NCBI GenBank assembly: GCA_947177425.1
Contig: CAMWUN010000037.1
Location: 1-34,713, forward strand
From: an uncultured bacterium
GTDB taxonomy: Bacteria; Bacillota; Clostridia; Lachnospirales; Lachnospiraceae
Reading direction: 5' to 3'
Length of the DNA stretch: 34,713 nucleotides
Of the stretch, positions 1 through 34,713 are shown one piece after another (position 1 is the stretch's first letter; the number at the start of each line of letters is the position of its first letter). Position numbers and translations under genes: made by a program. A model generated the notes under the pieces. The model was not told the DNA's origin. It saw only the letters and a list, made by a program, of their open reading frames with translations, and made no database searches.

Positions 1-45
1 TTGAGTTAGACCATAAGATGAGATTTTTTCAATCGGCTAAACTTA

Positions 46-765
46 ATGACATTGAAAATGATTGATAAAAATAATATTGAAGTGGAAGATATAGTATCTC
101 TATTTGAAGAAACATATAATGTAGCTTATGATGTTGGGAACGGAATTTTTTATACTTCACAAAACGATAGCTGTAAATTTTTATTACAAGAAATGATAAT
201 TTATACTGTTGCCATTTTATATAAGAAAAGACATTTTGAGGAAATAGTACATTTAATAAAAACAACATATTTCCCAAGAGCAATAGATCAGTATACAAGA
301 AATGGAATTCGATTAGATGAATTTTATTATACATTGGAATCTTTAGAGGCAAGAAATAAGAGGCTTAAACTTAATAGACGTAGTTTGCAAGCTGATATTA
401 TTTTACAAAGAGCTTTTGTAAAGGATATTAATCTAGATTTTTCTGATATACAATTAGCAGATTGTTTAATATTGGTATTAACAGAGTGGTTTTATAGAAA
501 AGAAAATAATTATGCTTATTGGTATCCAGTAACAAGTGTATATGCACAAAATAATGGTTTTTTAAAATTCAGAAAATATTTGATTTCTATATCGAGATTC
601 AAATTTGTCCAGAATTTATTTGAAGTGAATAATGAAAAAGAATTTGTATTACGTTATAATGAGCTTTTTTCAATATTTGAGAATGATAAAAATGCAAGAA
701 TTTATCGCTCTACTCCATCAATCTGTTCTATAGTAAGCACAGATGAATTATTCTCAAAAGAATAA
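46..765 (+). CDS. Hypothetical protein, 239 aa, AT-rich
   Basis: I do not recognise this protein. It is an AT-rich, Lys/Ile/Tyr/Phe-rich soluble protein of up to 239 residues without signal peptide or clear membrane segment. Its central part, about residues 85-125, is rich in charged residues (EARNKRLKLNRRSLQADI). An ORF in another frame runs in from the window edge and stops at TGA 63-65, overlapping this start, so the two were probably translationally coupled or are pieces of one frameshifted gene. ATG 58 is an alternative start that overlaps the upstream stop by 8 nt; neither start has a good ribosome binding site. A terminator-like hairpin follows at 819-861. Its place beside a toxin-antitoxin pair suggests accessory or defence cargo, but this is only inference. 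Confidence 0.6.
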   Translation: MTLKMIDKNNIEVEDIVSLFEETYNVAYDVGNGIFYTSQNDSCKFLLQEMIIYTVAILYKKRHFEEIVHLIKTTYFPRAIDQYTRNGIRLDEFYYTLESLEARNKRLKLNRRSLQADIILQRAFVKDINLDFSDIQLADCLILVLTEWFYRKENNYAYWYPVTSVYAQNNGFLKFRKYLISISRFKFVQNLFEVNNEKEFVLRYNELFSIFENDKNARIYRSTPSICSIVSTDELFSKE

Positions 766-818
766 AAAATTTGTTAGTTCGGTAGAGCAATAAATTTATA
801 AGCATTCCAGTAAAAAAG

Positions 819-870
819 AATCTGCTATTTTCTTTTGGGAATATTGAGAAAGTAGTAGATTTTTATTTTA
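819..870 (+). terminator. Intrinsic terminator after the first gene
   Basis: AATCTGCTATTTTC (819-832) pairs with GAAAGTAGTAGATT (848-861) over 14 positions, including two G-U pairs, with a 15-nt loop, and is followed by a T-rich run to 870. It closes the transcript of the hypothetical gene. The following 871-1175 holds no gene I can support. Confidence 0.65.
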
Positions 871-1179
871 CCATAATGTCTACTAAAAATATAGGAATAA
901 TGTAGAAGCTATGCCATTCGATGTGTTTTTTGGTGTGAATGTTGGGTAAACAGGGGATTTTTATTAGGGGACTGACGGGAGATAGGTTTGATGAGTGGAA
1001 TTGCTGAAAATACTGAAAAGATAGGATTTCATTGACAGAAAAATAATACATTGAGAAGAAATCAAGAGAAAAATTTTTTCCTATGAATTGAATCCCAATT
1101 TCAAAGGCTATTAACATGGTGGCAACTTTATTACTTGCAGAATATGATAAAACGGTAATCTAAGAAGATATAAATATTA

Positions 1180-1208
1180 TTGATAATATATACATATTAA
1201 GATATAAT
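1180..1208 (+). promoter_or_regulatory. Sigma-A promoter of the toxin-antitoxin operon
   Basis: TTGATA at 1180-1185 and a perfect TATAAT at 1203-1208 are separated by 17 bp. The transcript would start about 20-25 nt before the antitoxin ATG. The sequence GATATA-N7-TATATC at 1201-1219 is an inverted repeat covering the -10 and start region, where an autoregulating Phd/YefM antitoxin would be expected to bind. Confidence 0.7.
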
Positions 1209-1238
1209 ATTGCTATATCAAAATTGGGAGGAAAACAA

Positions 1239-1520
1239 ATGGAAGCAATTAGGCCGTCTTCAGATTTAAGAAACCATTATAATGAAATATCCAGGCAATG
1301 CCATGAAGAAAGGAATCCAGTTATTATTACAGTCAATGGGCGTGGAGATACTGCTATAATGGGATTGCAGGATTACTATCAGATGAAATCAGAACTTGAA
1401 TTGTTGCGTACTTTGGCAGAAGCGGAAGAGGATATTGTAAATGGCAGGGTGGCTCCAATGCAAGATACATTTGACGATATACGTAAGTCACTTTTAGAGA
1501 GGAAATCTAGTGAAGTATAA
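1239..1520 (+). CDS. Type II antitoxin, Phd/YefM family
   Basis: A 93-residue protein with the Phd/YefM layout: an N-terminal DNA-binding half starting MEAIRPSSDLRNHYNEI and containing PVIITVNGRGDTAIMG, followed by a helical C-terminal tail (ELELLRTLAEAEEDI) that in this family wraps around the toxin. It would neutralise the toxin encoded next and repress its own promoter. I chose ATG 1239 because GGGAGG at 1226-1231 is well placed; an in-frame TTG at 1224 lies inside that ribosome binding site. The stop overlaps the toxin start by 11 nt, the coupling usual for such pairs. Confidence 0.88.
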   Translation: MEAIRPSSDLRNHYNEISRQCHEERNPVIITVNGRGDTAIMGLQDYYQMKSELELLRTLAEAEEDIVNGRVAPMQDTFDDIRKSLLERKSSEV

Positions 1521-1821
1521 AATTGTTAGGACAGATAAAGCGGATGAACAACTAAGGGAGATCATCTTTTATATTGCAGACGATTCTGGAAGTATAGATA
1601 TAGCATTGAATTATCTGGATAAGATTGAGAATGCAATCATCCGTTTAGAAGAATTTCCCATGTCTGGAATTGAGCCAAGATATTCTATTTTACGTAAACA
1701 AGGTTATAAGGTGCTTATTGTAGAAAGACATTTGGTATTCTATAAGGTAAATGAAAGTGAAAAAATTGTTACTATATATGCAATTGTAGATGGAAGACGG
1801 GAATATAAGAATTTAATATAG
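1510..1821 (+). CDS. Type II toxin, RelE/ParE superfamily
   Basis: A 103-residue basic protein starting with GTG inside the antitoxin gene. It follows the RelE/ParE pattern: an N-terminal beta strand (KYKIVRTDKAD), two helices (EQLREIIFYIADD and ALNYLDKIENAIIRLEEFP), then beta strands with GYKVLIVERHLVFYKV and a C-terminal VDGRREYKNLI. Family members are ribosome-dependent mRNA interferases (RelE-like) or gyrase poisons (ParE-like). The C-terminal RREY suggests the RelE/YoeB side, but the target cannot be settled from sequence. The pair likely stabilises the element. Confidence 0.88.
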   Translation: MKYKIVRTDKADEQLREIIFYIADDSGSIDIALNYLDKIENAIIRLEEFPMSGIEPRYSILRKQGYKVLIVERHLVFYKVNESEKIVTIYAIVDGRREYKNLI

Positions 1822-1852
1822 AAGAAACAATTCTATAACACCCAAAAATAAT

Positions 1853-1894
1853 AACTACCAATAGACAGACCAAAATGCTAGGCGGTAGTTTTTT
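1853..1894 (+). terminator. Terminator of the toxin-antitoxin operon
   Basis: AACTACC (1853-1859) pairs with GGTAGTT (1884-1890) and is followed by a run of T to 1894. It sits 32 nt after the toxin stop. Confidence 0.6.
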
Positions 1895-2010
1895 CATGTA
1901 ATGAATTTACATCACATCTCACACCATATAAAATCCCATATAATTTCCCCAAACAAATCCCATTAGTAAAATTTAACAAAGAAAAACAGAATATACATTC
2001 GAAAATACTG

Positions 2011-2039
2011 TTGACAAGAGCAAACATATGTTCTGTGCT
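2011..2039 (+). promoter_or_regulatory. Putative promoter with LexA-like (SOS) box
   Basis: A consensus -35 TTGACA (2011-2016) is followed after 17 bp by a weak -10 TGTGCT (2034-2039). Inside the spacer lies CAAACATATGTTCT (2021-2034), which matches the Bacillus/Clostridium LexA box CGAAC-N4-GTTCG at 12 of 14 positions when the degenerate centre is counted. There is no ORF directly downstream; what follows is a hairpin-rich stretch. A LexA-repressed promoter driving a non-coding RNA is an inference. Confidence 0.45.
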
Positions 2040-2044
2040 TATCA

Positions 2045-2482
2045 ACATGAAACACAAGAAGACCTATCTAATCATACAAACGGTGCTGGCAACACCTCTG
2101 AATTAGATAAGTCTTCTCATACATACACACAAATTCAATGCCGAAACGGCAAGAACTTGAAGAGCAGAAACACTCTTGCTAAGATTAAAACATTTTCCAC
2201 ATAGCAAGTCAAGCGTTTCAGCAAATATTCCATTAGTAGCTACTGGCATAATATAGAATTTTTATGGTTATTTTTACATTCCATAGAAAATTTTGAGAAA
2301 TCTTATTATTCATAAGCCAGAAAACATAAACAAAATATATTTTTTTGTTTTGAATGGAGAAAAATCTATTTGAAAAGTGTATTTGCTTTTTATAAGAGAA
2401 AGTTATTGTAATTTAGAGAAGTAGATATTGGGAGGGATGTTTATTAAGAGGATTATAGGGCTGAAATAGCCTAAAATTTTTT
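2045..2482 (+). ncRNA. Candidate structured RNA (or centromere/origin DNA)
   Basis: This gene-free stretch contains stacked hairpins. GAAGACCTATCTAAT (2058-2072) pairs with ATTAGATAAGTCTTC (2102-2116) with a single mismatch and encloses GGTG/CACC (2082-2085, 2093-2096). TTCAA/TTGAA (2134-2138, 2157-2161) encloses the perfect TGCCG-AAA-CGGCA (2139-2151). AAGAG/CTCTT (2160-2164, 2173-2177) and AGTAGCTACT (2235-2244) follow. A weak terminator-like hairpin with U tract ends at 2482. The stems are GC-richer than their surroundings. It may be a non-coding RNA expressed from the promoter at 2011, or DNA bound by the downstream TubR-like protein. The family is not recognised. Confidence 0.4.
2456..2482 (+). 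terminator. Weak terminator-like hairpin before the TubR-like gene
   Basis: TAGGGCT (2456-2462) pairs with AGCCTA (2468-2473) with one bulged G and a 5-nt loop. AAAA and then six T follow. The A tract between stem and T run weakens the call. Confidence 0.4.
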
Positions 2483-2553
2483 AATCAGAGAATCAGAAAA
2501 TATCAATCTGTAGAAACAATTAATCAAAGTATGCATTAGAAAGGGGTGAATAT

Positions 2554-2820
2554 ATGGAATTAAATAGATGTGCATACACTATTCTTGGGATTCTAAGAGC
2601 TAAAAATGCCATAGATAAAGTACACGGACTTACTGTAAAAGAAATTTCGGCAAGAGAAAAAGTAAATAAGTCCAACACAATCCATAAAAGAATAAAGGAA
2701 ATGCAGTCTAAAGGATATGTGGAAGAAGGTGTAAAAGCCGGAAAAGCAAAAACATATTATATGACGGAAAAAGGTATTAGTATTTTGCCTGTAAAGAAGG
2801 AGGAAAATGAGGATGTATAA
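2554..2820 (+). CDS. Winged-helix DNA-binding protein, TubR-like candidate
   Basis: An 88-residue winged helix-turn-helix protein. VHGLTVKEISAREKVNKSNTIHKRIKEMQSKGYV (about 23-56) reads as helix-turn-helix, and AGKAKTYYMTEKGISIL (about 62-78) as the wing. AAAGGGGTG stands just before ATG 2554. Its stop lies only 9 nt before the TubZ/FtsZ-like gene. In type III partition systems a small winged-helix protein (TubR) precedes TubZ and binds iterons called tubC, so this is the obvious candidate. Membership rests on size, fold and position; a plain MarR/ArsR-like regulator is the alternative. The hairpin-rich DNA upstream might be its binding site. Confidence 0.6.
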   Translation: MELNRCAYTILGILRAKNAIDKVHGLTVKEISAREKVNKSNTIHKRIKEMQSKGYVEEGVKAGKAKTYYMTEKGISILPVKKEENEDV

Positions 2821-2829
2821 AAAGAGTAT

Positions 2830-3429
2830 ATGACATTTTATGGTTTTTTAGGAATCGGTCAGTTTGGAGGAAATATCACCAGAAAATTTGAAGAGGCTGG
2901 TTATCCGTGTGTAGTAGCAAACAGTTCGTTAGAAGATTTGGCAACGAGGAATGCCAAAAACAAGTTACATTTCAGAAATGGGCAAGGGTGTCATAAGAAC
3001 AGGAAGAAATCAAAAGCATTGTTGAAGGAAAATTTAGAAATATTGATTGATGAAGTGCGCTCCAAAATGCCGTCTATTACGACTTTGTTCATATGTGCAT
3101 CATCGGCGGGTGGTACAGGTTCAGGAATGCTGGCAGCCGTTGCGAAAATATTAAGCCGACAGCTTGAAATTAATATTTGTATAGTAACGGTGCTTCCTGA
3201 TAAATCAGAGAATTTCCAATCATATGCAAATACAGTAGAGCTTTTTCAAGAAATAGAGAAGTTAGACTGTATAGGAGCAACTTTTATACTGGATAATTCA
3301 AAGAATAAAGACAGAATGAAAATCAATGAGATCTTCTTTACTCATTTAGACGCTTTGCTGGCTAATGAAAATGGTGGTGATTATGGATGTTTGGATAGAA
3401 CGATTCTATATATAATGTTGATTGAATGA
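2830..3429 (+). CDS. TubZ/FtsZ-like GTPase, short or truncated
   Basis: A 199-residue protein with the nucleotide-binding half of the tubulin/FtsZ/TubZ fold: GIGQFGGNI near the N-terminus (T1 loop), ANSSLEDLA, the tubulin signature variant SSAGGTGSGM (about residues 95-104), TVLPDKSENFQSYANTVELF, and FILDNSKNKDRMKINEIF. Full TubZ and FtsZ are about 350-480 residues. Here the protein ends shortly after the base-contacting helix, so the T7 catalytic loop and C-terminal domain are missing and polymerisation-linked GTP hydrolysis is unlikely. It could be a decayed partition filament gene of a once plasmid-like element, or a short variant. The start is ATG 2830 with a weak ribosome binding site; coupling to the upstream gene is likely. 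A terminator follows at 3461-3491. Confidence 0.7.
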   Translation: MTFYGFLGIGQFGGNITRKFEEAGYPCVVANSSLEDLATRNAKNKLHFRNGQGCHKNRKKSKALLKENLEILIDEVRSKMPSITTLFICASSAGGTGSGMLAAVAKILSRQLEINICIVTVLPDKSENFQSYANTVELFQEIEKLDCIGATFILDNSKNKDRMKINEIFFTHLDALLANENGGDYGCLDRTILYIMLIE

Positions 3430-3460
3430 TTTGAAAACTAAATATTGATTATTGATATGG

Positions 3461-3491
3461 GGTACTGTTGCGGTTTGTGGCAGTGCCTTTT
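3461..3491 (+). terminator. Terminator between the TubZ-like gene and xis
   Basis: GGTACTG (3461-3467) pairs with CAGTGCC (3481-3487) using one G-U pair, followed by TTTT. It separates the maintenance genes from the recombination genes. Confidence 0.55.
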
Positions 3492-3540
3492 AATATAAAT
3501 TTATGTGAATTGGAGTGTGAAGTTTACAAGAATGCCGTAA

Positions 3541-3753
3541 ATCAAGCAAAATACTTTACAGATCCCATGGTGGGATAAATATACCTTATCCGTTCAGGAA
3601 GCATCTGAATATTTTGGGATATGTGACAAGAAAATCCGAAAGATTATAGAGGAACATGGAAACGAAAAGTTTATTCTATGGAATGGCAGCAGGCCGCGCA
3701 TAAAGAAAAAATTATTTGAAAAATATGTTGATGAGAAATTGACTACAATATAA
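3541..3753 (+). pseudogene. xis: Tn916-type excisionase with ATC in place of the start codon
   Basis: The frame reads (I)KQNTLQIPWWDKYTLSVQEA, then SEYFGICDKKIRKIIEEH, and ends KKKLFEKYVDEKLTTI: 70 residues. This matches the Tn916 Xis pattern, which starts MKQTDIP and continues WERYTLTIEEASKYF with a winged-helix fold and 67 residues. Xis bends the element ends and directs integrase to excision. The codon aligned with the Xis start methionine is ATC (3541-3543), directly after a TAA (3538-3540), and no in-frame ATG/GTG/TTG stands near a good ribosome binding site. Either the start codon mutated from ATG or initiation occurs at ATC at low rate. The body of the gene is intact, suggesting recent damage. 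Confidence 0.75.
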
Positions 3754-3798
3754 ATAGAACGATGGTGAATTTGAATGAAAATAATAAAAATGGATTTG

Positions 3799-3840
3799 GA
3801 GCCTTGTGTGTGGTATTATAAAAATATCATATCAAGGCTC
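3799..3840 (+). promoter_or_regulatory. Hairpin between xis and int
   Basis: GAGCCTTG (3799-3806) pairs perfectly with CAAGGCTC (3833-3840) around a 26-nt loop. It ends 20 nt before the integrase ATG, just upstream of its ribosome binding site AGGAGGAG. There is no U tract, so it may tune integrase expression or read-through rather than terminate. Confidence 0.45.
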
Positions 3841-3860
3841 TCTTCATAGGAGGAGAGTTC

Positions 3861-5132
3861 ATGTCTAAAAAGAGAAGAGATAATAAAGGACGAATTTTAA
3901 AGGAGGGTGAGATACAACGGGATGATGGGAGATATATGTATCGGTATTGTGATGCCGCAGGTGAGAGACAGACTTTATATAGCTGGCGGCTGGTAGAAAC
4001 TGATACATACCCGGCAGGTAAAAAGAAAGATTTGTCTTTAAGGGAAAAGGAAGCACAAATTCAAAAAGATTTAATGGATCACATAGATACTAATGGCAGT
4101 TCTATCACGTTAAACGAATTATTTGAAAGATATATCAGGACAAAAAAGCGGCTAAAACAGAATGTGAAAGAGAATTATCTGCTCATGTATAATAAGCATA
4201 TTAAGGCTGATTACATTGGGAATATGCAGATGAAAACTATCAGTAAAATGGATATTCTCAATATATATGATACAATGTCAGAATCAGGGTTATCTAATGG
4301 CAGTATTCATATAATGCACAACAACATTCTTTTTCCAACTTTGCAATTAGCGGTTGATAACAACTGGATAAGAAAAAATCCCGCTAAAGACTGTCTGAAA
4401 GAATATCCATATGATCCTTTAAATAAAAGAGAGGCTTTGACTTTAAAAGAACAAAATAAGTTTACCGAATTTTTGAGCAGGGATAAAGTGTACGCAAAGT
4501 ATTTTCCCATCGTATCGTTGATTTTAGAAACGGCACTCAGAAGGGGGGAAGCGTTAGGGTTAACCTGGGATAATGTTGATTTAAAAAGCGGAGTCTTAAG
4601 GATTGAACATCAATTGCATTATTACAGTGTAAATGGCAAATACTGCTTTAAAGCCGGAAGCCTCAAAACAGATCATGCAAACAGGGTTATACCATTAAGC
4701 AAAGAGGCGCTTACACTTTTACAGAATATAAAAAGGAATGAGTATTTTAACAGCATTAATTCCGGCATAGAAATTGACGGGTACAAAAATTTTGTGTTCC
4801 TGAACAGCCGAAAGAATAATGTGATCATTCCCAGATGATTTGGTGATGCGTTGATAGCTGCCTGTGAAAAGTACAATAGAAAAGAAGGAAAAACTGCGGA
4901 GAAAGAAAAGCGCAAGCCGGAATTGCTGCCAATGATCACGCCGCATATTTTAAGACATACAGCATGTACGAGGATGGCAGAGGCAGGAATAGATGTAAAA
5001 GTTCTGCAGACAGTTATGGGACACAAGCGGGCAGACATAACGATGAACATATATAATCATGTGGATTTATGCCGGATTCAGAAAGAATTTGAGAAAGTGG
5101 ATTCACTGGAAAAAGAATGTATATTAATGTAA
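3861..5132 (+). pseudogene. int: Tn916-family tyrosine integrase interrupted by in-frame TGA
   Basis: The reading frame 3861-5132 encodes 423 residues (Tn916 Int is about 405) broken by a single TGA at 4836-4838; the frame is the same on both sides. The N-terminal part holds the arm-binding domain (KGRILKEGEIQRDDGRYMYRY) and a SAM-like core-binding domain (about 90-170). ALRRGEALGLTW contains the first catalytic Arg. Everything after the stop is needed for catalysis: HILRHT (His/Arg), MGHKRADITMNIYNH (His and nucleophile Tyr). The context PR-stop-FGDALIAA fits a TGG-to-TGA change (Trp to stop). As it stands only a 325-residue inactive fragment is made unless there is read-through. The ribosome binding site AGGAGGAG is strong. 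Confidence 0.88.
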
Positions 5133-5147
5133 TAGGGATAAAATTCG

Positions 5148-5215
5148 TACACCAATTTATACACCAATTGCAGGAAAAGTTATTCCAAGTTATGCAAAGT
5201 TATACCAAGTTGTCA
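5148..5215. repeat. Direct repeats after int, likely integrase arm sites
   Basis: TACACCAATT occurs at 5148-5157 and 5160-5169. Directly after, two 20-bp units lie back to back at 5176-5195 and 5196-5215 (AAAGTTATTCCAAGTTATGC and AAAGTTATACCAAGTTGTCA, 16 of 20 identical). Tn916-family elements carry short direct repeats near their ends to which the integrase N-terminal domain binds, and the position just past int fits. The core attachment site itself was not located. Confidence 0.55.
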
Positions 5216-5313
5216 TGTGATAATGCACAAAAACTGTACAATGATTTTTTGCACATTCCACAAAAAACGCATAAAACCAGCACTTTCAGACCCCAAAAAC
5301 ATACCCTGCAAAT

Positions 5314-5350
5314 AAGGACACTTTTCTAATCAAAAGGTGTCCTTTTTTTA
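5314..5350 (+). terminator. Terminator upstream of rhaB
   Basis: AAGGACACTTTT (5314-5325) pairs with AAAAGGTGTCCTT (5332-5344) with one bulge, followed by a T run to 5349. It isolates rhaB from transcripts coming out of the mobile element. Confidence 0.75.
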
Positions 5351-5378
5351 TTGCAGGAAACAGTTTATTATATAAAAT
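5351..5378 (+). promoter_or_regulatory. Possible rhaBA promoter
   Basis: TTGCAG (5351-5356) and TAAAAT (5373-5378) are spaced by 16 bp, 44 nt before the rhaB ATG. No obvious catabolite-response element or AraC-type site was seen in this short gap, part of which may have been replaced by the element insertion. Confidence 0.4.
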
Positions 5379-5422
5379 AGAATACATGAACGGATAATAA
5401 AAAACGAAAGGCGGGGTTTGGA

Positions 5423-6835
5423 ATGGAGAAGTATTATCTTGCCATTGATATTGGCGCATCAAGCGGACGGCATATTCTGGCTCATATGGAAGCGGGCAGA
5501 ATGGTTCTGGAGGAGATTTACCGCTTTCCCAATGGGATGACAGAGCATCAGGGGGAAAAAATCTGGGACACTGACCGTCTGTTTACGGAAATCATGGCAG
5601 GGATGAAGAAATGTAAAGAGATGGGGAAGACACCTGTTTCCATGGGGATTGATACCTGGGCGGTTGATTTTGTCCTGCTGGATAAAGAAGATAAAGTGAT
5701 TGGTAATGCTACGGCATACCGGGATGACCGCACGGCAGGAATGGACGAAAAGGTATATGAGCTGATTCCAGAAGCGGAACTTTACAAAAAAACCGGAATC
5801 CAGAAACAGATATTTAATACCATATATCAGTTGATGGCTCTGAAGCAGAATCATCCGGAGCAGCTTGGGCAGGCAGAAAAACTGTTGATGATTCCCGATT
5901 ATTTTAATTTTCTGCTGACGGGAAAGTGCGTGACGGAATACACCAATGCAACAACGACTCAATTAGTCAGCCCGGAGACGAAAGAATGGGATATGGATTT
6001 GATAAGCAGGCTGGGGTACCCGGATAGGATTTTCCAGAAGATTCAAAAGCCGGGTACAGAATTAGGCGTTTTAAAGGATGAGATAACCAGAGAGACTGGC
6101 TTTTCCTGTAAAGTGGTTCTTCCGGCCACACATGACACGGGTGCGGCGGTCATGGCGGTTCCAGCGGTAAAAGGGGAGGCTCTTTATATCAGTTCGGGAA
6201 CCTGGTCCCTGATGGGAACGGAACTGATGAAAGCGGACTGCAGTGAACAGAGCAGAGAACATAATCTGACCAATGAGGGAGGATATGATTACCGGTTCCG
6301 TTACCTGAAAAACATTATGGGGCTTTGGATGATTCAGTCCGTCAGGAAAGAAATCGGAGAGGATTTAAGCTATGGCGAAATCTGCCAGGCGGCATCGGCG
6401 TGCAATATTTCTTCGGTGGTTGACTGTAATGAAAGCCGCTTCCTTGCACCGGAAAATATGACAGAGGAAGTGAAAGCCGCCTGCCGGGAGTCGGGACAGG
6501 AGGCGCCGGAGGGCATTGCCCAGACAGCGGCCGTCATTTATAACAGTCTTGCAAAATGCTATGCCCAGACCAAAGAGGAGATTGAGGAGAGAACGGGACA
6601 GGTTTATGACCAGATATATATCGTAGGAGGCGGGGCTAATGCCGACTATCTGAACAAGTTGACAGCCAATGCCGCAAAGGTCAGGGTTTATGCCGGTCCG
6701 GTGGAAGCGACTGCGATTGGAAATCTTGCGGCACAGATGCTGGCGGATGGGGAGTTTAAAGATTTACAGGACGCAAGAAGATGCATTTTAGAGTCTTTTG
6801 AAACAAAAATATATGATCCAGTTATGGAAAGCTGA
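5423..6835 (+). CDS. rhaB: Rhamnulokinase
   Basis: FGGY-family sugar kinase of 470 residues (E. coli RhaB is 489). It phosphorylates L-rhamnulose to L-rhamnulose-1-phosphate in the cytoplasm. Seen: DIGASSGR (9-16) as first phosphate-binding loop, the RhaB-typical GIDTWAVDF (75-83), HDTGAAVMAVP with the probable catalytic Asp (about 237), ISSGTWSLMG and the C-terminal adenosine motif GGGANADYLN. The ribosome binding site GGCGGGG precedes ATG 5423. It is followed after 47 bp by rhaA, so the pair is probably one operon. No rhamnulose-phosphate aldolase, mutarotase, transporter or regulator is in the window. Confidence 0.95.
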   Translation: MEKYYLAIDIGASSGRHILAHMEAGRMVLEEIYRFPNGMTEHQGEKIWDTDRLFTEIMAGMKKCKEMGKTPVSMGIDTWAVDFVLLDKEDKVIGNATAYRDDRTAGMDEKVYELIPEAELYKKTGIQKQIFNTIYQLMALKQNHPEQLGQAEKLLMIPDYFNFLLTGKCVTEYTNATTTQLVSPETKEWDMDLISRLGYPDRIFQKIQKPGTELGVLKDEITRETGFSCKVVLPATHDTGAAVMAVPAVKGEALYISSGTWSLMGTELMKADCSEQSREHNLTNEGGYDYRFRYLKNIMGLWMIQSVRKEIGEDLSYGEICQAASACNISSVVDCNESRFLAPENMTEEVKAACRESGQEAPEGIAQTAAVIYNSLAKCYAQTKEEIEERTGQVYDQIYIVGGGANADYLNKLTANAAKVRVYAGPVEATAIGNLAAQMLADGEFKDLQDARRCILESFETKIYDPVMES

Positions 6836-6882
6836 ACGATAAAAATAAACGCTGACAGGCGGGAAAGGTATGGTAAAAATTA

Positions 6883-8139
6883 ATGAATCAGACAGAAAGG
6901 TATGAAGCAGCAAAAGAAATGTATGGGAAAATCGGGGTAGATACGGACGCAGCTATAGCAAAGCTGAAAGAAATCCCAGTATCCCTTCATTGCTGGCAGG
7001 GGGATGATGTGACTGGGTTTGACCACGAAGGACCACTGACCGGAGGCATCCAGACTACAGGAAATTATCCGGGGAAGGCAAGGACACCGGAGGAGCTGAT
7101 GCAGGATATGGATCAGGCTCTTAAGCTGATGCCCGGCAGAAAGAAGCTGAACCTCCATGCAAGCTATGCCATCTTTGAAAAAGGAGAAGCAGTAGACAGG
7201 GATAAGATTGAGCCGAAGCACTTTGCAAAGTGGGTAGCATTTGCAAAGGAAAGAAATATGGGAATTGACTTTAATCCTACTTTCTTTTCTCATGACAAGA
7301 TAAAAGACGGGCTGACTCTCTCAAGCCCGGACGAGGAGACAAGAAAGTTCTGGATTGCACATGGAAAAGCATGTATCCGTATTTCCGAGTATTTTGCAAA
7401 AGAGACAGGGATGCCCTGTGTTATGAATATATGGACGGGAGACGGCTATAAGGATATTCCGGCTGACCGTATGGGGCCGAGAATGCGCTATAAAGATTCC
7501 ATTGAGCAGATTTTATCGGAGCCTTATGACAAGAAACTTGTAAAGCCCTGTGTGGAGTCCAAGGTTTTTGGAATCGGCGTGGAATCCTACACTGCCGGAA
7601 GCGCTGAGTTTACCCTGTCCTTTGCGGCAACCCATGAAGGATGCTTACCCCTTATGGATAATGGGCACTATCATCCCACTGAAGTGGTGTCGGATAAAAT
7701 CCCTGCGCTGCTCTGTTTCTTCCCGGAAATCGCGCTGCATATCACAAGGCCGGTGCGCTGGGACAGTGACCATGTAGTACTCTTTGACGATGAGACACGG
7801 GAAATGGCAAAGGAAATCGTGCGTAATGACGCACTTGACAGGGTTTATATGGCGCTTGACTATTTTGATGCAGGCATTAACAGGATATCTGCCTGGACAG
7901 TAGGTTTCAGGAGTTGGCAGAAGGCTCTGCTTGCAGCGCTTTGCACACCCAATGACATGTTAAAGAAGTTTCAGGATGAAAACCGTCTGACAGAACTTAT
8001 GATATGGCAGGAAGAAACCAAGACTTATCCTTTAGGGGATGTGTGGGAAGAGTATTGCAGACAGTGCGGTGTTACTGCTGATAAGAGCTGGTTTGAAGAA
8101 GTAGAGAAATATGAAAAAGAAGTACTGCTGAAAAGATAA
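6883..8139 (+). CDS. rhaA: L-rhamnose isomerase
   Basis: A 418-residue protein, the usual length of RhaA. It converts L-rhamnose to L-rhamnulose with a divalent metal, giving the substrate of RhaB. Family-specific stretches: LHCWQGDDVTGF, GPLTGGIQTTGNYPG, GRKKLNLHASYAIFE, metal-site region VESYTAGSAEF, MDNGHYHPTEV and RPVRWDSDHVVLFDDET. It lies 47 bp after rhaB. GGGAAAGG is somewhat far (about 15 nt) from ATG 6883, and a tiny out-of-frame ORF begins at ATG 6870 between them. The order kinase-isomerase without aldolase is a partial pathway here. Confidence 0.96.
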   Translation: MNQTERYEAAKEMYGKIGVDTDAAIAKLKEIPVSLHCWQGDDVTGFDHEGPLTGGIQTTGNYPGKARTPEELMQDMDQALKLMPGRKKLNLHASYAIFEKGEAVDRDKIEPKHFAKWVAFAKERNMGIDFNPTFFSHDKIKDGLTLSSPDEETRKFWIAHGKACIRISEYFAKETGMPCVMNIWTGDGYKDIPADRMGPRMRYKDSIEQILSEPYDKKLVKPCVESKVFGIGVESYTAGSAEFTLSFAATHEGCLPLMDNGHYHPTEVVSDKIPALLCFFPEIALHITRPVRWDSDHVVLFDDETREMAKEIVRNDALDRVYMALDYFDAGINRISAWTVGFRSWQKALLAALCTPNDMLKKFQDENRLTELMIWQEETKTYPLGDVWEEYCRQCGVTADKSWFEEVEKYEKEVLLKR

Positions 8140-8154
8140 TAAATTTGAAGGGAA

Positions 8155-8195
8155 GAAAATGCATTTGGGCGTTATGCCTGAATGCGTTTTCTTTT
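8155..8195 (+). terminator. Terminator of rhaBA, possibly bidirectional
   Basis: GAAAATGCATTT (8155-8166) pairs with GAATGCGTTTTC (8180-8191), a 12-bp stem with two G-U pairs, followed by TTTTCC. It lies between convergent genes, and on the minus strand the stem is followed by a weaker T-rich stretch. Confidence 0.75.
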
Positions 8196-8214
8196 CCACA
8201 ATGGGCTGTGCAGC

Positions 8215-8835
8215 CTACCGGATATGTTCCCCGGGATTGTCGTCTTCAAATTCAAATACACACCTTTCATAGGCATTGATAATATGGGTATCCATGTATT
8301 TGTCATACCGTTTATGGCTCCGGCCATAGGCCATGTGTACATGGCCATGGAGGAAAAACTTAGGCTTATATTTTTCAATCAGTGTCCGGAATACCTGAAA
8401 CCCCTGATGGGGGAGATCCCGCCCATCATTTAACTGATAGGCGGGGGAATGTGTCACTAAAATATCAAAACCCCGGTGGCGGAAAAGCTGGAACCACAAT
8501 TTGGCCACCCGGCCTTTCATCTGCCATTCCGTGTATTGGTGCGGCCCCGGGCGGTAACGCATGGAACCTCCCAGCCCAAGTATGCGCACACCGTTGTGGA
8601 CGTAAATCTGGTCTTCAATGCAGATACATCCTTCCGGCGGTATATCCTCGTATTTCCCGTCATGATTGCCGTGTATATACAGAACCGGCACAGTGGAAAG
8701 AGTGACAAGGAAAGAAAGGTAGCGGGGGTCTAAGTCACCGCAGGAAATAATCAGATCAATGCCGTCCAACTTGCTTTTTTCAAAAAAGTCCCAATAATAT
8801 TTGGATTCTTCATCTGCAATTGCAAGTATCCTCAT
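8215..8835 (-). CDS. Calcineurin-like metallophosphoesterase
   Basis: A 206-residue cytosolic metallophosphoesterase. Seen: SCGDLD (residues 32-36) with motif II Asp, GNHD (56-59), VTHSPAY (His 129) and HGHVH (163-167), all metal ligands of the family. The usual first motif DxH is DEE here (residues 8-10), so one bridging metal ligand is changed from His to Glu or moved. The substrate cannot be predicted; many small members act on nucleotides or are phosphodiesterases. It begins 7 nt after the end of the upstream ParB-like/BMP gene on the same strand, so the two are an operon. Confidence 0.85.
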   Translation of the reverse strand: MRILAIADEESKYYWDFFEKSKLDGIDLIISCGDLDPRYLSFLVTLSTVPVLYIHGNHDGKYEDIPPEGCICIEDQIYVHNGVRILGLGGSMRYRPGPHQYTEWQMKGRVAKLWFQLFRHRGFDILVTHSPAYQLNDGRDLPHQGFQVFRTLIEKYKPKFFLHGHVHMAYGRSHKRYDKYMDTHIINAYERCVFEFEDDNPGEHIR

Positions 8836-8842
8836 ATGTAAA

Positions 8843-10753
8843 TCAACCTTCCTTTTTTATGACGCCCTGCTGATCGATGACAGGTACTGCCTGTTCTTTT
8901 AAATCTTCCTTTTTCGGAATGGATCCAATGACATTTTCTGCAAGCCAGTCCATGGTCATGATTTCCTCTGGTGAAAGACTTCCCTCCGGGTCGTCAGTGA
9001 CGGTGCCTGTCTGGGAATATAGGATACCCGAAAAAGGATTAAATGATTCTGCACTGATGGCATTTTTCAGTAATTCCACCAGACGTTTCGTGCCAATAGG
9101 CAGATGGTTGGAACATATTACGTCGATAACCCCTGCGGACATGCCCCACCAATAGTTGATTGCCTTGGTGGAGGAAGGCGCGTCATCATACTTCCAGGTA
9201 CCGTCCATAATGGTGCGGATAAGCTGCTCATAAAATTTTCCCCAGTGATACAGAGGCATGGCAAGATTTCGTGGATAATCCCCGTCCATATGGTAAATAC
9301 CAAAGAAACGGGAAGCCTCCTCGGGAATTACCATATCCCTTCCGGAAACACAGGATGACTGGGTTTCTTTTATTTTTTTATCAATATCCACTTCTTTCAT
9401 GGTGGACCATTCCAGATATACTTTTGCTCTGGGATTAATCATTTTTGCCCCCAGCGCAAAAGCGTTGATGTTGGCGATGGAACCGTAAATAGGGTAGTCC
9501 GCGATATAGGTCAGACGGTTATTTTCCGCCATGGCCCCGGCGATGGCGCCCATCATAAATTTAGCCTCATGCATCCGCGAATAGTAGGTGCGGATATACC
9601 TGTGGGAGGTATTTAAGGAGCAGTTCAAAATCCGCACATCCGGGTTGGCGATAGCAGCTTTCACACTGGCCTGCACAAAGGCGGGCGTGGTGGTGAATAT
9701 CAGATTGCATCCGCCAGCGATGGCCTCTTCGATCAGAGCGTCCACATTTTCAGGAGTTGCGTTTTCGTAAAAAGAAGTCTGCAGCTCTTCCGGGAAGGTC
9801 TGCTCCAGATAAAGCCGTCCAAGTTCATGGGCGTAAGTCCATGCCGAAGTCCCCGGTGTTTTTTCATAAATAAATGCTATTTTCAGTTTCGACAGGCTTA
9901 AGGGCAGCAGAATACTAAGGAGCGGTTTCTTTTCCTGGGTAGGCTCCATTTTAAGTTCGATATCCTGCTCTTCCTGGAGAAGTTTGAACTCTTCCCAGCT
10001 CTTAGCAATCAGTTCTTTTAATTCATTGGTGGTTTTCGTTTCGGTTGCTTCATAGCCGTACAGTGTGATAAATGCAAGAAAAGCGTCTCCCGGCGTGATA
10101 TGAAGCTTGCTGCCGCCCTTTGCCTTGTACTCGGCTGTAAAACGTGTATACAGGGCACTGAAATTCAGCAGGTCTTCTTGCGTCCAGATTTCACCCGGCT
10201 CTTTGCCCACGGCTTTCTGCAGTTTCTGGAAGCTTCCTTCCTGTGAAAACCAGATGTAATTGATAGGCGCTGACTGATAGAAATCCATGAATTCATGATA
10301 AATTTTGTTTTCTTTGTCACTGGTGCGCTTAGGCACGATACGGATGACATTGCCCGGAATGGAAACTGCGCCGAAATATTTCATGACGCTGACCCGTTTG
10401 TTGCCCTCCAGTATATAAAATTTGTTCATATACTCATAGGCGGTAACAGGATCCCGGATGCCTTCCTGTACATGGCTGGTGCTGAGTGCAGACCACTTGC
10501 TGGCAAACTCAGTGTTTTCCTTTAAAATCGGCATGAAGTTCCCTGCAAAGGAACTGCTCCTTCCCATCGTCTTGGTTCCTGCAATCTGGTCAGTGGGTAT
10601 CTGTACCAGTCCAAGGGGAAGTTCATAATAAGCCCCCTTCTCCGGCATAATATCATCCAGAACCTGCAAAGTCGGCTTTTCACCCCGGAGCATTCTTGAC
10701 TGATAATCTTTTTTTCCTAATTTAAACGCTTTACTGTAATCTTCTCTTCCCAT
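8843..10753 (-). CDS. ParB-like domain fused to BMP-type binding domain, cytosolic
   Basis: About 636 residues. I chose ATG 10753 with a GAGG ribosome binding site; an upstream TTG (10774) is the alternative. The N-terminal third has a ParB/sulfiredoxin-like region: LPLGLVQIPTDQIAGTKT, then YILEGNKRVSVMKYFG and VIRIVP (about 48-143). The second half, from KLKIAFIYEKTPGTSAWTYAHE, is a BMP/PBP1-type periplasmic binding domain (GGCNLIFTTTPAF, AKFMMGAIAGAMA, YPIYGSIANINAFALGA). Unlike true BMP lipoproteins it has no signal peptide or lipobox, and no ABC transporter genes are adjacent, so it should stay in the cytoplasm. A ligand-sensing regulator or scaffold is one possibility; the function is unknown. 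The metallophosphoesterase gene follows in the same operon. Confidence 0.8.
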   Translation of the reverse strand: MGREDYSKAFKLGKKDYQSRMLRGEKPTLQVLDDIMPEKGAYYELPLGLVQIPTDQIAGTKTMGRSSSFAGNFMPILKENTEFASKWSALSTSHVQEGIRDPVTAYEYMNKFYILEGNKRVSVMKYFGAVSIPGNVIRIVPKRTSDKENKIYHEFMDFYQSAPINYIWFSQEGSFQKLQKAVGKEPGEIWTQEDLLNFSALYTRFTAEYKAKGGSKLHITPGDAFLAFITLYGYEATETKTTNELKELIAKSWEEFKLLQEEQDIELKMEPTQEKKPLLSILLPLSLSKLKIAFIYEKTPGTSAWTYAHELGRLYLEQTFPEELQTSFYENATPENVDALIEEAIAGGCNLIFTTTPAFVQASVKAAIANPDVRILNCSLNTSHRYIRTYYSRMHEAKFMMGAIAGAMAENNRLTYIADYPIYGSIANINAFALGAKMINPRAKVYLEWSTMKEVDIDKKIKETQSSCVSGRDMVIPEEASRFFGIYHMDGDYPRNLAMPLYHWGKFYEQLIRTIMDGTWKYDDAPSSTKAINYWWGMSAGVIDVICSNHLPIGTKRLVELLKNAISAESFNPFSGILYSQTGTVTDDPEGSLSPEEIMTMDWLAENVIGSIPKKEDLKEQAVPVIDQQGVIKKEG

Positions 10754-11112
10754 AGTTTTCCTCTGAAATTTCAATCTGCAATATGATTAATATGATACCG
10801 GAAGGAAATATATAATGTATCCTTTCAGATGTATTATAGGGAAGAACAGATGGAAATGCAAGGAAAAGAAATCACAAAGATGACAGGCTGGGGAAATCGC
10901 TATTTTTTGCTTTGTTTTGCAGATTGCCCATTGAATGGGCAGATAAATAGAGTGTTCTTCTACATAATGCCAACTTCTTTTGAACGTTTATTAAGTTTGT
11001 TTGGCAAAAGCGTATAACAAAATTAGCTGTAAATTAAATAGTTTGAAAGGTGAGGGGGCATGTCTGCGCAGCGTACAAATACTTGATTTTTTATTAATTC
11101 TGCGTTCTGGTC
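10754..11112. other. Gene-free gap between divergent operons
   Basis: About 360 bp between the divergent ParB-like/BMP gene and the GntR operon. A perfect GCCCAT-TGA-ATGGGC hairpin or operator lies at 10926-10940 without a T run. A 62-codon ORF at 10829-11017 has no homology pattern I recognise and no convincing start. Nothing else was seen. Confidence 0.5.
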
Positions 11113-11168
11113 TTGACATGGGCAGGCGGATATAATACCATAAGTGTATTAATAATGTTAGTACACTT
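11113..11168 (+). promoter_or_regulatory. Promoter and operator of the GntR-ABC operon
   Basis: TTGACA (11113-11118) and TACCAT (11136-11141) with a 17-bp spacer form the promoter. Immediately downstream AAGTGTA (11142-11148) and TACACTT (11162-11168) are perfect inverted 7-mers separated by 13 bp, covering the expected transcription start. YtrA-type GntR repressors bind dyads of this kind in front of their own operon, so autorepression is likely. Confidence 0.75.
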
Positions 11169-11191
11169 CGTACGACGGAAAGGAAATCTAT

Positions 11192-11584
11192 ATGATATGC
11201 GTAGACTACAGGGATACAAGGCCCATTTATGAGCAGGTGGTCGAGAAATTTAAAGTGATGATATTGCGGGAGGTGCTGCACCCGGATGACAAGATTCCTT
11301 CGGTGCGCAATCTGGCGGTGGACTTATCCATTAACCCCAATACGATTCAGCGGGCCTATGCGGAACTGGAACGGCAGGGCTATATTTATACTGTTAAGGG
11401 TAAGGGAAATTTTGTCTCGGACAGCGGTCAACTGCTTCTTAAGTACAAAGAGGAAATCTTTGAAGAAATTAAGAACATTTGCAGGACTGCTTTTGAGGTA
11501 GGGATTACCCAGGAGGAAATTGTCCAGAGCATTAAAGAAAGCGCACAGGCAATAAATGGGAAAAGCGGCGCAGGAATGAGGTAA
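11192..11584 (+). CDS. GntR-family regulator, YtrA subfamily
   Basis: A 130-residue regulator with a winged-helix domain at about 8-78 (RPIYEQVVEKFK, IPSVRNLAVDLSINPNTIQRAYAELERQGYI, VKGKGNFVS) and only a short helical tail, the layout of YtrA-type GntR proteins, which lack a large ligand domain. Such proteins repress their own operon with an ABC exporter and are often released by cell-envelope stress or wall-active antibiotics. AAGGAAA precedes ATG 11192. The ABC ATPase starts 5 nt after its stop. The operator at 11142-11168 is its expected target. Confidence 0.92.
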   Translation: MICVDYRDTRPIYEQVVEKFKVMILREVLHPDDKIPSVRNLAVDLSINPNTIQRAYAELERQGYIYTVKGKGNFVSDSGQLLLKYKEEIFEEIKNICRTAFEVGITQEEIVQSIKESAQAINGKSGAGMR

Positions 11585-11589
11585 AACAC

Positions 11590-12495
11590 ATGATTGAGAT
11601 AAGAAATGTAAGCAAGTCTTACGATAAGATAAAGGCGGTGGACAATGTCAGCGTAAGCATCAGGGAAAATACCGTGTTCGGCCTGATTGGTACGAACGGA
11701 GCGGGCAAGAGCACGGTTTTGAGGATGGTGGCAGGGGTGCTTGAGCCGGAACAGGGGGAGATTGCAATTGATAATCTGCCTGTGTTTGACAACATAGAAG
11801 CCAAGAAGAATATTTATTTTATTGCGGATGAACCGTACTTTTTTGCCAACAGTAATGCAACAGATATGCAGAAATATCTTTGCAGTGTCTATCCGGAATT
11901 TGCGGTGGATGATTTTTATAATTATCTGGTGAACTTCGGTCTGGACAAAAAGAGAAAAATAAATACATATTCCAAGGGGATGAAGAAACAGCTTGCCCTT
12001 ATATGCGGCATTTGCAGCGGAACAAAGTACCTGCTGTGCGACGAGACTTTTGACGGCCTGGATCCGGTGATGCGCCAGGGAATTAAAAGCATATTTGCCA
12101 GTGAAATGGAGCGCAGGGGGATGACTCCTATAATTGCGTCACACAATTTAAGAGAACTGGAAGATATCTGTGACCATGTAGGGCTTCTCCATAAGGGCGG
12201 CGTCCTTTTATCCAAGGATCTGGAGGATATGAAATGTAATATCCAGAAGGTGCAGTGTGTGTTTAAGACGATAGATGACGAGGCAAAAGTTATTTCCTCC
12301 CTTGAAATCATGAAAAACGAAAAGAGAGGGTCTTTGAATGTGCTGACGGTAAGGGGAAATAAGGCCGAGATACTGGCAGTTTTTGCCACGGTGAACACAA
12401 TATTTTTTGAGGCGCTGCCTCTTTCTCTTGAGGAGATATTCATCAGCGAAACGGAGGTAGTAGGTTATGATGTCAAAAAACTCATTCTTGGTTAG
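11590..12495 (+). CDS. ABC transporter ATP-binding protein
   Basis: A 301-residue ATPase: Walker A GTNGAGKST (34-42), a variant signature YSKGMKKQ (127-134) in place of LSGGQ, Walker B YLLCDE (147-152) followed by FDGLDP, and switch His 185 in ASHNLREL. The C-terminal 90 residues form an accessory domain of unknown role. It powers the permease encoded next, whose start overlaps this gene by 29 nt. The set resembles YtrB-type envelope-stress ABC transporters. The substrate is unknown. Confidence 0.93.
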   Translation: MIEIRNVSKSYDKIKAVDNVSVSIRENTVFGLIGTNGAGKSTVLRMVAGVLEPEQGEIAIDNLPVFDNIEAKKNIYFIADEPYFFANSNATDMQKYLCSVYPEFAVDDFYNYLVNFGLDKKRKINTYSKGMKKQLALICGICSGTKYLLCDETFDGLDPVMRQGIKSIFASEMERRGMTPIIASHNLRELEDICDHVGLLHKGGVLLSKDLEDMKCNIQKVQCVFKTIDDEAKVISSLEIMKNEKRGSLNVLTVRGNKAEILAVFATVNTIFFEALPLSLEEIFISETEVVGYDVKKLILG

Positions 12496-14776
12496 TATGA
12501 AAGAAAACAATAAAAGGCGCCTGTGGGTCTGGGTAGTGGCGGTACTGGCGTTTGCACTGCTCTTTCCGGTAATGACGGCTCTGATGGTCAACAATATTAT
12601 AAGCAGTACAAAGCTGCTGGCGGAAACCTATGAAGCGTCTGTTTTACAGCAGATACTTCATGACAGGCTGATAAACGGGATGAAGGAGTTGTTTGGCTTA
12701 TGGGGCTATACATTATTTGCCAGCGCGGCAATTGCCATAATCAGCGCTGTACAGGGTTTTTCCTATCTTTACAGCAGGAAAAAAATTGATTTTTATATGG
12801 GGATGCCTGTGAAAAGAAAAAGAAGGTTTCTGGTCATCTGGCTGGATGGAATTCTTCTGTATATTCTGCCTTATCTGACAGGCCTTCTCGTGGGCCTGCT
12901 GATAGCAGCCGGGAACGGGGCCGTGAACGGCGAGGTGTTGCACAGCGCCGGAGCGGCATTTCTGACAAATGTGCTTTTTTACCTGGGAGTATATCACATG
13001 GCGGTTCTGGCAGTAATGCTGACGGGGAATATTGTGATTACCGGTTTTGCCATTCTGGTTTTTGGCTTGTATGAATTTGCAGTAAGACTTGCGGTGCAGA
13101 GATATCAGGCATTATTCTTTAAGTATTTCAGCTATTATGGAAGCAATAACAGACCGTTGCTTTCCCCCTTTGGGCTGTATATTGATCTGGTGGCAGATTT
13201 TAACAGTAAAAATACACTGAACGTGAAATATCTGGCCGGTTTGCTGTTGTTTGCACTGGCCATAGGGCTGCTTTCCTATTTCTGTTACTTAAAACGTCCT
13301 GCGGAAGCGGCAGGCAGAGCAATGACTTTTGAAATTACCAAGCCCTTTATCAAGGTGCTTTTGGTAGTTCCGGCATCTTTGCTGGCAGGGCTGAGCATAG
13401 AGGGGAGCGTTAATTTTATCCCGGAGAAATCTATGGAAGGAATAGGATGGATTATTTTTGCCATAGCGGCAGTACTCATTATTGGATGTGCTGTGATACA
13501 GGTGATTTATGAATTTGACATCAAGGGCGCTGTTCACAGGAAACGGCATATTCTCATAAGCGGCGTTATAACAGCTTTGATTTTTCTGGTATTCCGGTAT
13601 GATATATTTGGATATGACGGTTATATTCCGGCCCGGGACAAAATAGAAAGCATTGCATTTGTGCCCGAATATTATGAGGATCCCACTTACAGTACACGGT
13701 TTGACGAACAGGGAAATTACATGTCTTATCAGAATTATGCGGACCGGTACATGTATCTTACCAATGTTGCCGATATATGCGAACTTGCAGAAAATTCCAT
13801 GGAGGAATACGATAAGATAGACCGGTATAATTATTCGGACGAAAGCAAAGAATCTGACGCATGGTGGTCTTATACCACGGTTATTTACCGCCTGAAAAGC
13901 GGGAGACAGGTAAGCAGGAGCCTTTGGGTCAACGTGGAGGATGAGCAGACTGCCCGGCTTCTGGATAAGATTATCGGAAGTGAAGAGTTTAAAAAGGGAT
14001 ATTTCAGCGGCGCCTCAGATAATATAGTAAATATGGTAAAGTCTGACAGATATCAGCTTAGTGCAACATTTGGCAATACGATTTATCAGGAAAAGATGAG
14101 CCGGGAGCAGATAGAGGAATTTCTGGAAGCCTACCGGAAAGACCTTGAATCGGCAGATTTCAGCAGTATTAAAGAAAGCGTACCTGTAGGGATAGTAACA
14201 TTGTATTTTTCAGAGGTAATAGCCGGGAGCAACTATATGGGAAACGCCGGATATGTGGATAGAGTTACCAGAGGCTGGGATGTAGGCATGAATATTTATC
14301 CTTTTTATAAAGAGAGTATTGCGTGCCTTAAGAAAAACGGCTGCTATACCGGAGTCCAGTTAAAGTGGGAGGACGTGGAGAAAATCCAGGTCATGAACGG
14401 CAACTATGATATTGCGGAAAGGCTGCAAAAGCAGTTGGATGAATCAGGGGATGGAGAAGAAACTTTTGAGGATCCTAATTTGTTACTGGAAAGAGGCGCA
14501 ACACAGAACTACTTTGGTTACGATATCGACACCCGTGTCTATGAAGAGTATACTGACCAGGAGAAGATAAAAGAGATTGTGTCTGCTGTTTTTGCCAATG
14601 AACTGGTACGGCAGGACTGGGACAATGGAAAGGCACTGGATGACAACTACAGTGTTATCGTATACTTTAAGACGGACAGCCCCATGACAAGAAATTATGG
14701 AGCCAGTGCGGAGTATGGATTCCTGGAAGGGCAGATCCCCGGCTTCGTAAAAGAGGATACCATCTATAAAGAGTAA
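12467..14776 (+). CDS. ABC-2 type permease with large C-terminal extracytoplasmic domain
   Basis: A 769-residue membrane protein. The first about 390 residues carry some eight or nine hydrophobic segments (for example LWVWVVAVLAFALLFPV, LFASAAIAIISAVQGF, ILPYLTGLLVGLLIAAG, VLAVMLTGNIVITGF, VLIIGCAVIQVIYEF, ISGVITALIFLVF). The remaining about 370 residues are hydrophilic, Tyr/Asp/Glu-rich and presumably extracytoplasmic. ATG 12467 or 12470 follows GGAGGTAG inside the ATPase gene. With the ATPase it should form an exporter or an envelope-stress sensor-transporter regulated by the GntR protein. No substrate can be inferred. Confidence 0.85.
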   Translation: MMSKNSFLVSMKENNKRRLWVWVVAVLAFALLFPVMTALMVNNIISSTKLLAETYEASVLQQILHDRLINGMKELFGLWGYTLFASAAIAIISAVQGFSYLYSRKKIDFYMGMPVKRKRRFLVIWLDGILLYILPYLTGLLVGLLIAAGNGAVNGEVLHSAGAAFLTNVLFYLGVYHMAVLAVMLTGNIVITGFAILVFGLYEFAVRLAVQRYQALFFKYFSYYGSNNRPLLSPFGLYIDLVADFNSKNTLNVKYLAGLLLFALAIGLLSYFCYLKRPAEAAGRAMTFEITKPFIKVLLVVPASLLAGLSIEGSVNFIPEKSMEGIGWIIFAIAAVLIIGCAVIQVIYEFDIKGAVHRKRHILISGVITALIFLVFRYDIFGYDGYIPARDKIESIAFVPEYYEDPTYSTRFDEQGNYMSYQNYADRYMYLTNVADICELAENSMEEYDKIDRYNYSDESKESDAWWSYTTVIYRLKSGRQVSRSLWVNVEDEQTARLLDKIIGSEEFKKGYFSGASDNIVNMVKSDRYQLSATFGNTIYQEKMSREQIEEFLEAYRKDLESADFSSIKESVPVGIVTLYFSEVIAGSNYMGNAGYVDRVTRGWDVGMNIYPFYKESIACLKKNGCYTGVQLKWEDVEKIQVMNGNYDIAERLQKQLDESGDGEETFEDPNLLLERGATQNYFGYDIDTRVYEEYTDQEKIKEIVSAVFANELVRQDWDNGKALDDNYSVIVYFKTDSPMTRNYGASAEYGFLEGQIPGFVKEDTIYKE

Positions 14777-14848
14777 ATATATAAGTAAGGATAAATAAAT
14801 TTATCTGGAAGTTTACAGGAGATGATGGTACAATATATAAAATTCATG

Positions 14849-14878
14849 AATCAGCAGTGGATTTGTCCACTGCTGATT
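14849..14878 (+). terminator. Strong hairpin after the ABC operon
   Basis: AATCAGCAGTGGA (14849-14861) pairs perfectly with TCCACTGCTGATT (14866-14878), a 13-bp stem with a 4-nt loop. The following bases are only moderately T-rich (CTGTTAGGCGTTT), so termination may be partial. Confidence 0.6.
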
Positions 14879-14900
14879 CTGTTAGGCGTTTCCAAGAATA

Positions 14901-16136
14901 ATGAAGGCGTGGTACAGGATGAAAGAACGTTTGATTGACAGATTTTGTTTTCAGGAAGTGCAGATAGGGAAAATTGTATTAAGAGCAGTGGACATTCTCT
15001 TTATTACATGTCTCTTTGCATTTGCGTTTATGGTGAGATGGAAGCTGATGCCCATCGAGTCGGCGGATTATACGGGATTTTTGAAGGGATGGATGGAACA
15101 GATAAGGGACAGCGGAGGCTTTGCGTCTTTAGACCACCAGATATCCAACTATACATCTCCCTATATGTATCTTATGTGTCTGGTTTCTTACATAACAGAT
15201 AATGACCTGTACGGGCTTAAGATGATTTCTGTAATATTTGATTACCTGGCTTCCATAGCTGTGTTTTTAATCATTTACCAGTTAAGTGCAGATTTAAGGA
15301 AATCCGTCATGGGAATGGCTTTCGTGCTTTTATCCCCCACGGTGATACTGGACGGAGCTTACTGGTGTCAGTGCGACATCATTTATACTTCCCTGCTCCT
15401 GTTTGCCCTGTATTTTTTCTTTCGGGATAACAGCAGAGGATGTCTTATTTTTGTGGGACTGGCCTTTGCATTTAAGCTGCAGGCTGTCTTTTTGATTCCT
15501 TTTCTGATGATTATGTGGCTGAAACAAAAGACCATAAAGCTGGCCAGCTTTGTGTGGATACCGGTTATTTATGTAATCAGCGCGCTGCCTGCATGGGCAG
15601 CGGGAAGGAACTTTAAGGAACTTATGCTGATTTACTTTGAGCAGACAGGTACATACCCCTGGGGGACGCTGGAATATCCCAATATCTACACCCTGCTGGG
15701 GGAAGCTATGCCGGATATGCGTCATGCGGCGGAGGTCAGCGGGGCAGGAACCTATATGACGGTAATTCTCCTTGGATGCATTGCCTATTATTTTTATACA
15801 AAAAAAATAAATCTGACAGGGGAACTGATGATTACGCTGGCTTTGTTTACGGTGGCCGTCATTGTTTACGCCCTTCCCCATATGCATGACAGGTATGGTT
15901 TTTTTATTGATATTCTTGCTGTTATATATGGGATTTTAGATGGACGGAAACTGCCTGTTGTGTGCGGATTTATGCTGGTGTCGGTTTTATCCTTTATGCC
16001 TTATCTGATTGCGGTGCATATTGTGCCCCAGCAGTATGTGGCCATAGGGCTTTTGGGACTGATTGCCTGGGTGGGCGCTGACCTTTACAGGCAGATACAA
16101 AAAAATGCAGGGAATGAATTTCCAAATACGCTCTAA
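14901..16136 (+). CDS. GT-C type membrane glycosyltransferase 1
   Basis: A 411-residue protein with about ten membrane segments, starting VLRAVDILFITCLFAFAFMVRW. It resembles polyprenol-phosphate-dependent GT-C enzymes: an acidic residue pair in the first outer loop (ESADY), a loop with SNYTSPYMYL, AYWCQCDIIYTSLL, and HMHDRYGF in a late loop. Such enzymes transfer a sugar from a lipid-linked donor to an acceptor outside the membrane. ATG 14901 lacks a good ribosome binding site; the in-frame ATG at 14919 is an alternative. It heads a run of three similar membrane enzymes on the same strand, probably co-transcribed. Donor and acceptor are unknown. Confidence 0.8.
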   Translation: MKAWYRMKERLIDRFCFQEVQIGKIVLRAVDILFITCLFAFAFMVRWKLMPIESADYTGFLKGWMEQIRDSGGFASLDHQISNYTSPYMYLMCLVSYITDNDLYGLKMISVIFDYLASIAVFLIIYQLSADLRKSVMGMAFVLLSPTVILDGAYWCQCDIIYTSLLLFALYFFFRDNSRGCLIFVGLAFAFKLQAVFLIPFLMIMWLKQKTIKLASFVWIPVIYVISALPAWAAGRNFKELMLIYFEQTGTYPWGTLEYPNIYTLLGEAMPDMRHAAEVSGAGTYMTVILLGCIAYYFYTKKINLTGELMITLALFTVAVIVYALPHMHDRYGFFIDILAVIYGILDGRKLPVVCGFMLVSVLSFMPYLIAVHIVPQQYVAIGLLGLIAWVGADLYRQIQKNAGNEFPNTL

Positions 16137-16224
16137 ACAGGAGCGCGGCAGGCGCTGCTTTTGCAGTTGCATGAATGGCAGTTTGTGGAGTAAGGAAGAA
16201 TACGAAGAGAAGACAGGAGAGGGA

Positions 16225-18288
16225 ATGGGGAGAATTAAAAAGATTTGGGGCAAAACACCAGCAGAGATACTGGTTCTTCTGGCAATCGTTTTTGCAGTAG
16301 AGATATTTATATTTAATTACAGACATTGGGAATCGTTTGGTAATGTGTCTGTCAAGGCAGAAGAGATCCGGCTGGGGGATGGCTATCTGGACAATGGAAA
16401 CGGCACCTTCACGGTTGGGGAAGGAAACCTTGAGATGGAAGTGGGCGGAATAGAGGGAGAACTTTGTACGTCGCAGATTGTCATGACGGTTTTAAATGGG
16501 CAGACAGAGGATTCTCCTATCAGTATCCGTCAGTGGGTGACGGATGAATCCCACAGGCTTTATTATGAACTTCCCCGGCGTGAACTTTGGGAGAAGGAAA
16601 AGCGGAGCAGCTATATGACCTACCATTTGTACGGGGACTGTACAGGACTTAAGATTCTACCGGATTTGGCTTTGGGAGAAGTAATTTCTTTTGAAGTGAC
16701 CCTTAATCCGCAGATTCCGCTTTTTTTATCATGGGAGAGGATGGCGGCTTTGCTGCTGCTGTCAGGGATCCTGTGGGCGCTCCGGTCTGCGTCCAGACTG
16801 CATGTTACTGCTTATATAGGGTTAAGGAGCGATGCGCGCAGCCTTGTCCTGGTATCATTTTTTCTGATACATGCCATTCTATTTTTATTTCTGACTCATG
16901 TCAATCCTTATTTCCAGGAAGCAACCGGGGACAACCAGAAACAATACCATGCGCTGGCTGAGAGTTTTAAGGAGGGAAGCTTTTCTCTGCTGGAGGAACC
17001 TTCCGCGGCCTTGCAGAATATGGAAAATCCATATGATTATGAGTACCGGACCCTGGTGATGAGCCAGTCGGGGGAATGGTATAAGTGGGATCATGCCTAT
17101 TATAACGGAAAATATTATGTATATTTCGGTGTGGTTCCGGCGGCATTGTTTTATTTCCCGTACTATATGCTGACAGGCGTACATTTGCATACCCACGAAC
17201 TGATTTTTTTCCTGTCCCTGCTGTTTCTGGCCGGAATTATGGGGACGGTTCATCAAATCATAGACAGGTGGTTTCCTCAAGCATCTCTGGCCATGTGGAT
17301 ACTGCTCATGGAACTGATTCTTTTAGGAAGCGGAGTTGTGTATATGACGAAGCGGCCGGATTTATATACGGTGCCAATTTTATCGGGAGCGGCCTTTGGC
17401 ATGCTGGGCCTTTGGTGCTTTTTTCTGGCGGCAAAAGGAGGGGAGCATTCTCTGAAATATTTGTCCGCCGGGGCCTTGTGCACGGCACTGACCGCAGGAT
17501 GCCGTCCCCAGCTTTTTGTATTTATTCTGTTTGGTGCTGCTTTATTCTGGAAGGATCTGGCGTCCGGGGCCCTTGTCAGGACAAAATGGGGAAAAAGGGC
17601 AGTGGCGGCCTTCCTTCTGCCAATGGCGGCAGTGGCAGGGATGTTAATGTACTATAATTACAGCCGTTTTGGGAATGTTTTTGATTTCGGTGCCAATTAT
17701 AATCTTACCTTTAACGATATGAGGAACCGGGGCTGGCAGTGGGACAGGGTGCCTTTAGGAATTGTGGCCTATTTATTCCAGCCCATAAAGCTGATAGCGG
17801 AATTTCCCTTTACGCAGGCCACATATTTTGACAGCCAGTACATGGGAATAACCATTCAGGAAGCTACATACGGCGGTATTTTTATGACCAATCTGTTTTC
17901 CTTATTTAGTATTCTTCCCCTTCTGTCCCCCAGACAGATGAAAGTATCCGGGAAAGCCCCCTGGCTGTTTTCTCTGGCAGGACTTTTGGGGGCTGGGATG
18001 ATTATTGTGGCGGATACCAATATGTCCGGTATCCTGCAGAGGTATTTTGGCGATTTTTCTGTTTTTCTGATGCTGTCTTCGGCGGTTTCGGCGCTTATGA
18101 TATGTAACCATCCGACAATAAAAGGAGGCTATCTTGAAAAGGCAGTGACAGTGGGACTGCTGGTCTGTTTTGTGACAGGACTTGCCTATCAGGGGATGAC
18201 ATTTTTTCTGGATACAGGGGAAGCCCTCCGGGAATTAAGGCCGGATTTATATTCCCATGTAAAATATCTGACGGCGTTCTGGCTGTAG
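16225..18288 (+). CDS. GT-C type membrane glycosyltransferase 2
   Basis: I chose ATG 16225 because AGGAGAGGG stands just before it; the open frame extends back to 16063 inside the previous gene but without a ribosome binding site. The product is about 687 residues: one N-terminal membrane segment (AEILVLLAIVFAVEIFIF), an extracytoplasmic beta-rich domain of about 150 residues, then ten or more membrane segments. Loops carry PYFQEATGDNQKQYHALA and WYKWDHAYYNGKYYVYFG, which resemble the acidic catalytic loops of GT-C enzymes. It lies 88 nt after gene 1 and 19 nt before gene 3. It probably modifies a surface glycan or glycolipid; the specificity is unknown. Confidence 0.72.
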   Translation: MGRIKKIWGKTPAEILVLLAIVFAVEIFIFNYRHWESFGNVSVKAEEIRLGDGYLDNGNGTFTVGEGNLEMEVGGIEGELCTSQIVMTVLNGQTEDSPISIRQWVTDESHRLYYELPRRELWEKEKRSSYMTYHLYGDCTGLKILPDLALGEVISFEVTLNPQIPLFLSWERMAALLLLSGILWALRSASRLHVTAYIGLRSDARSLVLVSFFLIHAILFLFLTHVNPYFQEATGDNQKQYHALAESFKEGSFSLLEEPSAALQNMENPYDYEYRTLVMSQSGEWYKWDHAYYNGKYYVYFGVVPAALFYFPYYMLTGVHLHTHELIFFLSLLFLAGIMGTVHQIIDRWFPQASLAMWILLMELILLGSGVVYMTKRPDLYTVPILSGAAFGMLGLWCFFLAAKGGEHSLKYLSAGALCTALTAGCRPQLFVFILFGAALFWKDLASGALVRTKWGKRAVAAFLLPMAAVAGMLMYYNYSRFGNVFDFGANYNLTFNDMRNRGWQWDRVPLGIVAYLFQPIKLIAEFPFTQATYFDSQYMGITIQEATYGGIFMTNLFSLFSILPLLSPRQMKVSGKAPWLFSLAGLLGAGMIIVADTNMSGILQRYFGDFSVFLMLSSAVSALMICNHPTIKGGYLEKAVTVGLLVCFVTGLAYQGMTFFLDTGEALRELRPDLYSHVKYLTAFWL

Positions 18289-18307
18289 GAGCAGGGGAGG
18301 TTTTTAG

Positions 18308-20059
18308 ATGCAGACATTGAACAGTATAACAGTATTATTGGTATGGGGGATCATTGCGATTGTCCTGTGGAACCAGCAGACAGTGAAGGCGCCGGAAACC
18401 GGGGGTGAAAAGACGACAGATACCGGAGACGGAAGGATACAGGGTGCAGGGAGTATAAGCTTTGAAAGGGCAGCGGGGAAGAGGGAATGGAAAACCTTAT
18501 TCCTGCTCCTTGTGATATATGGCCTTGTTGCAGTAAGGATAATTGCCATCGGGGAGATTCCGGGGGGCGTAAATCAGGACGGCGCTATGGGGGCGGTGGA
18601 TGCCAAAGCCCTTGCGGATTATGGTACGGATCGTTTCGGCACCTTTATGCCCGCCCACTTTGAGGCGTGGGGGTATGGGCAGATGAGCGTACTGCTTTCC
18701 TATCTGACAGTGCCTTTTATCTGGATGCTGGGGCTTACCAGAACTGCTATGCGCCTGCCCATACTGCTGGCAAGCCTTGCAGGGATTTGGGCCGTATGGG
18801 GAATGGTTAAAAAAGTTTTTGGTGAAAGAACCAGTCTTGCGGCGCTGCTTTTGCTTGCAATTAATCCATGGCATTTTATGCAGAGCAGATGGGCGCTGGA
18901 CTGCAATCTGTTTCCACATATGTTTGTGCTTGGAATCTTCTTTCTGGCGGCAGGGATAAAGAGAAAAGCCTGTCTTTATCTGTCCATGGTATTTTTTGCC
19001 TTGTGCATGTACTGTTATGGGGTTTCCTTTTACATGGTGCCCTTTTTCCTGATGACCGTCTGTATTTTCATGTTCCGGGATAAAAAGGCGGGGGTGAAGG
19101 AAATTGTTATCTGTCTTCTGGTTTACTTCGGGATTGCGTGGCCTATTTATGGTACCATGCTGATTAATTTCATGAAATGGGATACTGTAAGGCTTCCTTT
19201 TGTGACCATGCAGTTTTTTTCAGGGAATGTGCGCTCTGCGGATATTTTGTTTTTTTCCGAAAATAAGGGAGAACAGCTTCTTGCCAATCTCCAGTCGCTG
19301 GTCAACGTGGTGTTTTTGCAGAAGGACGATTTGATCTGGAATACCGTCAGAGGCTTCGGAACCGTGTACCATTGCGCACAGCCCTTTGTCATTTTAGGGG
19401 CAGTGCTGGTGATGAGAGGGGCATTCAGGGAGGAAGACGGGGATAAGAAAATGGGATGCCGAATCCTGGCCGTCTACTGGATTTTTGCGCTTCTGACGGG
19501 GCTTATGATTAACTATGTAAATGTGAACAGGATTAATATTATTTTTTATATCCATATCATATTTGCGGCTGTGGGAATTTCTTTTACGGTGCAAAAATGG
19601 AAGATGTCCTTTGCAATTCTGTCTGTCCTGTTTGCCGTTCTGGGCACCCTGTTTTTCCATGATTATTTTACTTCATGGGCAGGGGAGATTGACAAAGCTT
19701 TTTACGGGGACTTTGTGGATGCTGTGGAATTTGCAAAAGAATACAACTGCGACCGCTACTATATTACGCCGGATACCCAGTACGAAGGGGCTTATCAGGT
19801 GACGGAAATTCTTGCCCTGTTTTTGTTTGATGTGGACGCGGAGTTTTATCAGGGGAAGACAGACCGCTGGCAGAATAAGGAAATCCCCTACAGGGAACGG
19901 TTCATCTACATGAATCCCCAGGCGGAGGGAAGGGTCCCGGCCGGAGACGGCGCATATATATTTAAGATTTCGGACAGGGACAGATTTTCCGATGATGAAT
20001 TTTATGTTGTGTTTTTCGGAGACTATGCCGCCGCAATACCATGGTCTTATGCCGGGTGA
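18308..20059 (+). CDS. GT-C type (GT39/ArnT-like) membrane glycosyltransferase 3
   Basis: A 583-residue protein with an N-terminal hydrophobic segment, a short variable linker, then about ten membrane segments. The first large loop has IPGGVNQDGAMGAVDAKALA, with an acidic residue where GT39/ArnT-like enzymes keep their catalytic Asp/Glu, followed by RTAMRLPILLASLAGI and NPWHFMQSRWALDCNLFPHMF, a pattern of dolichyl- or undecaprenyl-phosphate-sugar-using transferases. The ribosome binding site is GGGGAGG before ATG 18308. It ends the run of three such genes. The C-terminal about 120 residues are outside the membrane. Confidence 0.8.
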   Translation: MQTLNSITVLLVWGIIAIVLWNQQTVKAPETGGEKTTDTGDGRIQGAGSISFERAAGKREWKTLFLLLVIYGLVAVRIIAIGEIPGGVNQDGAMGAVDAKALADYGTDRFGTFMPAHFEAWGYGQMSVLLSYLTVPFIWMLGLTRTAMRLPILLASLAGIWAVWGMVKKVFGERTSLAALLLLAINPWHFMQSRWALDCNLFPHMFVLGIFFLAAGIKRKACLYLSMVFFALCMYCYGVSFYMVPFFLMTVCIFMFRDKKAGVKEIVICLLVYFGIAWPIYGTMLINFMKWDTVRLPFVTMQFFSGNVRSADILFFSENKGEQLLANLQSLVNVVFLQKDDLIWNTVRGFGTVYHCAQPFVILGAVLVMRGAFREEDGDKKMGCRILAVYWIFALLTGLMINYVNVNRINIIFYIHIIFAAVGISFTVQKWKMSFAILSVLFAVLGTLFFHDYFTSWAGEIDKAFYGDFVDAVEFAKEYNCDRYYITPDTQYEGAYQVTEILALFLFDVDAEFYQGKTDRWQNKEIPYRERFIYMNPQAEGRVPAGDGAYIFKISDRDRFSDDEFYVVFFGDYAAAIPWSYAG

Positions 20060-20120
20060 ATGCGGCAGGCTGAATCATATCTATGATATATTATGGCATG
20101 AATGGAGAGAAAAAATTTCT

Positions 20121-20144
20121 AATATGACAGCTAAGTGTCATATT
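20121..20144. promoter_or_regulatory. Perfect 9-bp dyad upstream of the YciI-like gene
   Basis: AATATGACA (20121-20129) and TGTCATATT (20136-20144) are perfect inverted repeats separated by 6 bp, 57 nt before the YciI-like start. There is no T run, so an operator for a dimeric repressor is more likely than a terminator. The protein that binds is unknown. Confidence 0.5.
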
Positions 20145-20200
20145 TAATGTGTTATTCTTTAGTCGGAAAGAATGGTATACAGACGGAAGGAGATGTGTAT

Positions 20201-20500
20201 ATGGAAAAATGGGTGTATGTCATGATAATTGAAAAAAGTAAATCGTACAACAGGGTTACGAAGGCTGTAATTGAAAGGCATGTTGCAAATTTAAGAGATT
20301 TGGACGAGAAAGGGCATCTGGTGCTTGGCGGAGCTTTTAAAGGATACCCGGGGGTTGCCGGAATGTATATCCTGCAGGCAGAAAGCTTTGAAGAGGCCGA
20401 AGAACTTTGTAAATCGGAGCCTCTTGTGCTGGAAGGATACGCCACATATAAGCTGAAATCGCTGCAGGTAGCAGACAAAGAAAATAATTACTTATTATAA
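20201..20500 (+). CDS. YciI-family small protein
   Basis: A 99-residue ferredoxin-like-fold protein: WVYVMIIEKSKSYN, AVIERHVANLRDLDEKGHLVLGGAFKGYPG, MYILQAESFEEAEELCKSEPLV. The conserved His of the HVANL helix and the region KGHLVLGGAF fit the YciI superfamily. Members include small enzymes or binding proteins of mostly unknown role. GGAAGGAG precedes ATG 20201; the open frame upstream (to 20135) has no ribosome binding site and covers the dyad operator. It sits alone between the convergent glycosyltransferase genes. Confidence 0.82.
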   Translation: MEKWVYVMIIEKSKSYNRVTKAVIERHVANLRDLDEKGHLVLGGAFKGYPGVAGMYILQAESFEEAEELCKSEPLVLEGYATYKLKSLQVADKENNYLL

Positions 20501-20564
20501 AATATTTTAAAATATTTAAAAAAATAGAAGAAAGACCATGGTTTTGGCAGAAGGCAGTACACAG

Positions 20565-20599
20565 ACAACGGACAGTGTGCTCTGCGAACTGTCCGTTGT
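20565..20599. terminator. 12-bp hairpin between convergent genes
   Basis: ACAACGGACAGT (20565-20576) and ACTGTCCGTTGT (20588-20599) pair perfectly around an 11-nt loop. It follows the YciI-like gene by 64 nt and lies 119 nt beyond the end of the minus-strand PMT gene. Neither side has a long T run, so terminator function is likely but not certain. The rest of 20501-20718 shows nothing else. Confidence 0.55.
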
Positions 20600-20718
20600 T
20601 AATAAAAAAGGAATAGAAGAATGGAAGTCATGAATTGATCTGGGAGCGGTAGGGCAGCATGAAAAATAATAGCTGTAGTTTCGCCGGATTATGGATTTAC
20701 TGATATTGGAAAAGGGAT

Positions 20719-22467
20719 TTACAATATCAGTATCCAGTCCCTAAGCCATCTTAATCCCAGACCATACTCCAGTTTCACGGGAAGACCGGAGATAAGCGGG
20801 AAGAAAATAAAGAAGCAGATAAAAGCGGCTGCCACATAAAAGGCAATCGCTTTTTTGCCCCATGCAAAGTGTTCTTTTATATGCAGCATGGTATAACCCA
20901 TCATTAGCATGACGAATAAAATGGCGGGAAAATAATGATAAATAAAGGTAATGCGGCTTATGGACATCCAGGGGACATATTGTGCCAGATAGGAAATGCA
21001 CAGGAAGCCGGCCTTTTTATCCTTTTTTGCAATCCAGCGCCAAAATACGTACAGTTCACAGATAATACCCATCCACCAGATGGCAGGATTTCCCATGCAA
21101 CTTATGGCGCTGACCTTATCCCCTACGCTGTCGTTAGCGTCCAGCAGAGGCATCCAGATGAACGGCCACTCATAAAAAGGGGAGCTGTAATAGTGTTCCG
21201 CTTCCAGATTGGCGTGGTAATCAAACATATACTGGGTACCCTTTACAGCCTTGTCAATCAGGCCGTTATAGGGGGTATAGCCTACCACTGGAATAAAGCA
21301 CAGGGTATAAATGACTAGTGGGACTGCCACGAAAAACAGACAGCAGAACAAGAACAGCTTCCAGGTCTGCTGTTTTGGAAAATGGGTAAGGGTGTACCAG
21401 ATAAAAAGCACCCCAAGACCAAGTCCGGCATATACTCCTGTCCATTTGGTGGCAACGCCGAAAGCCATTCCAATACCGCTTAAGGCAAGAGGAATATAGA
21501 CCTCTTTGGGGACAAAGGAATCTGTGAGGGCCTGCCCTGCAGCCCGGTAAGAGGAGTCTTTCTGGAAATACTGGTACATATAGTAGTACATTAATAGAAT
21601 AAAAAATGCTGCGAAAATATCAATGGTAGCAATTCTGGATAAATTATAATGCATACAGTCAAAGACAATGAGAGAGGTTGTTGCAGCGCAGACAAAAGAG
21701 TCCTTAAACAGCCGTTTGGCGAAACAGTACATAAGGGGAATTATCAGGATACCGAAAAGTACAGACATGAAGCGCCAGCCAAAAGGATTCATGCCAAAGA
21801 CCATTATCCCCAGGGAAATCAGTATTTTTCCCAAATGGGGGTGGGTGGTTTCATAGGTAATCAGCCCGTGGAGAAATTCATAGGCAGTGCGCCCGTGGTA
21901 AACTTCATCGAACATGGTTCCGTTCATATAGGTTTTGGAGGAAGGGAACATATCCTGTTCGTCAAAAAGGGCAGGATAATCCCCTGCATTGACGGGAAGA
22001 ATAAGACTGCCGTCCAGCCGCTGAAAGACCAGTTCATTTAAAACCGCTTCCTCATCAAGGGCAACAATGCCCAGATAGCGCAGATTATAATTCAAATCAA
22101 TTTTATTCCATGCAAAAACAGATTCCGCATAAGCTTCCCCGTTTATGATTTCCCACGCCCCGGTCATCTCGTTAAAGGCCGAGATGGAAAAACGCCGGGT
22201 GTTGAGATTCCCAAGAAAGACAGAAAAAGAACCAATATCTGTATAATCACCAAAATCCAGCACAATATCCCGGTTTCCGGCATCAGCAGTATAGGAAGAT
22301 TCCGGGGCATAGGTATTTCCCAGTCTGAAAAAGGCGAGGACTGCAAAAACCAGAATCAATGCGGATAAATAAATCAAATCGGTTTTGTCAAGGAGTTTTC
22401 CATCAGAGTTTTTATCCGGCATGAAAAAGGATTTAAGAGATTTAAGATATGTAAATATATGATTCAT
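20719..22467 (-). CDS. PMT-type phospholipid-dependent mannosyltransferase
   Basis: About 582 residues from ATG 22467, chosen because GGAGG (plus-strand CCTCC at 22476-22480) lies 8 nt upstream; the open frame extends to 22503. It is a GT39 protein-O-mannosyltransferase-like enzyme: after one membrane segment (YLSALILVFAVLAFFRLG) comes a beta-rich extracytoplasmic insertion of about 130 residues, then the PMT hallmarks FDEVYHGRTAYEF (catalytic Asp-Glu), THPHLGKILISLGI, and FGWRFMSVLFGI. It uses a polyprenyl-phosphate sugar outside the membrane to glycosylate a protein or lipid. The insertion after the first helix may bind carbohydrate. With the three plus-strand GT-C genes nearby this is an unusually dense cluster. 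Confidence 0.9.
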   Translation of the reverse strand: MNHIFTYLKSLKSFFMPDKNSDGKLLDKTDLIYLSALILVFAVLAFFRLGNTYAPESSYTADAGNRDIVLDFGDYTDIGSFSVFLGNLNTRRFSISAFNEMTGAWEIINGEAYAESVFAWNKIDLNYNLRYLGIVALDEEAVLNELVFQRLDGSLILPVNAGDYPALFDEQDMFPSSKTYMNGTMFDEVYHGRTAYEFLHGLITYETTHPHLGKILISLGIMVFGMNPFGWRFMSVLFGILIIPLMYCFAKRLFKDSFVCAATTSLIVFDCMHYNLSRIATIDIFAAFFILLMYYYMYQYFQKDSSYRAAGQALTDSFVPKEVYIPLALSGIGMAFGVATKWTGVYAGLGLGVLFIWYTLTHFPKQQTWKLFLFCCLFFVAVPLVIYTLCFIPVVGYTPYNGLIDKAVKGTQYMFDYHANLEAEHYYSSPFYEWPFIWMPLLDANDSVGDKVSAISCMGNPAIWWMGIICELYVFWRWIAKKDKKAGFLCISYLAQYVPWMSISRITFIYHYFPAILFVMLMMGYTMLHIKEHFAWGKKAIAFYVAAAFICFFIFFPLISGLPVKLEYGLGLRWLRDWILIL

Positions 22468-22547
22468 GAAAGAAGCCTCCATAAGTATATGGTTTAAATT
22501 CAAATGAAGAATGCCGCTTTTTAAGACATTCTTTTGCGTGAACCTTT

Positions 22548-22590
22548 AGAAGTTCCAAAGGCAGTGTCTTTCAGATGCTTTAGAACTTCT
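22548..22590 (+). promoter_or_regulatory. Hairpin in the gap upstream of enolase
   Basis: AGAAGTTC (22548-22555) and GAACTTCT (22583-22590) pair perfectly, and inside them AAAGGCA and TGCTTT pair with one bulge, giving an extended stem. A -10-like TACAAT at 22624-22629 lies downstream, so the structure probably stands before the transcription start and may be an operator or the terminator of an antisense transcript. Confidence 0.4.
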
Positions 22591-22663
22591 CTTCACACTA
22601 GTATAGCAAGTTCTGAAAAAGGTTACAATAGTTATAAAATTTTTGTTTCAGGAGACTTGGAGA

Positions 22664-23983
22664 ATGAAAACATATATGCAGATTACAAATATCCACGGAA
22701 GGGAGATTTTAGATTCCAGGGGAAATCCCACGGTGGAGGCGGAGATTACTCTTACGGACACCATGACCGGAAAAAGATATGCCGGAAAAGCGTCGGTTCC
22801 TTCCGGCGCCAGCACAGGGCGTTTTGAAGCTGTGGAACTGCGGGACGGCGAAACAAGATATTTTGGGCTGGGCGTGCAGAAAGCAGTGAATAACATTAAT
22901 ACGAAAATAAAGGAAGCGGTTGCAGGAAAAAACGGCTTGAACCAGATTGAAATTGACCGTATTCTTATAGAAACGGACGGTACGGAAAATAAAGGAAATC
23001 TGGGAGCCAACGCAACGCTGGCAGTCTCCATGGCTGTGGCAAGGGCGGCGGCAAAAGCTTTGAATATTCCTCTTTATCAGTATCTGGGGGGCGCCTACAC
23101 AAGGCTGATGCCTGTTCCCATGATGAATATATTAAACGGCGGAAGACATGCGGCCAACACCGTTGATTTCCAGGAATTTATGATTATGCCCGTGCAGGCG
23201 GAGAGTTTTGCCGACGGCCTGCGCATTTGTGCGGAGATTTACCATACACTGAAAAAAATACTGGAGGAAAAGGGGCTTGCCACCAGTGTAGGCGACGAGG
23301 GAGGCTTCGCGCCCGACCTGCCGGATGCAGAGGCCGTTCTTGATCTGATTGTGGCGGCAATAGAAAAAAGTAACTATTTTCCAGGGCAGGATATAAAAAT
23401 TGCCCTTGACGTGGCTTCCAGTGAATTATACAATGAGAAAACAGGCATGTACCACTTCCCCGGTGAAAGTTCATTAAAGGGCAGCGATGTGGTGCGGGAT
23501 ACCTCTGAAATGATTGCCTATTATGAGGAGCTGATTTCCAGATACCCAATCCTCTCCATTGAGGACGGCCTTGCGGAGGACGACTGGGACGGCTGGAAGC
23601 ATATGACGGAACGGCTTGGCGATAAAATTCAGCTTGTAGGGGACGATTTGTTTGTAACCAATACCAAAAGGCTTGATGCAGGGATAAAACTCCATGTAGC
23701 AAATGCAATTCTGGTGAAAGTCAACCAGATAGGCACCGTATCGGAAGCCATGGAGGCAATTGAAATGGCACAGAAAAACGGTTATAAGGCGGTAATATCC
23801 CACCGGTCGGGGGAAACAGAGGACACCTTTATTGCAGACCTTTCGGTGGCAGTCAATGCAGGCCAGATAAAGACAGGGGCACCCTGCAGAAGCGACCGCA
23901 TTGCCAAGTACAACCAGCTTCTTAGGATTGAGGAAGAGCTGGGATGCGTTGCGGCGTATAAAGAACCTTTTAATAAAATATAA
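22664..23983 (+). CDS. eno: Enolase
   Basis: 439 residues, interconverting 2-phosphoglycerate and phosphoenolpyruvate in glycolysis. Seen: [15 protein letters not shown] at the start, [10 protein letters not shown] loop, [33 protein letters not shown], and metal ligands in [19 protein letters not shown] and GDDLFVTN, then catalytic Lys in LVKVNQIGT and SHRSGETED. All key residues are present. ATG 22664 follows GGAG at 22651-22654; the ORF extends upstream to 22643 without support. It stands alone, away from other glycolytic genes, and the genome may have a second copy. Confidence 0.95.
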
Positions 23984-24024
23984 AAAAATATATTTGTACT
24001 TTAAAGTCAGGGATTTGCCATAAA

Positions 24025-24145
24025 GCCAAAGTTTTGGCGCTGGTACAACTTATGAAAGAGATAATGTAATTGAAGAACACAAAATCCCCATTTTGTCCCT
24101 GGAGCGCGTTTGAAAAATGCTTTCTGCAGGATTCAGACACGCTCC
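24025..24145 (+). promoter_or_regulatory. Three successive dyads upstream of the lysozyme gene
   Basis: GCCAAA-GT-TTTGGC (24025-24038), ACAAAAT-CCCC-ATTTTGT (24079-24096) and a 14-bp stem GGAGCGCGTTTGAA / TTCAGACACGCTCC (24101-24114 with 24132-24145, one mismatch and one G-U) follow each other in the 225-bp gap between eno and the lysozyme gene. None has a clear T run. They may be operators or a structured leader; part could terminate eno. Confidence 0.45.
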
Positions 24146-24208
24146 GGCAGGATGGTGTGGTCTGCAATTATCTAAAATACAAGAATGAGATGAGAGGAAA
24201 AGGAACAA

Positions 24209-25453
24209 ATGAGAAACAAATGGAAAACAGCGGCACGGAAATTCTGTGCGGCTCTTTGCGTGGCAGCAACAGTCAGCATGGTGCCGGCAGCAAATGTACA
24301 GGCGGTAGGGGCAGGCAGCGCCATTTCCCAGGGAATCGATGTATCCCAGCATAACGGGGCGGTGAACTGGAGCCAGGTGGCAGGCGCTGGAATGAAATTT
24401 ACTTTTATTAAGGCAGGCAGCACCAAGAGCGGCATGGATCCGCAGTTTGTAGCTAATATCACAGGCGCCCAGGCAGCGGGGCTCAAAACAGGAGTCTACC
24501 TGTATTCTTATGCGGTTACGCCGGAGCAGGCGGCGGAGGAAGCGCGGCTTATGCTTGAGTGGATTGCTCCCTACACCGTAAATTATCCGGTTGTTTTTGA
24601 TATAGAAGACAGTTGCCATAAAAATCTGACGGAACAGCAGTTGATTGATATTATCAATACTTTCTGCTTTGCAGTGGACGCAGCGGGGTATTATCCCATG
24701 GTTTATTCCAGCAAAAACATGTTTAATGGGAAATTAAGCATTACCGGATGGGATAAATGGGTGGCCCAGTACAATGACAGTTGCGAATACGACAATAATG
24801 TATGCTTCTGGCAGTATTCCAGTAATGGCAGCGTTAACGGCGTAAATGGAAGAGTGGACGTGAACTATCAGTATAAAGATTACAGTTCCCTGATTGTCCA
24901 GGACGGTTTTGTAGGGCATAACGGCAGTGTCCGGTTTTACCAGAACTGGAAGATGCAGAAGGGATGGGTTGACTATAACGGCACCAGATACTACCTTGAC
25001 GGTGCAGGCAATCTTGTCAGCGGCTGGCTCACAGATGTTTCCGGAAGCACATATTTTCTCTCTCCCCAGGATGGCAGTATTGCCAGAGGACAATGCGTGG
25101 TGGACGGCGCAGATTATTACTTTACCGCCGAGGGCGTTAAGACGGCAGGCTGGGTTACAATTGAGGACAGGAAATATTTCTACGATCCTGCCAACAACGG
25201 AATCCTGAAAAGGCAGTGGTACAGTGATGAAAACGGAAATACCTATTTCTTTGATCCAGGCGACGGACATATGCTCACAGGTATCTATGAGATGGAGGGG
25301 CAGCTTTACTGCTTCGGTGAAAGCGGAGCGCTGGTAAAGAACCAGTCCATAGACATAAACGGGACTCTCTACAATGCCGGCCCGGAAGGCGTCCTTGTTC
25401 CGGCAGCACCCGCAGAACCAGTCAATCCGGAAGCGCCGGCAGAGACTGCCTGA
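24209..25453 (+). CDS. Secreted GH25 lysozyme with wall-binding repeats
   Basis: A 414-residue secreted muramidase. The signal peptide is about 1-32 (basic MRNKWKTAARK, hydrophobic core, ANVQA cleavage site). The GH25 catalytic domain, about 40-215, has GIDVSQHNG (Asp 44), FIKAGSTKSG, LKTGVYLYSYA and the acid pair in VVFDIEDS (Asp 131, Glu 133), then FWQYSSNG. From about 243 on there are Trp/Tyr/Gly-rich repeats (GWVDYNGTRYYLD, GWLTDVSGSTYFLS, GWVTIEDRKYFYD, QWYSDENGNTYFFD) of the choline-binding/glucan-binding type that anchor to cell-wall polymers. It cuts the MurNAc-GlcNAc bond of peptidoglycan. The C-terminal tail is Pro/Ala/Glu-rich. Confidence 0.93.
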   Translation: MRNKWKTAARKFCAALCVAATVSMVPAANVQAVGAGSAISQGIDVSQHNGAVNWSQVAGAGMKFTFIKAGSTKSGMDPQFVANITGAQAAGLKTGVYLYSYAVTPEQAAEEARLMLEWIAPYTVNYPVVFDIEDSCHKNLTEQQLIDIINTFCFAVDAAGYYPMVYSSKNMFNGKLSITGWDKWVAQYNDSCEYDNNVCFWQYSSNGSVNGVNGRVDVNYQYKDYSSLIVQDGFVGHNGSVRFYQNWKMQKGWVDYNGTRYYLDGAGNLVSGWLTDVSGSTYFLSPQDGSIARGQCVVDGADYYFTAEGVKTAGWVTIEDRKYFYDPANNGILKRQWYSDENGNTYFFDPGDGHMLTGIYEMEGQLYCFGESGALVKNQSIDINGTLYNAGPEGVLVPAAPAEPVNPEAPAETA

Positions 25454-25502
25454 CCCAAAGGCCGCTCATAGTAACCCTTTTATTGCTACTATTCATGGCT
25501 CA

Positions 25503-25527
25503 GGAAGGCGCACGGGCTGCGCATTCC
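25503..25527 (+). terminator. Hairpin after the lysozyme gene
   Basis: GGAAGGCGC (25503-25511) pairs with GCGCATTCC (25519-25527) with one mismatch and a 7-nt loop, 50 nt after the stop. There is no strong T run, so the terminator role is tentative. Confidence 0.4.
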
Positions 25528-25579
25528 GTGAGAACATGATTCAGGTGTGAGGATGTTTTGTTGTTAATTTATAAAATAC

Positions 25580-25609
25580 TTGAAATCTGCTGACAGATGT
25601 GTTACACTT
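25580..25609 (+). promoter_or_regulatory. secG promoter
   Basis: TTGAAA (25580-25585) and TACACT (25604-25609) with an 18-bp spacer, 33 nt before the secG ATG. It likely drives secG, with some read-through into rnr. Confidence 0.6.
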
Positions 25610-25642
25610 ATTTTTGCTTGGCATTAGGAGGTGTAGAAATAA

Positions 25643-25882
25643 ATGGAAGCATTGAGAATTGTACTTCAGATTATTTTCATAATAATATGTATCGCACTGA
25701 CTGTGCTGGTACTGATGCAAGAAGGCAAATCAGCAGGTTTGGGAGCCATAAGCGGTGCCGCTGAGACATACTGGGGAAAGAACAAAGGGCGTTCCATGGA
25801 AGGGAAGCTTGTAAAGATTACCAAGTATCTGGCAGTCGGCTTTATGGTGATAACCGTTATTTTAAATCTTAATGTATTTTAG
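25643..25882 (+). CDS. secG: Preprotein translocase subunit SecG
   Basis: A 79-residue protein with two membrane segments (VLQIIFIIICIALTVLVLM and LAVGFMVITVILNLNVF) joined by the SecG-typical loop QEGKSAGLGAISGAAETYWGKNKGRSMEGKL. It stimulates SecYEG-dependent protein export. TTAGGAGGTG precedes ATG 25643. It is placed directly upstream of rnr-smpB-ssrA, a gene order common in Firmicutes. Confidence 0.95.
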   Translation: MEALRIVLQIIFIIICIALTVLVLMQEGKSAGLGAISGAAETYWGKNKGRSMEGKLVKITKYLAVGFMVITVILNLNVF

Positions 25883-25887
25883 GACTT

Positions 25888-25917
25888 AAGGCATTCTTGT
25901 AAAAGGATGCCTTTTTT
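25888..25917 (+). terminator. Terminator after secG
   Basis: AAGGCAT (25888-25894) pairs with ATGCCTT (25907-25913), followed by TTTTTT to about 25917. It partly separates secG from rnr. Confidence 0.8.
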
Positions 25918-25991
25918 GTCACACGGCAAAAGGGCAGTGCCATGGGGTTAAAGCAGACCGCCGCGGACAGGAAACTTTATCACGGAGAAAT

Positions 25992-28142
25992 ATGAAGACA
26001 GAAAGCAGACAGGAAATAAAGGATAAAAGAAAAAAGTTGATATGCCAGCTTGTGGATGACGACTGTTACGTCCCCATGAAGGAAAAGGAACTTGCCATAT
26101 TCATGCAGGTACAACCCGGAGAGAGGGAAGAACTAAAGGAAGTCTTAAGCGAACTGGTACGTGAGAGAAGGCTCCAACTGACGAAACGGGGAAAATACAT
26201 CAAAGGGGAGGACAGTCAGTCAGGCCTTACGGGAACCTTTATAAGCAATGCCAGGGGATTTGGCTTTGTGGAGGTGGATGGCCGGGAGCAGGATCTTTTT
26301 ATCCCGGAAGAAGGGATAAACGGCGCTTTCCATAAAGATACGGTTCTGGTGGAACTTTTAGCGGAACAGCGTGGCAAAAGGCAGGAGGCGAAGGTGACGG
26401 CTGTTTTGTCCCACGGTCTTACGCAGATAGTGGGGACATATGATAATGCCGGAAATTTCGGTTTTGTGATTCCTGATAACGACAAAATTTCTACAGACAT
26501 TTTTGTGCCAAAAGAGCGTTCTAAAGGGGCTGTCACCGGGCATAAAGTGGTAGTGGAGCTTACCAGCTACGGGGATGGGAAGCACAAGCCGGAGGGAAAA
26601 GTCATTGAAATCCTGGGACATGCAGACGACCCGGGCGTGGATATTCTCTCCATCGTGAAGGGATTTGACCTGCCCCTGGATTTTCCGGAGCGGGTACGAA
26701 GTCAGGCGGTGCGGGTTGCAGGAGATGTCAGCGAGAAAGACCGGGAAGGGCGCAAAGATCTGCGGCATGTGCAGATGGTTACGATTGACGGTGAGGATGC
26801 CAAGGATTTGGATGATGCAGTCAGCCTTTCCAAAGGGGAGGACAAATATTTCCTTGGCGTCCATATTGCGGATGTGACAAACTATGTGCAGGAAAATTCA
26901 GCGCTGGACCGGGAAGCCCTAAAACGGGGGACCAGTGTCTATCTGGTAGACCGGGTGATACCTATGCTGCCTCACACGCTTTCCAATGGAATCTGTTCCC
27001 TGAATATGAAAGAGGACAGGCTGGCGTTAAGCTGCCTGATGACTCTGGACCGTAAAGGGAATGTGATTGACTATGAAATCGCGGAGACGGTCATCAATGT
27101 GGATCAGAGAATGTCTTACACCGATGTAAACAACATACTGGAAGGTGATAAGGATACAGCCTTGCGGTTTGAAGAACTTGTGCCTATGTTCTTTTTGATG
27201 AAGGAACTGGCTGATATTTTAAGACAGAAAAGGAAAAAACGGGGCTCCATAGACTTTGATTTCCCGGAGAGCAGGATTATCCTGGATGGGGAAGGCGTCC
27301 CAATTTCCATAATGCCTTATGAGCGAAATGCTGCCACCAGAATAATTGAAGACTTTATGCTTCTTGCCAATGAAACAGTAGCCCAGCATTTTTACTGGAT
27401 GGAGATTCCTTTTGTTTACAGGACCCATGATTACCCGGATCCTGAAAAGATATTGAAGCTGGGAACCTTTATCAATAATTTCGGTTACTATATTAAAATA
27501 AAGAGCGGGGATAATGAAATACACCCCAAGGAAATTCAAAAGCTTTTAGGCAGGATAGAAGGGACGCAGGAGGAGGCGTTAATCAGCCGGCTTACCCTGC
27601 GCAGCATGAAAAGAGCCCAGTATACGGCAGACTGCACAGGGCATTTTGGGCTTGCATGCCAGTATTACTGCCATTTTACTTCGCCCATCAGAAGATATCC
27701 TGATTTGCAGATACACCGCATTATAAAAGAAATGCTGCGGGGAAGGTTGTCGGAGAGCAGGATTGCCCATTACAAAGAAATATTGCCCCAGGTGGCCAGA
27801 CACTCTTCGGAAATGGAAAGGCGTGCAGACGAAGCGGAACGGGAAACGGATAAACTGAAAAAAGTCCAGTATATGGAACAGAAGATAGGTGAAACCTTTG
27901 AAGGAGTTATATCCGGGATTACTTCATGGGGAATTTACGTGGAACTGCCTGACACTGTGGAGGGTATGATTCATGTGTCGAAGCTTGCCGGAGACTATTA
28001 CTGTTATAATGAAGAGACTTATGAGATGGTGGGCAGGGATACCGGAAAATGCTATAAGCTGGGCCAGAAGATAAGAATCAGAGTGGACGGCGTGGATTAT
28101 TTCCAGAAAAGTATTGATTTCAGCGAAGACTTGGATTTTTGA
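25992..28142 (+). CDS. rnr: Ribonuclease R
   Basis: A 716-residue 3'-5' exoribonuclease. Domain order: N-terminal helix-turn-helix (about 1-65), two cold-shock-like domains (GTFISNARGFGFVEVDG and GTYDNAGNFGFVIPDN), the RNB catalytic domain beginning at TIDGEDAKDLDDAVSL, whose Asp residues bind the metals, with HFTSPIRRYPDLQIHR near its end, and a C-terminal S1 domain (FEGVISGITSWGIYVELPDTVEGMIHVSKL). It degrades structured RNA and, with tmRNA-SmpB, non-stop mRNAs. The CGGAGA ribosome binding site precedes ATG 25992. The adjacent smpB and ssrA act in the same rescue pathway. Confidence 0.96.
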   Translation: MKTESRQEIKDKRKKLICQLVDDDCYVPMKEKELAIFMQVQPGEREELKEVLSELVRERRLQLTKRGKYIKGEDSQSGLTGTFISNARGFGFVEVDGREQDLFIPEEGINGAFHKDTVLVELLAEQRGKRQEAKVTAVLSHGLTQIVGTYDNAGNFGFVIPDNDKISTDIFVPKERSKGAVTGHKVVVELTSYGDGKHKPEGKVIEILGHADDPGVDILSIVKGFDLPLDFPERVRSQAVRVAGDVSEKDREGRKDLRHVQMVTIDGEDAKDLDDAVSLSKGEDKYFLGVHIADVTNYVQENSALDREALKRGTSVYLVDRVIPMLPHTLSNGICSLNMKEDRLALSCLMTLDRKGNVIDYEIAETVINVDQRMSYTDVNNILEGDKDTALRFEELVPMFFLMKELADILRQKRKKRGSIDFDFPESRIILDGEGVPISIMPYERNAATRIIEDFMLLANETVAQHFYWMEIPFVYRTHDYPDPEKILKLGTFINNFGYYIKIKSGDNEIHPKEIQKLLGRIEGTQEEALISRLTLRSMKRAQYTADCTGHFGLACQYYCHFTSPIRRYPDLQIHRIIKEMLRGRLSESRIAHYKEILPQVARHSSEMERRADEAERETDKLKKVQYMEQKIGETFEGVISGITSWGIYVELPDTVEGMIHVSKLAGDYYCYNEETYEMVGRDTGKCYKLGQKIRIRVDGVDYFQKSIDFSEDLDF

Positions 28143-28229
28143 TACAGCGCCTCCTTATTTGGCACCAACTCCCTCAAAGTGGGGCGCACACCTTGCAGAA
28201 AGCATTTTTAAACACGTACCAGGAAAGGA

Positions 28230-28709
28230 ATGACGGTTTATATGGCGAAAGAAGAGATGAAACTTGTCGCTAACAATAAAAAAGCGTATCATGATTACTT
28301 TATAGAAGAAAAATATGAAGCCGGGCTGGTTCTGCACGGAACGGAAGTGAAATCCCTGCGGATGGGAAAATGCAGTGTCAAGGAAGCCTTTATCAGAATT
28401 GAAAACGGAGAAGTTTTTATATATGGAATGCATATCAGCCCTTATGAAAAGGGAAATATATTTAATAAAGATCCGCTCCGGGTGAAAAAGCTTCTTTTAC
28501 ACAAGCAGCAGATCCGCAAACTGATAGGAAACAGTTCTGAGAAGGGATATACAATCGTCCCTTTGCAGGTGTATTTCAGGGACGGAAAGGCAAAGATTGA
28601 AATTGGCCTTGCAAAAGGCAAAAAACTTTACGACAAGCGGCAGGATATTGCAAAGAAAGACCAGAGAAGAGAGGCCGAAAAGGAATTAAAGGTCAGGCTG
28701 CGCGGATAG
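28230..28709 (+). CDS. smpB: SsrA-binding protein SmpB
   Basis: A 159-residue RNA-binding protein (155 if ATG 28242 is used). It shows [67 protein letters not shown] and the C-terminal [23 protein letters not shown] tail that enters the decoding site of a stalled ribosome. It delivers tmRNA to stalled ribosomes. AGGAAAGG stands very close to ATG 28230 and far from 28242, so the first start is slightly favoured. The tmRNA gene follows 62 nt downstream. Confidence 0.96.
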
Positions 28710-28730
28710 AAATAAAATCTGCGCAGGAGG

Positions 28731-28759
28731 TTGCATTTTAACCTGCTGTTGGGTATAAT
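28731..28759 (+). promoter_or_regulatory. ssrA promoter
   Basis: TTGCAT (28731-28736) and a perfect TATAAT (28754-28759) separated by 17 bp lie 12 nt before the 5' end of tmRNA. The -35 sits in the loop of a hairpin (CAGGAGGTT/AACCTGCTG) that may also act at the end of smpB. Confidence 0.75.
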
Positions 28760-28771
28760 AAAAGTAAATAA

Positions 28772-29117
28772 GGGATAGTAAAGGTTTCGACAGGGGTCTT
28801 GCAGCTGGAGAAGCTATCCGCAGGCGATGCGTCAAATCGCAAAAATAAATATAAACGCTGAAGATAATTTAGCATTCGCTGCCTAAGGGCGGCTGTCCGG
28901 CCTATTGCACCTACACATTAGGAACCGGGCATCGACTATGTAGGAAACGACACAGGCTAAGCTTTGCACCTGTGGGCGTATGATGAAGCTACTGAATAAA
29001 CCGGGATGTCGGTTTCCTGGTTTAGGAGGGAATGAGGGTTTCCCGAAATAAGCGACTATGATAGTAGAAGGACAGGGAATGGGTCTTTGGACGCGGGTTC
29101 GACTCCCGCCTATTCCA
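28772..29117 (+). ncRNA. ssrA: Transfer-messenger RNA (tmRNA)
   Basis: About 346 nt. The acceptor stem GGGATAG (28772-28778) pairs with CTATTCC (29110-29116) with one G-U; the T arm is GCGGGTTCGACTCCCGC. The 5' part has the usual GGTTTCGAC. The tag reading frame begins with resume codon GCA (28839-28841) and ends at TAA (28884-28886), encoding AKININAEDNLAFAA, a degradation tag with the typical hydrophobic LAFAA end. The discriminator A (29117) is followed by CTC, so CCA must be added after transcription. It rescues ribosomes stalled on non-stop mRNA together with SmpB and RNase R. The 3' end of ssrA is a common insertion site, and mobile DNA begins soon after it. Confidence 0.97.
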
Positions 29118-29192
29118 CTCATAAGAATATAACTTTGTGTTTTGATTATGTTATACGAATTATAACCAGACAACTGTTTTGTAATTGGGAAG

Positions 29193-29216
29193 TGAGCATT
29201 ATGCCAACAATGCTCA
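29193..29216. other. 8-bp hairpin in the gap after ssrA
   Basis: TGAGCATT (29193-29200) and AATGCTCA (29209-29216) pair perfectly around an 8-nt loop, 76 nt after the end of tmRNA. There is no T run. The rest of 29118-29312 shows no gene I can support. Confidence 0.4.
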
Positions 29217-29312
29217 TGTACGGTAAAGAAGCAAGCAACCGAAAACAAGAGATAGACCGCCAGCACCACACTATTCCGAACCAAAGAAACCAAAGACCAA
29301 AAGACAAGCACC

Positions 29313-29475
29313 GTGGAAATGTGTATAACTTGCTATTCCGTCATGGAAAAGTCCGTTCACAGAACATGGAAAAGCTAAAGTGCAGCTTTCCCACATTCTG
29401 CAAACAGACTTTCCCACAACTCCATAAGACAGCAAGTTATGCACATTACGCACAGTGCCGACTACTACGGAATCC
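29313..29475. repeat. Nested three-tier palindrome, copy 1
   Basis: The outer arms ATGTGTATAACTTGCT (29319-29334) and AGCAAGTTATGCACAT (29431-29446) pair over 16 positions with one G-T. The middle arms are CATGGAAAAGTC (29342-29353) and GACTTTCCCACA (29407-29418). The inner arms are ACATGGAAAAGCT (29364-29376) and AGCTTTCCCACAT (29384-29396), around the loop AAAGTGC. Each left arm repeats the theme TGTG/ATGG + A(T/A)AA and each right arm TT(A/T)(T/C)CCAC. It ends with a GACTACTACGGAA stretch shared with copy 2. An ORF reads through it on each strand, but the symmetry points to DNA or RNA structure. Confidence 0.75.
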
Positions 29476-29515
29476 TACTCATCATTTATATCTTGTTAAG
29501 ATAGCTAAAAATATT

Positions 29516-30448
29516 CTAATTTTCATATATGACAGCTACATCATGTATTCTACGCTTCATTTTGGCACGAATATTTAACGGCTCTAAGCACTCACATTTA
29601 TCGCCAAAACTAAGAAGAATATCGTAGTAATATTCGTTCTCTATAAATGGGAAATCGACAATGTAATATTCGCCACCATCGGGAGAAAAGTGTTCGTAAG
29701 TACAATAATCAAGAACTCTGTCCATGATAGATTTGTGAATACGAATTTTTATTGGTGTTTGCATGGATTTCAGAGTTTCCTCAAAGTCTAAAATCGGTTT
29801 TTGATATTCCCGTGGTGTAAATTTTTCCTTTTCCATATGTAAATTTGATATGCGGGATAATCTAAACAAACGAAAATCATTTCGTATAAGGCAATATCCT
29901 TGAAAATACCAATGACCGCTTTTTAGAACAAGTTGGTATGGCTCAACTGTCCGTATAGTTTTCTTTCCGTGATGTGCTATGTATTCAAAGGAAACCAGTC
30001 TGCAATCTTGTAAAGCTGTTTTTATAATTTCTAAATATGATTGTGTATTCTGGTTGCCAATCCAAGTGCTTAAATCTATACATATTTGATTTGTTTTTAA
30101 TTCTATGTCATTCGCTTTATCAGCAGGGATAAAACTTTTGACTTTTGCAAGGGCGTTTATTAGTTCATTTCCCCGTATCATGTCTGAAAGGCTTGAAAGC
30201 CCCATTAGGATAGCGGAAAGGTCAGCAGTTGAAAAAACATTTTTATCAATTTTATATTTTTGCATAATTTCAAAGCCGCCGCCCACTCCCGATATTGAAC
30301 GAATAGGAATCCCCGCCATGTTGATAGTATCTATATCCCGGTAAATTGTACGGGGAGATACTTCAAACATATCCGCTAATTCTTGCGCCCCTATACGCTC
30401 TTTATCAAGAAGTACCATGATAATGCTAACGAGCCTGTCAATTTTCAT
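29516..30448 (-). CDS. HTH-WYL transcriptional regulator (YafY type)
   Basis: About 310 residues from ATG 30448, chosen because AAAGGCGG stands 5 nt upstream; the open frame extends to 30499. The N-terminal DeoR-like winged HTH (1-60: KIDRLVSIIMVLLDKERIGAQELADMF, SPRTIYRDIDTINMAGIPI, GGGFEI) is followed by a WYL domain (FEYIAHHGKKTIRTVEPYQLVLKSGHWYFQGYCLIRNDFRLFRLSRIS) that senses a ligand, often nucleic acid or nucleotide, and a C-terminal WCX-like part. It is divergent from the DJ-1/PfpI gene and probably controls it through the dyad in the shared gap. Confidence 0.92.
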   Translation of the reverse strand: MKIDRLVSIIMVLLDKERIGAQELADMFEVSPRTIYRDIDTINMAGIPIRSISGVGGGFEIMQKYKIDKNVFSTADLSAILMGLSSLSDMIRGNELINALAKVKSFIPADKANDIELKTNQICIDLSTWIGNQNTQSYLEIIKTALQDCRLVSFEYIAHHGKKTIRTVEPYQLVLKSGHWYFQGYCLIRNDFRLFRLSRISNLHMEKEKFTPREYQKPILDFEETLKSMQTPIKIRIHKSIMDRVLDYCTYEHFSPDGGEYYIVDFPFIENEYYYDILLSFGDKCECLEPLNIRAKMKRRIHDVAVIYEN

Positions 30449-30477
30449 TTTGAGCCGCCTTTCAAATTCTAAATATT

Positions 30478-30513
30478 GTTGCCATAATGCTGTCAACAAT
30501 TACATGATACAAT
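30478..30513. promoter_or_regulatory. Divergent promoter region with dyad operator
   Basis: GTTGCCATAATGCTGTCAAC (30478-30497) is a dyad matching itself at 14 of 20 positions, with perfect GTTG/CAAC ends. On the minus strand TTGACA lies within it, a likely -35 for the WYL gene. On the plus strand TACAAT (30508-30513) is a possible -10 for the DJ-1/PfpI gene. One regulator bound here could control both directions. Confidence 0.5.
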
Positions 30514-30558
30514 AAAAAAGCAAACAAATCAATAAAGCAATGAAAACGGAGGAGATTT

Positions 30559-31197
30559 ATGTTTACAATCTATGTTTATGTTCTTGAAACTTTAGCCGAT
30601 TGGGAATTGGGCTATGTTACTTCGGAGCTACATTCCGGGCGATTTTTCAAAAAGGACGCTGAGTGTGTATCGCTTAAAACTGTCAGTTATTCAAAAGAAC
30701 CAATCCATACAATGGGAGGGCTAACAGTCATACCCGATTGTTTGATTGATGATGTTGTTGTAAGTGAAACAAGCGTATTGTTATTACCGGGTGCAGATAC
30801 ATGGAATGACCCAAAACATGGTGCAATCATTAAAAAGGCAGGCGAATTTCTCTCTATAGGAGCTACGGTTGGGGCAATTTGTGGGGCTACCACTGCACTT
30901 GCTAATTTTGGATTGCTGGATAATCGTCGGCATACCAGTAATGGACAGGGTTTTCTTGAAATGTTTTCACCCACCTATAAAGGACAGAATTTCTATATTG
31001 ATGAGCCATCTGTAGCAGATAATAACCTTATTACTGCAAATCCTACAGGCTCTCTGTTGTGGGCAAGACAAATCATTGAGCGTTTAGGAGTTTTTCAATC
31101 AGACACACTGGAATTTTGGTATGAGTATTTTAGTACCGGGAAAGCGGAATCTTTCTATGCCCTCATGCAAACATTACCACCTAACAATGAAAAATGA
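30559..31197 (+). CDS. DJ-1/PfpI-family protein
   Basis: A 212-residue DJ-1/PfpI (class I amidotransferase-like) protein: MFTIYVYVLETLADWELGYV with Glu 16, LLLPGADTWND, and the nucleophile elbow VGAICGATTAL with Cys 108. Similar stand-alone proteins act as glyoxalases, chaperones, or have unknown activity; the Cys-Glu pair suggests a working active site. GGAGGAG precedes ATG 30559. It is divergent from the WYL regulator, a pairing that suggests regulated expression, perhaps in response to a reactive compound. A terminator follows. Confidence 0.9.
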   Translation: MFTIYVYVLETLADWELGYVTSELHSGRFFKKDAECVSLKTVSYSKEPIHTMGGLTVIPDCLIDDVVVSETSVLLLPGADTWNDPKHGAIIKKAGEFLSIGATVGAICGATTALANFGLLDNRRHTSNGQGFLEMFSPTYKGQNFYIDEPSVADNNLITANPTGSLLWARQIIERLGVFQSDTLEFWYEYFSTGKAESFYALMQTLPPNNEK

Positions 31198-31227
31198 TAT
31201 ATCATCAATAATTTTTGATAGGCAGTT

Positions 31228-31264
31228 AAGGGGAGGACAGTAAAAATGCTACCGCCCCTTTTCA
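31228..31264 (+). terminator. Terminator after the DJ-1/PfpI gene
   Basis: AAGGGGAGG (31228-31236) pairs with CCGCCCCTT (31252-31260) with one mismatch, followed by TT. The T run is short but position and GC content fit. Confidence 0.65.
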
Positions 31265-31315
31265 GCATAAGTAACCTGTTGACACTATTTCCAGTAGAGG
31301 AAAGGGGGATTTTTT

Positions 31316-31774
31316 ATGCCTTGCACGGAAGCATACAAGGAACACATCATGTATACGTTTCACGGCTTTTGCAAAATTGTTATCCGCAATGCAGCTATTA
31401 CAGCATGGCGTGACCAGCACAGGCGGCACAAAAGAGAAATATCCCTTGAATACCTCACAGAAGAAAAGTTTTACCCTTTAGGCACAACGGACGAATATTT
31501 TGAAGCACCCTATGAAGAACACCCCGTTACGATATGCGGTCAGACAGTTATCCTCACCAATGGGGAGCTTGCCGCCGCCCTGTTATCTCTGCCGGAGAAG
31601 AACCGTGAAATCATTTTCCTTTACTTTTTCGGGGATTATACACAGCAGGAAATCGGGGAAATGTACGGACGCTGCCGGAGTACGACCGGGTATCAAATCC
31701 GCAGGACTTTACAGCTTCTGCACAAAGAAATGGAGGTGCTTTCACATGGGGAATCCGAACCTTTTACCCTATGA
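31316..31774 (+). CDS. Small sigma-70-like factor of conjugative transposons
   Basis: A 152-residue protein. The C-terminal half is sigma region 4: LPEKNREIIFLYFFGDYTQQEIGEMYGRCRSTTGYQIRRTLQLLHKEM, a helix-turn-helix that contacts the -35 element. The N-terminal half (FHGFCKIVIRNAAITAWRDQHRRHKREISLEYL) is the basic region seen in the small sigma-like proteins of Tn916/Tn1549-type elements, where they activate element genes. GAGGAAAGGGGG precedes ATG 31316. It overlaps the next gene by 29 nt, as in Tn916-type regulatory modules. Confidence 0.85.
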   Translation: MPCTEAYKEHIMYTFHGFCKIVIRNAAITAWRDQHRRHKREISLEYLTEEKFYPLGTTDEYFEAPYEEHPVTICGQTVILTNGELAAALLSLPEKNREIIFLYFFGDYTQQEIGEMYGRCRSTTGYQIRRTLQLLHKEMEVLSHGESEPFTL

Positions 31775-31958
31775 AACGATTGTCCGGGCGACCAGCGGAG
31801 AGCCGGAAGCCGTGGACGAGGTTTTACGGCATTACAGCAAACGAATCCGAATCGCCGCTATTGAAAACGGGTATATCGACAGGGATACGGAGGACAGCAT
31901 AAAACAGCGGCTTGTCACTGCCCTGTTCAAATTCCGTTTTGATGAACGGGAAGTATAA
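31746..31958 (+). CDS. Tn916-type helix-turn-helix partner protein
   Basis: A 70-residue protein from ATG 31746 with GGAGGTG upstream inside the sigma-like gene. MGNPNLLPYETIVRATSGEPEAVDEVLRHYSKRI and RDTEDSIKQRLVTALFKFRFDE are typical of the small helix-turn-helix domain protein that follows the sigma-like gene in Tn916/Tn1549 elements. It is probably co-translated with it and needed for regulation of element genes. The exact role is not known. Confidence 0.85.
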   Translation: MGNPNLLPYETIVRATSGEPEAVDEVLRHYSKRIRIAAIENGYIDRDTEDSIKQRLVTALFKFRFDEREV

Positions 31959-31966
31959 GAAATTGC

Positions 31967-31995
31967 TTCCATTTTTGGAAAAACGGATATATAAT
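31967..31995 (+). promoter_or_regulatory. Possible promoter of the XRE gene
   Basis: TTCCAT (31967-31972) and a perfect TATAAT (31990-31995) are spaced by 17 bp. The leader up to 32119 contains CGACAA/TTGTCG (32003-32008, 32030-32035), a 6-bp dyad close to the expected transcription start. Confidence 0.45.
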
Positions 31996-32119
31996 AAAGC
32001 AACGACAAATCGGAATCGGTAGACATACCTTGTCGGGTAATAAAATAAGGCATTTCTCGCTTTGTGTCCTGTTTTTTATTGGGCAGTTTTGATAGGATTT
32101 TTCTGAAAGGAGGAAAAGC

Positions 32120-32629
32120 ATGAACCAAGAAAAAATCGGAAAATTCTTAAAAGAACTCCGTAAGCAAAAAGGACTTACCCAAGAACAGATTGCAGAAAAA
32201 TTTAATGTATCAAACAGAACAATATCCCGTTGGGAGAATGGCAACAATATGCCGGACTTAGATATTTTGATTGAAATATCAGATTATTATGAAGTTGACT
32301 TACGGGAAATTCTAAATGGAGAAAGGAAAAGCGAGAATATGGATAAAGAAATGAAAGAAACTGTATTGCGGGCAGTGGATTATACAAACGCAGAAGCGGA
32401 ACGATACAATAAGCGTGTACGGATATGCAATGGGATAGCAATGCTTTTAGTATTAGCCTACACTATCATTAAAGGAACAAGCCTTTATGATAATCCGACA
32501 GTTATGGCTGGACTGGATATTGTACAGGGATTTGCAGTTGGAATGCTTTTGGTGGGTTTGCTATATTCAAGCCGCTATGGTGCGAGGATTAGAGCATTCA
32601 AAAAACGACTGATGAACAGGCAAGAATAA
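32120..32629 (+). CDS. XRE-family regulator with C-terminal membrane helices
   Basis: 169 residues. The N-terminal XRE HTH (about 6-62: FLKELRKQKGLTQEQIAEKFNVSNRTISRWENGNNMPDLDILIEISDYY) binds DNA. A linker is followed by two hydrophobic segments (GIAMLLVLAYTIIKG and GLDIVQGFAVGMLLVGLLY) that would anchor it in the membrane. Such HTH-membrane proteins are common in Firmicutes and may sense envelope state. AAAGGAGG precedes ATG 32120. It is followed by small immunity-like genes. Confidence 0.9.
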   Translation: MNQEKIGKFLKELRKQKGLTQEQIAEKFNVSNRTISRWENGNNMPDLDILIEISDYYEVDLREILNGERKSENMDKEMKETVLRAVDYTNAEAERYNKRVRICNGIAMLLVLAYTIIKGTSLYDNPTVMAGLDIVQGFAVGMLLVGLLYSSRYGARIRAFKKRLMNRQE

Positions 32630-32655
32630 ATCGAAGTTTGAAAGGAGTAACAGAC

Positions 32656-32934
32656 ATGGAATTTCCTTTTTATGATTCACCCGATACTGCTACGATTATC
32701 TGTTGTCATATATTGGAGCGTCAGGCACCTATTCTATATGTATCACATGATGAAGATGACGGAATGTGGCAATTTCTATGCGGGGAAACACACGAAACAG
32801 ATGAAGCAAAGTTAGTATCTTTAAAATGGGTTTTTAATTTAGACAACTCTGTCAGTACCTTAAAGGATATGCCTTGCGGTTACTATGCAGAGAGAAAAAA
32901 CCAAGATGATGATTGGATTATCAGAAAGCGATAA
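32656..32934 (+). CDS. DUF2185/Imm33-like small protein
   Basis: A 92-residue protein from ATG 32656 (AAAGGAG upstream). The pattern CCHILERQAPILYVSHDEDDGMWQFLCGETHETDEAKLVSLKWVFNLDNSVSTLKDMPCGYYAERKNQDDDWII matches DUF2185/Imm33-like proteins, which occur as immunity proteins of contact-dependent toxins. No toxin gene is next to it, so it would be an orphan immunity gene or have another role. A repeated hairpin motif lies directly at its end (32928-32954). Confidence 0.75.
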   Translation: MEFPFYDSPDTATIICCHILERQAPILYVSHDEDDGMWQFLCGETHETDEAKLVSLKWVFNLDNSVSTLKDMPCGYYAERKNQDDDWIIRKR

Positions 32935-32954
32935 CTTCCGGTTTGGCGGGAAGA
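32928..32954. repeat. Gene-end motif, copy 1
   Basis: The sequence AGCGATAACTTCCGGTTTGG and onwards (32928-32954) at the end of the DUF2185-like gene resembles the sequence at the end of the CPCC gene (33642-33669). Both can form a small hairpin with TTCC on the left. See the separate finding. Confidence 0.5.
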
Positions 32955-32995
32955 TGTAGGAAGCGAAAAACCGGGATTTGCGGAAGGTATTTACT

Positions 32996-33259
32996 ATGAA
33001 AAAAGCAGATATAAAAGCAGTTGTTGAAAATAGGTTCCGTGAACTTGGTGCAAAGCAATTAGAATTATATCCGTCAGGTATTTGTTGGACAATGAACGGA
33101 AAATTTTTTAAAGTATCTACATTAACAGACTTTTGGGTATTAGAGTGGACTGATAATCATTCTTATGCTTCAAATTACTGTTTTGAAGATATTGACCCAA
33201 TGCCATATGATATATCTGAGCAAGAAATAATCTGGCAGGTAGATAAACTATTATTGTAA
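32996..33259 (+). CDS. Small hypothetical protein, immunity-like context
   Basis: An 87-residue protein from ATG 32996 with GGAAGG upstream. MKKADIKAVVENRFRELGAKQLELYPSGICWTMNGKFFKVSTLTDFWVLEWTDNHSYASNYCFEDIDPMPYDISEQEIIWQVDKLLL is rich in Trp and acidic residues. I do not recognise the family with certainty. Size, acidity and neighbours suggest another immunity-type protein. It has no membrane segment or signal peptide. Confidence 0.7.
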   Translation: MKKADIKAVVENRFRELGAKQLELYPSGICWTMNGKFFKVSTLTDFWVLEWTDNHSYASNYCFEDIDPMPYDISEQEIIWQVDKLLL

Positions 33260-33285
33260 ATTGGGATTTAAGAGGTGATTAGGTG

Positions 33286-33354
33286 ATGGAAGATAATATC
33301 TATATCAAAATAAAAGCAGTATTAAAGCATAAGCCAAAGGAATTTCAGTATTAG
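33286..33354 (+). pseudogene. 22-codon gene fragment with ribosome binding site
   Basis: GAGGTG precedes ATG 33286, and the frame reads MEDNIYIKIKAVLKHKPKEF before stopping at TAG 33352. It is probably the 5' remnant of another small cassette gene in the immunity-like run; a real micropeptide is possible. Confidence 0.4.
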
Positions 33355-33389
33355 ACGAATCGAAATATTTTGGAGGATTGAAATACAGA

Positions 33390-33644
33390 ATGAAAAAATA
33401 TCAATGTCCTTGTTGTGGATATTTTACCTATAATGTTCCAGCGAACGAAGATTGTGGGTATATTTGCCCCGTCTGCTTTTGGGAGAATGACCCGTTCATT
33501 ACTTCTGATAGCGAACCAAGTGACTCTAATCATGGAATAACTCTAAAAGAGGCAAAATTTAATTTCCTACAATTTGGTGCTTGTGAAAAAGAAATGTTAT
33601 GTCATGTTCGCCCACCAAGAAATAATGAAAAGGAAATCTCATAG
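33390..33644 (+). CDS. Cysteine-rich CPCC-domain protein
   Basis: An 84-residue protein from ATG 33390 (GGAGG at 33372-33376). YQCPCCGYFTY and CGYICPVCFWENDPF form two CxxC pairs for zinc binding, followed by SNHGITLKEAKFNFLQFGAC, which is the CPCC-domain pattern. These proteins are often found among toxin-immunity genes; their molecular role is not established. A gene-end repeat follows at 33642-33669. Confidence 0.88.
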   Translation: MKKYQCPCCGYFTYNVPANEDCGYICPVCFWENDPFITSDSEPSDSNHGITLKEAKFNFLQFGACEKEMLCHVRPPRNNEKEIS

Positions 33645-33669
33645 CGACAACTTCCAGTTTTCCTGGCAG
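33642..33669. repeat. Gene-end motif, copy 2
   Basis: The sequence AGCGACAACTTCCAGTTTTC and onwards, at the end of the CPCC gene, resembles the motif at the end of the DUF2185-like gene (32928-32954). The hairpin centre here is CCAG-TTTTC-CTGG. Confidence 0.5.
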
Positions 33670-33747
33670 AATCACTGCGTCCAGAGCCAACAGACTTGTG
33701 AGAAATTCAAGTTTGTGGAATTATAGTCAGCTAAAAATTGAATAACC

Positions 33748-33807
33748 GCCGTTGCATAGAACGGCACACCAAGACAGGAAATCAAGAAAAGGTTTCCTGT
33801 TTTTTTG
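33748..33807 (+). terminator. Hairpin and strong terminator
   Basis: GCCGTT (33748-33753) pairs with AACGGC (33760-33765), then ACAGGAAA (33774-33781) pairs with TTTCCTGT (33793-33800), followed by a T7 run. The second part is a good intrinsic terminator. The two hairpins may also be the end of a small RNA. Confidence 0.65.
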
Positions 33808-34130
33808 TGCCCATTTTTGGCATTTTCAAAAATCGCCAGTATTATGCCGTGCAAAGGGGGATAAAGAGAAATTCCTCTACCCTGTTTGGTAGTTTTCAAA
33901 TTTTTTGTGGTGTAGGGAATGAAAAGAAAATGAAGAAATTTCCGCAAATCTCCGTCATTTTTGCTTTGCATGGTGTTGTAGGTATTAGTGGGAGAAATAC
34001 CGCCGCATAAGTTGACAGAATCCCAGACCCGCCCGTCGAGGGTATCAGCGGAAGCCCACACAGAGGAAGCCGCTACTTTTTTAGAGCAAGGATATAAAGA
34101 CCGGGCATGAGGTACGCGCCCCTACCGGCA
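33808..34130. other. Gene-free stretch upstream of palindrome copy 2
   Basis: About 320 bp without a supported gene. It holds a 26-codon ORF (33930-34010), a terminator-like hairpin AGCGG/CCGCT with T run at 34047-34083, and the first copy of an 18-bp repeat at 34111-34128. Confidence 0.4.
34047..34083 (+). terminator. Terminator-like hairpin
   Basis: AGCGG (34047-34051) pairs with CCGCT (34070-34074), followed by TTTTTT at about 34077-34082. Direct repeats of GGAAGCC lie inside the loop. No gene ends nearby, so it would end a non-coding transcript. Confidence 0.4.
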
Positions 34131-34389
34131 TGGAAATGTGGATAACAGGCTATGGGATCATGGATAACTCTATTCACAGCACATGGAAAAGCCAAAGTGC
34201 GGCTTTCCCACGTCCTGCAAACAGAGTTACCCACAATCCCAAAAGAGCAGCCAGTTACCCACATTCCCACACCGCTGACGACTACGGAAACACACCCTTT
34301 CCTACCTGTCATTCATAAAAAGATTTTTTAAGGAGCTGATCGGAAATCAAGAACGTAAACACGGGCTACATGGTACGCGCCCCTACCGG
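34111..34389. repeat. 18-bp direct repeat flanking palindrome copy 2
   Basis: GGTACGCGCCCCTACCGG is present at 34111-34128 and identically at 34372-34389; each copy is preceded by a related CGGGC stretch. The copies flank the palindrome at 34131-34289. They may be binding sites for an element protein or marks of a small duplication. Confidence 0.7.
34131..34289. repeat. Nested three-tier palindrome, copy 2
   Basis: The outer arms are ATGTGGATAACAGGC (34136-34150) and GCCAGTTACCCACAT (34250-34264). The middle arms, GGGATCATGGATAACTCT (34154-34171) and AGAGTTACCCACAATCCC (34223-34240), pair at 15 of 18 positions. The inner arms are ACATGGAAAAGCC (34181-34193) and GGCTTTCCCACGT (34201-34213), with the loop AAAGTGC as in copy 1. 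TGTGGATAA at 34137-34145 is the exact reverse complement of the DnaA box TTATCCACA. Compared with copy 1 the stem bases differ but still pair. Confidence 0.78.
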
Positions 34390-34456
34390 GGGACGTACCG
34401 CCCAAAACTTTACAACTGAATACCGCCGCGCCGCAGAACTTACGCGGCGTGGGGAC

Positions 34457-34483
34457 ACCGCCTTTTATACAGGGCGGTTTTTT
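34457..34483 (+). terminator. Terminator upstream of the Maff2-type gene
   Basis: ACCGCC (34457-34462) pairs with GGCGGT (34473-34478), followed by a T run to 34483. It lies 77 nt before the Maff2-type start and may act as an attenuator. Confidence 0.6.
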
Positions 34484-34559
34484 ATGCGGCGGCGACCATA
34501 CGCTGACCGCCTTTTGTCCGCTTGCCGGACAGCCGCAGACGCGGCAGAAAGGATTTTAC

Positions 34560-34691
34560 ATGGCATTTTTTAATTCAGCAGTAGGCGTTTTGCAGACACT
34601 TGTTGTAGCACTTGGAGCAGGGCTTGGCATTTGGGGCGTTGTCAATCTCATGGAGGGCTACGGCAATGACAACCGTGCGACACGTTCGTAA
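34560..34691 (+). CDS. Maff2-type conjugation membrane protein, interrupted
   Basis: ATG 34560 (AAAGGA upstream) begins MAFFNSAVGVLQTLVVALGA, followed by GLGIWGVVNLMEGYGNDN, the N-terminal part of Maff2-family proteins of Tn1549-like conjugative elements, a small membrane protein of the transfer apparatus. Family members continue with more Gly-rich sequence and a second membrane segment. Here the frame changes after NDN to RATRS and stops at 34691, giving 43 residues. The divergence falls at GTGCG (34674-34678), the 5' consensus of group II introns, so the gene is probably split by an intron whose rest lies beyond the window. Confidence 0.8.
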   Translation: MAFFNSAVGVLQTLVVALGAGLGIWGVVNLMEGYGNDNRATRS

Positions 34692-34713
34692 CTGAAAAGG
34701 TTACGCACTAAGT
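34674..34713 (+). mobile_element. Possible 5' end of a group II intron
   Basis: GTGCG, the conserved start of bacterial group II introns, appears exactly where the Maff2 coding sequence loses family similarity. The next bases contain GTAAC-TGAAAAG-GTTAC, a short stem as expected early in domain I. Only 40 nt are visible, so the call depends on downstream sequence. Confidence 0.5.

Follow-up and report, generated by a model that had tools for sequence, protein, structure and literature searches.

A palindrome nested in three tiers and present twice raises the question of the form in which it acts: as duplex DNA, as RNA or as a folded single strand. In the window, by which we mean the whole 34,713-nt stretch of DNA analysed, both copies lie where the original prediction had placed them (29313-29475 and 34131-34289), 4817 bp apart and 82% identical over 116 bp, with a common loop, AAAGTGC. 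The middle tier has changed on both sides with pairing kept (AAAAGTC/GACTTTC in copy 1, ATAACTC/GAGTTAC in copy 2), as had been described, while the outer tier claimed for copy 2, AACAGGC/GCCAGTT, is present but contains one mispair. Our answer, given with roughly even confidence, is that this ~163 bp module serves IMEs and ICEs of gut Clostridia as a single-strand origin (sso) or a close ssDNA priming structure. The module and its surroundings in the window read as follows.

29210..29312, plus strand: left (5') end of a serine-recombinase IME, starting at ATGCTCATGTACGG, ~100 bp conserved, with a sharp left boundary
29313..29475, minus strand: hairpin copy 1, a ~65 bp stem with G.U pairs (R1 176.2 bits on minus, 69.6 on plus)
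29476..29500, minus strand: stretch that is pyrimidine-rich on the plus strand, after the hairpin tail GGAATCC; a like stretch is found at other placements
29516..33644, no strand assigned: IME cargo and regulators (Pfam: WYL regulator on minus, DJ-1/PfpI, sigma-70 region 4 protein, HTH protein, small proteins, Cys_rich_CPCC)
33766..34089, plus strand: block resembling the mobC-upstream (oriT-like) sequence of these IMEs, cut within the conserved AGAGCAAG
34087..34128, plus strand: direct repeat D2, copy 1, core GGTACGCGCCCCTACCGG
34130..34292, minus strand: hairpin copy 2, minus-strand fold (R1 172.8 bits on minus, 76.2 on plus)
34348..34389, plus strand: direct repeat D2, copy 2, 5' of Maff2
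34560..34674, plus strand: 5' part of the ICE Maff2 gene, interrupted (Pfam Maff2 1-43 or 1-44 of 70)

The two copies do flank cargo genes, as predicted, but the single element that they were thought to bracket is in fact two: a truncated IME next to tmRNA, with copy 1 at its 5' end, and an ICE fragment, where copy 2 falls between Maff2 and the VirD4 side. The IME start is common to 19 contexts with unrelated sequence leftward, about ten of which are Maff2, and homology stops at about -104. More widely, the hosts of the module are serine-recombinase IMEs and Tn1549/Tn5252-like ICEs, in which it sits within the IME 5' end, 3' of the recombinase, 3' of a MOBP relaxase (directly 3' of the relaxase gene in L077, L082, L111, L112, L126 and L135) or between VirD4 and Maff2. 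Among 25 intact IME 5' ends, 8 have the long hairpin and 13 have, in its place, a short hairpin unrelated to it; of another 11 elements, all inserted at codon 43 of Maff2, 4 showed a 5'-end hairpin and 0 the long one. The idea that the hairpin is universal at IME ends was rejected, several ends being without it.

The palindromes are real and fold beyond chance, and their folding is strand-specific, a point absent from the original prediction. The minus strand of both copies forms a near-perfect hairpin, reaching -100.8 kcal/mol (z -13.4) in copy 2 and -81.4 kcal/mol (z -10.3) in copy 1 when folded as RNA, with z-scores of -11.0 and -7.6, respectively, under DNA parameters; the plus strand gives z -6.6 (RNA) and -4.8 (DNA) in copy 2, and -8.0 (DNA) in copy 1. 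Over the identical 159 nt of copy 1, the RNA fold is worth -53.4 kcal/mol on the plus strand versus -80.3 on the minus strand, and DNA parameters put the two strands close together in copy 1 (minus -37.7 versus plus -33.0 kcal/mol) and far apart in copy 2 (minus -47.4 versus plus -28.4 kcal/mol). Left arms carry GGATAA or GGAAAA and right arms TTACCC or TTTCCC; the minus strand folds better because A.C mismatches on the plus strand are G.T or G.U pairs on the minus. Across distinct sequences the folded strand is the more stable one in 62 of 62 (median 34.8 kcal/mol), and the model's stem cells hold 585 G.T against 20 A.C, a count biased toward G.T by the derivation of the structure on the folded strand.

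Selection on the folded form, originally proposed from the two copies, is borne out by 33 homologues, in which pairing is kept in 97.7% of 1715 pair cells, a level reached by 0 of 500 shuffles, with double changes at 18 of 52 pairs; slid controls were 38-52% paired. A coding region with synonymous bias, the counter-explanation named in the original prediction, was rejected, as the same module follows unrelated genes and has sharp borders. Outside the stem, an exact CTCATT is found in 16 of 62 distinct flanks versus 15 of 1360 control windows.

How the fold faces the transfer genes is mostly constant. In 26 of 28 loci, the strand that folds is the antisense strand of the closest MOBP or MobC gene, although these loci are related and the orientation counts are non-independent events; agreement is 14/14 for MOBP_a hits (relaxase downstream of the hairpin) and 10/10 for MOBP_b (upstream). 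One exception, L078, has its hairpin directly 3' of the relaxase in opposite orientation, and in the other, L103, a weak MobC match (30%) lies 6.7 kb off in the orientation opposite to that of the hairpin. MobA/MobL relaxases, left out of this count, show no preference (5 same, 4 opposite; 5/9), all four opposite hits being in L074, which has hairpins both ways. VirD4 was in the same orientation 27 times and opposite 5 times, serine recombinases 24 and 7 times. The nearest ORF on the left is on plus in 39 cases and on minus in 27, and that on the right, in the 60 loci having one, on plus in 39 and on minus in 21. As described for RP4, the relaxase gene lies in the trailing region and is transcribed from the transfer strand as template, and the strand antisense to it is the transferred one (PMC7314908); by this analogy, the folded strand of the module would be the transferred strand. 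Locating nic from sequence was tried and rejected: the inverted repeat CAAGATTC/GAATCTTG 5' of mobC reads the same on both strands and so favours neither as the nicked one. Because the fold belongs to one strand and usually faces the transfer genes in one way, the hairpin may start the copying of the transferred single strand. Of the three functions first suggested, a single-strand origin is the one favoured by the one-strand fold, the mostly constant orientation and the element context.

A DnaA-box-like theme was also predicted, and motif counts across hairpins agree with it. TGTGGATAA is an exact inverse DnaA box at 34137-34145 in copy 2, and both outer arms of copy 1 fit TTATNCACA, inverted at 29320-29328 and direct at 29437-29445. 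The stem carries such a motif about three times, or 2.6 per arm set per hairpin versus 0.01-0.03 in shuffles with the motif defined post hoc; of 62 sequences, 56 have a perfect TTWTNCACA on the folded strand and 44 have one on its complement, and neither arm of the inner tiers contains a perfect box. The A-site of the ABC primosome places a DnaA box in a hairpin stem of ssDNA. The module resembles it in having a DnaA-box-like sequence in a hairpin stem but differs in its three tiers, of which the inner ones are degenerate with G.T pairs.

A single-strand origin could operate as follows. After a relaxase nicks oriT, one strand would be displaced or enter the recipient, and this strand, antisense to the MOBP relaxase gene, would fold at the module into the long stem, offering TGTGGRWAAC over GTTWTCCAYR, DnaA-box-like, about three times to a protein, perhaps DnaA or one similar to it. 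Second-strand synthesis might then be primed beside the stem, across the conserved tail. As duplex, the arms are mismatched palindromes, which should leave the sequence quieter and more stable. Tentatively, and with considerable doubt, we propose that the module represents a new sso class borne by numerous ICEs and IMEs of gut Clostridia, in which the transferred strand forms a hairpin of 65 bp with three composite DnaA-box-like sites (TTATCC on one arm, TGTGG on the other) complete only when folded, at which the host initiator would load the replicative helicase on incoming DNA and not on the integrated duplex.

An extended one-strand hairpin on elements that pass through ssDNA is also what known single-strand origins present. 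Like ssoA of pMV158 and IMESag-rpsI and Sso1 of ICEBs1, the module is a predicted ssDNA structure of mobilizable or conjugative elements, and to judge from how it faces the MOBP and MobC genes it may, like them, depend on orientation (PMC5090054, PMC4595007). The lagging-strand origin ssoA is reported directly after the relaxase gene in IMESag-rpsI and pMV158, the same position as class C of the module (PMC5090054), and for pBAA1 an sso of different sequence but preserved structure is reported to function (PMC4595007), a parallel to the interchange of long and short hairpins at IME 5' ends. Unlike Sso1 and pBAA1, with three stem-loops, the module forms one stem of 65 bp that carries the motif in three tiers, and blastn against 72,556 plasmid records gave no match by which it could be tied to ssoA, ssoU, ssoT or ssoW. 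The ssoA type is marked by the CS-6 motif TAGCGW. This motif was found in 1 of 66 rows, which sets the module apart from that type.

A structured RNA from the minus strand (antisense, processing or decoy), also among the original suggestions, now seems unlikely. G.U pairs are natural in RNA, the RNA z-scores are very strong and on the minus strand a promoter-like match of 9/12 is found immediately 5' of copy 1 (29499-29472). Matches of this sort ahead of the fold nevertheless stand at shuffle level (30 of 60 loci versus 48.1% of shuffles), the region of the window has 22 of them versus 16.1 +/- 3.8, the flank in which a promoter would have to lie switches at the module border, placement is tied to no one gene, and Rfam 15 gave no family at gathering score for the hairpin, tmRNA being its sole match in the window. 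We think it quite unlikely that the module acts as a Frpo/ssi-type ssDNA promoter, at which RNA polymerase would read the folded transferred strand early and express genes rightward. Strand and orientation would fit, as would the right neighbours on plus; Frpo and ssi of F and ColIb-P9 are transferred-strand hairpins in a conjugative setting, as the module would be (PMC11541004, PMC8708921), and Frpo is described as also yielding primer RNA (PMC11541004). Unlike them, the module has no -35/-10 pattern above shuffles on the plus strand through the hairpin (at least 9/12 in 14 of 60 loci versus 49.8% of shuffles), and the right neighbour of copy 1 in the window is on the minus strand.

It is very unlikely that the module is an attC-like recombination or attachment hairpin for cargo exchange, or a small hairpin transposon moved by a transposase in trans: rightward sequence does switch at the module border, and a single genome holds up to 13 matches, but left borders vary by class (-104, -18, -5), the -104 border of class A is where the entire IME ends, and fixed ends with target duplications were not seen. 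Equally improbable is a double-strand DnaA or initiator array, an earlier suggestion to which the perfect boxes would lend themselves, or an insulator or terminator, with folding as a by-product, given the imperfect inner tiers, strand-specific G.T pairing and covariation that it leaves unexplained, and an intrinsic terminator was rejected as neither copy has a terminator-like site.

A phage or plasmid element was rejected as well: the plasmid records gave no match, and in the one matching phage record, MT839717, the hairpin is surrounded by VirD4, Maff2 and regulators (by ORF reading), so that the record resembles part of an ICE. A core pattern is also matched by two viral contigs.

Except for ICEBs1 and a small number of plasmid-like cases, second-strand formation of ICEs and IMEs is described as little known (PMC4595007). 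If our reading as a single-strand origin is right, the module would offer a defined candidate that is specific to one strand and widespread in gut-bacterial elements, some with resistance genes, and a covariance model is available for finding it. The IME_Rho_tet family, as reported, comprises serine-recombinase IMEs, often in Maff2, with mobC and a relaxase, and it is within a 5' end of this kind that the class A hairpin sits, although the cargo in the window is another gene set; the main text of that paper has 0 hits for 'hairpin' or 'palindrom' (PMC12904643). At L069, a ribosomal-protection-type gene follows the class A hairpin.

The nested three-tier palindromes around AAAGTGC named in the original prediction are present in both copies of the hairpin, which share 82% identity across 116 bp, the palindromes being imperfect. 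They lie among the following features of the window.

Ends at 29120: tmRNA
From ~29210: integrative mobilizable element (IME)
29313-29475, folding on the minus strand: hairpin copy 1, imperfect palindrome, three tiers around AAAGTGC
After hairpin 1: WYL regulator, DJ-1, sigma-like gene, HTH genes
33766-34092: block like that upstream of mobC in these IMEs, cut within AGAGCAAG
After this block: piece of an integrative conjugative element (ICE), carrying hairpin 2 plus an interrupted Maff2
34131-34289, folding on the minus strand: hairpin copy 2, imperfect palindrome, three tiers around AAAGTGC
34560-34713: Maff2, broken after codon 43-44, where sequence that begins GTGCGACACG intervenes

An important aspect of the fold is its strand specificity. 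As RNA, copy 2 reaches -100.8 kcal/mol (z -13.4) on the minus strand versus -59.5 (z -6.6) on the plus strand, and copy 1 reaches -81.4 kcal/mol (z -10.3) on the minus strand; with DNA parameters the values are -47.4 versus -28.4 kcal/mol for copy 2, with only a small strand gap in copy 1 (-37.7 versus -33.0 kcal/mol). This bias arises because the tier mismatches are A.C on the plus strand and G.T on the minus strand. In 62/62 distinct sequences, stability is higher for the folded strand than for the complement; their stem cells hold 585 G.T, 20 A.C and 44 other mispairs, a count that favours G.T, since the structure was derived on the folded strand itself, and for which one of 66 rows, an opposite-strand match at the same place, was dropped. 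Pairing is also kept through paired base changes, as had been proposed from the two copies: in a covariance model built from 33 distinct homologues, 97.7% of 1715 cells in 52 pairs are paired (92.1% in shuffles; 38-52% in slid control structures), two-sided changes occur in 18 pairs versus 8.6, and 0 of 500 shuffles reach any of five covariation measures. Using a motif defined only once the sequences had been inspected, 5' arm repeats [TC]GTGNRWAA[CGA] number 2.64 per hairpin versus 0.01 in shuffles, and copies of the corresponding R-type motif [GCT]TTWTNCAY on the 3' arm number 2.62 versus 0.03, with three on each arm in 37/64 hairpins. TTWTNCACA is found on the folded strand in 56/62 and on the complement in 44/62, varying mostly at N, and one divergent hairpin (L142) keeps two motif tiers around a different interior.

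The copies were thought to bracket the cargo of one element. Genes do lie between them, but a truncated IME is followed by a separate ICE piece, each with one hairpin, and the copies therefore belong to two elements. Within 28772-29210, the IME end lies ~90 bp past the tmRNA 3' end, preceded by smpB-like and RNase R-like genes. The IME remnant (33766-34092) breaks off within the inverted repeat on the upstream side of mobC, a possible site of nicking, and the break is possibly transfer- or relaxase-related. Copy 2 is flanked by direct repeats (34087-34128 and 34348-34389, 76% identical), and group II introns at the same Maff2 point in three other loci (L228, L231, L232) begin with sequence matching the stretch that starts GTGCGACACG. 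Many genomes of the family have a Maff2 split at codon 43-44 or at codon 51, a common insertion point.

Further copies, for which the original prediction suggested a search, were recovered at IME and ICE sites. Searches of blastn type found the module in 23/299 genomes sampled from the family and, with copy 1 as query, in 18/60 relatives (up to 13 matches per genome), with no match in 72,556 plasmid records; a single match in 50,697 phage records reads as an ICE piece. Under strict filters the covariance model matched 9/196 genomes of the order, and a core pattern matched at least 120 stretches of genome contigs, with Lachnospiraceae, Oscillospiraceae, Acetatifactor, Parablautia, Acutalibacter and Flintibacter among the matches listed. 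One 14.8-kb viral-collection contig (L360) has two core-pattern matches 659 bp apart, which would resemble the order VirD4-hairpin-Maff2-hairpin of L099. Module borders are sharp, and placements fall into classes.

Class A: hairpin 104 bp inside the IME 5' end; IME starts ATGCTCATGTACGG; left junction to unrelated sequence, often Maff2
Class B: 3' of a large serine recombinase (L066, L081)
Class C: 3' of a MobA/VirD2-type relaxase (L077, L082, L111, L112, L126, L135)
Class D: between VirD4 and Maff2 (L064, L080, L101, L139)
Other: e.g., near a phosphate-uptake-like operon (L070, L072)

Class A IMEs agree with the published IME_Rho_tet family in their serine recombinase and frequent location in Maff2 (PMC12904643); that family also carries a 21-bp end repeat.

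How does the fold lie relative to transfer genes? A MOBP (relaxase) or MobC match with 30% identity or more lies no further than 10 kb away in 28 of the 68 hairpin loci; in 26 of these the folded strand runs antisense to the closest such gene, the exceptions being L078 (relaxase adjacent) and L103 (weak match). Counted by hit, agreement is 14/14, 10/10 and 2/3 for the relaxase groups MOBP_a, MOBP_b and MOBP_c, 5/9 for MobA/MobL, 26/27 for MobC, 19/19 for Maff2, 27/32 for VirD4 and 24/31 for serine recombinases; these counts are not independent, many loci being close relatives or within one element (e.g., both L099 copies), and by class of placement they reduce to a handful of agreeing events. 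Neighbours called by a crude ORF picker are 39 plus and 27 minus on the left, 39 plus and 21 minus on the right. By analogy with RP4, whose relaxase gene is transcribed with the transfer strand as template (PMC7314908), the folded strand would be the transferred strand.

The functions first proposed were a single-strand origin (sso) or replication origin, a binding array for an initiator, and a structured RNA. We give even odds to an sso-like priming structure, a reading that suits the module better than that of an RNA or of a promoter. The ssoA lies directly 3' of the relaxase gene in IMESag-rpsI and pMV158 (PMC5090054), and an sso acts in one orientation, while another sequence may still function if the structure is kept (PMC4595007). 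CS-6 is missing from nearly all hairpins (found in 1/66 rows), and the full-text literature, with subscription papers mostly outside it, yielded no description of the hairpin or of an sso in such elements. A structured RNA fares less well: copy 1 does have one promoter-like 9-of-12 match upstream of it, but such patterns precede the fold in 30/60 cases versus 48.1% in shuffles. That the module is itself a promoter fits poorly with promoter-like patterns through the fold in 14/60 versus 49.8%.

At IME 5' ends the long hairpin can be exchanged for other hairpins. Of 30 loci with an IME 5' end, 25 keep it nearly to the inner edge: the continuation is the long hairpin in 8, a short AT-rich hairpin in 11 and a different short hairpin in 2, with the same tail following, and 4 lack a complete hairpin, one of them at a contig end. 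In a separate sample of 11 elements at Maff2 codon 43, the short form occurs in 4 and no hairpin in 7, a twelfth insertion, a group II intron, being kept out of the count. Examples in which a short AT-rich hairpin sharing the outer tail stands at the IME 5' end in place of, or together with, the long one are L155:3002-3055, L128:3249-3302, L139:9661-9714 and L143:9901-9954. In one IME inserted at Maff2, an EF-G-like gene of ribosomal-protection type follows the hairpin (L069:7113-9032).
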